DNA of 59,239 nucleotides, from NCBI GenBank assembly GCA_019113175.1, contig DXHY01000010.1, positions 1-59,239 on the forward strand. The letters run 5' to 3'. This DNA is from Candidatus Eisenbergiella stercoravium (GTDB lineage Bacteria > Bacillota > Clostridia > Lachnospirales > Lachnospiraceae). The translations under genes were made by a program, and so were the position numbers. Below are positions 1 through 59,239 of the stretch, piece after piece. The first letter of the stretch is position 1. Each line of letters begins with the position of its first letter. The notes beneath the pieces were generated by a model, which saw nothing but the letters and a program-made list of their open reading frames with translations, was not told where the DNA came from and made no database searches.

Positions 1-110
1 TCCCTTTCCCTTTTCTTCCTCTGTGCCTGTCACATCTGAAAAGCTACTTTTGAATCACGCAACCTCTATCTGAAAATTATCATAGCACGGGGAACAGTTC
101 CTGTCAACGC

Positions 111-142
111 AAACGAAAAGGAGAACGGACCTGCCATTCTCC
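111..142 (-). terminator. intrinsic terminator after the cobalamin adenosyltransferase gene
   Basis: Read on the minus strand, GGAGAATGG pairs with CCGTTCTCC around a 5-nt loop (one non-pair) and is followed by TTTTCGTTT. It lies just past the stop of the gene at 158-643. The flanking bases 1-110 hold nothing I can assign. Confidence 0.6.
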
Positions 143-157
143 TCTCTTTTTCCTTAT

Positions 158-643
158 TCACTTTACTGTCCGGATCTCCGTCACGTAATCCGCAAGCGCG
201 CAGATTTCGTCATTGATGGGAATTCCCGTCATGATGATATCGGTCTCGTCGTCTCTGGCGCTCAGTACATTTTTCAGATCATCTACGGTGATGATTCCGT
301 TGCCGATCAGCCCAAGAACCTCATCCAGGATGAGCATGTCGCATTCCCCCGTGTTCAGGACCTTCTTGGCATAGTTCAGACCGTTGCGGATATTCTTGAC
401 TTCGTCCTCCTGCTTCTCCTTCGGAAGGGATCCGAATTCCACGTCCGACTTTTCAAACCGGAACAGTTTGATCTCCGGCTCCAGCCTGCGGGCATAACTG
501 TCCTCCGTCAGACCCTTTCCGCGCAGGAACTGGATGATCACCACATGAGCGCCCTTCGCCGCCGCAATCAGGCCGCAGCCCAGTGCAGCGGGAGACTTTC
601 CGTGTCCGGTCCCGCCATAGATATATACTTTTCCTTCTGCCAT
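158..643 (-). CDS. cobO: cob(I)yrinic acid a,c-diamide adenosyltransferase (CobA/CobO/BtuR family)
   Basis: This is a P-loop ATP:corrinoid adenosyltransferase, which would transfer the adenosyl group of ATP to reduced corrinoid in cobamide synthesis or salvage. The Walker A motif GGTGHGKS is at about residues 10-17, followed by the family-typical IIQFLRGKG strand and the LILDEV Walker B near residue 105. I start it at the ATG at 643 because GAGAGGCAAGG lies just upstream. An in-frame ATG at 709 would add 22 residues but has no ribosome binding site. Known family members usually read GKGKTT in the loop, so GHGKSP is a variant. No other cob gene is adjacent. A CobD-like aminotransferase lies about 28 kb away. 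The start is less certain than the family. Confidence 0.8.
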   Translation of the reverse strand: MAEGKVYIYGGTGHGKSPAALGCGLIAAAKGAHVVIIQFLRGKGLTEDSYARRLEPEIKLFRFEKSDVEFGSLPKEKQEDEVKNIRNGLNYAKKVLNTGECDMLILDEVLGLIGNGIITVDDLKNVLSARDDETDIIMTGIPINDEICALADYVTEIRTVK

Positions 644-794
644 CTTCCTTGCCTCTCTCACGTATTTTGCGGCCGGGCCGCATTCCTTACGTATCCCCTG
701 CGGCTTCATGCTGCCGCTGCCGCGTCCGCCTGCATGCGGACGCTCTTCCTTCCATGCTTTTCTACGTTTAACATAATACCATATGTGACGTTGA

Positions 795-1026
795 TAAGCA
801 AGAAATCGCTTTCGCGATTTCCTGAAACGATTTTATTCCTGTTACAGTTCACTCGTCCGCCAGCACCAGTCAGATGTCGTGCTCGCACGAACAGATGACT
901 GGCTCTGAGCGGACGAAGGGAGCGCCATTTTATGAGCAAGAAATCGCCAAAGACGATTTCTCGTAGCTGCGAAGCAGCGGAAAGCGCGAAGCGCGGCTTT
1001 GCGAATGACGCGGAGTGAACTGTAAC
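795..1026. repeat. multi-hairpin intergenic element with 14-bp terminal inverted repeats
   Basis: The whole 317-bp gap between the minus-strand genes at 158-643 and 1027-1656 is palindromic. GTTACAGTTCACTC (840-853) pairs with GAGTGAACTGTAAC (1013-1026). Inside are nested stems: CCAGTCA/TGACTGG enclosing TCGTGC/GCACGA, GTCCGC/GCGGAC, AGAAATCG/CGATTTCT, GCTGCGAAGCAGC and GCGCGAAGCGC. A separate AGAAATCGC/GCGATTTC stem lies at about 801-819. The right terminal repeat abuts the stop codon of the SSB-like gene. No open frame in it looks coding. It resembles a miniature repeat or structured RNA element, and its origin is unknown to me. Confidence 0.7.
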
Positions 1027-1656
1027 TTATTCCTCTATGAGTTCCAGCTTGCTGACAGATACCTCGTAGGCGATTCTTTTTTCCAGCTGGTCCTCAGAAA
1101 TTTTCTTCATATATTCACGGCTCTGGATCCGTCCCCAGATCTCGCAGCGGTCACCTACGCTGAAGCCTCCGGCGAAACGGGCGTTTCTGCCCCAGCAGAT
1201 ACAGGGAATATAATCCGACTTTCCATACGGGCGGTTCACCGCAAGAAGCACATCCGCAATCTCTCTGCCCAGCGGCGTTTTCCGGTAAACCGGCTCCTTG
1301 CAGATATAGCCGTCCAGATAAATCTGATTGGTTTTGGAGCTTTCCTCCAGTTCATCGATGAATTCAATTTCCCGCACGAAAACGGAAAGGATGAGCCGGT
1401 TTTTCTTTTCCTCATGGCGGTTGTACGAACGGAACTGTCCCGACACACAAACGTAAGCACCCTTATAATCCTGCTCCACATCGATGAGCCGTTCCGAAAT
1501 CATCAGCGGGATAATATCACAGGACTCGCTGAGTCTCGCCACTTCCACGTCCAGCATGTAAAAGCCTTCTCCGAAGATTTCATGGCTGAACGTGAAATCT
1601 CCGATTACCTTTCCCATGATGATTACCTGGTTGTTTTCAATTACCTTATCTGTCAT
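1027..1656 (-). CDS. single-stranded DNA-binding protein-like, two OB-fold halves
   Basis: The protein of about 209 residues has two successive SSB/OB-like segments. The first is about residues 1-105 (NNQVIIMGKVIGDF... then VCVSGQFRSYN). The second is about 110-205 (NQIYLDGYICKEPVYRKTPLGREIADVLLAVN, then CICWGRNARFA and CEIWGRIQSREY). The second half carries the typical SSB pattern of a strand, TPLGR, and a W-containing strand. I start it at 1656, where AGGGAGAACAGAAA precedes the ATG. A start at 1698 would add residues without family character. It is probably an accessory SSB or PriB-like protein rather than the main replicative SSB, since it lacks an acidic DxxxxxPF-type tail and ends in KLELIEE. 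The family call is reasonably sure, the role is not. Confidence 0.7.
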   Translation of the reverse strand: MTDKVIENNQVIIMGKVIGDFTFSHEIFGEGFYMLDVEVARLSESCDIIPLMISERLIDVEQDYKGAYVCVSGQFRSYNRHEEKKNRLILSVFVREIEFIDELEESSKTNQIYLDGYICKEPVYRKTPLGREIADVLLAVNRPYGKSDYIPCICWGRNARFAGGFSVGDRCEIWGRIQSREYMKKISEDQLEKRIAYEVSVSKLELIEE

Positions 1657-1826
1657 TTTCTGTTCTCCCTTCTCGGGCGCCGGTATGCCGGGCCGCACTT
1701 AAGAATTTTTTCCTGTATGTATTAACAGTTTATGGCAGTATTCCGGCTTTCAGAACAAACAGGGATCGTCCGTTTCCCGGTTCTTTCGACAGAAATGCCT
1801 ATTTTCATCCATTTTTCCCCGAAGTG

Positions 1827-1855
1827 TTGCAAGTTGCCTGACCAGATGCTATACT
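1827..1855 (+). promoter_or_regulatory. sigma-A-type promoter of typA
   Basis: TTGCAA at 1827-1832 and TATACT at 1850-1855 are separated by 17 bp. They sit about 110 bp upstream of the typA start, in an AT-rich stretch with no competing gene. Confidence 0.7.
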
Positions 1856-1965
1856 TATTTAGTTTGAGCAGTTATAAATTGTAAAATATATTTTTTCAGA
1901 TCGTATGGCGCCGCGCGATCATGGCCGCGTACAGCGCCGGTTTTCAGGAAGTGAGAGGAAAATCT

Positions 1966-3801
1966 ATGAAGCAGAAACGAGAAGATGTGAGAAACGTTGC
2001 GATCATCGCCCATGTTGACCACGGAAAGACCACGCTGGTGGATGAGCTTTTGAAGCAGAGCGGTGTATTCCGCGCCAATCAGGAGGTTGTGGAACGTGTC
2101 ATGGATTCCAACGCCATCGAGCGTGAACGCGGCATCACCATCCTTTCCAAGAACACGGCAATCACCTATAAGGACGTAAAAATCAACATCGTAGACACTC
2201 CCGGCCACGCAGATTTCGGCGGCGAGGTGGAGCGTGTTCTGAAGATGGTAAACGGCGTCATCCTTGTGGTGGACGCCTTTGAAGGCCCCATGCCCCAGAC
2301 CAAGTTCGTTCTGAGAAAGGCGCTGGAGCTGCAGCTTCCCGTCATCGTCTGCGTCAATAAAATCGACCGTCCGGAGGCCCGCCCCAATGCGGTGGTGGAC
2401 GAGGTGCTGGAGCTGTTCATGGATCTGGACGCAAGCGACGAACAGCTGGACTGCCCCTTCGTATTCGCTTCTGCCAAGAACGGAAGCGCTACTCTGCAGC
2501 TGACCGTTAAGAATAAAGATATGAAGCCTCTGCTGGATACCATTCTGGACTATATTCCCGCCCCGGAAGGCGATCCGGACGCCGGAACCCAGGTGCTCAT
2601 CAGCACCATCGATTACAATGAATATGTGGGACGGATCGGTGTCGGAAAGGTGGATAACGGCGTCATTTCAGAAGGACAGGACGTGGTGATCGTCAATCAC
2701 CATGAGCCGGACAAGCAGAAACGCGTCCGCATCAGCCGCCTCTATGAATTTGACGGGCTGAACAAGGTAGAGGTAAAGCAGGCTTCCATCGGCTCCATCG
2801 TGGCCATCTCCGGCATTGCGGATATCCATATCGGAGATACCCTCTGTTCCCCGGAAAATCCGGTTCCGATCCCGTTCCAGAAGATTTCCGAACCCACCAT
2901 CGCCATGGATTTTATCGTGAACGATTCTCCCTTTGCCGGACAGGAAGGAAAGTTCGTGACCAGCCGCCACCTCAGAGACCGTCTGTTCCGGGAGCTGAAC
3001 ACGGACGTATCCCTGCGCGTGGAGGAAACGGATTCCACGGAAACCTTCAAGGTTTCCGGCCGCGGCGAGCTGCACCTGTCCGTCCTGATTGAAAACATGC
3101 GCCGCGAGGGCTATGAATTCGCCGTCAGCAAGGCGGAAGTTCTGTACAAAACGGATGAAAACGGAAAACGTCTGGAGCCCATGGAGACCGCTTATATCGA
3201 TGTGCCGGAGGAATACGCAGGAACCGTCATCGAAAAGCTTTCCCAGAGAAAGGGTGAGCTCGTCAACATGAGCGCGTCAAACGGCGGCTACACCCGCCTG
3301 GAGTTCAACATTCCGTCCCGCGGCCTGATCGGCTACCGCGGCGACTTTCTGACGGATACCAGAGGAAACGGTATCATGAACACCGCTTTCGCTGGCTACG
3401 CCCCCTACAAGGGAGATATCCAGTACCGCAAGCAGGGCTCGCTCATCGCCTATGAAACCGGCGAATCCGTCACCTATGGTCTGTACAACGCCCAGGAGCG
3501 GGGCACTCTGTTCATCGGTCCCGGCGAACGGGTCTATGCGGGAATGGTCATCGGCCAGAGCGGACGAGGCGAGGATATTGAGGTAAACGTGTGCAAGAAA
3601 AAACAGCTCACCAACACCCGTTCCTCCAGCGCCGACGAGGCGCTCCGCCTCACCCCGCCCCGGATCCTGAGCCTGGAGCAGGCGCTTGACTTCATCGAAA
3701 CGGACGAGCTGCTTGAGGTTACCCCCAAGTCCCTGCGCATCCGGAAAAAGATTCTGGATCCCACGAAGCGTAAGAGGGCGAATATGAATCGGAATAACTG
3801 A
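1966..3801 (+). CDS. typA: ribosome-associated GTPase TypA/BipA
   Basis: This is a translational GTPase of the EF-G superfamily that acts on the ribosome in stress adaptation and 50S assembly. At 611 residues it has the usual family length. The GTP-binding motifs are intact: AHVDHGKTT near residue 16, the switch region RERGITI, DTPGHADFGG and NKIDR. EF-G-like domains II, III and V follow, and the BipA-specific C-terminal domain holds RGLIGYRGDFLTDTRG. I chose the ATG at 1966 because GTGAGAGGAAAATCT lies directly before it and MKQKREDVRNVAIIAHVDH is the normal BipA N terminus. An upstream in-frame ATG at 1921 adds 15 non-conserved residues. It is monocistronic, with its own promoter and a strong terminator. 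Confidence 0.97.
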   Translation: MKQKREDVRNVAIIAHVDHGKTTLVDELLKQSGVFRANQEVVERVMDSNAIERERGITILSKNTAITYKDVKINIVDTPGHADFGGEVERVLKMVNGVILVVDAFEGPMPQTKFVLRKALELQLPVIVCVNKIDRPEARPNAVVDEVLELFMDLDASDEQLDCPFVFASAKNGSATLQLTVKNKDMKPLLDTILDYIPAPEGDPDAGTQVLISTIDYNEYVGRIGVGKVDNGVISEGQDVVIVNHHEPDKQKRVRISRLYEFDGLNKVEVKQASIGSIVAISGIADIHIGDTLCSPENPVPIPFQKISEPTIAMDFIVNDSPFAGQEGKFVTSRHLRDRLFRELNTDVSLRVEETDSTETFKVSGRGELHLSVLIENMRREGYEFAVSKAEVLYKTDENGKRLEPMETAYIDVPEEYAGTVIEKLSQRKGELVNMSASNGGYTRLEFNIPSRGLIGYRGDFLTDTRGNGIMNTAFAGYAPYKGDIQYRKQGSLIAYETGESVTYGLYNAQERGTLFIGPGERVYAGMVIGQSGRGEDIEVNVCKKKQLTNTRSSSADEALRLTPPRILSLEQALDFIETDELLEVTPKSLRIRKKILDPTKRKRANMNRNN

Positions 3802-3851
3802 TGACTCTGCCCGGATTCTGCTTCATATAAAGGTCTTCTCATATAAAAAGT

Positions 3852-3897
3852 CTTCCGGCAGAAGGGAAATTTCCTCCTTCTGCCGGAAGGCTTTTTT
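3852..3897 (+). terminator. intrinsic terminator of typA
   Basis: The 14-bp perfect stem CTTCCGGCAGAAGG/CCTTCTGCCGGAAG is followed by GGCTTTTTTT. It lies 50 bp after the typA stop and just before the end of the convergent AP2 gene. Confidence 0.9.
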
Positions 3898-3930
3898 TAT
3901 GATTTATCTGTTCATATTCTGCTTTCCGGT

Positions 3931-4563
3931 CTATTCTGCCTTCGGAGCGTCAATATCCGGCAGCTCCGGACTGCTCACTACCCGGTAGCCTCCACCGGGC
4001 TCCTTTTCCACATGGAACACAAGCGGATTTGTTTTTCCCCATTCCGGGTCCTTTGCCGTCCTCTCCTCCCATCTGTGGTATTTTTCCACAAATGCATCGT
4101 GGATCTCGCTTTCCGCTTCCCTGCGCACCTGAATCGCTTCTTCCATGCTCGTGTAGGTTCCCAGATAAAAACGGTCTCCTTTAAAGCCGATGGTCACGCG
4201 GTATCGTCCGTTTTTCATCCGGTATACGCCACGGAAGCCGCTGGTGTTGTCCTTCCGGCTCTTTCTTTTCTCCAGCCATTCCACACAGGTTCCGTCGATC
4301 CGGTGGAGCTGTTCCGATACCTTCTGCTGGTTTTCCCGCTTCAGGCAGCCGCAGCTTAAATTGTTTCCGAATACCAGGCCGTCCTCCGTAGCCTCGGCTT
4401 CCCCGCCGCAGTCACAGCGGCAGTGCCAGTAGACCGAGCCCTTGTGGTCTCTGCGGGTGGTAGGGTATTCCGCAGTCAGGCGGCCGAAACGTCTTCCCGT
4501 CAGATCGGCTGCAGTTCTGCCGCCTCCTCTTTTCTTCTTTCTGATTCCTTCGTTCTTCTCCAT
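3931..4563 (-). CDS. AP2/ERF-type DNA-binding protein with N-terminal zinc-ribbon-like segment
   Basis: The 210-residue protein has an AP2-like domain at about 107-150: SGFRGVYRMKNGRYRVTI, GFKGDRFYLGTYTSMEEAI. The YRG-type core and the GTY/A-A strand-helix pattern are recognisable. An N-terminal segment (about 22-78) has LTGRRFGRLTAEY followed by WHCRCDCGG and LSCGCLKRE, a Cys-rich arrangement common in phage and HNH-associated proteins. No HNH catalytic motif is visible, so it looks like a stand-alone DNA-binding protein rather than a homing nuclease. The ATG at 4563 has AAAGGA at good spacing. It lies 116 bp downstream of the base pilin gene on the same strand, so it may be read from the pilus transcript. 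A regulatory role is an inference. Confidence 0.65.
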   Translation of the reverse strand: MEKNEGIRKKKRGGGRTAADLTGRRFGRLTAEYPTTRRDHKGSVYWHCRCDCGGEAEATEDGLVFGNNLSCGCLKRENQQKVSEQLHRIDGTCVEWLEKRKSRKDNTSGFRGVYRMKNGRYRVTIGFKGDRFYLGTYTSMEEAIQVRREAESEIHDAFVEKYHRWEERTAKDPEWGKTNPLVFHVEKEPGGGYRVVSSPELPDIDAPKAE

Positions 4564-4679
4564 ATTTTTCCTTTAAAAATGAGCTGTCCTCAGTTGCGTT
4601 CCTCTCCGCTCCTGATGACAGCCCATGATCGTACAGATTGTCCTGCAGCTTTTCTTTCCGTAAACAGGGGCCTGATGGC

Positions 4680-5459
4680 TCAGCCTTCCTTCAGACCGTT
4701 CTCATGCTTTTTCCGGCAGACCATCACCACGATCACCAGCGCACCAAGAACTGCAGTGGTCAGCCATAACGTGATGTCCGCGCTGTCTCCGGTCTGAGGA
4801 CCGCTGCCTGTCTGAGATGCCGTCTGAGATGATGTCCCGGGATCTGACGGAGTCTGTGCGGGCGGAGTCTGTGCAGGCGGAATCACCGCTGCAGGTACAA
4901 CGGCCGGGTCATCTTCCGTATCTCCACCGTCATTTCCGCCATCATCCGGATTCGCGGGATCCGCAGGTTTATTGTAGCGGTTTACAAAGACGATCTCCGT
5001 TTTGTCCTCTTCCCCGTTCTTTCTTGCCGTTACCAGGGATGTCAGTCCACCGTCGTCTGTATTGGTCACAGATACCGTAACCGTATACACCGTCTCATCA
5101 TAAGTAAAATGTGCCTTTGTCTCCGCCTCCTGCCAGACCTCATACCGGTAGACGCCGGGATGGGAGTAGATGATGGGACCGATCTCCGCTTTTCCTGCAT
5201 CCGTGATCCGCACGTTGTCTACAACCACAGGATTACCTTCTTCCTCCTGTCCCATCGGCATTGGCGCGCCGTCCAGCGCACGGATCTTTACAGTATATTC
5301 ATTTCCTCCGGGAATATCGCTGCCCTCCTGCCTGACCTCTACCGGTACTGACGCCGTACATTGATATTCTGCGGCGCTTGCCTGCACAGGAAGCAAAAGT
5401 CCTATGCTCACCAGCGTAAGCAGCAGCATTTTTCCCATCTTCATCAGCTTCTTTCGCAT
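4680..5459 (-). CDS. minor (base) pilin, FctB-like, sortase substrate
   Basis: The 259-residue surface protein starts with a signal peptide (MRKKLMKMGKMLLLTLVSIGL..., cleavage near QASAA). One pilin-type beta domain (about 30-165) of the Spy0128/FctA kind follows: VPVEVRQEGSDIPGG..., YRYEVWQE, FTYDETVYTVTVSV, EIVFVNRY. A Pro/Ala/Asp/Thr-rich wall-spanning tail comes next (PPAQTPPAQTPSDP), then GPQTGD as the likely sorting motif, a transmembrane helix and CRKKHENGLKEG. The proline-rich tail is typical of pili base subunits such as FctB. The ATG at 5459 has a strong AGGAAGGAGG. It is the last gene of the pilus operon, 63 bp after the sortase. Its role as base subunit is inferred from order and architecture. 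Confidence 0.75.
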   Translation of the reverse strand: MRKKLMKMGKMLLLTLVSIGLLLPVQASAAEYQCTASVPVEVRQEGSDIPGGNEYTVKIRALDGAPMPMGQEEEGNPVVVDNVRITDAGKAEIGPIIYSHPGVYRYEVWQEAETKAHFTYDETVYTVTVSVTNTDDGGLTSLVTARKNGEEDKTEIVFVNRYNKPADPANPDDGGNDGGDTEDDPAVVPAAVIPPAQTPPAQTPSDPGTSSQTASQTGSGPQTGDSADITLWLTTAVLGALVIVVMVCRKKHENGLKEG

Positions 5460-5522
5460 TGTTATACACCTCCTTCCTGTGCCTGCCGAACCGCCGCCGG
5501 CATACACAGCCTTCTCTGCATC

Positions 5523-6299
5523 TCAGTTCTGAAGCGAATAGGGTTTCATCACCGCCAGAAGGATGGTTCGCGCGTCCGTATACTCCGAAGAGCATGTGGA
5601 CATTGCAAGGATCTGGAAACAATCCTCCGAGGTTCCAATCTTCTCCATCGTATCCTGATGGATGTGTTCCGCCTCTTCCCGAACAAAATCCAGAAGCCCT
5701 CCGGTGTCCGCCGCCCACTGCTGCGGAGAAAAAATGGCGTCCTCCGAGGCCGGCACCCGCAGAAATGCAAAGATTTCCAGTCCATAAGCCCGATCGGGCA
5801 GAATCAGCATGCCCGTCGTATTCTCATCAAAAAATGTCTGATCCTCATACAGATCAAGATCTCCGAACATCTTGCTGTTGTCCATATGGTGGCCATACAG
5901 CAGGGAATAATTTTCATGAAAGGTATTATCACATCGGGAATCCAGAAAAATACTTCCGGCAAGCGCAAAATTTCCATATACGTCCGTATTTATATAGGAA
6001 AGATTATCTTCACCCTGCAGGACAGGGTAATCGATCTCCGTATTGTCCAGCGTAAGCCATGCGCATACATCGGAATTAATGGCAAGCAGTTCCTCAAAGG
6101 ACGCGCCTTCCTCCTCTGCCGCATCCACTTTCGGTTTCAGCGCCAGCAGTTCGGACTGCACGTTGTCCACTGCAGCGTACACCTGCGCGTTATCCCACAG
6201 GGCATAAGCGGAATAGAGTCCCGCTATTGCCAGAAACAGGATCACAGCTGCACTCACGAGGGAATCAGCCGCCCTTAAAAACATCTTTGAAGCATTCAT
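5523..6299 (-). CDS. class B sortase (pilin polymerase type)
   Basis: The 258-residue membrane-anchored cysteine transpeptidase has an N-terminal transmembrane helix (about 15-33). The class B sortase fold includes WLTLDNTEIDYPVLQ, catalytic His137 in YGHHM, Cys236 in MSTC and Arg244 eight residues later in the TDAR stretch. Class B enzymes normally anchor iron proteins. In Streptococcus pyogenes FCT-3/4 loci a class B enzyme (SrtC2) polymerises the pilin FctA. The position between the major and base pilin genes argues for that job here. GGAGGGAGG precedes the ATG. A perfect hairpin separates it from the upstream major pilin gene. Confidence 0.9.
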   Translation of the reverse strand: MNASKMFLRAADSLVSAAVILFLAIAGLYSAYALWDNAQVYAAVDNVQSELLALKPKVDAAEEEGASFEELLAINSDVCAWLTLDNTEIDYPVLQGEDNLSYINTDVYGNFALAGSIFLDSRCDNTFHENYSLLYGHHMDNSKMFGDLDLYEDQTFFDENTTGMLILPDRAYGLEIFAFLRVPASEDAIFSPQQWAADTGGLLDFVREEAEHIHQDTMEKIGTSEDCFQILAMSTCSSEYTDARTILLAVMKPYSLQN

Positions 6300-6330
6300 A
6301 CAGCCGCCTCCCTCCTGTCAGAGCATCCTG

Positions 6331-6360
6331 CAGGCTTCCGGAATGAATCCCGGAAGCCTG
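6331..6360. promoter_or_regulatory. intercistronic stem-loop between major pilin and sortase genes
   Basis: CAGGCTTCCGG (6331-6341) pairs perfectly with CCGGAAGCCTG (6350-6360) around an 8-nt loop. No T-tract follows on the minus strand, so it is more likely an RNA stability or processing element than a full terminator. It would lower sortase mRNA relative to pilin mRNA. Confidence 0.5.
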
Positions 6361-6411
6361 GTGGAATACCGGAACAGATATCCCTGATATCAGTTTTGTT
6401 CCGTATGTTTC

Positions 6412-7401
6412 TTAGTCCTCAACTCTGCGTCTTCTTACGATCATGACAACGGCCGCGATCATCACAAGGCCGAATACCAGAATGTAGGGAAGAGTGTCGA
6501 GGGTAATGCCGGTGTCTACTTCACCGGTTTTGGAGTTCGTGAAAGATGCAGTCTGAGATACTGCATTGATGGTGCCGGTATCGCCATCTGGCGTAGTTGT
6601 GTAGCCATTCGTATTCGCTTCCGCTTCAGTAACCGCATAGCTTACATTGTAAGGCAGATTGGCAATGCTGATAGTTTCGCCATCTTTGAGGTAAAACGTA
6701 GCAGGGGTGCCGATAGTAATAGTCTGAGGGTTACTTTGATTACTGCCACCCGTAACGGCGTAAGACTCAGCATAAGTCTTTCCCTCTTCTCCGGTCAGAG
6801 TAACAGTAAATGTAAAATATTTGTCATGGTCGCCCATGTTGCCTTCAACTGTCTTGGACACGTTCAGGGTTCCTGCGGAATATGTGTTCGTAAATGTGTC
6901 AGATTTTTTTTCGCCCTCTGTTTCTGTATGCACACCTGCAACACGGATTTTTCCGTCTGCCCCCTGCATAACTGTTACCACCAGCCTGATTGTATTTCCA
7001 TAATAGGTAACACCGGCAGTTGTACCCGCAACTTCCTGAAGGGTATATTCATATACGCCTACCCGATCATATGCAGGAAGCGTTATTGTAATATTCTTTA
7101 CTGTTCCGTCCGTTGATGCATCTCCTGCCTCAAAAGCAGCGCCCGTAATCGTACCAAGGGCAGGTGCAGAAGCAGCATCACCGTCTGTCACTTTACCATC
7201 ACCGACCTGCACCAGCGTAAACGTTTCCGCCGGAGAGGTTGTGTCAGCATTTGCAGCCACATATTCCTTTTTGATAGTAACCGTAGTCTGATCTGTATAA
7301 GTAGTTTCTCCAGTTCCTCCGGTTGCAAACGCCGTAACGCCCATGCTGAGCGTAGTAACTGCGGCAAGTAGCAAGGCCAATACTTTTTTTCTTACCTTCA
7401 T
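6412..7401 (-). CDS. major pilin, FctA/Spy0128-like
   Basis: The protein of about 329 residues has a signal peptide (MKVRKKVLALLLAAVTTLSMGVTAFA), then two beta domains. The first (about 35-175) is FctA/Spy0128-like, with TFTLVQVGDGK, ITITLPAYDRVGVYEYTLQEV and IRLVVTV. The second (about 178-290) is a pilin or adhesin repeat beginning LNVSKTVEGNMGDHDKYFTFTVTL and ending ASFTNSKTG. The sorting region EVDTGITLDTLPYILVF, hydrophobic helix and RRRR tail follow. The DTGI-x-LD-x-x-PY pattern resembles the sorting region of streptococcal FctA and is shared with the tip protein of this locus. AGGAGGAATCAGAAAC precedes the ATG at 7401. As the best-isolated pilin directly upstream of the sortase it is the probable shaft subunit. 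Isopeptide-bond residues were not assigned. Confidence 0.85.
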   Translation of the reverse strand: MKVRKKVLALLLAAVTTLSMGVTAFATGGTGETTYTDQTTVTIKKEYVAANADTTSPAETFTLVQVGDGKVTDGDAASAPALGTITGAAFEAGDASTDGTVKNITITLPAYDRVGVYEYTLQEVAGTTAGVTYYGNTIRLVVTVMQGADGKIRVAGVHTETEGEKKSDTFTNTYSAGTLNVSKTVEGNMGDHDKYFTFTVTLTGEEGKTYAESYAVTGGSNQSNPQTITIGTPATFYLKDGETISIANLPYNVSYAVTEAEANTNGYTTTPDGDTGTINAVSQTASFTNSKTGEVDTGITLDTLPYILVFGLVMIAAVVMIVRRRRVED

Positions 7402-7473
7402 GTTTCTGATTCCTCCTAAAAAATTTTTATTCCTATAAGCGTCCGAAGGCGGCTTATACATGTTAGTCAGGAG

Positions 7474-8019
7474 CTACAGCTCCCTTCTGCGGAGAATGGT
7501 GATCACCTTCGCTTTCACATCCTCCATTACAACACAGCCGAAATCCCGGCTGTCTTCAGCCTGTGTCCGGTAGTCTCCCAGTATGAACACAGTACCTTCC
7601 GGAACGGTGTAAGGGTATTCCAGCCTCTCCTTCGCATAGGTGGGGAAAAGGATCTCCCCGCCCTGAGCGGTGCCGTTGACCAGAAGCGTCCCGCTGTCAT
7701 CCAGCGTAATCACATCCGTCTCCCGGCCGATAATCCGGCCCACACACAGCCTCCCGTTCCTTTCATAAACCACAACATCATCCTTCTGATAATCCCTCTG
7801 CAATCGGAAGCCGATGAGAAGATCTCCGTCCTTTACCGCCGGAAACATATCATTGCCGGAAGCCTGGGCAATCAGAAAAACCTGTGTAAAAAGCAGCCAT
7901 CCGATCAGTGCCAAAACAATGATGCGTATAAGCAGGCTGATGTACCCGTTCCTGATCTCCGCGGCATTTCTCCGGCTTCGAATCACCTGTGAAGCACTCT
8001 GCACGATATCATCCCGCAT
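7474..8019 (-). CDS. signal peptidase I-like pilus assembly protein (SipA-type, catalytic dyad lost)
   Basis: The 181-residue type I signal peptidase homologue has one N-terminal membrane helix (about 27-52). The peptidase boxes are present but mutated. The usual G-x-S-M-x-P box reads GNDMFP, so the catalytic Ser is Asp57. The usual K-R-V-I-G box reads VGRIIG, so the catalytic Lys is Gly94. The later box GDYRTQAEDSRDFG is well kept. From memory, streptococcal SipA/LepA, a pilus polymerisation factor, carries the same Ser-to-Asp and Lys-to-Gly changes. It lies between the tip/small-protein genes and the major pilin, the same place as sipA in FCT loci. It is therefore likely a chaperone-like assembly factor and not a peptidase. 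Confidence 0.85.
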   Translation of the reverse strand: MRDDIVQSASQVIRSRRNAAEIRNGYISLLIRIIVLALIGWLLFTQVFLIAQASGNDMFPAVKDGDLLIGFRLQRDYQKDDVVVYERNGRLCVGRIIGRETDVITLDDSGTLLVNGTAQGGEILFPTYAKERLEYPYTVPEGTVFILGDYRTQAEDSRDFGCVVMEDVKAKVITILRRREL

Positions 8020-8023
8020 CGCC

Positions 8024-8422
8024 TCACTCCTCTCCGCCCGGCATTAAGCCACTGTCTGCCGTCCGGCCATTCTGCCCTGAATCATCCGATATTTCCGGCT
8101 CTTCTTCATATGTAAAAGTCCCGGCATCAACAGCCATCGTCTGCTCCTCCAGCAGAGCGTCATAACGCGCCCGTTCCGCGACAAGGGCAGATTCGTAAAG
8201 CCTGTCCAGCTCCTCCAGCTTTTTCCAGAGCTGCACCTCGTCCACTCCTCCGAAAAGGACTTTTCGGAATTTTACCGTATCCAGCCATTGGATCAGCTTC
8301 TCATGCTCCCGATTTACCGGTTCCGTATCAAAATTTCTTTTCGGGGCATTTTCATGTTGTAAACGTTTTGCTTTCCTGTCACGTTTCCGCTTTTTTGCCC
8401 CATTCATGCGCCTGCCTGTCAT
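8024..8422 (-). CDS. conserved hypothetical protein of the pilus operon
   Basis: The 132-residue protein has a very basic N terminus (about 1-30, KKRKRDRKAKRL) and a central helical, probably coiled-coil segment (about 42-95). That segment contains VKFRKVLFGGVDEVQLWKKLEELDRLYESAL and ERARYDALLEE. The tail is acidic. There is no signal peptide or membrane segment, so it should be cytoplasmic. The FGGVDE...LWKKLEELxxLYE motif looks like a conserved clostridial family, but I know no function. It lies 14 bp after the tip adhesin and 4 bp before sipA, so it is surely co-transcribed. It may also be a membrane-associated or nucleoid-associated helper. Function unknown. Confidence 0.7.
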   Translation of the reverse strand: MTGRRMNGAKKRKRDRKAKRLQHENAPKRNFDTEPVNREHEKLIQWLDTVKFRKVLFGGVDEVQLWKKLEELDRLYESALVAERARYDALLEEQTMAVDAGTFTYEEEPEISDDSGQNGRTADSGLMPGGEE

Positions 8423-8436
8423 TGCTGTCTGTCCTT

Positions 8437-10482
8437 TCAGCTGAAATGTCTTTTCCTCCTGCCGATGATGAAGGCAGCCGCGCAGCCTGTAATCAGGATC
8501 AAAGCCAGAGCATGCGGGGTGGAGTCCAGAAGGATGCCGGTATCCGGTGTAACTTCCTTATCGTTGATCACCGTGATTTCTTCATTATTTTTGTCAATTG
8601 TTATTTTCAAAGTCTTTATATTGCTGCTTTTATCCTCGCGAGCATCTATTGTTACATTTCCATAGGTTGCCGAAACGCTATACCCTCCGGCATTCTCTTC
8701 TATTAAGGTAAGTTCAGCCCCAACCGGGATACCGGAAATTTTCTCACTTCCTCCATCCCTCAGGTTAAATGAACCTTCTTGCAGACTTCCTGAGGCATCC
8801 ATATAGCTGTAAGAAAAAGTGAAGTCTTTCTGAATGTCACCCAGCCCGCCTGTCACATCTTTCGTTACCGTAATGGTCTGTGCCGAGGGAACATAACGTG
8901 CATAATAGGTTGTGTTCTTTGTAATTGTCTCCGTCTCCCAGTCGACTCTCTCTGTACATGCCTCATCTTTATACCAGCCATCGAATGTATATGTTATTCC
9001 ATTCACTATTTTTTCTGACGGGTAAGTGGTCGAATCCGCTACGTCAGGACGAGAAAGGAGATCCGCCTCAAATCCTTCATCGACACGCCTGCTGTATTTT
9101 TCCGGCTCCACAATGCTGAACGCCGTTTCTCCTGCGTCCTTCAGCGCAAAATTTACCGTATACTTGTTTTTTTCATTCAATATCAGCACGCCGTCCAGAT
9201 GATAGGTATTCGTCCCTGACGCAACCGTTTCATTGTGCCCATTATTTCCCGCATTCGCTCCGTTTGCAACAATAACGCGCATCCAGCTGATTGTATAATA
9301 GCCTTCCTGACTTTCCTGTTCTTCTGTCCGCGCATACTGATAAGTTACACCATCGACAGTAATATTCGGATATTGTCCTTCATTGTACTCAATATCAGCT
9401 CCGCTGCTTCCATATCCATTATCTACAATTCTATCCACTGAAAGCGAAGCCGGGGAACTCACTCCGGAAATGCTTCCAACTCCCATTCCATTCCAGACAA
9501 GATCCGGATTTTCGCTGGATCCTTCTTCCACTCCGGGAATCAGGGTATACATGTACAGATTGTATGTTGCTTCTCCGGCAGCCGTTACTGTGACATCATA
9601 ACTTTCACTCTGTTGCCGTCCTCCAAAATAACTTCTATTATATTTGTGTGTAATTCTAACAGTTCCTTCCGCCACTCCGGTCACTGTAACCGATCTTTCA
9701 TTCGTATTATCGAAACCGACTGCACCGCCATCATTACTCTCCCAGCTCCAGCTGTGGTTCCATCCATTCGAACCGGTCAGCACAATGCTGCTGCCAACTT
9801 GTACTTCTATAGGTCCACGGATTGCCAGCAAAGCGATTCCATTACTTGCAATTCCATTCCCAGAAACACTGTTTCCGGAAACACTTCCCTCAGAAGCGCT
9901 CTCCTCGGGAACATCATTTCCAGAAACCGGCTGACTGTCCTCATCTGTCCCTGTTTCAGTTTCTGTTTCCGTCTCTACCGGCATCTCCTCTTCTCCATCC
10001 GTTTCCGGCGTAGAAGAGACTTCTGACGAAGATTCTTCCGTAGAAGATGCTTCCGTAGAAGATGCTTCCGTAGAAGATGCTTCAGTAGAGGACTCTTCTG
10101 TGGAAGGTTCTTCGGAAGAGGACACTTCAGAAGAAGGTTCCTCCTCCGAAGGGACCGTAGAAGGCGTCGTCGGGTTGGAAGGATCTTTCGAATCTGTCCC
10201 GTTCTCATCTTTCTCCGTATCGATGCCAGCTGTTCCACCTTCCGGTTCACTGGGAGACTCCACACTATCCTCTGAGGTATTCTGTGAGTTCTCCATGCTT
10301 TCGTCCGTGGAAGGCATACTACTCTGCGTCGAAGGCGTTTCCTGCGTCTTCGCCGTTTCCAATGTTTCTGCCATTTCTGTGGACTGTTGCGCGGATACTA
10401 TCACCCGGCCGCTTCCAGCCATGGAAAATATCAGCGCAAATGCGAGCAAAAACGCCGCCGCTTTTTTCACATTTCTCCGCAT
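8437..10482 (-). CDS. large LPxTG-type pilus tip/surface adhesin with Ser/Thr/Glu-rich stalk
   Basis: The surface protein of about 681 residues has a signal peptide (about 1-33). A low-complexity S/T/E/P stalk follows (about 35-215), with EASST repeats and SVSGN repeats. Next come an Ig-like domain (about 220-310, VQVGSSIVLTG...GTVRITHKY), an unassigned adhesin region, and an InlB/Listeria-Bacteroides-type repeat near 500 (YTFDGWYKDEACTERVDW). A pilin-like domain (about 540-650, ITVTKDVTGGLGDIQKDFTF) and the sorting signal TPDTGILLDSTP with hydrophobic helix and GRRKRHF tail complete it. I prefer the ATG at 10482 (GGAGAAAGGAAAA upstream) over 10497. As first gene of the operon it takes the place of the tip protein Cpa in FCT loci. 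Its expression should depend on the invertible promoter. Confidence 0.8.
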   Translation of the reverse strand: MRRNVKKAAAFLLAFALIFSMAGSGRVIVSAQQSTEMAETLETAKTQETPSTQSSMPSTDESMENSQNTSEDSVESPSEPEGGTAGIDTEKDENGTDSKDPSNPTTPSTVPSEEEPSSEVSSSEEPSTEESSTEASSTEASSTEASSTEESSSEVSSTPETDGEEEMPVETETETETGTDEDSQPVSGNDVPEESASEGSVSGNSVSGNGIASNGIALLAIRGPIEVQVGSSIVLTGSNGWNHSWSWESNDGGAVGFDNTNERSVTVTGVAEGTVRITHKYNRSYFGGRQQSESYDVTVTAAGEATYNLYMYTLIPGVEEGSSENPDLVWNGMGVGSISGVSSPASLSVDRIVDNGYGSSGADIEYNEGQYPNITVDGVTYQYARTEEQESQEGYYTISWMRVIVANGANAGNNGHNETVASGTNTYHLDGVLILNEKNKYTVNFALKDAGETAFSIVEPEKYSRRVDEGFEADLLSRPDVADSTTYPSEKIVNGITYTFDGWYKDEACTERVDWETETITKNTTYYARYVPSAQTITVTKDVTGGLGDIQKDFTFSYSYMDASGSLQEGSFNLRDGGSEKISGIPVGAELTLIEENAGGYSVSATYGNVTIDAREDKSSNIKTLKITIDKNNEEITVINDKEVTPDTGILLDSTPHALALILITGCAAAFIIGRRKRHFS

Positions 10483-10599
10483 TTTTCCTTTCTCCATTCT
10501 TTTCTTAAAATAATATGGTTACTTTCTTCATCCTGCCCTTCCGGGCGGTTTCCTTCTAAAATGTCTGCCTCCTTTCTCCCGCCCCAGTCCGAACAAAGA

Positions 10600-10622
10600 G
10601 CAGAGGGGCCTGTCCCTCTTCA
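10600..10622 (-). promoter_or_regulatory. small stem-loop in the pilus operon leader
   Basis: AGAGGG pairs with CCCTCT around a short loop and is followed on the minus strand by GCTCTTTG. It lies about 130 bp upstream of the adhesin start, between the left inverted repeat and the gene. It may modestly attenuate readthrough. The rest of 10483-10645 shows no promoter of its own. Confidence 0.3.
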
Positions 10623-10645
10623 ACTATCTGCACACCTCCATACCT

Positions 10646-10665
10646 CATAATGTTTATTATGCGGT
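10646..10665 (+). repeat. left inverted repeat (IRL) of the invertible segment
   Basis: Exact complement of the right repeat at 10988-11007. Its outer flank reads ACCT instead of ACCG in the arm and has no T-tract. A transcript leaving the segment to the left would therefore form a hairpin here but not terminate. Confidence 0.85.
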
Positions 10666-10763
10666 TCTTATCCACGCTGGAAGCCGCCGCAAAGAGGGCT
10701 TCGGGCTTTCGGAGCCTTCAGCAGCAGCCCCAAAAGCCCGAAGCAGGAATATTTGGACATAAC

Positions 10764-10798
10764 AAAAAAGACCATTGAGGTATATTGCCTCTATGGTC
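10764..10798 (-). terminator. intrinsic terminator inside the invertible segment, facing the pilus operon
   Basis: On the minus strand GACCATAGAGG pairs with CCTCAATGGTC (one mismatch) and is followed by TTTTTTG. In the present orientation it would stop readthrough from the recombinase side into the pilus operon. After inversion it would point the other way. Confidence 0.8.
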
Positions 10799-10924
10799 CC
10801 GTTTGCATGCGCTGATTTTCCTGTCCCCTTCTCTTATCTTTTAGTCTCTGGATTGATTTTCGTTTTTCCGTATTGATTTCATCATTTTCTAACGATTTGA
10901 CGCTGATTTCCTTCCGAAAGGAGA

Positions 10925-10953
10925 TTGACATCCCCCGATATTACGGGTATAAT
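10925..10953 (+). promoter_or_regulatory. perfect consensus promoter within the invertible segment
   Basis: TTGACA (10925-10930), 17-bp spacer, TATAAT (10948-10953). It reads rightward, antisense to the recombinase gene, in this assembly. I found no comparable promoter reading left inside the segment or between it and the adhesin gene. Confidence 0.85.
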
Positions 10954-10987
10954 TGGTTTTAAGTTCAGCGATATGTACTTACCGGTT

Positions 10988-11019
10988 ACCGCATAATAAA
11001 CATTATGCGGTCTTTTTTT
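10988..11019 (+). terminator. right inverted repeat (IRR) doubling as terminator
   Basis: The recombination site 10988-11007, extended by CGGT, forms a 10-bp perfect stem (ACCGCATAAT/ATTATGCGGT). It is followed immediately by CTTTTTTTC. A transcript from the inward-lying promoter would stop here in the OFF state. The same bases encode the last codons and the TAA stop of the recombinase on the opposite strand. Confidence 0.75.
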
Positions 11020-11875
11020 CGTCCGCCACGTCAATCCAGAGAAGGCCCAGGCGCTCGATCTGCTCCGCCTGCTTCCTGCCGCTCCACATCGTATAGATTC
11101 TCGTCGTGTTAATGCTTGAATGGCCGAGCAGATCCGCCAGATGCGTGATATCTTTCTCCATCTCGTAATACGTGCATGCAAACAGATGTCTCAGGTTATG
11201 AGGGAAGATCCGGCTCTTTTCCACTCCCGCCTCTCCACTCAGGCTCTTCATCTCATGCAGGACGTTACTTCGGTCCATCGGCCGGCCGCTTCTGGTCACA
11301 AAGATGCTTCCTGTGAAAATCCCCCTCTGCATGGCATAGTCAAGAAGACTTGCACACAGTGCGGCAGGAAGAAGCACCGTCCGCGTCTTTCCCTTCAGCC
11401 GTACCACCGCACTCCCCCGTTTTGCTGCCTCCACCGTGATGAATGGCAGCTCGCTGATCCGGATTCCGGTAGCACAGAGCGTCTGCATCAGATAGCTCAA
11501 TCTCTTCTTTCCCCGCTTCTCGGCCGCTTCCACCAGACGGAAGTATTCCTCTCTGGAAAGCTCCTTCTCCTGCCTGCGGAAGCTCTCCCGCTGTACCCGC
11601 ACCAGCTTTACCACACAATCATACCATCCCTGTTCCTTGAAAAAACGGTTCAGCGCGGCGAGCATGGAGTTCACGCTGCTGACCGCATAGCGATTCATAA
11701 GATTTTCCTTATAGCGTATCACGGTCGCCTTATCCACCCTGTCCGACTCTCCAAGGTATCGGCGGAAAGCACGAAGATCCCGGCTGTACTTTTCTATCGT
11801 CCTCCCGCTTTTTTCCTCCTCTTCAAGCCTGCGCTGGAACTGCTTCAGCTGCATCTCGCCCATAAAATGCTCCAT
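11003..11875 (-). CDS. tyrosine recombinase/integrase (putative invertase of the pilus switch)
   Basis: The protein of about 290 residues has an N-terminal SAM-like core-binding domain (about 15-95, RTIEKYSRDLRAFRRYLGE) and a C-terminal catalytic domain. All active-site residues are visible: Arg in ATGIRISEL, Lys in RLKGKTRTV, His-x-x-Arg in HNLRHLFA, His in LLGHSSINTT and Tyr in RIYT. The ATG at 11875 has AAAAGAGGT upstream. The open frame runs on another 51 codons only because 90-bp repeats there lack stops. Its stop codon lies inside the right inverted repeat, so inversion leaves the gene intact. Location and size resemble dedicated inversion recombinases such as RecV or XerC/D-like ones. 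It is the likely switch enzyme. Confidence 0.88.
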   Translation of the reverse strand: MEHFMGEMQLKQFQRRLEEEEKSGRTIEKYSRDLRAFRRYLGESDRVDKATVIRYKENLMNRYAVSSVNSMLAALNRFFKEQGWYDCVVKLVRVQRESFRRQEKELSREEYFRLVEAAEKRGKKRLSYLMQTLCATGIRISELPFITVEAAKRGSAVVRLKGKTRTVLLPAALCASLLDYAMQRGIFTGSIFVTRSGRPMDRSNVLHEMKSLSGEAGVEKSRIFPHNLRHLFACTYYEMEKDITHLADLLGHSSINTTRIYTMWSGRKQAEQIERLGLLWIDVADEKKTA

Positions 11876-11880
11876 ATCTA

Positions 11881-12093
11881 CCTCTTTTCCCTGCCGCTTC
11901 AGCGGCATTATAATCTGAGGAATTGGCCGCAAGGACAATTCCCAGGATGAAATCCTTTGGATTTCATCCGCCTCTTTTCTCCGTCGCTTCAGCGGCATTA
12001 TAATCTGAGGAATTGGCCGTAAGGACAATTCCCAGGATGAAATCCTTTGGATTTCATCCGCCTCTTTTCCTTTGCCGCTTCGGCGGCAATTTT
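11881..12093. repeat. 90-bp tandem multi-hairpin repeats upstream of the recombinase gene
   Basis: Two nearly identical 90-bp units (11881-11970, 11971-12060) and a partial third. Each unit holds three stems: GCTTCAGC-type GC stem, GGAATTG...CAATTCC, and GGATGAAAT...ATTTCATCC. The same three-stem plan recurs upstream of purA and thyA with changed loops. The remainder up to 12324 is the MFS gene leader. Confidence 0.8.
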
Positions 12094-12191
12094 ATCTTTG
12101 TTATTGGAATGCCCGCCTCTGCCGTTTTTATGCATGTTCTGGCACACCGTCATGTTCTTCTGCCTCCTGTTCCGGCCGCTCTACCCATTTT

Positions 12192-12220
12192 TCGACAGTT
12201 CTCAGAAAAAAGTATACTAT
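12192..12220 (+). promoter_or_regulatory. possible promoter of the MFS gene
   Basis: TCGACA (12192-12197) and TACTAT (12215-12220) are 17 bp apart, about 105 bp upstream of the MFS start. A shifted -10, TATACT, overlaps. A weak match, supported mainly by position. Confidence 0.4.
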
Positions 12221-12324
12221 ATTCCAATAGATTACCAGTTATTTCCTCATCAAAAAACTCATTGCCCTTTCCGGACATATGGGCTATCATGGAAGAGAAA
12301 ATGAAAGAAAGGGGATTTTTTCCT

Positions 12325-13674
12325 ATGAAACTGAATACCAGACGGACGATTCTGGTCGGCCTTGCCTTTCTGTCCATCAGCGCCTTCTGGCAGCTCTACG
12401 ACAGTCTGATTCCGCTGATTCTGAAAAACACCTTCCAGGTCAGCGATACCATTTCCGGCGGCATCATGGCCATCGATAACGTGCTCGCAGTGTTCATGCT
12501 TCCGCTGTTCGGCAGCCTTTCCGACCGGGTGCACACGCGGATTGGCCGGCGGATGCCCTTCATCCTGTGCGGAACCGCCGCCGCTGTCATCGCCATGCTG
12601 TTTCTTCCTTTTGCGGACAACATCGGATCTCTCGCCCTGTTTGTGACGGCTCTGCTTGTAACCCTCATCGCCATGGGCAGCTACCGTTCCCCGGCGGTAT
12701 CCCTGATGCCTGATGTGACGCCGAAGCCGCTTCGTTCAAAGGCCAATGCCATCATCAACCTGATGGGAGCAGTGGGAGGCGTGATCTCCCTGATCCTGAT
12801 TTCCGCCCTCGTTCCCAAAGAGGGAAAGCCGGATTATTTCCCCATCTTTCTCATCGTGGCGGCAGTGATGGCGCTTTCCGTTCTCCTTTTATTATGGAAG
12901 ATACGGGAAAATCCGCTGCGGGAAGAACGGGAAAAAATTGATTCCGGACTTTCCGAAGCAGACGGAGCGAACGCCTCATCCTCTTCCACATCCACAGGCC
13001 GGAGCACAGCAGGGCATAATCTGACTGAGCAGGCTCAGACAATTCCTGAAAAAACCGCTCTGGATCCCGCGGTTCGAAGAAGTCTTGTCCTCATCCTGAT
13101 CTCAGTGGCCTGCTGGTTCATGGGTTATAACGCGGTCACCACAGCTTTTTCCCGGTACGCGCAGATTTACTGGGGGATTCAGGGCGGCGGCTTCGCCAAC
13201 TGTCTGCTGATCGCCACGGCAGCTGCAATTATTTCCTATATTCCGGTTGGTTCCATCGCCTCCAGGGTGGGGAGAAAAAAGACGATTCTGGGCGGCGTCG
13301 TTCTGCTGGCCTCCATGTTCGCCATCGGCGCGACCGTGAAGGAATATCATGTATGGATCAACGGCCTGTTCGCCCTGGTGGGCGTGGCCTGGGCCGCCAT
13401 CAACGTCAATTCCTATCCCATGGTGGTGGAAATGAGCAGGGGAAGTGACATTGGAAAATTTACGGGCTTCTATTACACCTTTTCCATGGCTGCACAGATC
13501 GTCACACCGATCCTGTCCGGCTTCCTGCTGGAGCATGTGGGGTACTTCATTCTGTTCCCCTATGCAGCCTTTTTCGTTGTCATCGCCTTTTTCACCATGC
13601 TGTTCGTCCGGCACGGAGACAGCAGACCGATTCCGAAGAAAAGCAGGCTGGAGGCCTTCGACGTGGACGACTGA
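12325..13674 (+). CDS. MFS transporter, SLC45/GPH-like sugar permease type
   Basis: The integral membrane protein of about 449 residues has about 12 hydrophobic segments. The first is LVGLAFLSISAFWQLYDSLIPLIL. The loop 2-3 motif GSLSDRVHTRIGRRMPFI is the classic MFS signature and has the RIGRRMP form seen in sucrose/SLC45 and GPH carriers. A central hydrophilic loop rich in Ser/Thr/Ala (about 205-255) splits the two halves, and the second loop motif is SRVGRKKTIL. The N-terminal half is unusually complete with NLMGAVGGVISL. I start it at 12325 (AAAGGGG upstream at long spacing). An ATG at 12289 is possible. It is single, with no sugar-catabolic neighbour, so the substrate is unknown. Confidence 0.85.
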   Translation: MKLNTRRTILVGLAFLSISAFWQLYDSLIPLILKNTFQVSDTISGGIMAIDNVLAVFMLPLFGSLSDRVHTRIGRRMPFILCGTAAAVIAMLFLPFADNIGSLALFVTALLVTLIAMGSYRSPAVSLMPDVTPKPLRSKANAIINLMGAVGGVISLILISALVPKEGKPDYFPIFLIVAAVMALSVLLLLWKIRENPLREEREKIDSGLSEADGANASSSSTSTGRSTAGHNLTEQAQTIPEKTALDPAVRRSLVLILISVACWFMGYNAVTTAFSRYAQIYWGIQGGGFANCLLIATAAAIISYIPVGSIASRVGRKKTILGGVVLLASMFAIGATVKEYHVWINGLFALVGVAWAAINVNSYPMVVEMSRGSDIGKFTGFYYTFSMAAQIVTPILSGFLLEHVGYFILFPYAAFFVVIAFFTMLFVRHGDSRPIPKKSRLEAFDVDD

Positions 13675-13829
13675 TCGACTGATCCGGAGGCTTTTGGGAA
13701 TAAGCGGGCCGCAGCAGCAGGCAGCCGCCCCGTGTCTTTCCGTCAGCCTTCCTGCCTGAAAAAAGTTGAAAAAAAGCCGCCCGCAGGCGGCAGAACGGAG
13801 CTTTTTAATGCTCCGGAATGGAGAGAATC

Positions 13830-14072
13830 ATGAAAGAAAAGAAAGATAAAAAAATATCCCCGAAGCAGGTTGCAGCGATGATCTGCATCGTGCTTCTGGT
13901 GGGGATGTATGTTGCCACTCTTATCGTAGCGCTTCTGGATTTTCCGGGCTGGGACAGACTTTTCCAGGCCTGTCTGGTGGCCACCATCGGCCTGCCCATC
14001 CTGCTTTGGATCTATATCTGGCTGTATAAGCAGATAAAGGAAAGGAAAGAGGAAAAGGAAGAGAACCGATAA
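13830..14072 (+). CDS. small two-helix membrane protein, conserved hypothetical
   Basis: The protein of about 80 residues has a basic cytoplasmic start (MKEKKDKKISPKQ) and two hydrophobic helices (about 15-37 and 46-68). A highly charged C-terminal tail (KQIKERKEEKEENR) follows. Both ends should be cytoplasmic. The ATG at 13830 follows AATGGAGAG and is better than the ATG at 13818. It follows a GC-rich stem (GCCGCC/GGCGGC near 13770-13790) that may end the MFS transcript. It ends one base before the convergent HAD gene. I recognise the type as common in Lachnospiraceae but know no function. Confidence 0.7.
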   Translation: MKEKKDKKISPKQVAAMICIVLLVGMYVATLIVALLDFPGWDRLFQACLVATIGLPILLWIYIWLYKQIKERKEEKEENR

Positions 14073-14073
14073 C

Positions 14074-14676
14074 TCACCCCACCCCCAGCGCGCGCAGCTC
14101 CTCCTTCGCCTGCTCCACATTATGAAACAGGATCGTATGGATTCCGAACGCCTTCGCCGCGTCCAGATTCTTCTGAATGTCATCCAGGAAAACGCATTCC
14201 TCCGGGTTCAGGCTGTAGCGGTCCAGCAACAGGCGGTAAATCGCAGGATCGGGCTTGATCACGCCGTCCCGATAAGAGAGGATGCCTCCGTCCACGTATT
14301 CCAGAAAATCCAGCGCGTCCGGATTCTCCCTCGCCACCTTGTCGGAAAAATTGGAGAGCACCAGCACCTGATATCCCTTCGCCTTCAGCTCTTTGATCCA
14401 GGGAATGGCGTAGTCCGCCTTCGTCAGGATGCCGTGCAGATTTGCAAAAATCTGCCGGATCTCCTTTTCCACGGATGGGTCGTTGCGGATGAATCCGGCG
14501 AGCATCTCATCATCGCTAAGCTGTCCTCTGTCGAATTCATTCCAGAACGGATTGTCCATGGTGGCCTTCGCCACCCGTTCTTCCGTTTCAGCGTCAAAAC
14601 CGAAGCTTTTCAGAAAATTTTTCCAGCCGAACACCGTCAGCACGTTTCCAATGTCAAAAATAATCGTATGTATCAT
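14074..14676 (-). CDS. HAD-superfamily (IA) phosphatase, YihX-like
   Basis: The 200-residue HAD hydrolase has motif I FDIGNVLTVF (nucleophile Asp8) at the N terminus. The IA-type helical cap follows, then motif II VLVLSNFS near residue 109, motif III Lys in DGVIKPDP and motif IV FLDDIQKN. The FDIGNV form, lacking the second Asp, and the cap resemble YihX/Gph-type sugar phosphatases such as alpha-glucose-1-phosphatase. The substrate cannot be told. The start codon overlaps the end of the upstream LysR gene by 23 bp, so they are translationally linked. Confidence 0.85.
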   Translation of the reverse strand: MIHTIIFDIGNVLTVFGWKNFLKSFGFDAETEERVAKATMDNPFWNEFDRGQLSDDEMLAGFIRNDPSVEKEIRQIFANLHGILTKADYAIPWIKELKAKGYQVLVLSNFSDKVARENPDALDFLEYVDGGILSYRDGVIKPDPAIYRLLLDRYSLNPEECVFLDDIQKNLDAAKAFGIHTILFHNVEQAKEELRALGVG

Positions 14677-15580
14677 TTCCGTTCCTTTCCGGCAGATCCC
14701 TTGTGCGGATCAGCTCCAGCATTCTTTTCGCCGCCGCTGTGGGCTCTCCTCTGTCCGCCGTCACCACGCAGAAATGGCGTTTGGGAATCATTTTGTTGAA
14801 GCGAAGCTCAAACAGAGTCCCGTCCGCCAGCTCCTGTTCCGCAAAATCCCGCACCACGTTCCCCACGCCAAGGGAACGGAGCGCAAACTGCACGATCATG
14901 TCGCTGGTGGCAAGCTCGAACTCCGGGGCCACCTCCACCCTGTTTTCAGCGAGAAAATGATCCATACAGCTGCGGGTGCTGGTGTTTTTTTCAAGAAGGA
15001 TGAGGGGCAGGCTTTCCAGTTCCTTTAAGTCCAGCATCCTGTTTTTGTACTGGATGAAACGTCTGCCAGCCACGAAAATATCCTCGATTTCCCGCACCTC
15101 TTCCACCTGCATCCCTTCGCTGTCAAAGGGCGTGCTCACCACGCCGAAATCGATTTTTCCGTTTCTGAGGGAGGCGAGAGTTTCCGGCGTAGGAGCGTTG
15201 CTCACGACGATCCGGATTTTCGGGCACAGCTCATGAAAACGTTCCAGATAGGGCAGAAGGAAAAAGCGGAGCGTCATGTCAGACGCTCCGATGTGAATTT
15301 CTCCCAGCTCCAGATTCATCATCTGCTTCAGTTTTCTCTCTCCCAGCTCGATCTGCCCGTAGCCTTTCTCCACATAGTCGTACAGCAGCTCTCCTTCCTG
15401 TGTGAGCTTCACGCCCTTGGAACTGCGTACGAACAGCTTCGCGCCCACAGACGTTTCCAGAAGCCGGATGGACTGGCTCACGGCAGGCTGGCTGATGGAA
15501 AGCTCCCGCGCCGCCAGGGTGATGGAACCGCAGCGTGCCACATGACAGAATACCTTGTAATATTCCAGATTCTGAACCAT
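14654..15580 (-). CDS. LysR-family transcriptional regulator
   Basis: The 308-residue protein has an N-terminal winged helix-turn-helix (about 1-62, FCHVARCGSITLAARELSISQPAVSQSIRLLE). A linker helix and a periplasmic-binding-type effector domain (about 90-295, LGEIHIGASDMTLRFFLLP) follow. It lies 9 bp downstream of purA and overlaps the HAD gene, giving a purA-lysR-HAD transcription unit, which is an unusual setting for a LysR gene. The targets are unknown. The duplicated ATTTTACTTAT near the purA promoter is one candidate site, but this is speculative. Confidence 0.9.
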   Translation of the reverse strand: MVQNLEYYKVFCHVARCGSITLAARELSISQPAVSQSIRLLETSVGAKLFVRSSKGVKLTQEGELLYDYVEKGYGQIELGERKLKQMMNLELGEIHIGASDMTLRFFLLPYLERFHELCPKIRIVVSNAPTPETLASLRNGKIDFGVVSTPFDSEGMQVEEVREIEDIFVAGRRFIQYKNRMLDLKELESLPLILLEKNTSTRSCMDHFLAENRVEVAPEFELATSDMIVQFALRSLGVGNVVRDFAEQELADGTLFELRFNKMIPKRHFCVVTADRGEPTAAAKRMLELIRTRDLPERNGNDTYDYF

Positions 15581-15589
15581 GCTTTCCTC

Positions 15590-16882
15590 TTATCTTTTTA
15601 ATGGACTTTCCCGGTAGATGATGTCATCCCTTCCCGGTCCGTTGCTGATCATGGTGATGGGATAGCCGATGTGCTGCTCCACGAACTCCACGTATTTCCG
15701 GCAGTTCTCCGGGAGGTCCTCATACTTCTTAATACCGCGGATCTCGCACTTCCATCCGGGCAGCTTCGTAAATACCGGCTTTGCCTTCTCCAGCTTCCAG
15801 GTTACGGGGAACTCCTCCGTCACCTCTCCGTCCACCTCATAGCCCACGCAGACAGGAATCTCATCCAGATAGCCGAGCACATCCAGCACCGTGAATGCCA
15901 CATCCGTGGTTCCCTGCAGGCGGCAGCCGTATCTGGAAGCCACACAGTCAAACCATCCCATGCGGCGCGGCCGTCCTGTTGTCGCACCGTATTCACCGCC
16001 GTCTCCGCCACGGTGTCTCAGCTCATCCGCTTCCTCTCCGAAAATCTCGGATACGAAAGCTCCCGCACCGACCGCGGAGGAATAGGCCTTACATACCGTA
16101 ACCACCTGTTTAATCTCATAGGGCGGAATTCCCGCTCCCACCGCGCCGTATGCCGCCAGGGTAGAGGAAGAGGTCACCATGGGATAGATGCCGTGGTCCG
16201 GATCCTTCAGAGTGCCCAGCTGTCCCTCCAGCAGAATGTTCTTTCCTTCCTTCAGCGCCTCATCCAGAAAACGGGAGGTATCGCACACATAGGGCGCGAT
16301 CATTTCCTTATATTCCATCATCGTGTTGTACAACTCATCCACATCAAGCAGCGGCTTATGATACAGGTGCTCCAGCAGCACGTTCTTGGTGGCGCATACG
16401 CTCTCCAGCTTATCCCTGAGTCCTTCTTCATCAAACAGCTCGCAGACCTGGAAGCCGATCTTGGCATATTTATCCGAATAAAACGGCGCGATGCCGGATT
16501 TGGTGGAGCCAAAGGACTTTCCGCCCAGTCTCTCCTCCTCATACTGGTCAAACAGGATGTGATAGGGCATCACCACCTGCGCCCGGTCGGACACCAGAAT
16601 CTTCGGTTCAGGCACGCCTCTGTCCGTGATGGATTTGATCTCATTCACCAGAATCGGAATATTGAGCGCAACACCGTTTCCGATAATGCTGGTGGTATGT
16701 CCGTAAAATACGCCGGACGGAAGCGTATGCAGCGCGAACTTTCCGTAATCGTTCACGATCGTATGTCCCGCGTTCGCTCCACCCTGAAAACGGATGACGA
16801 TATCGGCCTCACGGGCAAGCATATCCGTGATCTTGCCCTTTCCTTCGTCTCCCCAGTTTGCTCCAACAACCGCTTTTACCAT
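15590..16882 (-). CDS. purA: adenylosuccinate synthetase
   Basis: The enzyme converts IMP, aspartate and GTP to adenylosuccinate, the first step toward AMP. At 430 residues it has the usual length. The P-loop-like GANWGDEGKGKITD is at residues 6-19, GGANAGHT near 38 and the signature GQLGTLKDPDHGIYPMVTSSST near 225-245. GRPRRMGWFDCV follows later. The ATG at 16882 has AAGGAAGAA before it. The long upstream frame in the hairpin repeats is not coding. One multi-hairpin repeat cluster directly precedes its ribosome binding site. Confidence 0.97.
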   Translation of the reverse strand: MVKAVVGANWGDEGKGKITDMLAREADIVIRFQGGANAGHTIVNDYGKFALHTLPSGVFYGHTTSIIGNGVALNIPILVNEIKSITDRGVPEPKILVSDRAQVVMPYHILFDQYEEERLGGKSFGSTKSGIAPFYSDKYAKIGFQVCELFDEEGLRDKLESVCATKNVLLEHLYHKPLLDVDELYNTMMEYKEMIAPYVCDTSRFLDEALKEGKNILLEGQLGTLKDPDHGIYPMVTSSSTLAAYGAVGAGIPPYEIKQVVTVCKAYSSAVGAGAFVSEIFGEEADELRHRGGDGGEYGATTGRPRRMGWFDCVASRYGCRLQGTTDVAFTVLDVLGYLDEIPVCVGYEVDGEVTEEFPVTWKLEKAKPVFTKLPGWKCEIRGIKKYEDLPENCRKYVEFVEQHIGYPITMISNGPGRDDIIYRESPLKR

Positions 16883-16893
16883 TTCTTCCTTAC

Positions 16894-17066
16894 CCTTTCC
16901 TGCCGCCGTAGGCGGCATCCAAATCATGAGAAATTGCACATCGGTGCAATTTCCAGGATGAAAACGGCAGTTTTCATCCGCCTTTCCTGCCGCCGCAGGC
17001 GGCATTCAAATCATGTGGGATTGCACGTCAGAACAATCCACTTCTTCTGCCGCCTCCGGCGGCATC
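16894..17066. repeat. 87-bp multi-hairpin repeats in the purA leader
   Basis: Two units and a partial third, period about 87 bp, between the promoter and the ribosome binding site of purA. Stems: TGCCGCC/GGCGGCA, GAAATTGCAC/GTGCAATTTC (GGATTG/CAATCC in the second unit) and GGATGAAAA/TTTTCATCC. The plan is the same as upstream of the recombinase gene. Confidence 0.75.
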
Positions 17067-17137
17067 GTAAAACTTTAAAAGCGGATTTTCTACCCGTATT
17101 GTGTAAAAAACCCGCTTTCCCTGTCTTTTACTTTATG

Positions 17138-17166
17138 ATTATATACTATCGTACGTCATAAGTAAA
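17138..17166 (-). promoter_or_regulatory. probable purA promoter with duplicated upstream motif
   Basis: On the minus strand TTTACT and TATAAT are 17 bp apart (-10 at 17138-17143). An 11-bp direct repeat ATAAGTAAAAT lies at 17158-17168 and 17189-17199, 31 bp apart, which puts both copies on the same helix face near the -35. The rest of 17200-17335 shows no feature. Confidence 0.5.
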
Positions 17167-17335
17167 ATCAATATTTATTATATTAAAAATAAGTAAAATT
17201 TATGTTCTTGTTAAAAGCCGGCTTAAAGTGTCAGCGCCTTTGCAAATGGAATCGGAGGCACCCTTTTCTTCGGTATCGACGATGGTCATATTTTGTTCTG
17301 ACTCCTGTCTGCGAAGCAGATAAAACAATGAAAAA

Positions 17336-18772
17336 TCAGACGTTAATCTCCGCCTTCACGCCCAGAAGCTCCTTATTCTCTTCCAGCACAGGCCCGATCA
17401 CATCCTTTAAGAAGCGGGTTACCTGTTCGGGGGCGCAGCCCACATAACGGGAAGGATCCATGGTCGCAGCAAGCTCCTCCTCGTTCGTCATGAACATGGG
17501 CTCCTGCGCGATCAGGGACAGCAGGTTGTTGTCCAGTCCCTCTTCCTTAACGCGCTTTCCGGCCTCCATGGAGAGCTCGCGGATCCGCTCATGCAGCTCC
17601 TGACGGTCGCCGCCTTTTTTCACCGCATCCATCATGATGTTCTCCGTCGCCATGAAGGGCAGCTCGCTCATCAGATGCTTCTCGATCACCTTCGGATATA
17701 CCACCAGGCCGTCCACCACATTCAGGCAGAGATCCAGAATGCCGTCAATGGCGAGGAAGCCCTCGGGAATGCTCAGGCGCTTGTTGGCGGAATCATCCAG
17801 TGTTCTCTCAAACCACTGTGTGGCGGAGGTGATCGCCGGATTGAGGGCGTCGGTGATCACATAACGGGACAGGGAGGCGATTCTCTCGCTGCGCATGGGA
17901 TTTCTCTTGTAGGCCATGGCGGAAGAACCGATCTGGCTCTTTTCAAAAGGCTCTTCTACTTCCTTCAGATGCTGCAGCAGGCGGATGTCATTGGACATCT
18001 TGGTTGCGCTCGCCGCGATGCCCGCGAGCACGTTCAGCACTCTGGTGTCCACCTTGCGGGAATAGGTCTGTCCGGAAACCGGATAGCAGGCGGAAAAGCC
18101 CATTTTCTGCGCGATCATGGGATCCAGCGCGTTCACCTTCTCCATATCGCCGTCAAACAGCTCCAGGAAGGACGCCTGGGTTCCGGTAGTTCCCTTGGAG
18201 CCCAGAAGCTTCATGGTGGAGATCACATAATCCAGATCCTCCAGATCCAGGTAAAACTCCTGCATCCACAGGGTGGCGCGCTTTCCCACCGTGGTGGGCT
18301 GGGCAGGCTGGAAGTGGGTGAATGCCAGCGTGGGCAGATCCTTGTAACGGTCCGCGAAGGCGGAAAGCTCGGAAAGCACGTTCACCAGTTTTTTCTTCAC
18401 CAGCCGCAGGGCCTCCGTCATGATGATGATATCCGTATTGTCTCCCACGTAGCAGGAAGTGGCTCCCAGATGGATGATGCCCTTTGCCTTCGGGCACTGC
18501 ACGCCATAGGCATAAACATGGCTCATCACGTCGTGGCGCACTTCCTTTTCACGTGCCTTCGCCACGTCATAGTTGATGTCGTCCGCATGCTCTTTAAGCT
18601 CTTCGATCTGCTCATCCGTGATGGGAAGTCCCAGCTCCTTCTCCGTCTCGGCCAGCGCAATCCACAGCCTTCTCCAGGTGCGGAACTTCTTGTCAGGTGA
18701 AAAAAGGTACTGCATTTCCTTACTCGCATACCGCTCCGAAAGCGGGCTCACATATCTGTCCGTATTGCTCAT
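17336..18772 (-). CDS. purB: adenylosuccinate lyase
   Basis: The enzyme cleaves both SAICAR and adenylosuccinate in purine synthesis. The 478-residue protein is of the longer type. Family features are HLGATSCYVGDNTD near residue 100, FTHFQPAQPTTVGKR near 155 and the fumarase/ASL signature GSSAMAYKRNPMRSE near 288-302. The start MSNTDRYVSPLSERYASKEM is the usual N terminus. It lies 50 bp downstream of purF on the same strand and 450 bp upstream of purA. Confidence 0.97.
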   Translation of the reverse strand: MSNTDRYVSPLSERYASKEMQYLFSPDKKFRTWRRLWIALAETEKELGLPITDEQIEELKEHADDINYDVAKAREKEVRHDVMSHVYAYGVQCPKAKGIIHLGATSCYVGDNTDIIIMTEALRLVKKKLVNVLSELSAFADRYKDLPTLAFTHFQPAQPTTVGKRATLWMQEFYLDLEDLDYVISTMKLLGSKGTTGTQASFLELFDGDMEKVNALDPMIAQKMGFSACYPVSGQTYSRKVDTRVLNVLAGIAASATKMSNDIRLLQHLKEVEEPFEKSQIGSSAMAYKRNPMRSERIASLSRYVITDALNPAITSATQWFERTLDDSANKRLSIPEGFLAIDGILDLCLNVVDGLVVYPKVIEKHLMSELPFMATENIMMDAVKKGGDRQELHERIRELSMEAGKRVKEEGLDNNLLSLIAQEPMFMTNEEELAATMDPSRYVGCAPEQVTRFLKDVIGPVLEENKELLGVKAEINV

Positions 18773-18822
18773 AGTCCGTTTTCCTTTCTTATTCTTTACA
18801 CATTTACATGCCTCTGGCCTGT

Positions 18823-20268
18823 TTACCGGTCAAATTCTCCGCGGATATCCTCCCTGGGCGGATCCATGGGATATTTTCCGGTAAAACAGCCCTTGCAGAT
18901 TCCGAGGCCTCCTGCCATCTCCTCCAGCCGCTCCGTGCGCAGATAGGCCAGGGAGTCCGCTCCGATGATCTCCCGGATCTCCTCGATGCTCCTGTTGTAT
19001 GCAATGAGCTGCTCCCTGGCCGGCACATCCGTACCGAAGTAGCAGGGCCACAAAAACGGAGGGGAGCTGACGCGCATGTGAACCTCCTTCGCGCCCGCCT
19101 CCCGCAGCATGCGCACGATCCGGTCAGAGGTGGTGCCGCGAACGATGGAGTCGTCGATCATGATGATCCGTTTTCCCTGTACCGCATCCCTCAGCACGTT
19201 CAGCTTGACCTGGACGCTGTTTTCCCGGTTCTTCTGTCCCGGCTTGATGAAGGTCCGGCCGATATATGCATTTTTTACAAAGGCAGTTCCATAAGGAATC
19301 CCCGACTGCAGGGCGTATCCCATCGCAGCGCAGTTTCCGGATTCCGGCACGCCGACCACCAGATCCGCGTCCACCGGGAAATCCATGGCAAGGAAACGGC
19401 CCGCCTGAATCCGCGCCTGATATACGCTCACACCGTCAAAATAACTGTCCGGGCGGGAAAAATAGATGTACTCAAACACGCATCTGGCATGATCCTTTTC
19501 CGGCAGGCAGAGGCTGGTATCGGAAACGATTCCCTTCTCCGGCGTGATCGTCACCACCTCGCCCGGCAGCACGTCCCGGACGAACTGCGCGCCTATCGTA
19601 TCCAGAGCGCAGGTCTCCGATGCGAGAATATAGGCATTGTCCCTCTTTCCGATGCAGAGCGGCCGGAAGCCGAAGGGATCTCTTGCCCCGATCAGCTTTC
19701 TGGGAGACATGATCACCAGCGAATAGGCGCCCTGAATCTTTTTCATAGCCCGGCTGACCGCCTCTTCCGCGGAGCCGCAGTTCAGTCTTTCCCTTGCGAT
19801 GTGATAGGCGATCACCTCCGAATCGATGGTGGTCTGAAAAATTGCTCCCGTGTATTCCAGCTCCCTGCGAAGCTGAGGAGCGTTCACCAGATTCCCGTTA
19901 TGGGCCAGCGCCAGAGTTCCCTTTACATAGTTCAGCACCAGAGGCTGTGCGTTTTCCCTGGTGCTGCTTCCCGCCGTGGAATAGCGCACATGTCCAACGC
20001 CGATGTCCCCTTTCAGCCTGCCGATGTTTTCCGCATGGAACGCTTCGTTCACCAGTCCCATTTCCTTCACGGAAGCCACCTTCCCCTTCGGCCCCGCCGT
20101 ATCGCTCACCGCGATGCCGCAGCTTTCCTGTCCCCTGTGCTGCAGGGCAAGAAGGCCGTAATAGATCGTCCCCGCCACGTCTTTTCCGTCAAAATCATAC
20201 ATGCCGAAGACGCCGCATTCCTCCTTCAGTCCGTTCCCTTCCCTCTCCGTATAGAATTTTTCCGTCAT
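18823..20268 (-). CDS. purF: amidophosphoribosyltransferase
   Basis: The enzyme transfers the glutamine amide to PRPP, the committed step of purine synthesis. The class II glutamine amidotransferase domain starts at Cys19 (EECGVFGMYDF) after an 18-residue propeptide that should be removed to expose the Cys. GLLALQHRGQES follows. The phosphoribosyltransferase domain has the PRPP loop IIMIDDSIVRGTTS near 360. Cysteines in RCVFEYIYF, PCYFGTD and the terminal GICKGC match the 4Fe-4S ligands of the Bacillus-type oxygen-sensitive enzyme. The ATG at 20268 has GGAAAGGAAAAT. A hairpin repeat lies just upstream. Confidence 0.96.
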   Translation of the reverse strand: MTEKFYTEREGNGLKEECGVFGMYDFDGKDVAGTIYYGLLALQHRGQESCGIAVSDTAGPKGKVASVKEMGLVNEAFHAENIGRLKGDIGVGHVRYSTAGSSTRENAQPLVLNYVKGTLALAHNGNLVNAPQLRRELEYTGAIFQTTIDSEVIAYHIARERLNCGSAEEAVSRAMKKIQGAYSLVIMSPRKLIGARDPFGFRPLCIGKRDNAYILASETCALDTIGAQFVRDVLPGEVVTITPEKGIVSDTSLCLPEKDHARCVFEYIYFSRPDSYFDGVSVYQARIQAGRFLAMDFPVDADLVVGVPESGNCAAMGYALQSGIPYGTAFVKNAYIGRTFIKPGQKNRENSVQVKLNVLRDAVQGKRIIMIDDSIVRGTTSDRIVRMLREAGAKEVHMRVSSPPFLWPCYFGTDVPAREQLIAYNRSIEEIREIIGADSLAYLRTERLEEMAGGLGICKGCFTGKYPMDPPREDIRGEFDR

Positions 20269-20275
20269 ATTTTCC

Positions 20276-20335
20276 TTTCCAGGCGGCCGAAGGCCCCATT
20301 CAAGTCTTGTGAGAAGAATCCCGCCGGCAATTCTT
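20276..20335. repeat. hairpin repeat in the purF leader
   Basis: GGCGGCCGAAGGCC and AAGAATC...AATTCTT stems lie directly upstream of the purF ribosome binding site. They match the position and stem order of the purA, thyA and recombinase leader repeats. Confidence 0.5.
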
Positions 20336-20380
20336 CCGTCCTGTTTTTTCTTAACGGCCCGACAGCCGCCGAAATACAAA

Positions 20381-20403
20381 CCGCCGCGGGGCCCCCGCGG
20401 CGG
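20381..20403 (-). terminator. GC-rich palindrome after purC
   Basis: A perfect 11-bp stem (CCGCCGCGGGG and its complement around one base) is followed on the minus strand by TTTGTATTT. The T-tract is weak, so it may only partly stop readthrough from purC into purF. Confidence 0.5.
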
Positions 20404-20420
20404 TCATCATTAACCATTTT

Positions 20421-21125
20421 TTACAGGCCCAGTCTGTGGAATACTTCATTGTAGGCTTCTTCCACATTGCCGAGATCACGGCGGAAGCGGTCCTTATCCA
20501 GCTTTTCATTTGTATGCACATCCCACAGACGGCAGGTATCCGGGCTGATCTCATCTGCCAGGATGATCTGTCCATGGTAACGCCCGAATTCGATCTTGAA
20601 GTCGATGAGCTTGATGTCTGCCTGAAGGAAATATGCCTTCAGCACTTCGTTTACCTTGAACGCGTACTTCTTGATCGTCTCAATCTCTTCCCAGGTGGCG
20701 AGCTTCATGGCAACCGCAAAATAGGAATTGATCAGCGGATCACCCAGTTCGTCGTTTTTATAGCTGAACTCGATGGTGGGCTCATCGAAGGGCGTTCCCT
20801 CCGGCACTCCCAGTCTCTTGGAAAAGCTTCCTGCAGCCACATTGCGGATGATGACCTCGAGCGGAACGATCTCCACCTTCTTCACGGCCGTTTCCCGGTC
20901 AGAAAGCTCCTCAATATAATGAGTCGGAACCCCTTCCTTCTCCAGAAGCTGGTCCACACGATTACTCATCTTATTGTTGATGACGCCTTTCCCGACGATG
21001 GTTCCCTTCTTCTCTCCGTTGAACGCTGTCGCATCATCCTTGTAATCCACGATCAGCACGTCGGGATCATCCGTCTTAAATACCTTCTTTGCCTTGCCTT
21101 CGTAGAGCTGTTCCAGTTTTTCCAT
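20421..21125 (-). CDS. purC: phosphoribosylaminoimidazole-succinocarboxamide (SAICAR) synthase
   Basis: The enzyme joins CAIR and aspartate with ATP. At 234 residues it is the typical bacterial length. Family motifs are [10 protein letters not shown] at residues 6-15, [13 protein letters not shown] near 41-53, [17 protein letters not shown] near 95 and [11 protein letters not shown] with [12 protein letters not shown] near 170-200. The ATG at 21125 fits the family start, with AAAGGACAG upstream. It heads the purC-purF-purB-purA series, with its own promoter at 21208-21236. Confidence 0.97.
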
Positions 21126-21207
21126 TCGATACCTGTCCTTTCTCTTCATCTGTGAAAGCTGTCCTGTGTCCATTCCTTATGACCAAAGGAAAGACATTCG
21201 CAGAATC

Positions 21208-21236
21208 AGTATAACGCACTGTCAATTAGAAATCAA
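21208..21236 (-). promoter_or_regulatory. promoter of purC
   Basis: On the minus strand TTGATT and TATACT are separated by 17 bp, about 80 bp upstream of the purC ATG. I looked for a purine riboswitch core in 21126-21373 and did not find one. Confidence 0.65.
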
Positions 21237-21373
21237 GAATTCACATCCGGGCTGTTAAAATTTCTACATAATGCCAAAAATAGGGATTCCATACGGGCCA
21301 TAAACGACAGAACCCGACAAAACGGCCGGAAAATCCGGACATTCTGCCGGGCATGACGCCTGCATCATTCATC

Positions 21374-22150
21374 TCACCGATCCAGAATCCTTCCGTCGGT
21401 GGAAATGGTGACCACCTGCCAGGGAATGAATTTCCCGCTGTTTTTCAGCGCCGTCACCGCCGCATGCTCTATCCCGCCGCAGCAGGGAACCTCCATGCGC
21501 ACCACGGTCAGAGAACGGATTTCATTTTCCCGGATGATCTGCTCCAGCTTTTCGGTATAGTCCACCATATCCAGCTTGGGACAGCCGATGAGCGTCACAC
21601 GTCCCCGGATAAAATCCTGGTGGAAGCTGCCATAGGCATAGGCAGTACAGTCCGCCGCAACCAGCAGATTGGCTCCCTTAAAATATGAAGCGTTGACCGG
21701 AGCCAGCTTGATCTGCACCGGCCACTGACCGAGCTGAGAAGGCATCGCTTCCATCGGGGCGAAGCCGCCGGACCGGGCAGCGCCATCCGCTCCGCTTTGG
21801 GACGAACCGGGCGCGCCATTCTGAGCTGCCGCCCCGCCCTGCGCTCTTTCCAGCGTTCTGGCACGGCTTCCCGGGCAGCCGCCGGAAAGCTTCATTCCTT
21901 CTGCCTGCATCTTCTTCTTTTTATTTTCCAGAACCGCGGCCTCATCATAGGCTGCAGCCTCCCGCTCCACAAAGCTGATGGCTCCCGTGGGACAGGCGGG
22001 CAGACAGTCTCCCAGTCCGTCGCAGTAATCGTCCCGCATCAGTCTTGCCTTTCCATCCACCATGCCGATTGCGCCCTCATGGCAGGCCGCCGCGCACAGT
22101 CCGCAGCCGTTACACTTTTCTTCATCAATATGGATGATCTTACGGATCAT
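21374..22150 (-). CDS. 4Fe-4S ferredoxin-type iron-sulfur protein
   Basis: The 258-residue protein starts with a 2x[4Fe-4S] ferredoxin domain. CNGCGLCAAACHEGA is at about 13-27, and CDGLGDCLPACPTGA near 43-57 has an extra residue in the first spacing. A variable Ala/Gly-rich linker (about 90-130) follows. The C-terminal half (about 140-258) has conserved cysteines (VAADCTAYAYGSFH, LIGCPKLD, VEVPCCGG-like VPCCGG). This architecture is common in anaerobic Clostridia, usually as a stand-alone electron-transfer or metal-sensing protein. No partner enzyme is adjacent. The fold call is sure, the function is not. Confidence 0.85.
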   Translation of the reverse strand: MIRKIIHIDEEKCNGCGLCAAACHEGAIGMVDGKARLMRDDYCDGLGDCLPACPTGAISFVEREAAAYDEAAVLENKKKKMQAEGMKLSGGCPGSRARTLERAQGGAAAQNGAPGSSQSGADGAARSGGFAPMEAMPSQLGQWPVQIKLAPVNASYFKGANLLVAADCTAYAYGSFHQDFIRGRVTLIGCPKLDMVDYTEKLEQIIRENEIRSLTVVRMEVPCCGGIEHAAVTALKNSGKFIPWQVVTISTDGRILDR

Positions 22151-22291
22151 AAATCTTCCTCCTGATCTGAATCTGTAATTTGCGCCGCCTCAGACGGCTT
22201 TTTGACTGTTGTTTCATGTATATGCTTACAGTATAAAAAGAAAAGCGCTTCCTGTATGTTGGAATTACAACATTTTTATTTTTTTCTTTCT

Positions 22292-23128
22292 TTATTCTCC
22301 TTCCACATAGTTCCGGTATTCCTCCATGAGCCGTCCGGTCTCCTGACGCATCAGGCGGCCGCACTGATCCTCCTCTCCTGCAAAAAAAGCGCTCCGGATG
22401 GAAGCGATGCGGGAAGCATTGCGGGCGTCCGTCCAGGCTTCCTTTCTTTCCGTCACCCTTTCCTCCAGCTTCAGAGAAGCCTCATAATATTCTCCATGCT
22501 CCGTCAGGAAGGCCAGATACTCCTGTTCAGAAAGGCGCATCCGTTTTGCAGCCAGAAAGGCAAGCAGGCTTTCCTGCTGTCCACCGAGACGGTACGCCCT
22601 TTCAAAGGAATCCGCCGCCTTTTTGAACAGAAACAGACCGGCCTGCGCCACACCCAGGTTGTGATACAGCTTTCCGTCAAAGGATGGAATCCGTTTTTCC
22701 TCTTCCGCCAGAATCCTGCGGTATTCCCGTATTGCCATGGCATACCTGCGGTTTTCCAGAAAATAATCCGCCCTGGCCTTCCGCTTCTCCGGCAGCGATA
22801 CATCGGCACTCAGCCGGATGAGCTGTCCGGTCTCCTGAATTTCCTGTTTGCTGAAGCTTCCCGCATATTCCAGAAGCTGCGGGACGATCACCTCCGGCTT
22901 TTCCTTCCCTTTCAGAAGAGCGCGCAGCCGGACCGCAAGCTCCGGCAGTCCGCACTGCTCTCCGATCCAGTCCGCCAGCTCTCTGGTGAAAAAAGAGGCA
23001 TCCACAAGTCCCGCGTTCTCTTTCAGGAAAAACAAGAGCTCTTCCAGACAGAAAACCCGGGTTTTCGTTCTTTCAAATGTATATGGAATTTTCGCATACT
23101 GTCCAAGACATAAAATTGATCTGCTCAT
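22292..23128 (-). CDS. TPR-like helical protein, third gene of the DUF5717/DUF5716 operon
   Basis: The 278-residue soluble protein is almost wholly helical by composition. A tetratricopeptide-like stretch lies at about 115-200 (ADYFLENRRYAMAIREYRRIL, KLYHNLGVAQAGLFLFKKAADSFERAYRLGG, a good TPR pair). The N terminus MSRSILCLGQYAKIPYTFERTKTRVFCLEELLFFL has no signal peptide. It lies 65 bp after the actin/Hsp70-like gene with a short GCGGCC hairpin between, so it is probably co-transcribed. It likely serves as a protein-interaction partner of the two upstream products. Function unknown. Confidence 0.7.
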   Translation of the reverse strand: MSRSILCLGQYAKIPYTFERTKTRVFCLEELLFFLKENAGLVDASFFTRELADWIGEQCGLPELAVRLRALLKGKEKPEVIVPQLLEYAGSFSKQEIQETGQLIRLSADVSLPEKRKARADYFLENRRYAMAIREYRRILAEEEKRIPSFDGKLYHNLGVAQAGLFLFKKAADSFERAYRLGGQQESLLAFLAAKRMRLSEQEYLAFLTEHGEYYEASLKLEERVTERKEAWTDARNASRIASIRSAFFAGEEDQCGRLMRQETGRLMEEYRNYVEGE

Positions 23129-23193
23129 AAGCCATTTCCCCGCTTTTTTCAGCGGCCAAAGGCCGCATCAAAGGCCCGCCGTAAGGAACAGTG

Positions 23194-24630
23194 TCAGCTG
23201 TTTCCCCGCCGCTCTTCCAGCGCCTGCGTCAGCGAAAAACTCTCCTCCCAGGCCAGGCCGGAGGAGGGATAGAAATCTCCGAAGCCCCTGTCCTCCATCC
23301 GAAGCTTCACCGTCTCTGCATCCGGACAGGATACTGTCAGGTGGATTCTGGTTGTTCCGGGCGGTCTGTCCGGCACGCCGGACAGCGTCACCACAATCTG
23401 TCTCGCCCTTTTGCCGCTCACCGAAGACAGCCGGAGAGAAAAGGCATGATCCCGGTCAAGCATAAAATCGCATTCCCCTCTGGCATCAAACCAGTTCATT
23501 CCCGCGTCCAGGAGGGAAAAACAGACATCCTCTCCCCTTCTTACTGCCTCCAGTCCAAGATTCACCTTCAGCATATCGCTGCCAAGATAGACATATTCCC
23601 TGCCTGCCTTCTGCCAGATTTTCTGCCCGGACTTGTATCCGCCTCCATAGCAGGCTCCCTTGCTGTACAGATTATTTCCCCGGAATACACGGCGGTTCTG
23701 GCACAAAACAGAAAGAGTTTTCGGGTACCAGTCTCCCTCGAAGCCATCTCCTATCAGATAGACGGTATCGATAATTTTCCCGGCAGACAGCTTTCGGAAA
23801 CAGGAAAGAAAGCTCTCGTCCATTTCCTCCGCCTTTTCTCCGGAAGGCGCCTGCAGTTCGTATTCCCGTTTCTCCGGAATGTCTCTCGTCAGAGCGGAAT
23901 GCTCCTCCCCGCTCACCGTCACGGTGGCCGGCCTGGTGTTATGATACGCCTCAAACATCCATGTTTTAAGCGTCCTTCCTCCGAAATCACAGATCAGGCA
24001 CAGATGCCGCCAGAGCTCCTCCGGCTGATGAATATTATAATAGAGAAAGCTCTCCGCCCTGCTCTGACAGGAAACCTTCTCCGGCGGAAGGGAAAGCAGG
24101 AGGGCGACCCGTTCCACCATTTCCAGTGTCTGTCTGTCCACCCGTTCAAAGGTGAACATGAAAAAATCCGCTTTTTCAGGCCGGATGGGACTCCGCCCGC
24201 CTCCAGGCAGAGAAAGGCTTCTTTTGATGAACAGTGCGAGAAGGGCTGTCGCCTCAAAAAATTCTCCCCCTATTTCAACCCGTTCTCCCTGAATCGCTCT
24301 GGAAAGGAGATGATCCACCAGTACACCTTCTCCCCGCTCTGCTGTCAGAAGCGCCTCTCTTCCGCAGGTCCATACATCCCGGTCTGACCTGAGGCATAAG
24401 ACGGCAGGAATCATGGAATCCTCTTCCTCCGCTTCAACGGAAAGGGTCTCCGGCTTCTGGCCGCCCGGCAGCCAAAAGCTGATCTGGGCAAATCTGTCAT
24501 CCATATCCACCCCGAGAATTCCTCCGCTTATTCCCTTTTTTTCCGAATTTCCCAGAAACATATTCTTCTCTCCCAGGGCTCTTTGGAGCATACCCCCGCG
24601 CACCCGCACGAACTCCTGCGCGCTCCGCAT
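23194..24630 (-). CDS. DUF5716-like protein with actin/Hsp70-type ATPase features
   Basis: The protein of about 478 residues shows the pattern of the actin/Hsp70 ATPase superfamily. A phosphate-1-like strand is GILGVDMDDRFAQISFW (about 36-52), a phosphate-2-like element is LICDFGGRTLKTW (about 208-220) and an adenosine-type motif is VYLIGDGFEGDWYPKTL (about 290-306), with YSKGACYGG after it. A C-terminal beta-rich region (about 330-478) resembles a substrate-binding-like sandwich. From memory such proteins are annotated DUF5716 in Lachnospiraceae. The ATG at 24630 has AGAAGGGC before it. It lies 23 bp downstream of the 1226-residue gene, clearly one operon. The ATPase reading is my inference. 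Confidence 0.65.
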   Translation of the reverse strand: MRSAQEFVRVRGGMLQRALGEKNMFLGNSEKKGISGGILGVDMDDRFAQISFWLPGGQKPETLSVEAEEEDSMIPAVLCLRSDRDVWTCGREALLTAERGEGVLVDHLLSRAIQGERVEIGGEFFEATALLALFIKRSLSLPGGGRSPIRPEKADFFMFTFERVDRQTLEMVERVALLLSLPPEKVSCQSRAESFLYYNIHQPEELWRHLCLICDFGGRTLKTWMFEAYHNTRPATVTVSGEEHSALTRDIPEKREYELQAPSGEKAEEMDESFLSCFRKLSAGKIIDTVYLIGDGFEGDWYPKTLSVLCQNRRVFRGNNLYSKGACYGGGYKSGQKIWQKAGREYVYLGSDMLKVNLGLEAVRRGEDVCFSLLDAGMNWFDARGECDFMLDRDHAFSLRLSSVSGKRARQIVVTLSGVPDRPPGTTRIHLTVSCPDAETVKLRMEDRGFGDFYPSSGLAWEESFSLTQALEERRGNS

Positions 24631-24653
24631 CAATGCCCTTCTTCATGCTCTTT

Positions 24654-27600
24654 TCAGCTGTCTTTCTGCTCCTGTGCGGATTCTTCCGGAAGGAACAGCC
24701 CCTCCGTCATCCAGTCCGTATACAGATACTGTTCCAGAAGCTCCTGCGCATCCTCTTTTTCTCCCATCAGCCAGCCGGAGAGCACATCGTTCAGCAGGCC
24801 GTACCTCGTCCCCTTCACCAGCAGGCTTCCTGAGGCTTTCAGCTCTCCCTCATCCAGCTTCTCCTGAGGCTTGTCGGCAAAGGTTTCCACTATGTAATAC
24901 TGCAGGCTCTCCCCGGCAAAAAGCACAAACTGCGCTGAATAAATGCCCGCATACACATGCTGCATTTCCATGGTCTGCATGGGGCCGCTTCCCGCCCCGG
25001 ACGCAGAGGGGGCGGATACCCGGTAATGGATGGAAACCGGATGCTCCCGTCTTCCCTTATACACCACTATGGTCCTGTCCAGCAGCATCTCCGCGCCATC
25101 CAGCAGATCCGCATATTCCTGAAACAGGGGAAGCTTCATCCCTTCTGCAAGCAGCCGTTCCCCCATTTTCCGGATCGTTTCATCCGTTTCCGCGTTTCTC
25201 TCATCCCGATGTCTGGAATAATATTCCAGGAATGCCAGCGCACACATATCTGTAAGCTCATCTCCGCCTGTCTCCAGCCGCGCGATGTCCTTCAGCACAT
25301 AAGCGTCCATTTCCTCCCCTTCCATCAGAAAAAGGCCGCTGGCACGATGCAGAAAAGCCTCCTCCAGATCCGCTCTTCCGCCCTCGCACACGTAGCGCCG
25401 GAGCAGAGCAGTTCGTTTCAGTACATTGTCTCCGGTGAAAAGAAGCTGAATCAGGATCCGTTCTGTCAGCCGGTAGGTATCCACCGCAAAATCCTCTGCC
25501 GCCCTCCTGATCTGCAGCAGCTCCTCCATCCTTCCTTCAAAATGCTCCGCCAGCCAGGACAGAACATGGCTGTCATATTTTCCCCGGAAAAAGGCGCTGC
25601 CGGCAATTGCCGTCATACGCTCCTCTTCCTCATACTGCCCGCCTTCCAGAAGCCTGCTGGACAGGCGCAGCAGAATCTCTGCCGGCTCCCTTTCCAGATC
25701 CAGCCCGGCCAGCCACTCATATGCTTTATCATAGAAGGAACGGAGTACCAGGAAGCCCACAGTTTCATAAACGTCAGGACTTTCCGTCTGAGGCCGCTCC
25801 AGCTCCTGCAGGAGCAGATCCATCTCCTCCATCTCCTCATGCTCATAATAATATCGCAGCAGAGCCATACGGATTGCTCTTGCGAAAGCCGGCAGAATCT
25901 CCTGCCGTGCCGCCAGCGCCCGCAGACGGGAGGCGTTGTTTCTGGTGACGTGAATCTTTCCCTTCCGAAATTCACAAAAATAGAGATCGCAGCCAAGCAC
26001 ATTTTCTGAATAAGGCCCTGCCAGCTTCATACACTGCGCTGGATTCATCAGCCGGGTCAGCTTATGAGCCCGTCCTGCCGAATAGCGGTTATGTTCTTCA
26101 TCCTCCAGCAGGATTTCACAGTCCCGGTCATAGATTTCCACCCATGCACGGCCGTTTTCCACCGGCCAGATCTGTTCGCCGCGCAGCCTGTCGTGGATCA
26201 CTACTGCCTGCCGGATATCCTCCCCTTCGCAGTCCAGCTGCTGCAGAAACGCCACCCGGGCCAGAGCCCGGCAGTTATCCTTCGTCAGGAGCCTTTCTTC
26301 CAGCACATTCTGATACAGATAAGCCAGATCTCTGCTCATTCTTCCCCGGTAAAGCTGCTGCAGGACAAAGCGTTCCATCTGTCCCCGATAGGTCTGATAG
26401 AGTTCAGGGAACTCCTCCCGGTGCTTCTGCACATAGGCATAAAGGTAAGCGAGGTGATCCTGATCCAGGTTGCTCTGATAGGCAAAGTACATCAGTGCCA
26501 TTCTCGGGATCTCCGTCTCCTGCTCCAGATCAAGAGAAGCCATGAAATATTCATACAGTCGGGTCACACGCAGATCCTGCTCCACTCCCGCCCGGTACCA
26601 TTCCACCCACTCAGGTCCGGTTTTGTTTCCCTTGATCAGCAGAGCGCATGCCGCCTGCAGAAGAGCCGCAGAAGGCGTTTTTTCCTGACAGCGGCGCAGC
26701 GTATCGAACAGCGCGTCATCAAAATATTTTTCCTTTTCCGCCAGATAAGCCAGATGGCCGGCCAGATCCGCGGAAATGATACCCTGGCGCGCTCCATAGT
26801 GAAGGACCTGCCGTTCGAATGGCCCCAGCTTCATGATCAGTGTCGGACTGAAGTTCAGAAGCTGCACCGCCTCCAGATACAGTACGGGACTGATGGTTCC
26901 GTGTTCGAACTGATCCTCCAGAAACATCCATTTACGCGACGCGCTTCTCTGAAGCTGTGGAGAAAGGAAAAGCATCAGCCATGCGATCTGCCAGCTTCCC
27001 CTGTTGGCCCGGTGCGCCTCTTCCACATTTGCAGCGACTCTGGCAGTATATCCCTCATCCCTCTGATAGAGACTGGACAGGTACAGATAATAGCAGTACA
27101 CCTCCGCACCGTCCACACGTGGAGCTACCACCACCTGCTTCAGAATCTTTCCCGCTTCCTCAAAGCGCTCCTCCGTAATCAGAAGATGAGCCTGATACAG
27201 CCTGACCGGAATGGATTTCTCATCCAGTCTGCGCAGGCGCTCCACCACTTCAGCAGTCCGCGCCCGCCACTGCGCCGCGTTCAGCTTCTTCATCCGAAGC
27301 TCCTGGTACAGCTTTACCAGCTCCACCGTCATCCGTTTCCATTCCCTGCGCCTGCCTCCGTTTTGAGATGTGGATGGCCTTTCCGTGAGCACAGCGACCG
27401 TGACCTCCAGGCAGTCAGTCTCACGACCGTCCTGTGTCCGCAGGGCTCCGCACCGGGTCCGAAAACGGAGTCTGCCGTAATTTTTCCCTCCATGCAGTCT
27501 TGCCGGAGTCACGAACACGGGAAGGCTGCACTGGTTTCCCAGAAAATCCTCCTCCGTCAGGACCTTTTTCTCCAGGGACAAAAAGTCTCCCTCCGCTTCT

Positions 27601-28334
27601 ACCATCAGCCTGGTATAGCCCCAGCCATTTTTTCTCAGCACAAATGTTTCGCAAAGCTGCGGCTCGCTCTTCCTTGAGCCGGAAGCATTGACCACCAGCT
27701 CGCCTGCCGGGAACAGGTATTCCACAGGCGGCTTTTTCCCGGCAGATACCAGAAATTCCTCCATATTCTGCCCGTTTCCCGGAGTGCGGGAAAGTCCTTT
27801 GTACAGACTCCGGTATTTTCTGTCGCTTCCGGAAAGAAGCTTCACGAAATCGGAGGAATAAAACAGCTTTACCGCCTCCGCCTGGCTCTCTCTTGCAAGC
27901 CGCACAAACGGGAAAAGTCCGGAAGGCTCCTTCTCCCTTCCAGTCTCCCCATCCTGCAGTCCGGAAGCATTCCGGGAAGAGAAGCGCCCGCTGCCCTGAA
28001 TTTTCACATGAAAGGGAAGCTCATATTCCCCACATTCGGAAAGGATTACGAATTTTCCGGAGCGCTCATCCCCCTCCCGCATGCCGCCTGCATCAAACCG
28101 GTAGGCGATGCTTTCCGACACGCCTGAAAAGGACGGGGTAAGGCACTCCATACGCTCCTCCAGACAGAGCACATAGCCGGCTGCAGGCTTTCCATCCTGT
28201 GAAACCACCTCAAAAAAACCCTCCCGGATCTCCTCCCGGCTCAGCTCAAGCTCAAGCTGCTTTCCAGGAAGAGACAGAGGGCCCCGTTTTTCCTCCCATC
28301 CGTCCAATGCTATGTGCTCCCTCATATCCGTCAT
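24654..28334 (-). CDS. very large DUF5717-like repeat protein
   Basis: The protein of about 1226 residues has no signal peptide or membrane helix. The first 340 residues are mixed and beta-rich (GYVLCLEERMECLTP, FVILSECGEYELPFHVKIQGSGRF, ELVVNASGSRKSEPQLCETFVL). From about 345 onward it is a long helical repeat region with TPR-like units (AHLLITEERFEEAGKILKQVV, DRTLVK-like pairs). A C-terminal beta segment (about 1110-1190) contains VSIHYRV, YAGIYSAQFVLFAGESLQYYIVE. From memory this matches DUF5717, which co-occurs with DUF5716. I prefer the ATG at 28334 (AAGGGAG nine bases upstream) to the one at 28343. It heads a three-gene operon. Function unknown, possibly a scaffold worked by the adjacent ATPase-like protein. 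Confidence 0.7.
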   Translation of the reverse strand: MTDMREHIALDGWEEKRGPLSLPGKQLELELSREEIREGFFEVVSQDGKPAAGYVLCLEERMECLTPSFSGVSESIAYRFDAGGMREGDERSGKFVILSECGEYELPFHVKIQGSGRFSSRNASGLQDGETGREKEPSGLFPFVRLARESQAEAVKLFYSSDFVKLLSGSDRKYRSLYKGLSRTPGNGQNMEEFLVSAGKKPPVEYLFPAGELVVNASGSRKSEPQLCETFVLRKNGWGYTRLMVEAEGDFLSLEKKVLTEEDFLGNQCSLPVFVTPARLHGGKNYGRLRFRTRCGALRTQDGRETDCLEVTVAVLTERPSTSQNGGRRREWKRMTVELVKLYQELRMKKLNAAQWRARTAEVVERLRRLDEKSIPVRLYQAHLLITEERFEEAGKILKQVVVAPRVDGAEVYCYYLYLSSLYQRDEGYTARVAANVEEAHRANRGSWQIAWLMLFLSPQLQRSASRKWMFLEDQFEHGTISPVLYLEAVQLLNFSPTLIMKLGPFERQVLHYGARQGIISADLAGHLAYLAEKEKYFDDALFDTLRRCQEKTPSAALLQAACALLIKGNKTGPEWVEWYRAGVEQDLRVTRLYEYFMASLDLEQETEIPRMALMYFAYQSNLDQDHLAYLYAYVQKHREEFPELYQTYRGQMERFVLQQLYRGRMSRDLAYLYQNVLEERLLTKDNCRALARVAFLQQLDCEGEDIRQAVVIHDRLRGEQIWPVENGRAWVEIYDRDCEILLEDEEHNRYSAGRAHKLTRLMNPAQCMKLAGPYSENVLGCDLYFCEFRKGKIHVTRNNASRLRALAARQEILPAFARAIRMALLRYYYEHEEMEEMDLLLQELERPQTESPDVYETVGFLVLRSFYDKAYEWLAGLDLEREPAEILLRLSSRLLEGGQYEEEERMTAIAGSAFFRGKYDSHVLSWLAEHFEGRMEELLQIRRAAEDFAVDTYRLTERILIQLLFTGDNVLKRTALLRRYVCEGGRADLEEAFLHRASGLFLMEGEEMDAYVLKDIARLETGGDELTDMCALAFLEYYSRHRDERNAETDETIRKMGERLLAEGMKLPLFQEYADLLDGAEMLLDRTIVVYKGRREHPVSIHYRVSAPSASGAGSGPMQTMEMQHVYAGIYSAQFVLFAGESLQYYIVETFADKPQEKLDEGELKASGSLLVKGTRYGLLNDVLSGWLMGEKEDAQELLEQYLYTDWMTEGLFLPEESAQEQKDS

Positions 28335-28527
28335 GGCCCTCATCTCCCTTGCATATTACCAGCCGTACGATGACCGGCAGCCTTGCATTTCCATTTCAAA
28401 AGCATTAATATCAATATACAGTATAACATCACCGGCCGGGATTCCGCAACACGTTGTGAGCCTCCGGTCCGTTGAAAGGGAAGATGGTGCCGCCCGCTTT
28501 CGGCATCGTCCCGGAAAGGAGCCTTCT

Positions 28528-29625
28528 ATGGCAGAAAATACTCCGTTTCACGGAAGTGATCTTGAAAAAATTGAACAGCTTTACGGCATTCCGAAGGAAA
28601 AAATCACGGGCTTCGGCTCCAATGTCAATCCTCTCGGGCTTTCTCCCCGGCTGAAAGAGTATCTGGCTCCCCGCCTGGATGTGCTCTCCTCCTACCCGGA
28701 CCGGGAATATACGGAACTGAGGAAAGCGATTGCGGCCTACACGAAGGCGGACGCGGAACATGTGCTGTGCGGCAACGGCTCCACGGAGCTGATCACCGCC
28801 TGCATCCGGGCGCTTTCTCCCAAACGGGCGCTGCTGGTTTCTCCCTCCTATTCCGAATATGAAAGGGAGCTTCGGCTTGTGGGCTGTGTTCCGGATTATT
28901 TCGCCCTTTCAGAGGAATTGGACTTCCGGCCGGATACCTCAGAGCTCATCCGTCGTCTGGAAGAGACTCCGTCCATCCGGATGCTCATTCTGTGCAATCC
29001 CAACAATCCCACCTCCGGAGCCCTGGACGTTTCCGGTCTTCGGGAGCTTCTTTCCTTCTGTCAGGAAGCGGGCGTCCATGTGATGGTGGATGAAACCTAC
29101 GCGGAATTTGCCCCGGATGTGGAAGCCATCTCCGCCATCCCGCTTGCGGGGGAATTCTCCTGCCTCGTCGTCCTGCGTGGAATTTCCAAATTCTGGGCCG
29201 CTCCGGGACTGCGGCTCGGCTATGCCGTCACCTCAGATGAAGCGCTCCGGGAAGGAATCCTTTCCCGCAAGGATCCCTGGACCGTCAGCTCCCTTGCTGA
29301 TCTGGCAGGACAGTTCCTGTTCTCGGATACAATATATATAGAAGAAACGCGTTCCCTGATTTCCTCCGAGAGGCAGCGCATCCGGCAGGCGCTCTCCGGC
29401 CTTGCCGTCAAAACCTATCCCTGCTTCGCCAATTTCATCCTCTGCCGCAGCCTGAAAAAGGGTATAAACGCCCATGTTCTGTTTGAAGCCGCCATAAGAA
29501 AGGGAATGATGATCCGGGACTGCTCCGATTTTCCGGGGCTGAACGGAGATTTTTTCCGCTTCTGCCTCCTTCTTCCCGAACAGAATGACCGTCTTCTTTC
29601 CTGTCTCACAGAACTTCTCGGCTGA
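28528..29625 (+). CDS. class I/II aminotransferase: CobD/HisC-like
   Basis: The PLP enzyme of about 365 residues has the N-terminal SNVNPLGLSPRLKEYL (about 24-39), the hallmark of L-threonine-O-3-phosphate decarboxylase (CobD) and HisC relatives. Further features are YPDREYTELRKAIAAY, GNGSTELI, LCNPNNPTSGALD near 158 and DETYAEFAP near 190. The PLP lysine lies in GISKFWAAPGLRLGY near 220. CobD versus histidinol-phosphate aminotransferase cannot be decided. No his or cob genes flank it, although a cobalamin adenosyltransferase lies at the start of the window. The ATG at 28528 follows AAAGGAGCCTTCT. It is divergent from the DUF5717 operon and monocistronic. Confidence 0.82.
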   Translation: MAENTPFHGSDLEKIEQLYGIPKEKITGFGSNVNPLGLSPRLKEYLAPRLDVLSSYPDREYTELRKAIAAYTKADAEHVLCGNGSTELITACIRALSPKRALLVSPSYSEYERELRLVGCVPDYFALSEELDFRPDTSELIRRLEETPSIRMLILCNPNNPTSGALDVSGLRELLSFCQEAGVHVMVDETYAEFAPDVEAISAIPLAGEFSCLVVLRGISKFWAAPGLRLGYAVTSDEALREGILSRKDPWTVSSLADLAGQFLFSDTIYIEETRSLISSERQRIRQALSGLAVKTYPCFANFILCRSLKKGINAHVLFEAAIRKGMMIRDCSDFPGLNGDFFRFCLLLPEQNDRLLSCLTELLG

Positions 29626-29647
29626 ACGGCAATCATACCCGGCGCGA

Positions 29648-29690
29648 GTGTGCGCATGATACATACCATTTCATGCGCACACTTTTTTTA
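29648..29690 (+). terminator. intrinsic terminator after the aminotransferase gene
   Basis: GTGTGCGCATGA pairs with TCATGCGCACAC (12 bp, perfect) and is followed by seven Ts. Confidence 0.9.
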
Positions 29691-29710
29691 CATTACCGGC
29701 TGCTCCCCCA

Positions 29711-29804
29711 CCGTTTTATCATCTCTGCTTCCCCGCCGTTTTATCATCTCTGCTTCCCCGCCGTTTTATCATTTCTGCTTCCCCGCCGTTTTATCATTTC
29801 CCTC
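29711..29804. repeat. 25-bp tandem repeat, nearly four copies
   Basis: Units begin CCGTTTTATC at 29711, 29736, 29761 and 29786, exactly 25 bp apart, with one or two changes between copies. The array ends at the -35 of the GntR operon promoter. Confidence 0.85.
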
Positions 29805-29849
29805 TTGACAACGAACAGGTTTTGGATTATTGTATTATTATAATAATAC
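29805..29849 (+). promoter_or_regulatory. promoter and palindromic operator of the GntR-ABC operon
   Basis: TTGACA (29805-29810) and TATTGT (29828-29833), 17 bp apart, are followed by the perfect 18-bp palindrome GTATTATTATAATAATAC (29832-29849), which overlaps the -10. YtrA-type regulators repress their own operon, so this is a likely autoregulatory operator. Confidence 0.65.
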
Positions 29850-29923
29850 AGGCAGTCAGCCGCAGGCTGACTGCGCGTCCCGCATAACTGCGGAGCCTTA
29901 TTTTTATAGAAAGGACTGATACA

Positions 29924-30313
29924 ATGGCATGGAACCTGGACTCTGACCGACCCATATACGCACAGCTGCTGGAGCGCATCCAGCGGCAGATCGTATCGGG
30001 CTGTTACGCGCCGGGTGACAAGCTTCCCAGCGTCAGGGAGCTTGCCGCCGAGGCGAGCGTGAACCCGAACACAATGCAGAAGGCCTTTGCGGAGCTGGAA
30101 CGCAGCGGCCTGATCATTACCAGAAGGACCAGCGGCAGATTTGTGACGGAGGATACGCAGATGATTGCACAGATTCGCACCAGTCTCGCAAAAGAAGAAA
30201 TCCACAGCTTCCTGAACAGAATGAGAGGACTGGGCTATGAGACGCAGGACATCATCCGGATTCTTGAGGATGAGAAACAGACGGAGGAAACAGAAAGGAG
30301 CGCACAGGCATGA
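29924..30313 (+). CDS. GntR-family (YtrA subfamily) transcriptional regulator
   Basis: At 129 residues it is typical of the short YtrA subfamily, which lacks a large effector domain. The winged helix (about 8-75) reads PIYAQLLERIQRQIVSGCYAPGDKLPSVRELAAEASVNPNTMQKAFAELE, shown here only as family evidence at its key parts PGDKLPSVREL and VNPNTM. A short helical tail (about 78-120) follows. It is the first gene of a three-gene operon with an ABC exporter, and its stop overlaps the next start (ATGA). YtrA-type operons usually respond to cell-wall antibiotics and envelope stress. Confidence 0.92.
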   Translation: MAWNLDSDRPIYAQLLERIQRQIVSGCYAPGDKLPSVRELAAEASVNPNTMQKAFAELERSGLIITRRTSGRFVTEDTQMIAQIRTSLAKEEIHSFLNRMRGLGYETQDIIRILEDEKQTEETERSAQA

Positions 30314-31008
30314 ATGAACTGGTTACCATCACCAATCTCACAAAAAATTACGGCCGCTTCACCGCGCTTTATCCTCTGAATCTCACCATTCCAAGAGGAC
30401 GCATCATCGGCCTGCTCGGCCCCAACGGCAGCGGCAAGACCACACTGATCAAGCTTCTCTGCGGTCTGCTGACCCCTAACTCCGGTTCCATCCTGATCGA
30501 TGGAAACACTCCCGGCGTAGAGACCAAAAAGCATGTTTCCTATCTGCCGGAACGAAGCTACATGACCAGCAGCCGGAGAGTTTCCGAGCTGATGGACTAC
30601 TTCAATGATTTTTATGAGGATTTTGACCCGAAAAAAGCGATGTCCATGCTGGAGGCCCTGCACATCGACGGAAACGCATCCATGAAATCCCTTTCCAAGG
30701 GCACCAAGGAAAAGGTGCAGCTCATTTTCGTCATGAGCCGGAATGCCGATCTGTATATTCTGGATGAGCCCATTGCGGGCGTGGATCCGGCAGCAAGGGA
30801 CTATATCCTGAAGACCATCATATCCAACTACAACGAAAACGCCAGCATCCTGCTGTCCACCCACCTGATTTCGGACATCGAGACCGTGCTGGATGACGTG
30901 ATATTTTTAAAGAACGGGCAGCTTATGCTGCAGTCCTCGGTGGAGGATATCCGTTCCCGCTACGGGAAATCCGTAGACGGCTATTTCAGGGAGGTGTTCG
31001 CATGTTAA
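30310..31008 (+). CDS. ABC transporter ATP-binding protein (YtrB-like)
   Basis: The 232-residue ATPase has Walker A GPNGSGKTT at about 36-44, a signature reading SLSKGTKEKVQ near 134 in place of LSGGQ, Walker B LYILDEPIAGVDP near 155-167 and the H-loop STHLISD near 190. The LSKGTKEK variant is usual for the YtrB/YxlF-like subfamily. It overlaps the GntR gene by 4 bp and the permease gene by 7 bp, so translation is coupled. It should energise the permease encoded next. The substrate is unknown. Confidence 0.93.
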   Translation: MNELVTITNLTKNYGRFTALYPLNLTIPRGRIIGLLGPNGSGKTTLIKLLCGLLTPNSGSILIDGNTPGVETKKHVSYLPERSYMTSSRRVSELMDYFNDFYEDFDPKKAMSMLEALHIDGNASMKSLSKGTKEKVQLIFVMSRNADLYILDEPIAGVDPAARDYILKTIISNYNENASILLSTHLISDIETVLDDVIFLKNGQLMLQSSVEDIRSRYGKSVDGYFREVFAC

Positions 31009-31835
31009 GCCGCTTAATCCGTCATGAATGGAGGGAAACCTGGCGCATTCCCGTCATTTCCTTCCTCGTCATTCTCTTTCTCACACTGGTATGCTTTATC
31101 TGCTTCCGGCAGATGGAACCTCCTGCGGATGAAAATTCCGTCAACGCGGGCGCATTTGTGATCATGATGCTCTACTGTCTGATCATCAGCTGCATCAGCA
31201 CGGTGGTGACCATCTATATCGCAATCCGCTTTTACCGGAATCTGTATACGGACGAGGGATATCTGATGCACACGCTTCCGGTTACGCCCAGACAGCTCAT
31301 TCTCGCCAAGCTGCTGGTCGCCGCCCTGTGGGTGTTTGTGCTCTCTCTCCTGGCGCTCTGGGCGATCTGCTGCATCCTGCTGTTCGGCCTTCCCGCCATG
31401 GTGCTGGTGGATATGTCAGTCATAATCCCCGCGCTCACGGAATATTTCCCGCAGATTTTCGGCATGGGACCTGTGGCGTTTCTCCTTTTTTACGTGCTGC
31501 TTTCCCTGGTTTCCGCCTTCAGCAGCGTGCTGGTCGCTTACGCGGCAATTTCGCTGGGGCAGCTTTTCTCAAAGCATAAGGTAATGGCATCCATCCTCTG
31601 CTACATCGGCTTTACCATGCTGATTCAGACGGTGAGCACCCTCCTGATGACGCCCTCCCTGACGAGGCTGGTTCTTTCTCAGGACATGGTGAATACCGCA
31701 AGCGGAATCCCGTCCTACTTCGGTGCCTATATGCGGGAAATCCTCCTCATATCCATGGCAGGTTCTGTTATCTGCGCCGTGATTTCCTACATTCTGACGG
31801 AATACATCATGCGCCGGCAGCTGAATCTGGACTGA
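31002..31835 (+). CDS. ABC transporter permease
   Basis: The 277-residue membrane protein has six hydrophobic segments: about 18-35, 50-75, 105-130, 150-180, 197-220 and 245-268. It starts MLSRLIRHEWRETWRIPVISFLVILFL, typical of ABC-2-type permeases. The charged stretch RNLYTDEGYLMHTLPVTPRQLILAKL near 75-100 is the recurrent cytoplasmic coupling loop of this group. It overlaps the ATPase gene by 7 bp and is followed by a strong terminator. It forms the membrane half of the GntR-controlled exporter. Confidence 0.88.
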   Translation: MLSRLIRHEWRETWRIPVISFLVILFLTLVCFICFRQMEPPADENSVNAGAFVIMMLYCLIISCISTVVTIYIAIRFYRNLYTDEGYLMHTLPVTPRQLILAKLLVAALWVFVLSLLALWAICCILLFGLPAMVLVDMSVIIPALTEYFPQIFGMGPVAFLLFYVLLSLVSAFSSVLVAYAAISLGQLFSKHKVMASILCYIGFTMLIQTVSTLLMTPSLTRLVLSQDMVNTASGIPSYFGAYMREILLISMAGSVICAVISYILTEYIMRRQLNLD

Positions 31836-31916
31836 TGAACGGCCGGTAAAGCTGGCTGTACGGCAATTCGGGCGTGCCTGCGCCGATTCGCCAGCCCATA
31901 AATGCCCGGCCCCGGA

Positions 31917-31964
31917 AATGGCCGGAAGCTCCTGAAAAGAAGGCTTCCGGCCATTGCTTTTTTG
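31917..31964 (+). terminator. intrinsic terminator of the GntR-ABC operon
   Basis: The 13-bp perfect stem AATGGCCGGAAGC/GCTTCCGGCCATT is followed by GCTTTTTTT. Confidence 0.9.
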
Positions 31965-31969
31965 CATAA

Positions 31970-31985
31970 GTTAGTATATACTAAC
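31970..31985. promoter_or_regulatory. perfect palindrome upstream of the HMA gene
   Basis: GTTAGTATATACTAAC is a 16-bp perfect dyad. It contains TATACT, which with TTGCTT 17 bp upstream (31954-31959) could form a promoter. If so the dyad is an operator over the -10 of the metal-binding protein gene. The cognate regulator is not in view. Confidence 0.5.
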
Positions 31986-32080
31986 ATCAGTAACAGGCGT
32001 CTTTCCGGCTGACACATTTTTTCGGAATCCATCCGCTGTTTCAGCCAAACCTCACCCGGCGCCTGAGAATGGAGGATATC

Positions 32081-32338
32081 ATGCAGAAAATCACGCTTAA
32101 AATCGACGGCATGATGTGCGGCATGTGCGAAAGCCACATCAACGACGCCATCCGCCGCGCGTTTCCGGTCAAAAAGGTCACTTCCTCACACTCAAAAGGG
32201 GAAACGGTGATCCTGAGCGAAACCGATATAACGGAGGAAGCGCTGCATGGGGCCATTGATCCCACCGGTTACCGCCTGCTCTCCGTCAGCAGCGAGCCTC
32301 ATGAGAAAAGAGGACTGTTTTCCCGTTTTTCCCGCTGA
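32081..32338 (+). CDS. heavy-metal-associated (HMA) domain protein, CopZ-like
   Basis: The protein of about 85 residues consists of one HMA fold (about 1-68) with the metal-binding motif GMMCGMCESH at about 10-19 (Cys13 and Cys16). A short basic tail, EKRGLFSRFSR, follows. It probably binds or traffics copper or a similar thiophilic metal in the cytoplasm. No P-type ATPase is adjacent, so the partner is elsewhere. The C-terminal half is more divergent than CopZ. The ATG at 32081 is chosen because ATGGAGGATATC supplies the Shine-Dalgarno; the ATG at 32069 is part of that site. Confidence 0.85.
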   Translation: MQKITLKIDGMMCGMCESHINDAIRRAFPVKKVTSSHSKGETVILSETDITEEALHGAIDPTGYRLLSVSSEPHEKRGLFSRFSR

Positions 32339-32361
32339 AAGCCGGAAGGTTTTGTTATAGG

Positions 32362-32390
32362 AAGGTTCCGTTCCATGCCGGAACCTTTTC
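32362..32390 (+). terminator. intrinsic terminator after the HMA gene
   Basis: AAGGTTCCG pairs with CGGAACCTT around TTCCATGC, followed by TTCC. Short T-tract, moderate strength. Confidence 0.6.
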
Positions 32391-32444
32391 CAACCGGGCT
32401 GCATACCATAATCGTAAGCAAATCCATGAGGTTATCTTCGTATT

Positions 32445-33707
32445 ATGGCAAAAAGAATGCATGCTGCCCAGACCATCGACAGCCCCTATGCAGGGGGCCT
32501 GAAAATCAGCCTTACCTCCAGCCTGGGACAGATTCCGGTGGCAGGAGCCACCGTAACCATCTCCATTACCGGACAGCCCGGCTCCATCATTGAAAGGCTG
32601 ACCACGGACGATTCCGGACAGACTCCCCTGGTGGAGCTTCCCGCCCCCGCGTTGGAATACAGCATGGAGCCGTCTGAGGTACGTCCCTACTCCGAATACG
32701 ACATCTCCGTGGAGGCTCCCGGATATGAGCCCGTCGTTGTGGAAGCTTCTGAAGTCCTTCCCGACGTCACCTCCCTGCAGCCCATCTCCATGATTCCGGA
32801 ACAGGAGCCGGGACGTGAGGAGGATATCTTCATCCCGGACCACACGCTCTATGGAGACTATCCTCCCAAGATCCCGGAGGCTGAAATCAAGCCCATGGAT
32901 GAAACCGGTGAGATCGTTCTGAGCCGTGTGGTCATTCCGGAATATGTTGTGGTTCACGATGGTGTACCCTCCGATTCCACAGCCCCAAACTACTATGTCC
33001 GGTATGCGGACTACATCAAAAATGTGGTTTCATCGGAAATCTACGCCACCTGGCCTGAAAATACCCTCTATGCAAATACCCTCGCCATCATGTCCTTCAC
33101 GCTGAACCGGGTTTACACGGAATGGTACCGCAGCCAGGGCTACAATTTCACCATCACATCCTCAACGGCCTACGATCAGAAATGGATTTACGGCAGAAAC
33201 ATCTATGAAAACATCAATCTGCTGGTGGATACGATCTTTGCCAATTTCCTGTCCCGTCCTGGCGTTCGCCAGCCCATCCTCACCAGCTACTGCGACGGGA
33301 AGCGTGTGACCTGCTCCGGCCTAAGCCAGTGGGGCTCCAAATTTCTCGGAGACGAGGGCTACAGCGCCATCGACATCATCCATTATTATTACGGAAGCGA
33401 CATGTACATCAATACAGCGGAGGCAATCAGCGGCATTCCTTCTTCCTGGCCCGGCTATGATCTCACCATCGGCTCCAGAGGCCAGAAGGTCTACCAGCTT
33501 CAGGAGCAGCTGAACCGCATCCGCCAGAACTATCCCGCCCTTCCCTACGTCAACCCGGACGGCATCTACGGCCAGCAGACCGCAAACGCCGTGCGCGCCT
33601 TCCAGCAGGTCTTCGATCTGCCCGCAACGGGTGTTACGGACTATCCCACCTGGTACCAGATCTCCCGCATCTATGTGGGCGTTTCCCGGATTGCGGAGCC
33701 GGACTGA
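32445..33707 (+). CDS. SpoIID-like plus peptidoglycan-binding protein (SleC-like)
   Basis: The 420-residue protein has an N-terminal beta domain (about 18-90, carboxypeptidase-regulatory-like, VAGATVTISITGQPGSIIERLTTDDSGQTP). A SpoIID-like lytic domain spans about 155-320, with YIKNVVSSEIYATWPENTLYANTLAIMSFTLNRVYTEW as its core, then SYCDGKRVTCSGLSQWGSK. A PG_binding_1 domain (about 345-410, GSRGQKVYQLQEQLNRIR...GIYGQQTANAVRAFQ) ends it. Order and size match clostridial SleC, a cortex-lytic transglycosylase, and related secreted peptidoglycan-binding proteins. No classical signal peptide is visible, which fits SleC-type leaders. A role in spore germination is possible but unproven. The start lacks a strong ribosome binding site, so it is less certain. 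Confidence 0.75.
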   Translation: MAKRMHAAQTIDSPYAGGLKISLTSSLGQIPVAGATVTISITGQPGSIIERLTTDDSGQTPLVELPAPALEYSMEPSEVRPYSEYDISVEAPGYEPVVVEASEVLPDVTSLQPISMIPEQEPGREEDIFIPDHTLYGDYPPKIPEAEIKPMDETGEIVLSRVVIPEYVVVHDGVPSDSTAPNYYVRYADYIKNVVSSEIYATWPENTLYANTLAIMSFTLNRVYTEWYRSQGYNFTITSSTAYDQKWIYGRNIYENINLLVDTIFANFLSRPGVRQPILTSYCDGKRVTCSGLSQWGSKFLGDEGYSAIDIIHYYYGSDMYINTAEAISGIPSSWPGYDLTIGSRGQKVYQLQEQLNRIRQNYPALPYVNPDGIYGQQTANAVRAFQQVFDLPATGVTDYPTWYQISRIYVGVSRIAEPD

Positions 33708-34049
33708 ACGCCCGCACGCCCCTGTCTTTTCTGGGACTGTGGCTTTGCGGCTTCGGAGATGGCAAAATTTTCTCAGGTGCGCTATACTTTCCGTACAGAC
33801 AGCTCCGCCTCACAGCGGAAGAAAGGGAGGCACTTATGGGAATCTGCAGCGAACTCTTGTATTCATAATCAAATCAGAGCCTATACCCGATCCATATTAC
33901 AACTGGAATTCATGGGCTGACCCTGCATGATCCGCTGGCGGCCGTCTGCGTTTTTCATCCGGGCAAGAACCGTTGACAGGGAAAAATTTTACCGCATCTT
34001 AAGCGATATCCTGTGTTGACTAAAAAAATAAACTGTTGTAAAAAGCTAA
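33708..34049. other. intergenic stretch without a convincing gene
   Basis: It holds a TATACT hexamer at 33785-33790 and a strong AAGGGAGG before an ATG at 33837 that opens only 10 codons. No longer conserved frame follows. This may be a gene remnant or a leader peptide. Confidence 0.4.
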
Positions 34050-34084
34050 AAATTCCTCACTGCCCTGTTCGCAGTGAGGAATTT
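34050..34084 (-). terminator. intrinsic terminator after the AbiE remnant
   Basis: AAATTCCTCACTGC pairs perfectly with GCAGTGAGGAATTT (14 bp). On the minus strand TTTAGCTTTT follows. It lies 28 bp past the end of the AbiEii remnant and could also act on the plus strand. Confidence 0.8.
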
Positions 34085-34111
34085 CTATGCATTCAGCTTT
34101 GACAGTCAATA

Positions 34112-34773
34112 TTATAACTCCAGAAGGGTTGCGATTTCTTCTGCTGTATCCAGTACCTCTGCAAATGTCAGAGCACTGGCATAGCTGTTTTCCTTTGCGT
34201 AGTTCTCCCAGAGACGATACAGGGCAGGCTCTTCCCGTATATCGTGCAGTATATCCCTCCAGTCTTTAATCTCATCAAGTGAATCCCGCTTACCTGCGGT
34301 ATGTAAGACGGCGGACTTCATGAATACTGAACAGCCGCCGGTGTGATGGCATCTCCGGTCGTGATGTCGATCCTCATGGGAGCATTGATCTTTCCATATT
34401 GCGCCATAAGATGAACACGAAAATTGCTATAGGCGTCATCTTCCCGGATCGGCTCAATGGATCTAAAGATAAATTCGATTCCATCATCCACATTCACAGA
34501 AAGGATCTCCTTCACTACCGATACGATTTCACCTTCCTCCATTGGTATCCCCCGAACCGTCGCATCCATATCCATCGTGGTGCGCTCACTGATTCCAAGC
34601 ATGGATGAGATCAGAAGACCGCCTTTCAGAATAAAGTTATTTCGATAGTCGGAGTTTGCCAGACGCTCCAATATTCTTTCAAACAGATACATCTGTAATA
34701 CTTCCTGCGGACGAAGTTTTTGCTTTGAGGCAATATTTCTGACAGCTCCTTTGAGCTGCTCAGGTGTTTTCAT
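34112..34773 (-). pseudogene. abiEii: AbiEii-family nucleotidyltransferase toxin, internally deleted
   Basis: The N-terminal 151 codons (34773-34318) encode an AbiEii/AbiGii nucleotidyltransferase start: FERILERLANSDYRNNFILKGGLLISSMLG and the metal-binding ERTTMDMDATV. Then RIDITTGDAITPAAVQYS runs into a TGA. A second frame (34321-34112) encodes what looks like the family C terminus, with WRDILHDIREEPALYRLWENYAKENSYA. The middle, about 100 residues including the usual EKxxxxxRR-type region, is missing and the two parts are in different frames. I read this as a deletion plus frameshift. The toxin should be inactive. Its start overlaps the end of the AbiEi frame by 4 bp, the usual AbiE layout. 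Confidence 0.75.
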
Positions 34774-35369
34774 AGCAACACCTCCATATAAGTTCTTATC
34801 TTTTCTTCTATTCTGAAGGCTTTGCTGTATTTGAGCAACTTCCGGCTGTTGGGCTTTGTCCGAAAGTAGTCGTTTATCGCCTGGGAATAAAGTTGCATCT
34901 CAATCTGCTCTTTATCCCGCACCAGATCACAGATACAACGTTCACGGTCATACAAACGAACCATACCTCCCTAAGGAGACCTTGTCTCCGTGATACCAAG
35001 CTCATATAGTTCCGGCTGCACATAATGGCAACGAAGATTCGGGTTGTCTCGACGCACCACAGTCATGTTAGTACCGTGGGGTACAGTGACATCTATGATG
35101 TGAGGAGTCCTGTCAGACATTCCCCAGAGAAAGAGTGCCGTACCATAGGAAAATAACGCTTTTGAACTTTGTGCCTGAAGCAGGACATACTCATCCGTAA
35201 ATCCGTCCGACAGGACGTAGATTCCTTTGCGTACCCGCTCAAGTTTGCCCCTGTCCACGTATTTTTTCAGCATGGGACGGCTGATACCAGCCTCTTCTAC
35301 CTGAGAAGTGCGGATAAATCCATCACCTGTTTCCGCAAGAGTCTTCAGTTGCTTCCAGATTTGATCCAC
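34770..35369 (-). pseudogene. abiEi: AbiEi-family antitoxin interrupted by an in-frame amber codon
   Basis: The frame from 35369 encodes 132 residues with the AbiEi winged-helix start (FIRTSQVEEAGISRPMLKKYVDRGKLERVRKGIYVL) and the type IV TA antitoxin core. It stops at a TAG (34971-34973). The same frame continues without further stops through VRLYDRERCICDLVRDK to MEVLL at 34770, for a full length near 199. In relatives this junction reads SPQGG, so a CAG to TAG change is likely. The DNA-binding part is intact and could still repress at the inverted repeat upstream. Ordinary genes here also end in TAG (for example the sipA-like gene), so recoding is unlikely. Confidence 0.75.
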
Positions 35370-35390
35370 TGTATCACCTCCAGATCATCG

Positions 35391-35437
35391 TTTACATTCA
35401 TACTTCTTATTATGTGCTGTAGAAGTCGAAATGTAAA
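35391..35437. promoter_or_regulatory. inverted repeat upstream of abiEi (putative operator)
   Basis: TTTACATTCATACTTC (35391-35406) and GAAGTCGAAATGTAAA (35422-35437) pair at 13 of 16 positions around a 15-bp centre. AbiEi antitoxins are known to repress their operon by binding inverted repeats at this place. Confidence 0.6.
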
Positions 35438-35474
35438 GACTGTATGGAAGTTAGTATGCCCGTCATCATTAAAT

Positions 35475-36065
35475 TTATTCGGTTGTATCTGCGCCAACCG
35501 GCGCGGTATTTTTCTCAAAGCTTCTCATCGCAAGAATGGTTTCCGAAATCAAATCGTCCAGGCTCCAGCCCAGCATTTCCGCTCCCTTCTCGATCACATC
35601 CCGGGAGCAGCCCGCCGCGAACCGCTTATCCTTAAACTTCTTCTTCACGGATTTCAGCTCCAGATCCTGTACGCTCTTTGAAGGACGTACCAAGGCGGCC
35701 GCCCAGATCAGGCCGCTCAGCTCATCCACGGCGAAGAGCACCTTCTCCATTTCCTTCTCCGGCTTCACATCCACCACCAGGCCGTAGCCATGGCTCGCCG
35801 TCGCGTGGATCAGAGACTCGTCGAGCCCTTCTTCCCGCATGATTTCCTGGGATTTCACACAGTGTTCATCCGGATATTTTTCAAAATCCAGGTCGTGCAG
35901 AAGTCCCACAATACCCCAGAAATCCTCTTCCTGCTCATAGCCCAGCTTTCTGGCGAAATATCTCATGATTCCTTCCACCGTTTCGGCATGCTGCAGGTGA
36001 AACGCGTCCTGATTGTATCTGGTCAGAAGCTCCCAGGCTTCCTCTCTGGTCGGTATTTTTCCCAT
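35475..36065 (-). CDS. HD-domain phosphohydrolase
   Basis: The 196-residue protein has an HDIG-like domain. The first His is in QHAETVEGIMRYFA (about 25), the His-Asp pair is in GIVGLLHDLDFEKYPDEH (about 52-69), followed by ATASHGYG (about 88) and LFAVDELSGLIWAAALV (about 108), whose Asp completes the metal site. It is likely a cytoplasmic phosphohydrolase. The substrate is unknown and nucleotides are typical of the family. It lies 11 bp downstream of htpG with AAGGTGACAGAAA before the ATG, so it is very probably under the same CIRCE control. Confidence 0.88.
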   Translation of the reverse strand: MGKIPTREEAWELLTRYNQDAFHLQHAETVEGIMRYFARKLGYEQEEDFWGIVGLLHDLDFEKYPDEHCVKSQEIMREEGLDESLIHATASHGYGLVVDVKPEKEMEKVLFAVDELSGLIWAAALVRPSKSVQDLELKSVKKKFKDKRFAAGCSRDVIEKGAEMLGWSLDDLISETILAMRSFEKNTAPVGADTTE

Positions 36066-36076
36066 TTTCTGTCACC

Positions 36077-38206
36077 TTATTTCGTCAGCACTTCCATGAT
36101 CTCATTGGAACGGGTCACGAACCGGGTCATGGCTTCCGCATCCAGCGGACCGTTCTGCAGCTTCGCAAGGTCATAGAGCTGCTCGCAGATCAGCTTCTCA
36201 TTGGCATTATCCGCCTCATCCTTATGCTCGATCACATATTTTACCAGCGGATGATTAGCGTTCAGCACCAGGGTCTCTCCTTCTCCGCCGCCGAACATTC
36301 CCATATCCATACCGTTTGCGGCGTACATCCGCATCATGTCCTGCATTCTTCTGGTTTCCTCGGAAATGGTGAGGACGGAGGACACCTTGTCATTTTTCAG
36401 CTTCTCCACCTTTACGGTGAGCTTGTCGTTTCCAAGCGCCTCACGAACCAGCTTCTGCATCGCCTCGGACTGAGCATCCAGCTCCTTCTGGTCCTCTTCG
36501 GAGGTCTCATTCTTAAAGGAATCGGTGATGTCCGCATCAATCCTGCGGAAGCGGATTCCTTCATTCTTCATCTCAAGCTGATTGATGAAAGGCTGGTCGA
36601 TCTGATCGGGAAGAACCACAGCGCTCAAGCCTTCCTGTTTGAACATGTTTACATACTGGCTCTGCTGCTTTAAGTCGGTCACATAGTAGATGACCTTTTC
36701 CTTCTTTTCTTCTTCCTTATCCTCTGCCTTCGCTTCATCGGCCTTATCATCTACAACCTCGGCGTCTACCTTCTCGCCTTTTTCATCCACGGCCGTCTCG
36801 TCCTTTTCATCCGGGTCGGACTTTCCAACCTCCAGGCAGTCGGGAAGGGTCTTGTATTTGCCGTCCAGATCCTTGAACAGAATGTAGTCCGTCATCTTCT
36901 GGCAGAACTTGTCGTCCTTCAGGCAGCCGTATTTCACGAACGGGCTGATGTCATCCCAGTATTTCTCATATTCCTCACGGGAGGTCTTGCACAGGCCGGA
37001 AAGCTTGTCCGCCACCTTCTTGGTGATGTAGACGGAAATCTTCTTCACGAAGCCGTCATTCTGCAGCGCACTTCTGGAAACGTTCAGCGGCAGATCCGGA
37101 CAGTCGATCACGCCCTTTAAGAGCATCAGGAATTCGGGAATGACTTCCTTGATATTATCCGCGATGAATACCTGATTGTTGTACAGCTTGATCACGCCCT
37201 CAATGGATTCGTACTCCATGTTGATCTTCGGGAAGTACAGAATGCCCTTCAGATTGAACGGATAATCCATGTTCAGGTGAATCCAGAACAGAGGCTCCTT
37301 ATAATCGTGGAACACCTTTCTGTAAAATTCAATGTAGTCATCCTTCGTGCACTCGCTGGGATTCTTCGTCCACAGCGGATGAATGTCGTTCATGAGGACA
37401 GGACGTTTTTTAATTTTCAGGCGGACGGGTTCAGGCTTTTCCTCTTCCTTTTCGCCCTCATCCTCGCCGTCCTTTTTCTCTTCCTTCTTTTCCTTCTTCT
37501 CCGGCTGGATTGTCTCCAGAACCACATCCGTATCCAGCTTCTCGTCCTCATTGATGGTCTGAGTTTCCGGCGTGTTCTCTCTGGACAGCCAGATCTCTAC
37601 AGGCATGAAGGAACAGTATTTCTGAATGACCTCTTCCGCCTTATACTCATTGCAGAACTGCAGGCAGTCCTCATTCAGGAACAGAGTAATCTGCGTTCCC
37701 ACCTGATCCCAGGTGCCGTCCGTCATGGAAAATTCTGTGCCGCCGTCGCACTCCCAGTGAACCGGAGTTGCGCCTTCCTTATAGGAAAGGGTATCGATGT
37801 GTACTTCATCCGCCACCATGAACGCGGAATAGAAGCCCAGACCGAAATGACCAATGATCTGGTTGTCATCAGATTTATCCTTATATTTCTCTATGAAGTC
37901 AGCCGCACCGGAAAAGGCGATCTGGTTAATATACTCCTCTACCTCGTCCGCTGTCATGCCGAGTCCGTTATCGATGAACTTTAAGGTCTTTTCCTCTGGA
38001 TTGACGATCACCTGGATCTTCGGATTATAATCCTCCGGAAGATGGCTCTCTCCCATCACATCCAGCTTCTTTCTCTTGGTGATGGCGTCGCAGCCGTTGG
38101 AGATCAGCTCCCTGTAGAAAATGTCGTGGTCCGAATACAGCCACTTCTTAATAATGGGAAAAATATTTTCGCTGTTAATGGACAGACTTCCATGTCTCTC
38201 TGCCAT
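36077..38206 (-). CDS. htpG: molecular chaperone HtpG (Hsp90) with two charged insertions
   Basis: The Hsp90 of about 709 residues is longer than Escherichia coli HtpG (624). The N-terminal ATPase domain has LYSDHDIFYRELISNGCDA, KFIDNGLGMTADEV and GHFGLGFYSAFMVAD. The middle domain has LFWIHLNMDYPFNLKGILYFPKI and LPLNVSRSALQND. The C-terminal dimer domain ends KFVTRSNEIMEVLTK-like. Two highly charged Glu/Lys stretches are inserted, at about 235-265 (N-middle linker, as in eukaryotic Hsp90) and about 470-510 (before VIYYVTDLKQQSQY). The ATG at 38206 has AAAGGA 11 bases upstream. The promoter and a perfect CIRCE lie upstream. Confidence 0.96.
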   Translation of the reverse strand: MAERHGSLSINSENIFPIIKKWLYSDHDIFYRELISNGCDAITKRKKLDVMGESHLPEDYNPKIQVIVNPEEKTLKFIDNGLGMTADEVEEYINQIAFSGAADFIEKYKDKSDDNQIIGHFGLGFYSAFMVADEVHIDTLSYKEGATPVHWECDGGTEFSMTDGTWDQVGTQITLFLNEDCLQFCNEYKAEEVIQKYCSFMPVEIWLSRENTPETQTINEDEKLDTDVVLETIQPEKKEKKEEKKDGEDEGEKEEEKPEPVRLKIKKRPVLMNDIHPLWTKNPSECTKDDYIEFYRKVFHDYKEPLFWIHLNMDYPFNLKGILYFPKINMEYESIEGVIKLYNNQVFIADNIKEVIPEFLMLLKGVIDCPDLPLNVSRSALQNDGFVKKISVYITKKVADKLSGLCKTSREEYEKYWDDISPFVKYGCLKDDKFCQKMTDYILFKDLDGKYKTLPDCLEVGKSDPDEKDETAVDEKGEKVDAEVVDDKADEAKAEDKEEEKKEKVIYYVTDLKQQSQYVNMFKQEGLSAVVLPDQIDQPFINQLEMKNEGIRFRRIDADITDSFKNETSEEDQKELDAQSEAMQKLVREALGNDKLTVKVEKLKNDKVSSVLTISEETRRMQDMMRMYAANGMDMGMFGGGEGETLVLNANHPLVKYVIEHKDEADNANEKLICEQLYDLAKLQNGPLDAEAMTRFVTRSNEIMEVLTK

Positions 38207-38280
38207 ATCAATCACGTTCCTTTCTCTTTTTATGGAAAACAACCGTTCCCAGGAAACAGTTGTTTCCGACTTTGATACTT

Positions 38281-38309
38281 AGTTTACTTCCGGAAATAAG
38301 AAATGTCAA
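38281..38309 (-). promoter_or_regulatory. htpG promoter
   Basis: On the minus strand TTGACA, 17-bp spacer, TAAACT. The -10 lies about 75 bp upstream of the htpG ATG. Confidence 0.8.
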
Positions 38310-38316
38310 TAGAAAA

Positions 38317-38343
38317 TTAGCACTCATTTAAAATGAGTGCTAA
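38317..38343 (-). promoter_or_regulatory. CIRCE operator (HrcA binding site)
   Basis: TTAGCACTC, 9-bp spacer, GAGTGCTAA: the perfect CIRCE consensus, 7 bp upstream of the htpG -35. It predicts heat-shock control by HrcA. In Bacillus subtilis htpG is not CIRCE-controlled, so this is a lineage difference. Confidence 0.95.
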
Positions 38344-38374
38344 TAACAAATGGTATCTTTCTGTCCTGCTGATG

Positions 38375-38698
38375 TCAGGAAATCGTTTTTAAAATTTTTC
38401 CCAATTCTGGAAGGTCTTCGCTGATAATCTCCCAAACCAGCATCAGATTAACACCTTCATAATCATGAACAATTCGGTTCCTTAATCCATACATTTCCCG
38501 CCACGGGATCTCCGGATGTTTCGAAATAAAAGCATCTTCCGTCTCACGACACAGCTCCCCTATCTGGCTGAGATTAAACACACACGCTTCTACCAGTTTA
38601 CTGTCTGCCGCAAAGCTTTCGTAAGTACAATCCTCACAATAGGCAATAATTTTCTCCACATATCCTGCCATTTTTTGAACTACAATTTCACCTCTCAT
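38375..38698 (-). CDS. hepT: HepT-like toxin of an MNT-HEPT pair
   Basis: The protein of about 107 residues (DUF86/HEPN) is a four-helix bundle by composition with the R-x4-H-x-Y active-site motif RNRIVHDY near 72-79 and the typical lead CVFNLSQIGELCRETEDAF. HEPN toxins are RNases and are neutralised by AMPylation of the Tyr by the partner nucleotidyltransferase. The ATG at 38698 overlaps the antitoxin gene by 11 bp. The gene looks intact. It ends 32 bp before the CIRCE of htpG with no clear terminator between, so readthrough into htpG is possible. Confidence 0.88.
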   Translation of the reverse strand: MRGEIVVQKMAGYVEKIIAYCEDCTYESFAADSKLVEACVFNLSQIGELCRETEDAFISKHPEIPWREMYGLRNRIVHDYEGVNLMLVWEIISEDLPELGKILKTIS

Positions 38699-38981
38699 AT
38701 ATAACCACCCCACTGGACCGGATTTCCTGATCAATCAGCGATCCCTGCTCTATATGAGACACATCAAACACATCTACCGGCATTCCAACAGCCTGTCGAA
38801 TCGCTTCCATGAAGCCGACAAATTTCAATCCTCGTAATCTGCTGTCAACCAGAAGATCAAGATCACTTTTCTTTGTTGCCGTACCCTTTGCAACAGAACC
38901 GAAAAGAACAGCGCGCGAAATGTCATAACGCTCAAATATCGGAATAAGAACTGATTTCACATCAGATATCGTTTGAATCAT
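38688..38981 (-). CDS. mntA: MntA-like nucleotidyltransferase antitoxin
   Basis: The protein of about 97 residues is a minimal nucleotidyltransferase with the GSx10DxD motif in LFGSVAKGTATKKSDLDLLVD (about 28-47, Gly-Ser and Asp-x-Asp visible). It would AMPylate the HepT toxin. The ATG at 38981 is chosen from the strong AAAGGAGAGGTC. It is the first gene of the pair, overlapping hepT. Both genes are intact, unlike the AbiE pair 4 kb away. Confidence 0.88.
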   Translation of the reverse strand: MIQTISDVKSVLIPIFERYDISRAVLFGSVAKGTATKKSDLDLLVDSRLRGLKFVGFMEAIRQAVGMPVDVFDVSHIEQGSLIDQEIRSSGVVIYER

Positions 38982-39088
38982 GACCTCTCCTTTCTCCATC
39001 GACAGACGGTACTGAAACCGCATCCCTTTTTTCTATCATAACCGATTTCAGCCATGACTTCAACCGTTCCAATCCTGTTCCAGAGGAA

Positions 39089-39700
39089 TCAATCCTGTGC
39101 CAGGGGAATCGGTGCAAATTCCTCCATATCTTCCTCCGTAATCTCCCGGATCACCCTGCAGGGAACGCCTGCCGCAAAGCACATCGGCGGAACATCCTTC
39201 GTAACAACGCTTCCCGCGCCAATCACCGCCCCTCTGCCAACCGTCACGCCCGGACAGATCACCGCATTGCTCCCGATCCACACATAATCCTCAATGACAA
39301 CCTTCCTGCAGTACATTTCCCCGTGGAGTCTTGCCTGATAATGCATGGGATGATTTGTGGTGCAGATGGTGACATTCGGCGCGATCAGCACGTTTTCTCC
39401 TATGCTGATTTCATAGTCATCCACAAGGGTAACGTTGGAATTCATATATGTGCCTTTTCCTATGGAAACGGTATTTCCCATTGCGAGCGTGAGAGGGGGC
39501 TCAATCCAGACGTTATCCCCGCAGAAAGCAAATAATTTTTGCAGAATTTCCACTCTTTTCTCTGTTTCCTCCGCTCTCGTCCGGTTATAATCCTGGCAGA
39601 GGCCTCTGGCAAACTTCTGCTGTTCGATGTTTTCTCCGGTATCCACCCAGAGAAGTCCCTTCGCTCTGCGTTCCGCCATTGACATTTTATCCTTGTCCAT
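39089..39700 (-). CDS. sugar O-acetyltransferase (Maa/LacA, hexapeptide repeat family)
   Basis: The protein of about 203 residues has the N-terminal Mac domain (about 1-60, KGLLWVDTGENIEQQKFARGLCQDYN-like) and a left-handed beta-helix of hexapeptide repeats (about 75-190). The catalytic His lies in TTNHPMH, with the later repeats VIEDYVWIGSNAVICPGVTVGRGAVIGAGSVVTKDVP. It acetylates maltose, galactosides or similar sugars with acetyl-CoA. The exact acceptor is unknown. The ATG at 39700 is preceded by GGAGGTAAAA. It lies 46 bp downstream of the MATE gene on the same strand. Confidence 0.9.
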   Translation of the reverse strand: MDKDKMSMAERRAKGLLWVDTGENIEQQKFARGLCQDYNRTRAEETEKRVEILQKLFAFCGDNVWIEPPLTLAMGNTVSIGKGTYMNSNVTLVDDYEISIGENVLIAPNVTICTTNHPMHYQARLHGEMYCRKVVIEDYVWIGSNAVICPGVTVGRGAVIGAGSVVTKDVPPMCFAAGVPCRVIREITEEDMEEFAPIPLAQD

Positions 39701-39746
39701 TTTTACCTCCATTCCCAAGTCCTATCCATTCAGACATGCAAAATTA

Positions 39747-41153
39747 TTATTGCTCCTGTGCTTCTCTGACGGTTAAATCCTTTACCCAGAGATATTTTTT
39801 ATAATGCCGGTAAACCGCCGGAAGCTTGAGCATCTCGTCCAGATTGATGATACAGAAAACCGCCGCCACCGGCAGTTCAAGGAGAAAGGCCGCAATCAGC
39901 CCTGCCGGAACCGCTATGAGCCACATGACCACGGTATCGCAGAAAAAGCCGAACCGGGAATCACCTCCCGCGCAGAAAATACCGGCGATCACCGTGCTGT
40001 TCACAGACTTTCCCACCATATAATAAGTACACATGAGAAGCATTACATCCAGATATCCCTGGGCCTGCGGCGAAAGCAGGTGCATCGCACGGACCGCCGG
40101 GATCAGCAGCGCAATCACGCCTCCTGAGATTGCTCCTGCGAGAATGGCAAAATGACAGAGCCTGTCCCCATACCTTCTGGCCCTCTCCAGCGCCCCTGCT
40201 CCCAGCTCATTTCCCACAAGGATACCGCCGCCGGTGCCGATCCCGAGGCAGAAGCAGACCACAAGGTTTTTCACCACACCGGCCACCGAATTGGCAGCCA
40301 CCGCATCGCTGCCCAGATGCCCCATGATTACGGAATACATGGAAAAGCCGCAGCCCCATACCAGCTCGTTTCCGAGCACCGGGGCGGTATATTTCCAGAA
40401 TTTTCTTTTCAGATCAGCAGCCGGATGCAGCAGATATTTTGTCCGCAGCCGGATCCTGCCCGGCGGCCGGCTGTCCGCCAAAGCCCAGACAAGCTCTCCT
40501 CCCTTCGTCAGGACGGTGGAAAGTGCCGCTCCCGCCACACCCATCCTGGGCATTTCCAAAAGTCCATAGATCAGGATCAGATTCAGCACAATATCCGCCG
40601 CCTCCATCGTACCGCTGATCACCGTACTCTGCAAAGCTCTGCCGCTGTTTTTCATGATGCAGAGATACATCTGCGATATACCGCAAAGGAGATAGGAAGG
40701 GCTGACAAGCCTCAGATACTGAACCCCGTACCCGATCAGCGTCGATTCATCCGTAAAAAATCTCATGAGAATCCCCGGAAACAGGAACGAAGCCGCCGAA
40801 AAGACGGCAGATACCGCCAGGGAGATCCGAAGGATCAGCCCCAGTATTTCCTCCACCGCGCCCTTTTCCTCTTTTCCCCAGAACTGCGCCGCGAACATGC
40901 TGCCGCCGATGGTCAGGGCCGTCACAAAGAGATTGAACACAAACGTCACCTGTCCCGCCAGCGACACCGCCGACATGGCGTCCTGATCCAGATATCCGAG
41001 CATCAGCGCATCCGCCGCAGAGACGCAGGCAAGAAGGAACTGCTGCAATGCAATCGGCAGCACCAGCCGCATCAGCTTGTGGAAAAATTCCGATTTTTCC
41101 GAAGGTTCTGTTTTTTCTGAAAGCACCGCCTTTTCTTCAGAGCCTGTTTTCAT
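39747..41153 (-). CDS. MATE-family multidrug efflux transporter
   Basis: The protein of about 468 residues has 12 predicted membrane helices in two similar halves, beginning LMRLVLPIALQQFLLACVSAADALMLG. The second half starts near VLGNELVWGCGFSMYSVIMGHLGSDAVAAN. These are the typical MATE repeat starts (P-x-x-x-x-Q-x...D). The subfamily is that of clostridial NorM/DinF-like proteins. The start at 41153 has GGCGGAAAG; 41177 is an alternative. It is divergent from an AraC regulator 137 bp away that may control it. Confidence 0.9.
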   Translation of the reverse strand: MKTGSEEKAVLSEKTEPSEKSEFFHKLMRLVLPIALQQFLLACVSAADALMLGYLDQDAMSAVSLAGQVTFVFNLFVTALTIGGSMFAAQFWGKEEKGAVEEILGLILRISLAVSAVFSAASFLFPGILMRFFTDESTLIGYGVQYLRLVSPSYLLCGISQMYLCIMKNSGRALQSTVISGTMEAADIVLNLILIYGLLEMPRMGVAGAALSTVLTKGGELVWALADSRPPGRIRLRTKYLLHPAADLKRKFWKYTAPVLGNELVWGCGFSMYSVIMGHLGSDAVAANSVAGVVKNLVVCFCLGIGTGGGILVGNELGAGALERARRYGDRLCHFAILAGAISGGVIALLIPAVRAMHLLSPQAQGYLDVMLLMCTYYMVGKSVNSTVIAGIFCAGGDSRFGFFCDTVVMWLIAVPAGLIAAFLLELPVAAVFCIINLDEMLKLPAVYRHYKKYLWVKDLTVREAQEQ

Positions 41154-41290
41154 CTTTCCGCCATTCCCCCTTCTCATCTGCTTTTTTTAAAAATATCACA
41201 TTCTTCCATTGATTTCTTCCATTATCTTCTGTAATATTATAATTATTTTCCGGACAGACTACATTATTTTTCACGCAGGAGGAATCGGGG

Positions 41291-42220
41291 ATGTCCAGTA
41301 TGGTCAGGCAGATAGAAACTTCAGATGGAAATATCTCCATTCTCCGTAAGGATCGTCTGGAGGAGGTCAATTACAACTTTCCGGGGGTTCCCTTATATAT
41401 CAGAAAAGGTACGCTCTCCGGCTATCCCGGTTATTCCTTCACCAGCCACTGGCATGAGGATCTGGAATTCATCGTCATCTTCTCCGGAGAAATGCAGTAC
41501 AACGTCAACGGGGAGATTTTTACTCTGCGTTCCGGCGAAGGACTGGTTGTTGCCAGCCGGCAGATGCACTATGGTTTTTCCGATGCCCGGAAGGAATGCA
41601 GCTTCCTCTGTGTCCTTCTGCACCCGCTGCTGTTTAGTTCCAACCATGTTCTGGAAGAGGAATACGTTGCCCCGCTCAGGGATTTTTCTCCCTTCAGCTT
41701 TCTGATCCTGCGCAGGAATGTTCCCTGGCAGGCGGAAATCATGGAGCAGCTCTGCAGGATGGACAAAAAGCTGGCCGATCCTTACCCGCTTCTGGCCCTT
41801 CAGTCCCTCGGTTTTGCCGTCTGGGATCTTCTTTTTTCCCATGCCTGCCATGAAAGGGAGCCGCAAAAAGAGCATGCTTCCCGGCAGCTTGCCGCCCTGA
41901 AGGATATGCTGCGTTTTATTCAGCAACGCTATCCGGAGAAAATTTATCTGCAGGACATCGCCGACGCAGGGCATCTGTGCAGGAGCAGCTGCAGCGAACT
42001 TTTCCAGCGCTATCTGCATCAGTCCCCCGTCAGATACCTGAACACGTTCCGGCTGCGCAGGAGCGCGGAGCTTCTGACGCAGACCGATCTGTCCATTCTG
42101 GAAACGGCTGATTCCTGCGGCTTTGAAAATATCAGCTATTTCTCGAAAGCCTTCCGGGAATTCTTCGGTGTCAGCCCCAGAGAATACCGCAGGCAGAAGG
42201 CACGCAGTTTCCCGCATTAA
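41291..42220 (+). CDS. AraC-family transcriptional regulator
   Basis: The 309-residue protein has a cupin-type effector domain (about 35-140, SHWHEDLEFIVIFSGEMQYNVNGE) and a C-terminal double helix-turn-helix (about 205-305). Those motifs include KIYLQDIADAGHLCRSSCSELFQRY and the AraC signature ISYFSKAFREFFGVSPREYRR. It is likely to bind a small carbohydrate and act on the divergent MATE gene or on sugar genes elsewhere. AGGAGGAATCGGGG precedes the ATG. Confidence 0.92.
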   Translation: MSSMVRQIETSDGNISILRKDRLEEVNYNFPGVPLYIRKGTLSGYPGYSFTSHWHEDLEFIVIFSGEMQYNVNGEIFTLRSGEGLVVASRQMHYGFSDARKECSFLCVLLHPLLFSSNHVLEEEYVAPLRDFSPFSFLILRRNVPWQAEIMEQLCRMDKKLADPYPLLALQSLGFAVWDLLFSHACHEREPQKEHASRQLAALKDMLRFIQQRYPEKIYLQDIADAGHLCRSSCSELFQRYLHQSPVRYLNTFRLRRSAELLTQTDLSILETADSCGFENISYFSKAFREFFGVSPREYRRQKARSFPH

Positions 42221-42419
42221 AACAGAAGGGCCGCATTCCTTTTATCTGAGATCTTCACAATTTCCTTTCATTTTCTTCACCATTTCTCCTCACAATCGAA
42301 ACTTTTTCATCACAAATTACCGCTATACTTCAAAGCATAGAAACGAGGGAGACCAGAAGAGAAAAAAGCTTCTCCCCGTTTTCCGGAAAGCAGCTTATCA
42401 TCAGAGAAAGGAGATCTCA

Positions 42420-43841
42420 ATGATGTCAGAATATTTTAACAACTATGATTCCAATATGTATAATATGTATCATGAAAATCAGAACATGAGCGATGAAAAC
42501 AACGGCCTTCATACACAGGCTCCGAAGCAGCCGAAGAAGAAAAAACACTCCGGCAGGGCCGGACGCACCGCAAAGAGGATCGGCGCAATCACACTGAGCG
42601 CCGTTCTTTTCGGCGGTATTGCGGCAGGCGCCTTTCAGGGCGTTAACTGCCTGAGCGGGTATACGGCAGCTCAGACCGAAAGCGCAGCGGCAGACACCGC
42701 CGCTTTGGAAGGCTCTGCAGCGGGAACGTTGCAGTCTTCTGATTCCGGAAATGGACAGGTGCTTCAGACCTCTTCTTCTACCGCTTCCGATTCCATGAGC
42801 GTGGCAGATGTGGCTGAAGCGGTGATGCCTTCCATCGTCTCTATCACGAACCGCTCTGTGCAGGAGGTACAGAATTATTTCAGCATGTTCGGCTACTACG
42901 GCGGACAGCCTCAGATGCAGGAGACGGAAAGCGTGGGATCCGGTATCATTCTCGGACAGAATGATACGGAGCTTCTGATCGCCACCAACAACCATGTGGT
43001 GGAGGGGGCCGATTCCCTGACCGTTTCCTTCATAGATAATCAGGCTTACGAGGCCAACATAAAAGGAACCGATTCTGCCAACGATCTGGCTGTCATCGCA
43101 GTACCGCTTTCCAGCATTTCAGCGGATACCATGTCCCGGATCAGGCCGGCTACACTGGGCAATTCCGATTCGCTCCGGGTGGGTGAGCAGGTGGTTGCCA
43201 TCGGCAACGCACTCGGCTATGGCCAGTCTGTTACCACGGGCATTGTGAGCGCCACTAACCGGACACTGACCACTGCAGCGGATAAAGGCTCCGGCAGCAC
43301 CGCCGCTTCCTATATCCAGACGGATGCAGCCATCAATCCCGGCAACTCCGGCGGCGCGCTGGTAAATATGCGCGGTGAGGTCATCGGCATTAACTCCGCC
43401 AAGCTTGCCAGCACGGAAGTGGAAGGCATGGGCTACGCCATCCCGATCACCAGAGCTTCCTCCATCATCAGTACGCTGATGAATGAAAGCACACTGGTCC
43501 GTGTGAATGAAGCGAGCCGCGGCAGCCTGGGCATCACCGCAGCGACGGTTCCTGCCAGCGTAACGGAAGCCTACGGCATCCCTGCCGGCGTCTACGTATC
43601 CGGTGTCACTGCCGGAAGCGCTGCTGAAAGCGCAGGCCTTCGCAGAGGCGATGTGATCACCGCTCTTGACGGAAGGACCGTGACGGATGTATCCGGTCTG
43701 CAGAATCTTCTTCAATATTACAGCGCAGGCCAGACCGTAAGTCTCACCGTACAGAGCATTACGAACGGAAGCTATGCGGAAAAGACCGTCTCCCTGACGC
43801 TGGAAGGTTCTTCCGCTTCCTCCAATACGGGTGTAGCATGA
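42420..43841 (+). CDS. htrA: HtrA/DegP-like trypsin-type serine protease with PDZ domain
   Basis: The protein of about 473 residues has an Asn/Tyr-rich cytoplasmic N terminus (about 1-45) and a membrane helix (about 58-80). A low-complexity Ser/Ala linker and the protease domain (about 130-340) follow. The catalytic triad is His in ATNNHVVEG, Asp in SANDLAVI and Ser in NPGNSGGALVN. One PDZ domain (about 370-455, GVYVSGVTAGSAAESAGLRRGDVITALDG) ends it. It should degrade or refold misfolded exported proteins outside the membrane. AAAGGAGATCTCA lies before the ATG at 42420. It is monocistronic with a terminator. Confidence 0.95.
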   Translation: MMSEYFNNYDSNMYNMYHENQNMSDENNGLHTQAPKQPKKKKHSGRAGRTAKRIGAITLSAVLFGGIAAGAFQGVNCLSGYTAAQTESAAADTAALEGSAAGTLQSSDSGNGQVLQTSSSTASDSMSVADVAEAVMPSIVSITNRSVQEVQNYFSMFGYYGGQPQMQETESVGSGIILGQNDTELLIATNNHVVEGADSLTVSFIDNQAYEANIKGTDSANDLAVIAVPLSSISADTMSRIRPATLGNSDSLRVGEQVVAIGNALGYGQSVTTGIVSATNRTLTTAADKGSGSTAASYIQTDAAINPGNSGGALVNMRGEVIGINSAKLASTEVEGMGYAIPITRASSIISTLMNESTLVRVNEASRGSLGITAATVPASVTEAYGIPAGVYVSGVTAGSAAESAGLRRGDVITALDGRTVTDVSGLQNLLQYYSAGQTVSLTVQSITNGSYAEKTVSLTLEGSSASSNTGVA

Positions 43842-43910
43842 GAAAAAAAGCATAAGTCAGGCAAAACAGATAAATAAGCAGCTGCGCGCCGCAAGGCGCA
43901 TAGCCGCCGA

Positions 43911-43956
43911 AAAACTCCAGATAAAATGTCAGATCATTTTACCCGGAGTTTTTCTT
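43911..43956 (+). terminator. intrinsic terminator after htrA
   Basis: AAACTCC...AAAATG pairs with CATTTT...GGAGTTT with small internal bulges, followed by TTCTTTT. It lies 70 bp after the stop and next to the convergent glgB end. Confidence 0.75.
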
Positions 43957-43989
43957 TTGCACGGCAATTGTTTCAATATTTCATACCGT

Positions 43990-45927
43990 TCATGCAATCC
44001 TCATCAGATACAGCGCGCCGAAGGCAGGAAGATCGATTACGAGTATCCCGTTCTCTGTACGAATGCGCTTTCCCCTTTCTTTTCCGGCCTCCCCTGTTCC
44101 TCCGTAAATATCCCAGTCACTGGAAAGGCAGAGCTCGTAACAGCGCTCCCCGTTCCGGGCCGTTCCGCTCTCTTCCGGCCTTCCCGCATTCACTGCCTTC
44201 TTCTGATGATCCCCGGTCTCCTCTGATCCGGCCCCGGCCTTCTCCCGGCCGTCTGCCGTCAAAGGAAGACGGAAGGCCCTCTGCTCCCTATCCGAAAAAT
44301 TGAATATCGCCAGCAGCTCCTGCCTGCCATCCGTGCGCAGGAAGGCATACACGCACTTCTCCTCTTCATGACAGTCCGCCCATGCGAATCCATCTCTGTC
44401 ATAATCCCCCGCCCACAGGGCCGGCGTTTCCAGATAGATCCGGTTCAGCTCCTTCATGAATTCATGAAATCCATCGTGAAGCGGAAATGAAAGCAGTTCC
44501 CAGTCCAGCTGCCGTTTCTCGTCCCACTCCCGAAAATGAGCCAGTTCATTTCCCATGAAATTCAGCTTCTTCCCCGGATGGGCGTACATATACATATATA
44601 ACGCCCGTGCCTGGGGGAATTTTTTCTCATAATCTCCGTTCATCTTCTGGATGATGGTCGCCTTCCCGTGTACCACCTCATCATGGGAAAACGGCAGAAG
44701 ATAATTTTCTTCATAATAATACATCATCGAAAAGGTCAGCTTATGATAATCCCGGCTCCGATATTGGGGATCCGTGCGGAAATAGTCCAGGGTATCGTTC
44801 ATCCATCCCATATCCCACTTATAATCGAATCCCAGGCCGCCTTCCTCAGCCCTTTTCGTCACGCCGGGAAAGCTGGTGGAATCCTCCGCTGCCAGCAGAA
44901 TTCCTGAATGCCTTTCCTTCAGTCCCCTGTTCATGTACCTGAGAAATTCCACCGCATTCTGATTCACTCCCCGCTCCGGCTGCCCCTGCCAGTAGATCAT
45001 GTTGCTGATCGCATCCATGCGCAGGCCGTCAAAATGATACTCCCTCAGCCAGTAATCCGCGCAGGACTGCAGAAAGCTTCTCACCTCTCCGCGGGAATGC
45101 ATGAAATTTCTGCTTCCCCATTCACTGTTTCCCACATCCCGGTGCGGATATTCATACAGGGCAGTGCCGTCATATTCCGCAAGGGCATAGTCGTCCACCG
45201 CAAAATGTACCGGAACGAAATCCAGAATCAGGCCGATCCCGTTCTGATGGAACAGATCCACCATTTTCTTCAGATCGTCTGCCGTACCGTAACGGGAGGT
45301 GGGGCTGAAAAAGCCGGTCTGCTGATAGCCCCAGGATTCATCGCAGGGATGCTCTCCCAGCGGCATCAGCTCCACATAATTATAGCCGCACTCCTTCAGA
45401 TAAGGAATCAGAAGCTCCGCCAGCTCGTCATAGCGGTACCATTCCGCCTCTCCGCCCTCATTCTTTTCGGATGCGCATTCCTTCCCGGATGCGGGCCGCC
45501 TCCAGGAACCGGCATGAATTTCATAAATGTTCAGAGGCCCCTCCTTACAGTCGTTCCTTCTTTTCATCCATCCGGAATCATGAAAATGATAAGCCGACAT
45601 ATCCCGGATGAAGCTGGCATTATGCGGCCTCAGCTCCATGCCAAAGCCATACGGATCACAATGATCCCGGAAGCTTCCGTCCCTTCTCCAGATCCGGTAT
45701 TTATACATATCCCCTGCTTTCGCTTCGGGAATCCGGCATTCCCAGAAATTCCCGTCGTAAATCTTCTCCATGGGTGTCTCTTCCCAGTCATTGAAGGAAC
45801 CGATTACCGAAATCCGTTCCGCAGCCGGGGCAAACGTCCGAAACACCGCCCCTGTCTTTCCGGGCCTGCAGCCCAGATATTCATATGCGTCAAAAATTTT
45901 TCCGGTATAAAATCCATACATGTCCAT
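43990..45927 (-). CDS. glgB: 1,4-alpha-glucan branching enzyme
   Basis: The GH13 enzyme of about 645 residues makes alpha-1,6 branches in glycogen. An N-terminal CBM48 (about 20-110, FRTFAPAAERISVIGSFNDWEETPM) precedes the catalytic barrel. Region I is LDFVPVHF, the nucleophile Asp is in DGLRMDAISNMIYW, the acid Glu is in LLAAEDST and the third Asp is in PFSHDEVVHGK. A C-terminal beta domain contains an unusual Glu/Ala-rich insert near 575-610. No other glg gene is adjacent. The start is at 45927 or 45921; both have AAGG upstream. Divergent from a TetR gene. Confidence 0.94.
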   Translation of the reverse strand: MDMYGFYTGKIFDAYEYLGCRPGKTGAVFRTFAPAAERISVIGSFNDWEETPMEKIYDGNFWECRIPEAKAGDMYKYRIWRRDGSFRDHCDPYGFGMELRPHNASFIRDMSAYHFHDSGWMKRRNDCKEGPLNIYEIHAGSWRRPASGKECASEKNEGGEAEWYRYDELAELLIPYLKECGYNYVELMPLGEHPCDESWGYQQTGFFSPTSRYGTADDLKKMVDLFHQNGIGLILDFVPVHFAVDDYALAEYDGTALYEYPHRDVGNSEWGSRNFMHSRGEVRSFLQSCADYWLREYHFDGLRMDAISNMIYWQGQPERGVNQNAVEFLRYMNRGLKERHSGILLAAEDSTSFPGVTKRAEEGGLGFDYKWDMGWMNDTLDYFRTDPQYRSRDYHKLTFSMMYYYEENYLLPFSHDEVVHGKATIIQKMNGDYEKKFPQARALYMYMYAHPGKKLNFMGNELAHFREWDEKRQLDWELLSFPLHDGFHEFMKELNRIYLETPALWAGDYDRDGFAWADCHEEEKCVYAFLRTDGRQELLAIFNFSDREQRAFRLPLTADGREKAGAGSEETGDHQKKAVNAGRPEESGTARNGERCYELCLSSDWDIYGGTGEAGKERGKRIRTENGILVIDLPAFGALYLMRIA

Positions 45928-46013
45928 GGCCTTTTTTGCTGCCCTGCCCGCCCGGATGCACACCGGCGGGCGACAGCTTCCTCCTTTTCCTCCGGCTAAC
46001 GACTTTTGTTTAT

Positions 46014-46042
46014 TTGACTGCAGTCGTTTATTTTGCTAGGAT
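46014..46042 (+). promoter_or_regulatory. promoter and dyad upstream of the TetR gene
   Basis: TTGACT (46014-46019) and TAGGAT (46037-46042) are 17 bp apart. The 10-bp palindrome GACTGCAGTC (46016-46025) overlaps the -35, consistent with autoregulation of the TetR gene and possibly of divergent glgB. Confidence 0.5.
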
Positions 46043-46141
46043 TATTGTAACCACTTTAGCCGCCTGCCGCCACCGTCAGTTCAGCGGAAAGGTCGCTTAT
46101 TCAACTTTTTTTCAAAAATGTCGGAAAAGAGGAAAAAAATC

Positions 46142-46726
46142 ATGGATCTCCGGGTACAGAGAACAAGAATGAATATCAGAAATGCCTTTATCGAGCTTCG
46201 TTCCAGAAAGCCCATTGAAAAAATTACAGTAAAAGAGCTGGCGGAAGCCGCCTTCATCAATAAGGCTACCTTCTACCAGCATTATGAGGACCTGTACGAT
46301 CTGTCCGAATCGATGGAGGACGAGCTGATCGACAATATCATCGGCTCCATTCCCCATCCCGATACCCTCCTTGACGATCCGGAGCAGGCAACTCTTGAAA
46401 TTTTCAGCGCCTTCTCAGGCCAGACCAGACTGTTGGAAATCCTGTTTTCGGGCAGCCGCAGGAGCGTCCTGATCGGGAAACTGGAAAGCCGCATCCGGGA
46501 GCTGATTCTCCGGCGCTATCCGGATTATGAGGGGAATCCGGCCAGGGAGGTTCTCATCACTTTTCTCATCCAGGGGTCCTTCCACGCCTACCTCAAGCAC
46601 GCAGGCAGCGGACGGGATGGAGACCGGGATAACGGTCAGGAAACAGTCCGGTTCATCGCCTCTCTGGTCAAACGCCTCCAGCCGTTTCCCTCTCTCCCGG
46701 ATGAAAATACTCTTCATAAATTTTGA
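46142..46726 (+). CDS. TetR-family transcriptional regulator
   Basis: The protein of about 194 residues has an N-terminal TetR helix-turn-helix (about 8-55, RTRMNIRNAFIELRSRKPIEKITVKELAEAAFINKATFYQHY, with the K-A-T-F-Y-x-H-Y signature). A helical ligand domain follows. The ATG at 46142 has AGAGGAAAAAAATC; an earlier ATG at 46118 is less supported. Its 3' end overlaps the convergent foldase gene by 59 bp. Ligand and targets unknown. Confidence 0.88.
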   Translation: MDLRVQRTRMNIRNAFIELRSRKPIEKITVKELAEAAFINKATFYQHYEDLYDLSESMEDELIDNIIGSIPHPDTLLDDPEQATLEIFSAFSGQTRLLEILFSGSRRSVLIGKLESRIRELILRRYPDYEGNPAREVLITFLIQGSFHAYLKHAGSGRDGDRDNGQETVRFIASLVKRLQPFPSLPDENTLHKF

Positions 46727-47798
46727 AAAAGCTGTCCGTATCCATCCCTTCATCCCGGATCATGGCCACAGATTCCCAGAGCGGCTCATTCAGATTCCGG
46801 GGCAGAGAATTCACGAAGGCATCATACTCCTGTCCGAATACTTCGTCCCGTCTCTGCTCCGCGATCTTCTCCTTATTGCGGTCTGTCTCCTCCCTGTTAA
46901 AGGTGCTGATACATTTGATGATCTCATACCCCTCCGATGTCTCCACCACGGCGCTGATCTCATCCGTTCCCAGGTTGAAGGCCGCCTCCTCGAAGGCTGT
47001 CTCCTGCTCTCCCTTTCCAAAGGAAAGCGTGCTTTCTGCCGCATCGCTGTACTTCTCGATCAGGGACTCAAACGCCTCTCCGGAAACAGCCTCCTCCCGC
47101 ACGTTCAGCGCTTCCTGATAACAGCGGGCCTTTTCCTCCTCTGAAAAAGGCGTCGTTGTTCCATCCGCATTATGCGTTACAGTGCGGATAAGAATATGCT
47201 GTACCGTGATGGTGCGCGCCTCATCGTCGCTGATCTCAGGGTTGATGTCCCCGATTATTTCACGGTAAACCTTATCCGCCAGAGCATAGTCACGGTACAT
47301 TCCTTCCGTCAGTTCCTGCGTCACGCCAAGAGCTTCCCTTTCGGTATCGCTTAAGGATTCCAGCCAGGCCGCGGCGGCTTCCTGCACCTGCTTTTCCTCC
47401 TGCGCCTGGAGCGTCACACCGCGCCTGTCCGCGAGCAGGGTCATCGCCTTGATCTGAGAAAGCTTTGCAAGCACGTTTTCCTTCAGCCTGTCCTCCAGCG
47501 TTTCCCCTTCCCCTGCCGCATTCCAGATGTCGCTTCCATATACCGATTCATACAGATTCTGCTCCGTCGTCAGATAGACCATAACCTCTGCCAGGCTGCA
47601 GGAGGTATCCGCCAGACGGAACACCTCGTCTCTGTGGAACCCGGTCGTCAGCACGATGTCCTTCGTTTCTCCGTTTCCACAGCCTGTCAGGGACAGCAGA
47701 AGCAGAACGGCAAGAACAAATGCCGCCGCTCTGCCCCTTCTTTCCCGTCTGTCCGCCCCCTGCTCTGCTTTCCTTCCGTTTACTCTCTGTCTGATCAT
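46668..47798 (-). CDS. peptidyl-prolyl isomerase/foldase lipoprotein (SurA/PrsA-like)
   Basis: The 376-residue protein has a lipoprotein signal (AAAFVLAVLLLLSLTGCG, lipobox LTGC near residue 39). A helical N-terminal chaperone part (about 60-185) and a parvulin-type domain (about 190-305) follow. The parvulin part reads TITVQHILIRTV, FESLIEKYSDAAES and GYEIIKCISTF. It is likely anchored outside the membrane to help fold exported proteins. It converges on tetR with overlapping 3' ends and sits just downstream of the FAD-protein gene on the same strand. Confidence 0.8.
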   Translation of the reverse strand: MIRQRVNGRKAEQGADRRERRGRAAAFVLAVLLLLSLTGCGNGETKDIVLTTGFHRDEVFRLADTSCSLAEVMVYLTTEQNLYESVYGSDIWNAAGEGETLEDRLKENVLAKLSQIKAMTLLADRRGVTLQAQEEKQVQEAAAAWLESLSDTEREALGVTQELTEGMYRDYALADKVYREIIGDINPEISDDEARTITVQHILIRTVTHNADGTTTPFSEEEKARCYQEALNVREEAVSGEAFESLIEKYSDAAESTLSFGKGEQETAFEEAAFNLGTDEISAVVETSEGYEIIKCISTFNREETDRNKEKIAEQRRDEVFGQEYDAFVNSLPRNLNEPLWESVAMIRDEGMDTDSFFKIYEEYFHPGERETAGGV

Positions 47799-47855
47799 CC
47801 TTCGCCTTCCTGCCCTGTTTTTCTCAGCCTTTTCAGGACCGTTCTCAAAGCGTCT

Positions 47856-49265
47856 TCATTCAGCCGCACCAAGCCTCTTTAATATGCTCTCCGCAGCGCT
47901 CAGCCCGTTCGCGGAGGCCTGCTGCAGACCTCTGGTCACACCGGCCCCGTCTCCGATGGCGCGGAGTCCCTTAATGCTCGTCTCAAAATCCCGGTCCACT
48001 ATCACACGGTTGGAGTAGAATTTTACCTCCACTCCGTACAGAAGCGTCTCATCGCTTGCAATGCCGGGTGTCACCTTATCCAGCGCCCGGATCATCTCCT
48101 CGATATCCACCATGATCCGGTGCGGAAGCACCAGAGAAAGATCTCCGGGAACCGCGTCCTTCAGGGTGGGGATCAGATTGTTGCGGCACAGCCGCTCCTC
48201 CGTAGTCCTTCTTCCCCGTTTGAAATCTCCATAGGTCTGTACCAGAATCTTTCCTCCGCAGAGCATGTTGGACAGCTCCGCGATTCTTTTTCCATATTCA
48301 ATGGGCGTGCTGAAGGGCCTGGTGAAATTCTTGGAGACCAGCAGGGCAAAATTGGTATTTTCCGTTTTATATTCCTGCGCCTTATAGGCGTGGCCGTTCA
48401 CCACGGCAAGCCCGCCGTCATAATATTCCGCCGCCACCTCTCCGGAGGGGTTCGTACAGAAGGTGCGCACCTTATCATCAAAGGTGGGCGTAAAGAAGAC
48501 CAGCTTGGCTTCGTAGAGATTTTCATTCAGGAACTGCATCACCTCGTCCCGCACCTCCACGCGCACGCCGATATCCACCGTTCCCGGCTCCGTCTCGACA
48601 CCGATTTCATGGCATTTATCCTTGAACCAGTCCGCTCCTTCGCGGCCCACCGCACAGACCACCTCGTCCGCAAGGAAGGTCTCTCCCGCGTCTGTCACCA
48701 CGCCCCGCACGTGTCCGTCCTCCACCAGGATCTCCTTCACCATGGTATTGAAGCGCGTCAAAACGCCTTCTTCCATGAGGTGCTGCTGGAGACGGGAATA
48801 AATTTTATAGCCTTCCTCCGTTCCCAGATGACGGATCGGACATTCCACCAGCTTCAGGTTCGCATTGATGGCCTTACGGCGGATCTTCCTGATTTCCTTT
48901 TCCTTATCCACGCCGTATACCTTCGTGTCCGCTCCGAACTTCAGATAAATGGCATCGGATTCCCCGATCAGCTCCTTCGTCCGCTCATAGCCCAGAATCT
49001 GCGGCAGATTTCCGCCCACGTCCGGGGACAGGGAAAGCTTCCCGTCTGAAAAAGCTCCCGCTCCCGCAAAACCCGTCGTGATGGCGCATGGCTGACAGCC
49101 TGCACATACGCCCGTTTTCCGCTTCGGACAGACTCTCTTTTCAATAGGCCTTCCCTTTTCGATCAGAAGTACCTTCAGATCTTTTCTCTTCTCCAGCAGC
49201 CTGTACGCACAGAAAATGCCTCCCGGACCTGCCCCCACAATAATTACATCATACTTTTCAGCCAT
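47856..49265 (-). CDS. FAD-dependent oxidoreductase, COG2509-type
   Basis: The 469-residue flavoprotein has the dinucleotide-binding motif DVIIVGAGPGGIFCAYRL at residues 6-23 and a cysteine-rich segment VCPKRKTGVCAGCQPCAITTG (about 45-65, shown at its key Cys positions). GFAGAGAFSDGKLSL and the C-terminal FAD contact LRAIGDGAGVTRGLQQASANG follow. The family is widespread in Clostridia and uncharacterised, annotated as NAD(P)/FAD-dependent or geranylgeranyl-reductase-like dehydrogenase. The CxxC-rich stretch may be redox-active. AAAGGAAGATTGAAAT precedes the ATG. Confidence 0.85.
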   Translation of the reverse strand: MAEKYDVIIVGAGPGGIFCAYRLLEKRKDLKVLLIEKGRPIEKRVCPKRKTGVCAGCQPCAITTGFAGAGAFSDGKLSLSPDVGGNLPQILGYERTKELIGESDAIYLKFGADTKVYGVDKEKEIRKIRRKAINANLKLVECPIRHLGTEEGYKIYSRLQQHLMEEGVLTRFNTMVKEILVEDGHVRGVVTDAGETFLADEVVCAVGREGADWFKDKCHEIGVETEPGTVDIGVRVEVRDEVMQFLNENLYEAKLVFFTPTFDDKVRTFCTNPSGEVAAEYYDGGLAVVNGHAYKAQEYKTENTNFALLVSKNFTRPFSTPIEYGKRIAELSNMLCGGKILVQTYGDFKRGRRTTEERLCRNNLIPTLKDAVPGDLSLVLPHRIMVDIEEMIRALDKVTPGIASDETLLYGVEVKFYSNRVIVDRDFETSIKGLRAIGDGAGVTRGLQQASANGLSAAESILKRLGAAE

Positions 49266-49336
49266 ATTTCAATCTTCCTTTTTCCACATTCACCGCGCTC
49301 ATTATACCACACTTCCATGCCGCCTGCCAACGGCCG

Positions 49337-49362
49337 AAAAAACAGGAGGATTCCTGTTTTCC
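49337..49362 (-). terminator. intrinsic terminator after ilvE
   Basis: On the minus strand AAAACAGGA pairs with TCCTGTTTT and is followed by TTC. A second stem (GGAGG/CCTCC) lies just upstream at about 49388-49425. Confidence 0.65.
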
Positions 49363-49451
49363 GGCAGGCCGGCGGACAGCAAAACAGGAGGAACAGCCCT
49401 CCTTCCGGCTCTCCCTCCTGTCTGCGAAAATACATTCTTCTGCCGGGCAGA

Positions 49452-50477
49452 TTAAAGAATCCTTCTTACCCAGCCTTCCGGTCCCTCGATCCGTCCCATC
49501 TGGATTCCGGTCAGGGTGTCGTACAGCTTTTTGACAACCGGCCCCATCTCGTCCATGCCGCTCGGGAAACAGATCTCCTTTCCATGGTCCACGATCTTTC
49601 CAACCGGACTGATTACCGCCGCGGTTCCGCACAGACCGCATTCGGCAAAATCCTTTACCTCTTCCAGCTTCACCGGACGCTCTTCCACCTCCATGCCGAG
49701 GATATCTCTCGCCACAACCACCAGAGAACGTCTTGTGATTGAAGGAAGGATGCTTCCGGACTTGGGAATTACTACTTTTCCCTCTTTATCCACGAACAGG
49801 AAATTTGCTCCTCCCGTCTCTTCTACATAGGTTCTGGTGGCGGGATCCAGGAACATGTTTTCGTCAAATCCGTTGGCATGCGCGGTCACGCCCGCATGCA
49901 GGCTCATCGCATAGTTCAGACCAGCCTTGATATGACCGGTTCCATGAGGAGCCGCCCGGTCAAAATCGCTGACACACAGCGTCAGGGGCTTCGCTCCTCC
50001 TTTAAAATAAGGGCCGACAGGAGTAACGAACACGCGGAACTGATACTCCTCCGCCGGTTTTACGCCGATCACCGGAGAGCTTGCGAACATGTAAGGGCGG
50101 ATATAGAGCGTCGCACCGCTTCCGTAGGGCGGAACCCAGGCAGCGTTCGCCGCAACCACCTGATCAATGGCATCCAGGAATCTCTCCTTGGGGAAAGGAG
50201 GCATTTCCAGACGCTTCGCACTGTCAATCATGCGCTCCGCATTCATATCCGGACGGAAAGTGACAATGTGGCCTTCCTCCGTCGTATACGCCTTCAGACC
50301 TTCAAAGACCTCCTGACAATACTGCAGGATTCCCGCGCACTCGTTCAGCACCACCTGTGCGTCATCCGTCAGAACGCCTTCATCCCAGGCTCCGTTCCTA
50401 TAATTGGAAACATAACGTTTGTCCGTTACCATATAACCGAAGCCGAGATTGGCCCAGTCGATATTTTTCTTTTCCAT
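49452..50477 (-). CDS. ilvE: branched-chain amino acid aminotransferase
   Basis: The 341-residue fold-type IV PLP enzyme interconverts Leu/Ile/Val and their keto acids. Features are VFEGLKAYTTEEG near 58, RPDMNAERM near 75 and the PLP lysine in GTGHIKAGLNYAMSLHAG near 188. VEETGGANFLFV and SITRRSLVVVARD follow. Length and sequence place it in the eukaryote-like BCAT type common in Firmicutes. AAGGAGTGAGCTGA precedes the ATG. It has its own promoter with a direct-repeat motif upstream. Confidence 0.95.
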   Translation of the reverse strand: MEKKNIDWANLGFGYMVTDKRYVSNYRNGAWDEGVLTDDAQVVLNECAGILQYCQEVFEGLKAYTTEEGHIVTFRPDMNAERMIDSAKRLEMPPFPKERFLDAIDQVVAANAAWVPPYGSGATLYIRPYMFASSPVIGVKPAEEYQFRVFVTPVGPYFKGGAKPLTLCVSDFDRAAPHGTGHIKAGLNYAMSLHAGVTAHANGFDENMFLDPATRTYVEETGGANFLFVDKEGKVVIPKSGSILPSITRRSLVVVARDILGMEVEERPVKLEEVKDFAECGLCGTAAVISPVGKIVDHGKEICFPSGMDEMGPVVKKLYDTLTGIQMGRIEGPEGWVRRIL

Positions 50478-50543
50478 TCAGCTCACTCCTTACTTTCCGT
50501 ACTTTATTCTGCTGCATCGTTAAATTACTTTACATCGTCTGTT

Positions 50544-50571
50544 ATTATAGCACCATTTCCACGTGCGTCAA
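50544..50571 (-). promoter_or_regulatory. ilvE promoter
   Basis: On the minus strand TTGACG (50566-50571), 16-bp spacer, TATAAT (50544-50549), 67 bp upstream of the ATG. Confidence 0.75.
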
Positions 50572-50579
50572 AGTATTTT

Positions 50580-50625
50580 TTTGCATGGAGATGCACGGAG
50601 CTGTTTGCATGGAGATGCACGGAGC
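50580..50625. repeat. 22-bp direct repeat with inner dyads upstream of the ilvE promoter
   Basis: TTTGCATGGAGATGCACGGAGC occurs twice exactly, at 50580-50601 and 50604-50625 (24-bp period), immediately upstream of the -35. Each copy contains the dyad TGCAT/ATGCA. The layout suggests two regulator sites. Confidence 0.7.
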
Positions 50626-50721
50626 ATGCAGGAGCAGAATTTCCGGCTGAAGACCGGCCCCGCGGAATTGCACGCTCACCCGGTTTCCTGACGGAGACAG
50701 GCCCGGGCCGTCTCCGGGCCG

Positions 50722-51663
50722 TCACAGCATTTTTCTCTTCCTCAGAATACGAATGGCGATGATGCAGATGAGGAGAATCACCATACAGATGATGCCGAAG
50801 CCGAAAGGCGTGTTGGCAAAGGGCATCCACTTTTCCTCCACGTTCATCCCGTAGATTCCAGAAATAATGGTGGGAATCGCCATGACAATGGTGATGGAGG
50901 CCAGATATTTCATGGCGGTATTCAGGCGGTTATCGCTGACGGAGCTAAGCAGCTCCCTGGTTCCCTTGATGATATCCCGGTAGATCTGGGTCATCTCGAT
51001 GGCCTGCTGATTTTCCACCACCACATCCTCCAGAAGCTCCTGATCCTCCGGATACTTTTTGATCCGGTTGTAGCGCACCAGCCGCTCAAACACAACCTTA
51101 TTCGCCCGGAGGGAGGTATCGAAGTACACCAGGTTGGATTCCAGCTCGTGCAGATCGATCAGATCCACGTCCTCCGTATCGTTGCCGATATGCTCCTCGA
51201 TTTCCTTTCTCCTGCGGTCCACGATGCGCAGATAGGATTGATAGAGCAGGCAGGTACGCCAGAAAATCTGGTAGATAAAGCGGACCTGTTTTTTCGTACT
51301 GAATTCCTTCACCAGATTTTCCGTAAAAGCCTTCAGGACCGGTGTTTCCTCCCCGCAGACCGTAATCAGCGTCTCCTCCACCAGAATCAGTCCCAGCGGG
51401 ATGGTGGTATACGCCTCCCGTTTATGTCTGTATTCAATGGTGGGAATATCGAACAGAATCAGTGAATAATCGTTGCTCACATCCACACGCGAGCTTTCCT
51501 CATCATCCAGAGCTGCTCTCACATCCGCCGGGTCGATCTCATAGGTCCGGGCCACCAGGCTGCATTCCTCTGCCGTAGGGGCGGTCAGAGCCACCCAGAT
51601 GCCTGGCTGGAATTCATCTACCTCATGAATGATGTTTCGATCCGTCATATACCTTTTAATCAT
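50722..51663 (-). CDS. corA: CorA-family magnesium/divalent cation transporter
   Basis: The 313-residue protein has a long cytoplasmic alpha/beta funnel domain (about 1-240) and two C-terminal membrane helices (about 252-272 and 285-305). The pore signature IYGMNVEEKW lies between them. This is the CorA GMN motif, with the acidic loop typical of the family. It would mediate Mg2+ uptake. It lies 38 bp downstream of folA on the same strand, so it may be the last gene of the thyA-folA transcript. Confidence 0.94.
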   Translation of the reverse strand: MIKRYMTDRNIIHEVDEFQPGIWVALTAPTAEECSLVARTYEIDPADVRAALDDEESSRVDVSNDYSLILFDIPTIEYRHKREAYTTIPLGLILVEETLITVCGEETPVLKAFTENLVKEFSTKKQVRFIYQIFWRTCLLYQSYLRIVDRRRKEIEEHIGNDTEDVDLIDLHELESNLVYFDTSLRANKVVFERLVRYNRIKKYPEDQELLEDVVVENQQAIEMTQIYRDIIKGTRELLSSVSDNRLNTAMKYLASITIVMAIPTIISGIYGMNVEEKWMPFANTPFGFGIICMVILLICIIAIRILRKRKML

Positions 51664-51701
51664 TGCGCTGTCCCCGCTTTATGTCTGTTTTCCCTTATGC
51701 C

Positions 51702-52202
51702 TCAGTTCTGCCGCGTTTTCCTGACATACTTCAGGAAATGATAGGTGGTGTCGAAATAGCTCATCTCATCACTTTCCGCAGCGATCTCCCATTCCTCATC
51801 CGCATCCAGATCAGGGAAATACGCGTCCGCTTCATAAACACGGTCAATCTTCGTCACATGAACGGTGTCGCAGCAGGGAAGAAGCTGCCGGTAAACGCTC
51901 TCCCCGCCGATCACATAGATGCTCTCATCCGCGTATTTTTTCAGCTCCTCAAGGAGCTCCTCCACCGAATGCACCACCACGGCATCCTTCACCCGGTAAT
52001 CCGGATTTCTGGTCAGAACGATGTTTGTCCGGCCGGCAAGCGGAAGTCCCCCGGGAAAGGTATCCATGGTTTTCCTTCCGAGAACCACCACCTTTCCAAG
52101 CGTCTCCTGACGGAACATCTTGTGATCCGCGGGGATCCGCACCAGCAGATCGCCCCGGCAGCCAATCGCCCAGTTTTCATCTACAGCTACTATCATATTC
52201 AT
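51702..52202 (-). CDS. folA: dihydrofolate reductase
   Basis: The 166-residue enzyme reduces dihydrofolate to tetrahydrofolate with NADPH. The family start MIVAVDENWAIGCRGDLLVRIPADHKMFRQET has the catalytic acidic residue in the ADH position. VVLGRKTMDTFPG, VLTRNP and VIGGESVYRQLLP are the usual NADPH-site motifs. It lies 46 bp downstream of thyA, the standard pairing, since ThyA produces dihydrofolate. The start MNMIVAV at 52202 has AAGGAAA at long spacing. Confidence 0.95.
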   Translation of the reverse strand: MNMIVAVDENWAIGCRGDLLVRIPADHKMFRQETLGKVVVLGRKTMDTFPGGLPLAGRTNIVLTRNPDYRVKDAVVVHSVEELLEELKKYADESIYVIGGESVYRQLLPCCDTVHVTKIDRVYEADAYFPDLDADEEWEIAAESDEMSYFDTTYHFLKYVRKTRQN

Positions 52203-52248
52203 TTTCGTACGTTTCCTTCCTGTTTTTCCGCCGTTTTCCCGCTCTGTC

Positions 52249-53097
52249 CTAAATTGCGATCGGGATGTCCCGGATCTGCTCTCCCGTCACATAATCGTCC
52301 ACCCGCACATCGTTTCGGGTAAACTGATAGAAATCCTTCACCTCCGGGTTCAGCCAGAACTTCGGTGCCGGATAGGGCGTTCTTTCAATCAGCTCCTTAA
52401 TGATCGGAATATGCCTGTCATAAATGTGCGCATCCGCGATCACATGCACCAGCTCACCCACATTCATATCACACACCTGAGCGATCATGTGGACCAGCAC
52501 CGCATACTGCACCACATTCCAGTTATTCGCCGCGAGCACGTCCTGAGACCTCTGGTTCAGAATCGCGTTCAGCGTAAGCCTCCTCTCCCCCTTCTTCTGC
52601 GTCACATTGAAGGTCATGCTGTAGGCACAGGGATAGAGATTCATCTCATGCAGATCCTGATGCACATAGATATTCGTCAGAATCCGCCGGCTGAAGGGAT
52701 TGTGCTTCAGATCATAGAGCACCCTGTCCACCTGATCCATCATCCCCTCCTTATATTGATGCTTCACACCGAGCTGGTACCCGTAGGCCTTTCCGATGGA
52801 GCCGTCCTCATCCGCCCACTCATCCCAGATATGGCTGTGCAGGTCATGGATGTTGTTGGACTTTTTCTGCCAGATCCAGAGCATCTCATCCGTTGCGCTC
52901 TTTAAGGCGGTCCGCCGCAGCGTCAGAATCGGAAATTCCTTTGAAAGATCATATCGGTTCACCACCCCGAATTTCTTGATCGTATAGGCGGGAGTTCCGT
53001 CCGGCCACTTCGGCCGGACCTTCTCCCCCTCCGTACTCGTTCCGTTTTCCAGGATGTCCTTACACATATTGATAAAAGTAATGTCTGCCAGACTCAT
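52249..53097 (-). CDS. thyA: thymidylate synthase (ThyA), divergent active-site motif
   Basis: The enzyme of about 282 residues makes dTMP from dUMP and methylene-tetrahydrofolate. Features are the N-terminal arm, FPILTLRRTALKSATDEMLW near 60-80, the catalytic Cys in LYPCAYSMTF near 165, LNQRSQDVLAANNWNV near 187 and DAHIYDRHIPI near 225. The catalytic motif is usually PCHxxxQF; here the His is Ala and the Gln is Thr. This variant looks shared by some clostridial and phage ThyA. The ATG at 53097 follows GGAGGAAAT. A structured hairpin repeat lies in its leader. Confidence 0.92.
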   Translation of the reverse strand: MSLADITFINMCKDILENGTSTEGEKVRPKWPDGTPAYTIKKFGVVNRYDLSKEFPILTLRRTALKSATDEMLWIWQKKSNNIHDLHSHIWDEWADEDGSIGKAYGYQLGVKHQYKEGMMDQVDRVLYDLKHNPFSRRILTNIYVHQDLHEMNLYPCAYSMTFNVTQKKGERRLTLNAILNQRSQDVLAANNWNVVQYAVLVHMIAQVCDMNVGELVHVIADAHIYDRHIPIIKELIERTPYPAPKFWLNPEVKDFYQFTRNDVRVDDYVTGEQIRDIPIAI

Positions 53098-53105
53098 ATT
53101 TCCTC

Positions 53106-53178
53106 CACGCCGCCGCAGGCGGCCCCAAAATCCCGAAAAGAATGGCATCAGCCATTCTTTGGCACGAGCTTTCATCCG
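53106..53178. repeat. three-hairpin repeat in the thyA leader
   Basis: Stems GCCGCC/GGCGGC, AAAGAATGGC/GCCATTCTTT and GGCACGA...TCCGTGCC stand one after another between the beta-CASP gene and the thyA ribosome binding site. This is the same plan as upstream of purA and the recombinase gene. Confidence 0.7.
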
Positions 53179-53192
53179 TGCCGTCCTCCGGG

Positions 53193-54800
53193 TTATAATT
53201 TCCATTTATCGCAGAGCGCGTTGATCTGATCCGCGAACCGGGCCAGATCCTTGTTTGCCATTCCCTTCGCGTCCCGGATGACCACGAGCAGACGCGCTCC
53301 CGCCGCCTCCAGCCTTGCGTATACGCTGTTCTTCGCCGCCGGAGCCTTTGCTGTCTTTTCCCTCCATACCGGCTCCGCCTCGTATTCAAAGGCATTGTTG
53401 ATCAGGTCAAACCGGGTGCCGCTGTAGGGCGCGTACGTCCGGTAGCCATGCTCCCTGCTCAATTCCCCGGCAAAGGCAGTGCAGACTGAATCCTCCCCAT
53501 GTACGATAAAGACACGGAGCGGCTTCTCCTCAAAGCCGGACAGCCAGTCGATCAGCCCCTTCTTATCCGCATGTCCGCTCATCCCCTTAAAGGCCACGAT
53601 GGCCGCTCTCACGTCCACCGTCTCTCCGAACAGCTTCACTTCCTCTGCGCCCTCCAGAATCTTTCTTCCCAGAGTGCCGACGGACTGATAGCCCACGAAC
53701 AGGATCGTGCATTCCGGCCGCCAGAGATTATGCTTCAGATGGTGCCGGATCCGTCCCGCCTCACACATGCCTGACGCGGATACGATCACCTTCGGCGTCT
53801 CGTCAAAATTGATGGCCTTTGACTCGTCGCTGGTGATGGAAAGCTTCAGGCCCGGGAAGGAAAGCGGATTGATTCCCTGCCGCACCAGCTCCATCGCCTC
53901 TTCGTCAAAGCACTCATATACATTGCGCTCAAAAATCTCAGTCGCTTCCACCGCCAGTGGACTGTCCACATAGACCGGAAAAACACCGTGCCCCGTCACC
54001 AGATTATCTTCCTTAATCTTCCGGAGAATATACAGCACCTCCTGGGTTCTGCCAACCGCGAAGGAAGGGATCACCACGTTTCCTCCCCGGTCGAAGGTCT
54101 CCTGAATCAGACCCGCCAGGTCCTTCACATAGTCCGGGCGGGCGGCCTCATGCAGCCGGTCCCCATAGGTGGATTCCATGATCACATAATCCGCCCTCTC
54201 CGTCTTCTGCGGATTGCGTATGAGCGGCTGATTGAGATTTCCCACATCTCCGGAAAAGCACAGCTTCCTCTCAATCCCGTTCTCCTTCAGCCATATCTCA
54301 ATGCTGGAGGAGCCAAGCAGGTGTCCGATATCCGTAAACCGGATCCGCACCCCCTCGCAGACCTCAATTTCCTTCTGATAATCGCAGGGCACCAGCAGAG
54401 AAATGGCCCCTTCCGCATCCTTCATCGTATAAGGCGGCTCATACACCTCCGCTCCCGCGTGCCGCTTCGCCTTCCTGCTCTTCCATTCCGCCTCCTGCTG
54501 CTGGATGTGCGCGCAGTCACGAAGCATGATATCACAGAGCTGTGCCGTCGCCCGCGTTGCGAAAATCTGCCCGCGGAACCCTCTCGCATACAGCTGCGGC
54601 AGCATGCCCGAATGATCCACATGGGCATGGGTCAGAAAGACATAATCGATCTGCGCCTCCGGCACGGGAAGCGGAGCATTCTCAAAGGGATTAATTCCCT
54701 GCTCCATGCCCTTATCCACCAGCATGTGCACTCCCGCAGCCTCCAGATAATGACAGCTCCCTGTCACTTCATGATCCGCTCCGATAAAAACAAGCTTCAT
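53193..54800 (-). CDS. metallo-beta-lactamase/beta-CASP ribonuclease-like protein
   Basis: The protein of about 535 residues has the MBL motif THAHVDHSG (about 57-65) and further metal ligands in DIGHLLGSSS and CFSGDVG. A beta-CASP insertion (about 245-380, VVIPSFAVGRTQEVLYIL) and the C-terminal FKGMSGHADKKGLIDWL and VFIVHGEDSV His motifs follow. Such proteins cleave RNA, like CPSF/RNase J relatives (YkqC or Cyanobacterial KH-less type). The region after about 485 is an extra tail of unknown use. AAGGAAGGGAT precedes the ATG at 54800. Confidence 0.9.
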   Translation of the reverse strand: MKLVFIGADHEVTGSCHYLEAAGVHMLVDKGMEQGINPFENAPLPVPEAQIDYVFLTHAHVDHSGMLPQLYARGFRGQIFATRATAQLCDIMLRDCAHIQQQEAEWKSRKAKRHAGAEVYEPPYTMKDAEGAISLLVPCDYQKEIEVCEGVRIRFTDIGHLLGSSSIEIWLKENGIERKLCFSGDVGNLNQPLIRNPQKTERADYVIMESTYGDRLHEAARPDYVKDLAGLIQETFDRGGNVVIPSFAVGRTQEVLYILRKIKEDNLVTGHGVFPVYVDSPLAVEATEIFERNVYECFDEEAMELVRQGINPLSFPGLKLSITSDESKAINFDETPKVIVSASGMCEAGRIRHHLKHNLWRPECTILFVGYQSVGTLGRKILEGAEEVKLFGETVDVRAAIVAFKGMSGHADKKGLIDWLSGFEEKPLRVFIVHGEDSVCTAFAGELSREHGYRTYAPYSGTRFDLINNAFEYEAEPVWREKTAKAPAAKNSVYARLEAAGARLLVVIRDAKGMANKDLARFADQINALCDKWKL

Positions 54801-54935
54801 ATCCTTCCCTTCCTTTCCCCCGCAATGCAAACAGCGCAGCCCCTTTGCCATTCCTCCTGCCCTTCAAAAAAGTGTGCGCGCTGAGTGCGCATCAATGTCT
54901 TTTTTATTCAATAGGAACTGAAATTGCTATTGAAC

Positions 54936-54985
54936 AAAAAAAGCCGCTGCCCATACCCAGTATAACATGGTATGACGGCAGCGGC
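54936..54985 (-). terminator. intrinsic terminator after the LCP-family gene
   Basis: GCCGCTGCC pairs with GGCAGCGGC around an inner stem and is followed on the minus strand by TTTTTTTG. A separate TTCAATAG/CTATTGAA stem lies just beyond (about 54907-54934). Confidence 0.85.
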
Positions 54986-54989
54986 AAAT

Positions 54990-56360
54990 TTATTTCTCTC
55001 CGTATATTTCCCTTCTGAGATATGCCCTGTTCTGGTCAAAATCCACCTGAAGCACTGACATTCCCCGGATCGACGCGTTAGAATAGGTCCCATCCAGCGG
55101 CAGGCTGTCCTGCACGATGTCATAGGTCATGAGCTTTGCGGCCATCAGTGCAAGCTGCATGCACTCTCCCTGCGTCAGATTGGTGGTCAGATTCGGGAAC
55201 AGGCCGTTAATCAGCCCGTCCGGATTGGTCAGCACAGCTGCCGGAAGCTTCCGGAACACGGCAGAAAGCACATTTCTCTGTCTCTGCGTCCGTGCGAAGT
55301 CCGTTCCGATATACCGGTTCCTGCAGTAAGCCAGCGCCTGCGCGCCGTTCAGATGAATATTTCCCGAAAGTGAGGTATCCAGATAATCCGTTTCCATCGG
55401 TACGCCCCTCAGCTCGTTATACTCATTCAGATAGGCGTTTACCCACTGCACCTCTTCATTGGTCAGTTCCAGCTCTACGCCTCCCACGGCATCCACCAGA
55501 TTGGCAAAGGCCTCAAAATTCACCACCGCATAATGGTAAACCTCCGTTCCGAAATTCTGATTGATCGTCTCCATCAGGAGCTCCGGACCACCATAAGCAT
55601 AAGCCGCATTCAGCCGGTTTCCTTCATGCCCGGGGATCTCCACATACATGTCGCGCAGCAGCGAGGTCATGTGTACCGTTCTCGTCCGGTCGCTGATGGT
55701 GATCAGGATCATGGCGTCAGACCGCCCTTCTGTTCCCGACGTTCTCGAATCGCTTCCGATCAGCAGCACACTCGTCACACCGTCCTCCTTCAGCGGCCTG
55801 CTTTCGCCCTCCGCATAATTCATCCGGTCATATACGAATCCCACTGCCAGATACAGCCCACCAAAAAACAGCGCCAGCAGGACCAGAATAACCACAAGGA
55901 GCTTTTTCAGGCCGGAATGCTTTTTCTTCTTTTTTTCTGAATCATGTATTCCGGCTCTGCCGCCCTTCTTTTCCTCTTTCCGTTCTCTGCGCTTTCCCAT
56001 GCTCCCATCCTCCGCCGCCCTGCGGGCAGTCCTTTCCCTTTTCGCGAAAGCTTTCTTCCCGTCTTCCGGCCGGAAATCGTCCTCTTCATCCCGGAGAAAA
56101 TCCTCCTCTTCATCCGGGGAGAAATCCTCCTCTTCCTGTTGAAAATCCTCTTCCTCCGGAAGAAAATCCTCCTCCCGCTGGGAATCCTCTTCCTCCCAGA
56201 AAGGATCCGGCTCCTGTTCGCCATCCTCAGCATCCAGTGACCGGAGCTTTTCCTCTTCCTCAGACCGGGAATTCTCCCTGACTCCATCCACCTCCCGCTC
56301 CAGGAACTGCTCCAGCCCCTTCTGAATCTGCTCCATTTCGTTTTCTGTCTTTTTTCCCAT
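54990..56360 (-). CDS. LytR-CpsA-Psr (LCP) family cell-wall ligase with long acidic cytoplasmic tail
   Basis: The 456-residue protein has a cytoplasmic N terminus of about 150 residues made of acidic repeats (EEEDFLP, EEEDFQQ, EEEDFSP, EEEDFLR), then a Lys/Arg block. One membrane helix (about 155-180, LLVVILVLLALFFGGLYLAVGFV) and the extracellular LCP domain (about 200-400) follow. Conserved motifs are LLIGSDSRTSGTEGRSDAMIL, LLRDMYVEIPGHEGNRLNAAYAYGG and YCRNRYIGTDFARTQRQR. LCP enzymes attach wall teichoic acid or polysaccharide to peptidoglycan. The repeat-acidic tail is unusual in length. It lies directly beside the tRNA-associated boundary. Confidence 0.9.
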   Translation of the reverse strand: MGKKTENEMEQIQKGLEQFLEREVDGVRENSRSEEEEKLRSLDAEDGEQEPDPFWEEEDSQREEDFLPEEEDFQQEEEDFSPDEEEDFLRDEEDDFRPEDGKKAFAKRERTARRAAEDGSMGKRRERKEEKKGGRAGIHDSEKKKKKHSGLKKLLVVILVLLALFFGGLYLAVGFVYDRMNYAEGESRPLKEDGVTSVLLIGSDSRTSGTEGRSDAMILITISDRTRTVHMTSLLRDMYVEIPGHEGNRLNAAYAYGGPELLMETINQNFGTEVYHYAVVNFEAFANLVDAVGGVELELTNEEVQWVNAYLNEYNELRGVPMETDYLDTSLSGNIHLNGAQALAYCRNRYIGTDFARTQRQRNVLSAVFRKLPAAVLTNPDGLINGLFPNLTTNLTQGECMQLALMAAKLMTYDIVQDSLPLDGTYSNASIRGMSVLQVDFDQNRAYLRREIYGEK

Positions 56361-56582
56361 GTATCATGCTCCTTTCCGGGAGCCTCTCCGGCTGTACAGA
56401 CTGCTTATTGTCCAGCCCGGCATCATTGCGGTTGCCTCATTTCATCATTTCAATATGTGTTTCAGTATACCACAATACAACCGGAAAAAGGAACGTACTT
56501 CAGAAATATTTAAGAATCTCCCCTGCAGTCCGGAAGCCATCTGTATTCCCCTTGTAATCAGTCTGTAATCACTTTCCTGTGA

Positions 56583-56624
56583 CAAAAGAAAAGAAGAAGC
56601 CCCGTATTTACTGGACTTCTTCTT
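56583..56624 (-). terminator. intrinsic terminator downstream of the tRNA-Gly fragment
   Basis: AAGAAGAAG pairs with CTTCTTCTT around a short loop and is followed on the minus strand by TTCTTTTG. It is the expected end of the original tRNA transcript. Confidence 0.75.
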
Positions 56625-56633
56625 TAAATCAGA

Positions 56634-56684
56634 GAGCGATAGACGGGGCTCGAACCCGCGGTCTCGACCTTGGCAAGGTAATCG
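56634..56684 (-). tRNA. 3' part of tRNA-Gly (anticodon GCC), probable attachment-site remnant
   Basis: On the minus strand ACCTTGCCAAGGTCG gives the anticodon arm (GCC at 56672-56674). A T-arm with GCGGG-TTCGAGC-CCCGT and the acceptor 3' strand CTATCGC follow. This matches the 3' half of a normal tRNA-Gly. Upstream the sequence no longer forms a D-arm and diverges inside the anticodon stem. A stretch GCGGTAG could pair with the acceptor, but the D region is too long and unpaired. I read it as the duplicated 3' end left by an integrated element, with the whole tRNA beyond the right edge. Confidence 0.6.
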
Positions 56685-56840
56685 TGATTTTTGTTCAGGG
56701 CTACGGCTACCGCTCTTTTCTTGATATTCCGGGCTTTCCTGCTTCACACAGTATATCACAGACGATCAGTTTTGTATATTTTCTGTCTAAATTTCTGTCT
56801 ATTTTTACGATATATCGGGCTATAATTATCACTGCACACA

Positions 56841-56869
56841 AGCGAAAAAGCTCCGGTCACCCGGGGCTT
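56841..56869 (-). terminator. intrinsic terminator ending the cas5-array transcript
   Basis: On the minus strand AAGCCCCGG pairs with CCGGAGCTT (one wobble) and is followed by TTTTTCGC. It comes 5 bp after the last array unit. Confidence 0.8.
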
Positions 56870-56874
56870 TCTAC

Positions 56875-57080
56875 TTCCAGTATGGAACTATTAAGGGAAG
56901 ATAAATAATAGTTAATTTTACATTCCAATATGGAACTATTAAAGGGAAATAAACAATAATTAACTTTACATTCCAGTATGGAGCTATTAATGGTGGATAA
57001 ACAATAACTAACTTTACATTCCAATATGGAACTGTTAAGGGAATATATAACAATTAATTTTACATTCCACTCTGGTGCTA
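56875..57080 (-). repeat. 48-bp tandem hairpin repeats downstream of cas5 (CRISPR-like)
   Basis: Five units begin TTCCA at 56875, 56923, 56971, 57019 and 57065 (spacing 48, 48, 48, 46). The conserved part on the minus strand is TTAATAGTTCCATA and TTGGAATGTAAAATTAA. TTCCA/TGGAA forms a hairpin with a three-base loop. The last unit next to cas5 is degenerate. The 17-19 bases between cores are also alike (TTATTGTTTAT-NN-CCC), so they are not unique spacers and this is not a normal CRISPR array. From memory the core resembles clostridial type I-B repeats. A 60-codon frame crosses it but has no ribosome binding site. Confidence 0.75.
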
Positions 57081-57105
57081 TTATATCATGTGAATCTGGG
57101 AATGT

Positions 57106-57989
<884 letters not shown>

Positions 57990-58070
57990 TGTTTTTTCTC
58001 CCTTTCTATGCTATTCTTTTTTTGTGAGGGGCGGGTTTTGCTCCGCCCCCTTTGTGTTTTGGCCGGCTAC

Positions 58071-58214
58071 TTAGTCGGCCTTTTCTTTTGCCTTATAGGC
58101 ATCTTCTCCGGTCACGATATAGAGGATATGATTTACAATCTCTGTATCGTTCCACCCTCTGGCTCTCAGGTCTAAAATTAACCTGGCCGTCTCGCTCATG
58201 TTCATGGCTTCCAT
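58071..58214 (-). CDS. 47-residue protein, first gene of the cas5 operon
   Basis: This is a short frame from ATG at 58214 to TAA at 58071. It begins MEAMNMSETARLILDLRARG and continues with WNDTEIVNHILYIVTGEDAYKAK. AAAGGAGAACAA supplies a strong ribosome binding site. It is helical and soluble. I recall similar sequences in Firmicutes mobile elements, without a function. It follows the perfect promoter at 58273-58301. Confidence 0.7.
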   Translation of the reverse strand: MEAMNMSETARLILDLRARGWNDTEIVNHILYIVTGEDAYKAKEKAD

Positions 58215-58272
58215 TTGTTCTCCTTTCTCCCTTCCGGGTTATTGTCAATCGGTTTCCCTCTTGACAATTATT

Positions 58273-58301
58273 ATTATAGTCCTTTTTTGGTTTATTGTCA
58301 A
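58273..58301 (-). promoter_or_regulatory. perfect promoter of the cas5 operon with operator-like spacer
   Basis: On the minus strand TTGACA, 17-bp spacer, TATAAT. The spacer holds ATAAACCAAAAAAG, the complement of the TTTTTGGTTTAT motif that recurs at 58314-58330 and in the divergent promoter at 58617-58634. Confidence 0.85.
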
Positions 58302-58308
58302 CAGTATT

Positions 58309-58527
58309 TTAATCTTTTTTTGGTTTATTTTCTGTATACTTAATAATGTTGCCCGGCTGCATATCAAGCAATTCGCAAAGCTGTTCCAGAGTCTTAATTC
58401 CGACCATTTCTCCTTTTCTCAGCTTTTGCATTGCAGACTGGCTAAGAAGATTTTCCTTCAGAATTCTCGTGCTGTTATAGCCGGACTCCTTTAATGTCTC
58501 GATTACATTTATTTTATATTCAAGCAT
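58309..58527 (-). CDS. XRE-family helix-turn-helix repressor
   Basis: The 72-residue protein consists essentially of one HTH domain: INVIETLKESGYNSTRILKENLLSQSAMQKLRKG and LEQLCELLDMQPGNIIKY. It is the compact type that represses mobile-element genes. GGAGGGTTACT precedes the ATG. It lies between two perfect promoters that share a TTTTTGGTTTAT motif and likely binds there. It has its own divergent promoter (58548-58576). Confidence 0.85.
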   Translation of the reverse strand: MLEYKINVIETLKESGYNSTRILKENLLSQSAMQKLRKGEMVGIKTLEQLCELLDMQPGNIIKYTENKPKKD

Positions 58528-58547
58528 AGTAACCCTCCTTTTTCTTT

Positions 58548-58576
58548 ATTGTAATGGTTCATATCTTTTATGTCAA
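58548..58576 (-). promoter_or_regulatory. promoter of the XRE gene
   Basis: On the minus strand TTGACA, 17 bp, TACAAT, just upstream of the XRE start. A TTTTTTTGGATTAT variant of the shared motif overlaps its upstream side (about 58576-58598). Confidence 0.75.
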
Positions 58577-58607
58577 TAAAATAATCCAAAAAAAGTTTAT
58601 TTTTCTA

Positions 58608-58636
58608 TTGACATTAAACTATTTTTGGTTTATAAT
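58608..58636 (+). promoter_or_regulatory. perfect promoter of the rightward mobile-element genes
   Basis: TTGACA (58608-58613), 17-bp spacer, TATAAT (58631-58636). The spacer and -10 contain TATTTTTGGTTTAT, the XRE operator candidate. Confidence 0.85.
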
Positions 58637-58669
58637 GATAATCATCAAGAAAACACCGGAGGAAACAAC

Positions 58670-58960
58670 ATGAAGGTATATGCGGCAATCGGACATTTCA
58701 GGAAGAGCAAAAATATAACAAGTGTTGCAATGAAAACCACAACCAAAAAGGATTTTGTTCAGAATTTATATGGGAATGAATTTGTTCCATATATAGTCAT
58801 TACTGAACAAACGTTTGAAAAGCTTGGGAAATGTGATAGTTGGGAGCTTTTCAAACAGGTTAAGAAAATGACTACAAACTATCGTATATGGGATGATGTT
58901 ACAGAATATCTGGAACAGTGTTTTGATATTCTTACCGACAGAATAAATGCTGAAAAATAA
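58670..58960 (+). CDS. conserved hypothetical protein of mobile elements
   Basis: The protein of about 96 residues starts MKVYAAIGHFRKSKNITSVAM and contains LYGNEFVPYIVITEQTFEKLGKCDSWELFKQVKKMTTNYRIWDDVTEYLEQCFDIL. I recall the pattern from proteins of integrative and phage elements in Lachnospiraceae, with unknown function. GGAGGAAACAAC precedes the ATG at 58670, an excellent site. It has AT-rich codon use, unlike the chromosomal genes to the left. Confidence 0.75.
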   Translation: MKVYAAIGHFRKSKNITSVAMKTTTKKDFVQNLYGNEFVPYIVITEQTFEKLGKCDSWELFKQVKKMTTNYRIWDDVTEYLEQCFDILTDRINAEK

Positions 58961-59006
58961 TAAGAATCCCGTCCCGGCCGGGTAAAGCCGGGAGAAAGAA
59001 GGAAAT

Positions 59007-59239
59007 ATGAAAAAAGAAATAAAAATCGAATGGTGCAAAAATTTTATAAAATCCGTGTTTGATAAAATTCCATTTGAAAATGGCGGAATCGAAGTAAATT
59101 GCTTTTGGGAAAAAGCCGAAAAATCCGGGCTTTGGGTGAGAGGAACGTTTGGGAGTGCAATGAGTTTGGCGTTAGAGGAACTTACCACTGTTGAAATTGT
59201 GAATGGGGATAAAGGAGAATATCTTTATACTGTGTTTAG
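59007..59239 (+). CDS. hypothetical protein, runs off the window
   Basis: The frame opens at ATG 59007 after GAAGGAAAT and has 77 codons with no stop before the edge: MKKEIKIEWCKNFIKSVFDK then IPFENGGIEVNCFWEKAEKSG and VEIVNGDKGEYLYTVF. It follows the 58670-58960 gene by 46 bp and likely shares its transcript. The protein is incomplete here, so family and length cannot be given. Confidence 0.6.
   Translation, partial: MKKEIKIEWCKNFIKSVFDKIPFENGGIEVNCFWEKAEKSGLWVRGTFGSAMSLALEELTTVEIVNGDKGEYLYTVF

Follow-up and report, generated by a model that had tools for sequence, protein, structure and literature searches.

Invertible Switches of Surface Genes

The kind of switch described here is already known from fimS of E. 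coli, cmr of C. difficile, SZO08560 of S. zooepidemicus and the invertons of gut bacteria. As described, fimS is an invertible promoter of 314 bp, similar in length to the segment analyzed below, which depends on tyrosine recombinase, controls pili and shows phase-dependent termination 3' of a recombinase gene. The E. coli system serves chaperone-usher fimbriae and has two recombinases and short repeats, whereas the locus studied here combines one adjacent recombinase with long dyad sites and a sortase pilus.

In C. difficile, the tyrosine recombinase RecV serves cwpV, flg and cmr (PMC9286219; PMC2784873), and the cmr and pdcB segments contain promoters (PMC9286219). Like cmr, pdcB, flg and cwpV, the present locus belongs to Clostridia, and a predicted invertible segment precedes its operon as theirs precedes a gene or operon; its predicted terminator resembles the site-linked one of cwpV (PMC2784873). 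In the available text of these reports, however, RecV is common to several switches and a sortase pilus does not figure among them, whereas the recombinase considered here is adjacent and has its stop codon within a crossover site.

The invertible promoter of S. zooepidemicus SZO08560, for which five reverse-orientation reads were reported (Holden, 2009; PMC2654543), likewise comes from a Gram-positive organism and joins a neighboring recombinase gene to short inverted repeats around the promoter of a surface protein. By its published description, SZO08560 is a surface protein of the LPXTG class that carries Listeria-Bacteroides repeats (PF09479), and the same family was matched in the adhesin of our locus. 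The likeness is one of description, and by the same account the segment measures 116 bp, has the repeat GTAGACTTTA and serves a single surface protein, not a pilus operon (PMC2654543).

Among gut invertons, group 139 together with invertase group 35 comprises 33 invertons, 32 of them from Clostridia (Jin, 2025; PMC11892184). Nearly all members of group 139 lie near a tyrosine recombinase of one group, and reads show that their orientation changes (PMC11892184). Compared by description, the group 139 inverted-repeat pair of Clostridium sp. D5 resembles ours in size and spacing (26 bp, with starts 231 apart); the words pilus, pili and sortase have no match in the main text of that paper (PMC11892184). 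Inversions have also been recorded in Clostridia genomes (PMC5903667), and bifidobacterial sortase pili are described as having a different, slippage-based switch (PMC9187656); the available text of PMC13121745 and PMC11868660 holds nothing on pili switches of the present kind. Among the literature matches listed, none describes a sortase pilus of Lachnospiraceae or Eisenbergiella under an invertible switch, a weak negative that covers titles and the starts of abstracts. The original prediction had called the arrangement unfamiliar; it now appears less isolated, given a sizeable family of such switches in Lachnospiraceae and the similar surface-protein loci already published (PMC2654543; PMC11892184), and what stands is that the sortase-pilus case was not found among those literature matches.

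Crossover Sites and Recombinase

The window (the whole stretch of DNA analyzed, 59,239 nucleotides from Candidatus Eisenbergiella stercoravium, contig DXHY01000010.1) contains what we consider, with a probability of roughly 0.88, to be a site-specific DNA inversion switch of a pilus operon, now in the OFF state. Perfect 20-bp inverted repeats at 10646–10665 and 10988–11007 have 322 bp between them, correct to the base as originally predicted; by simple arithmetic with uniform bases, a like pair no more than 1 kb apart would arise by chance somewhere in the window with a probability of about 5e-5. The repeats lengthen to 24-nt arms with one mismatch, and each proves to be a dyad of the form ACCGCATAAT-NNNN-ATTATGCGGT, the left one having the outer half ACCTCATAAT. 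A repeat search thus delimits an operon-side crossover site, ACCTCATAAT-GTTT-ATTATGCGGT, at 10642–10665, and a recombinase-side site, ACCGCATAAT-AAAC-ATTATGCGGT, at 10988–11011. The sole mismatch lies in the outer half of the operon-side site and recurs in the relative L016 (L, G and C numbers denote loci, genomes and contigs of our survey). The predicted 4-bp centers are asymmetric (GTTT/AAAC), and the matching cores surround a promoter, as in a tyrosine-recombinase invertible-promoter switch. The invertible segment itself, delimited by the repeats and by comparison with relatives, spans 10666–10987 (322 bp). In a form comparable with the inverted-repeat motifs of other invertons, the crossover-site motif reads ACCNCATAATNNNNATTATGNGGT. 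At up to two mismatches, the site occurs in the whole genome at this locus only; there is no second place with the 322-bp segment in the genome, and the degenerate site gave no match against viral contigs. An Rfam match at 10699–10743 scored below the gathering threshold and was set aside as chance.

The gene next to the recombinase-side site (11003–11875, minus strand) encodes a XerC/D-like tyrosine recombinase, assigned by Pfam, structure alignment and NCBIfam and presumed to be the invertase. Its product is full-length (Phage_integrase, E 8e-25), with the XerC-like 4a8e and XerA 5hxy as closest solved structures. The catalytic set of tyrosine recombinases consists of R, K, H-x-x-R, H and Y, and all of these, judged by eye, align with the XerA and XerC-like structures; the enzyme is complete, and it scores under the curated cut-offs for XerC, XerD and XerA. 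The predicted abutment of gene and right repeat is closer still, the stop codon (11003–11005) lying within the crossover site. The adjacent recombinase is presumably the cognate enzyme of the two sites. Upstream of its gene, a hairpin-rich unit of about 90 bp stands in tandem at 11890–12069 and is a dispersed repeat; the stretch 11880–12075 has 19 matches in the genome, itself counted.

The Pilus Operon and Its Transcription

On the other side of the segment lie six genes, all on the minus strand and thus codirectional with the recombinase. They encode an adhesin or ancillary pilus protein with DUF7601 and a Listeria-Bacteroides repeat (8437–10497; Pfam/NCBIfam), a small protein without family match that has homologs in other pilus operons (8024–8422), a SipA-like signal peptidase I (7474–8019; TIGR02227 above cut-off), a backbone pilin with an FctA domain and DUF7601 (6412–7461; TIGR03786 above cut-off), a class B sortase (5523–6299; TIGR03064 above cut-off) and a minor pilin with an FctA domain (4680–5507; Pfam/NCBIfam). 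The FCT-type layout is defined by an ancillary protein, a SipA-like signal peptidase, an isopeptide FctA backbone, a class B sortase and a minor pilin, and one operon here holds an ancillary protein, a SipA-like signal peptidase, an FctA backbone, a class B sortase and a minor pilin. Homologs of the small protein sit between adhesin and signal peptidase in many FCT-like pilus operons. Just past the operon, a protein at 3931–4563 lacks Pfam and NCBIfam matches and is 84% identical to proteins behind the L016 and L019 pilus operons.

Within the segment, a promoter TTGACA-N17-TATAAT at 10925–10953 (plus strand) matches the consensus at 12 of 12 positions and faces the recombinase, its -10 element ending 34 nt from the site it faces; the perfect, outward-pointing promoter of the original prediction is thereby borne out. 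It scores 16.1 in a matrix scan, and a score of 16 or more is reached at only three places in the whole window, this one included (two on the plus strand, one on the minus strand). No leftward promoter in 10498–11010 exceeds 5.4, in agreement with the earlier failure to find any other promoter for the six pilus genes, and the region upstream of the recombinase showed no strong promoter, the best score there being 7.7.

Two predicted terminators accompany this promoter. Folding suggests that the recombinase-side crossover site forms a hairpin which, with the TTTTTTT that follows it, makes an intrinsic terminator for the OFF transcript (10988–11019, plus strand; -12.1 kcal/mol), whereas the operon-side site folds at -7.0 kcal/mol and lacks a T-run. 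A second hairpin with a T6 tract lies inside the segment (10764–10798, minus strand; z -5.0, -15.5 kcal/mol), points toward the pilus operon in the OFF state and is predicted to block read-through from the recombinase gene. The switch is separated from the adhesin gene by an untranslated leader (10498–10641, minus strand), to which the leader of L078 is 81.5% identical over 108 columns. An attenuator in this leader was considered and rejected: its fold in the window is no better than that of shuffles (z 0.12), and the hairpin is absent from the L078 fold.

Together, these features suggest how the switch would work. Strand exchange by the adjacent recombinase would take place in the matching 4-bp cores of both dyad sites and flip the 322-bp segment. 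As the segment now lies, the only strong promoter runs toward the 3' end of the recombinase gene, and its transcript would stop at once at the terminator formed by the crossover site and the T7 tract just outside the segment, while the hairpin inside the segment would halt read-through from the recombinase gene. Because the sole strong promoter faces away and terminators are predicted on both accounts, the pilus operon is read as OFF. Once the segment is inverted, transcription from the promoter would pass the operon-side site, where no T-run stands, and continue along the leader into all six pilus genes. That the window copy itself flips, through the adjacent recombinase and with pilus expression following, we infer from sequence.

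The hairpin inside the segment could also be read differently, as in cwpV: the operon would be fed by read-through from a recombinase promoter, and inversion would move the leftward terminator in or out of its path. The hairpin with T6 does point leftward as the segment now lies, recombinase and pilus operon are codirectional here and at the other switch-bearing pilus loci, and cwpV itself works in this manner (PMC2784873, as far as its available text describes). However, a switch of the cwpV type has its promoter outside the inverting segment and none within, whereas the strongest promoter here is a perfect one inside it, whose spacing from the site is conserved among relatives. Moreover, the best candidate upstream of the recombinase scores the 7.7 given above, and the direction of terminators varies across the family, as described below. 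We therefore regard this explanation as improbable and retain that of an invertible promoter.

Matching Cores Across the Recombinase Family

In a sample of 397 genomes of the taxonomic family, homologs of the recombinase, counted at E <= 1e-75, amount to at least 88 genes in at least 52 genomes, with up to six candidates scored per genome. A first search found a dyad pair at 64 of 110 recombinase matches (63 unique), partial matches ending before residue 240 having been left out. In a second, core-blind test, pairs were picked by their arms alone with masked bases excluded; it covered 93 recombinases, those whose 3' flank reached 400 nt or more (omitting 16 of the 110 with less, and one duplicate) and found a pair behind 60, with none found for the other 33. 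The cores were inverse-complementary in 60 of 60 pairs, none being direct or mismatched, although some loci are close paralogs and the 60 are thus not independent cases. The count was also 60 in a version that included one masked NNNN pair. Among the 60 pairs, 38 distinct cores occur, one of them palindromic. Cores that match within loci yet vary among them reflect a need of strand exchange and would not be expected from mere sequence conservation. Three loci (L170, L172 and L199) had pairs in the first search but not in the core-blind test; L172, whose pair lies far from the gene, was kept out of the inversion evidence even though its segment aligns with others on the minus strand.

These pairs also bear on a non-regulatory reading, in which the sites would serve the attachment of an integrative element or Xer-type resolution. 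The enzyme does belong to the XerC/XerD/XerA-like superfamily, yet it falls below all three specific cut-offs, and the window segment holds a promoter and no recognizable gene. Above all, none of the 60 pairs is direct and all are inverted, by which this reading is largely refuted; we give it hardly any credence, and an inversion switch remains the favored account.

One genome, G160, has at least six close recombinases (L147, L155, L159, L163, L164 and L167) and 34 crossover-site copies at up to two mismatches, and is a candidate many-switch genome; behind two of its switches lie a signal peptidase and a protein of about 2,800–2,900 aa.

The first genes behind switches were assigned at 55 of 62 loci (omitted were L011, L091, L143, one of two at L146, L157, L166 and L169). 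By Pfam, among the 25 of 41 families listed, they comprise eight DUF7601 pilus-type proteins, five signal peptidases, three CpsB/CapC capsule proteins, three helix-turn-helix proteins, two with a SpaA fold and two FliE, each further family listed having one or two members. Surface-type genes are thus frequent behind these switches, alongside many first genes of other kinds or without a family.

Both Promoter Orientations Occur in Relatives

Orientation was called in the 63 unique segments from promoters that score at least 10 and lie 24–60 nt from the site faced. Such a score is reached in 55 segments, 51 of them with the promoter in that range, and in the other eight no promoter of score 10 was found. 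The calls are 44 OFF (facing the recombinase) against seven ON (facing the operon), whereas 40 sets of dinucleotide shuffles gave means of 1.5 OFF and 1.3 ON in the same range, with maxima of 4 and 4. In the four segments with a promoter outside the range, three are OFF and one ON. Both facings therefore occur among relatives, with mirrored promoter-to-site spacing, while the window genome has a single orientation; that all relatives are OFF is ruled out by the ON segments.

A TACATA motif offers a second view of orientation, being promoter-proximal in 28 of the 51 switches and distal in six. The window, too, has it at the promoter-proximal segment end (10972–10977). Among the seven ON calls, the motif agrees in L140, L197 and L204, lies on the opposite side in L018, L096 and L097, and is on neither side in L175. 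By this comparison, only L140, L197 and L204 appear to be clear ON calls, and L018, L096, L097 and L175 are doubtful. At L140, the ON promoter is TTGAAA-17-TATAAT with a TG, 44 nt from the operon-side site.

The most direct evidence for inversion in the family comes from L187 and L204, a pair of paralogous switches that share a single contig of G319. Their segments align on opposite strands at 80% identity over 173 nt (E 2e-37), whereas their flanks are collinear, with 80% identity on the recombinase side and 79% on the operon side. L175 likewise matches L173 and L176 on opposite strands over a shorter length (about 77% across some 120 nt, the site included), with collinear flanks. The matching cores in 60 of 60 pairs, the two facings, the L187/L204 pair and the ON state of L140 all support the original proposal of an invertible promoter caught OFF.

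A T-run stands just outside the site on the recombinase side in 43 of 63 segments and on the operon side in about 11–12. Terminators inside the segment show no such bias: among the 44 OFF segments, 25 have an inward one toward the operon and 22 toward the recombinase, and at L140 the segment hairpin faces the operon despite the ON promoter. A directional double lock as a family-wide rule was set aside in view of these inward terminators facing both ways.

Contig ends offer a further view of orientation. Within 500 bp 3' of the gene, 14 of 88 recombinase contigs end, compared with two of 88 within 500 bp 5' (one-sided binomial p 0.002; 11 versus 2 of 52 genomes), and about 1.5 ends would be expected from the sizes of the contigs. 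Such an excess 3' of the recombinase would follow from assemblies broken by reads in both orientations. By eye, G147:C92 ends exactly at a dyad end, G270:C14 has two copies of the site within its final 77 bases and G093:C27 stops inside site-like sequence; the site pattern was recognized in three of the 14 ends, with about three more by eye, and four of the 14 come from one genome, G041, none of these showing a site. The excess fits mixed orientations in the reads, to which other repeats may contribute.

Pilus-Linked Cassettes and Their Possible Mosaic Descent

Closely similar cassettes occur in the genus at L016, at L019, at L011 (another label for the place of L078) and at L085 (on the contig of L017 and cut by its end). 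All four have the same site and a promoter with 11 or 12 consensus matches that faces the recombinase; the -10 element lies 33–34 nt from the site in the window, L016, L019 and L011. A T-run beyond the recombinase-side site, and hence a predicted terminator, is present in the window and all four relatives, and none follows the operon-side site in the four loci with both sites (window, L016, L019 and L011). The operon-facing hairpin with T-run recurs in the segments, at -15.5 kcal/mol in the window, -16.3 in L016, -11.8 in L019 and -10.5 in L011. Each of the pilus-linked cassettes of the genus (window, L016, L019, L011/L078 and L085) is OFF. Among remoter genus members, L080 and L083 are OFF, the best promoter of L079 faces the operon from 233 nt away, L084 has one site only, and L081 and L082 are recombinases without a found pair; G009 has three recombinases of the cassette type.

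The uniform OFF state of the genus cassettes raises the alternative of a locked remnant, in which a once-inverting segment is now fixed OFF and the recombinase acts on other sites or on nothing. The absence of an alternative segment copy from the genome and the confinement of the site, at up to two mismatches, to this one locus are in its favor. Yet relatives preserve the sites, the promoter, the T-tract and a recombinase with its catalytic residues even as the remainder of the segment diverges, and the family shows both orientations. A locked remnant is thus very unlikely, and an operating switch in its OFF state is the reading we carry forward.

Several related arrangements fall outside the pilus loci. 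At L084 (G003:C161), a second recombinase of 85% identity keeps the recombinase-side site and similar sequence on the promoter side; no second site was found on the contig, and different DNA lies beyond. At L079, L080, L178 and L180, a switch of the family stands ahead of long codirectional gene runs without match to the window pilus proteins, and the L079 and L080 segments are 88% identical over 58 nt.

Sortase homologs occur in 18 of 397 family genomes (E <= 1e-50) and in four of 13 genus genomes (E <= 1e-30); one of the 18, G213, whose contig starts 193 bases before the gene, was left out of the locus comparison. A recombinase and switch lie upstream of an FCT-like operon at nine loci (window, L016, L019, L078, L087, L212, L140, L139 and L219), of which eight are OFF and L140, a distant pilus homolog (sortase about 40%, signal peptidase 35%), is ON; at L139 and L219, repeats and promoters were identified by eye where the script reported no pair. 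Among 16 stretches around sortase homologs, L223 and L232 are cut by contig ends, L231 showed a sortase match only, L219 is the recombinase-bearing locus just named, and 12 are switch-less operons. In the fetched stretches of these 12 FCT-like operons (L217, L218, L220, L221, L222 and L224–L230), there is no recombinase match, nor is a dyad pair found within 900 nt of the adhesin, a weak negative from a script that missed the L139 and L219 pairs. The switch-less L217 is nevertheless 80% identical to the window in sortase and 75% in signal peptidase. Such similar operons without a recombinase indicate that pilus and adjacent recombinase are separable.

The closest relative of the window changes at the operon-side crossover site. 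On the operon side, the leader matches that of L078 (81.5% over 108 columns, z 34) far better than those of L016 and L019 (z 2.6 and 1.5), as does the start of the adhesin (87% over 78, z 36, against 63–64%, z 12 and 17.5). Within the segment, the window aligns with L016 (71.5% over 302, z 44) and L019 (73.1% over 268, z 33) but not with L078 (z 0.7), and recombinase gene identity to the window is 82% for L016, 75% for L019 and 67% for L078. The simplest reading of these alignments would be a cassette exchange at the operon-side site, by the recombinase or by homologous recombination. Since operon and leader match L078, segment and recombinase match L016 and L019, and similar operons exist without a switch, we tentatively suggest that recombinase and segment may form a transplantable phase-variation cassette of Lachnospiraceae, swapped among surface operons at the crossover site and mostly OFF, with the site doubling as OFF terminator; we hold this to be plausible, at somewhat less than even odds.

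Implications

Sortase pili are major adhesins of Gram-positive gut bacteria. The dyad arms and matching core right after a recombinase gene provide a sequence rule by which switches and their state can be found in ordinary sequence data, and the cassette mosaic offers a way into how operons gain and lose phase variation. With a sizeable family of adjacent-recombinase switches in Lachnospiraceae that mostly stand OFF as sequenced, the surface variation of these bacteria would be greater than their assembled genomes show.
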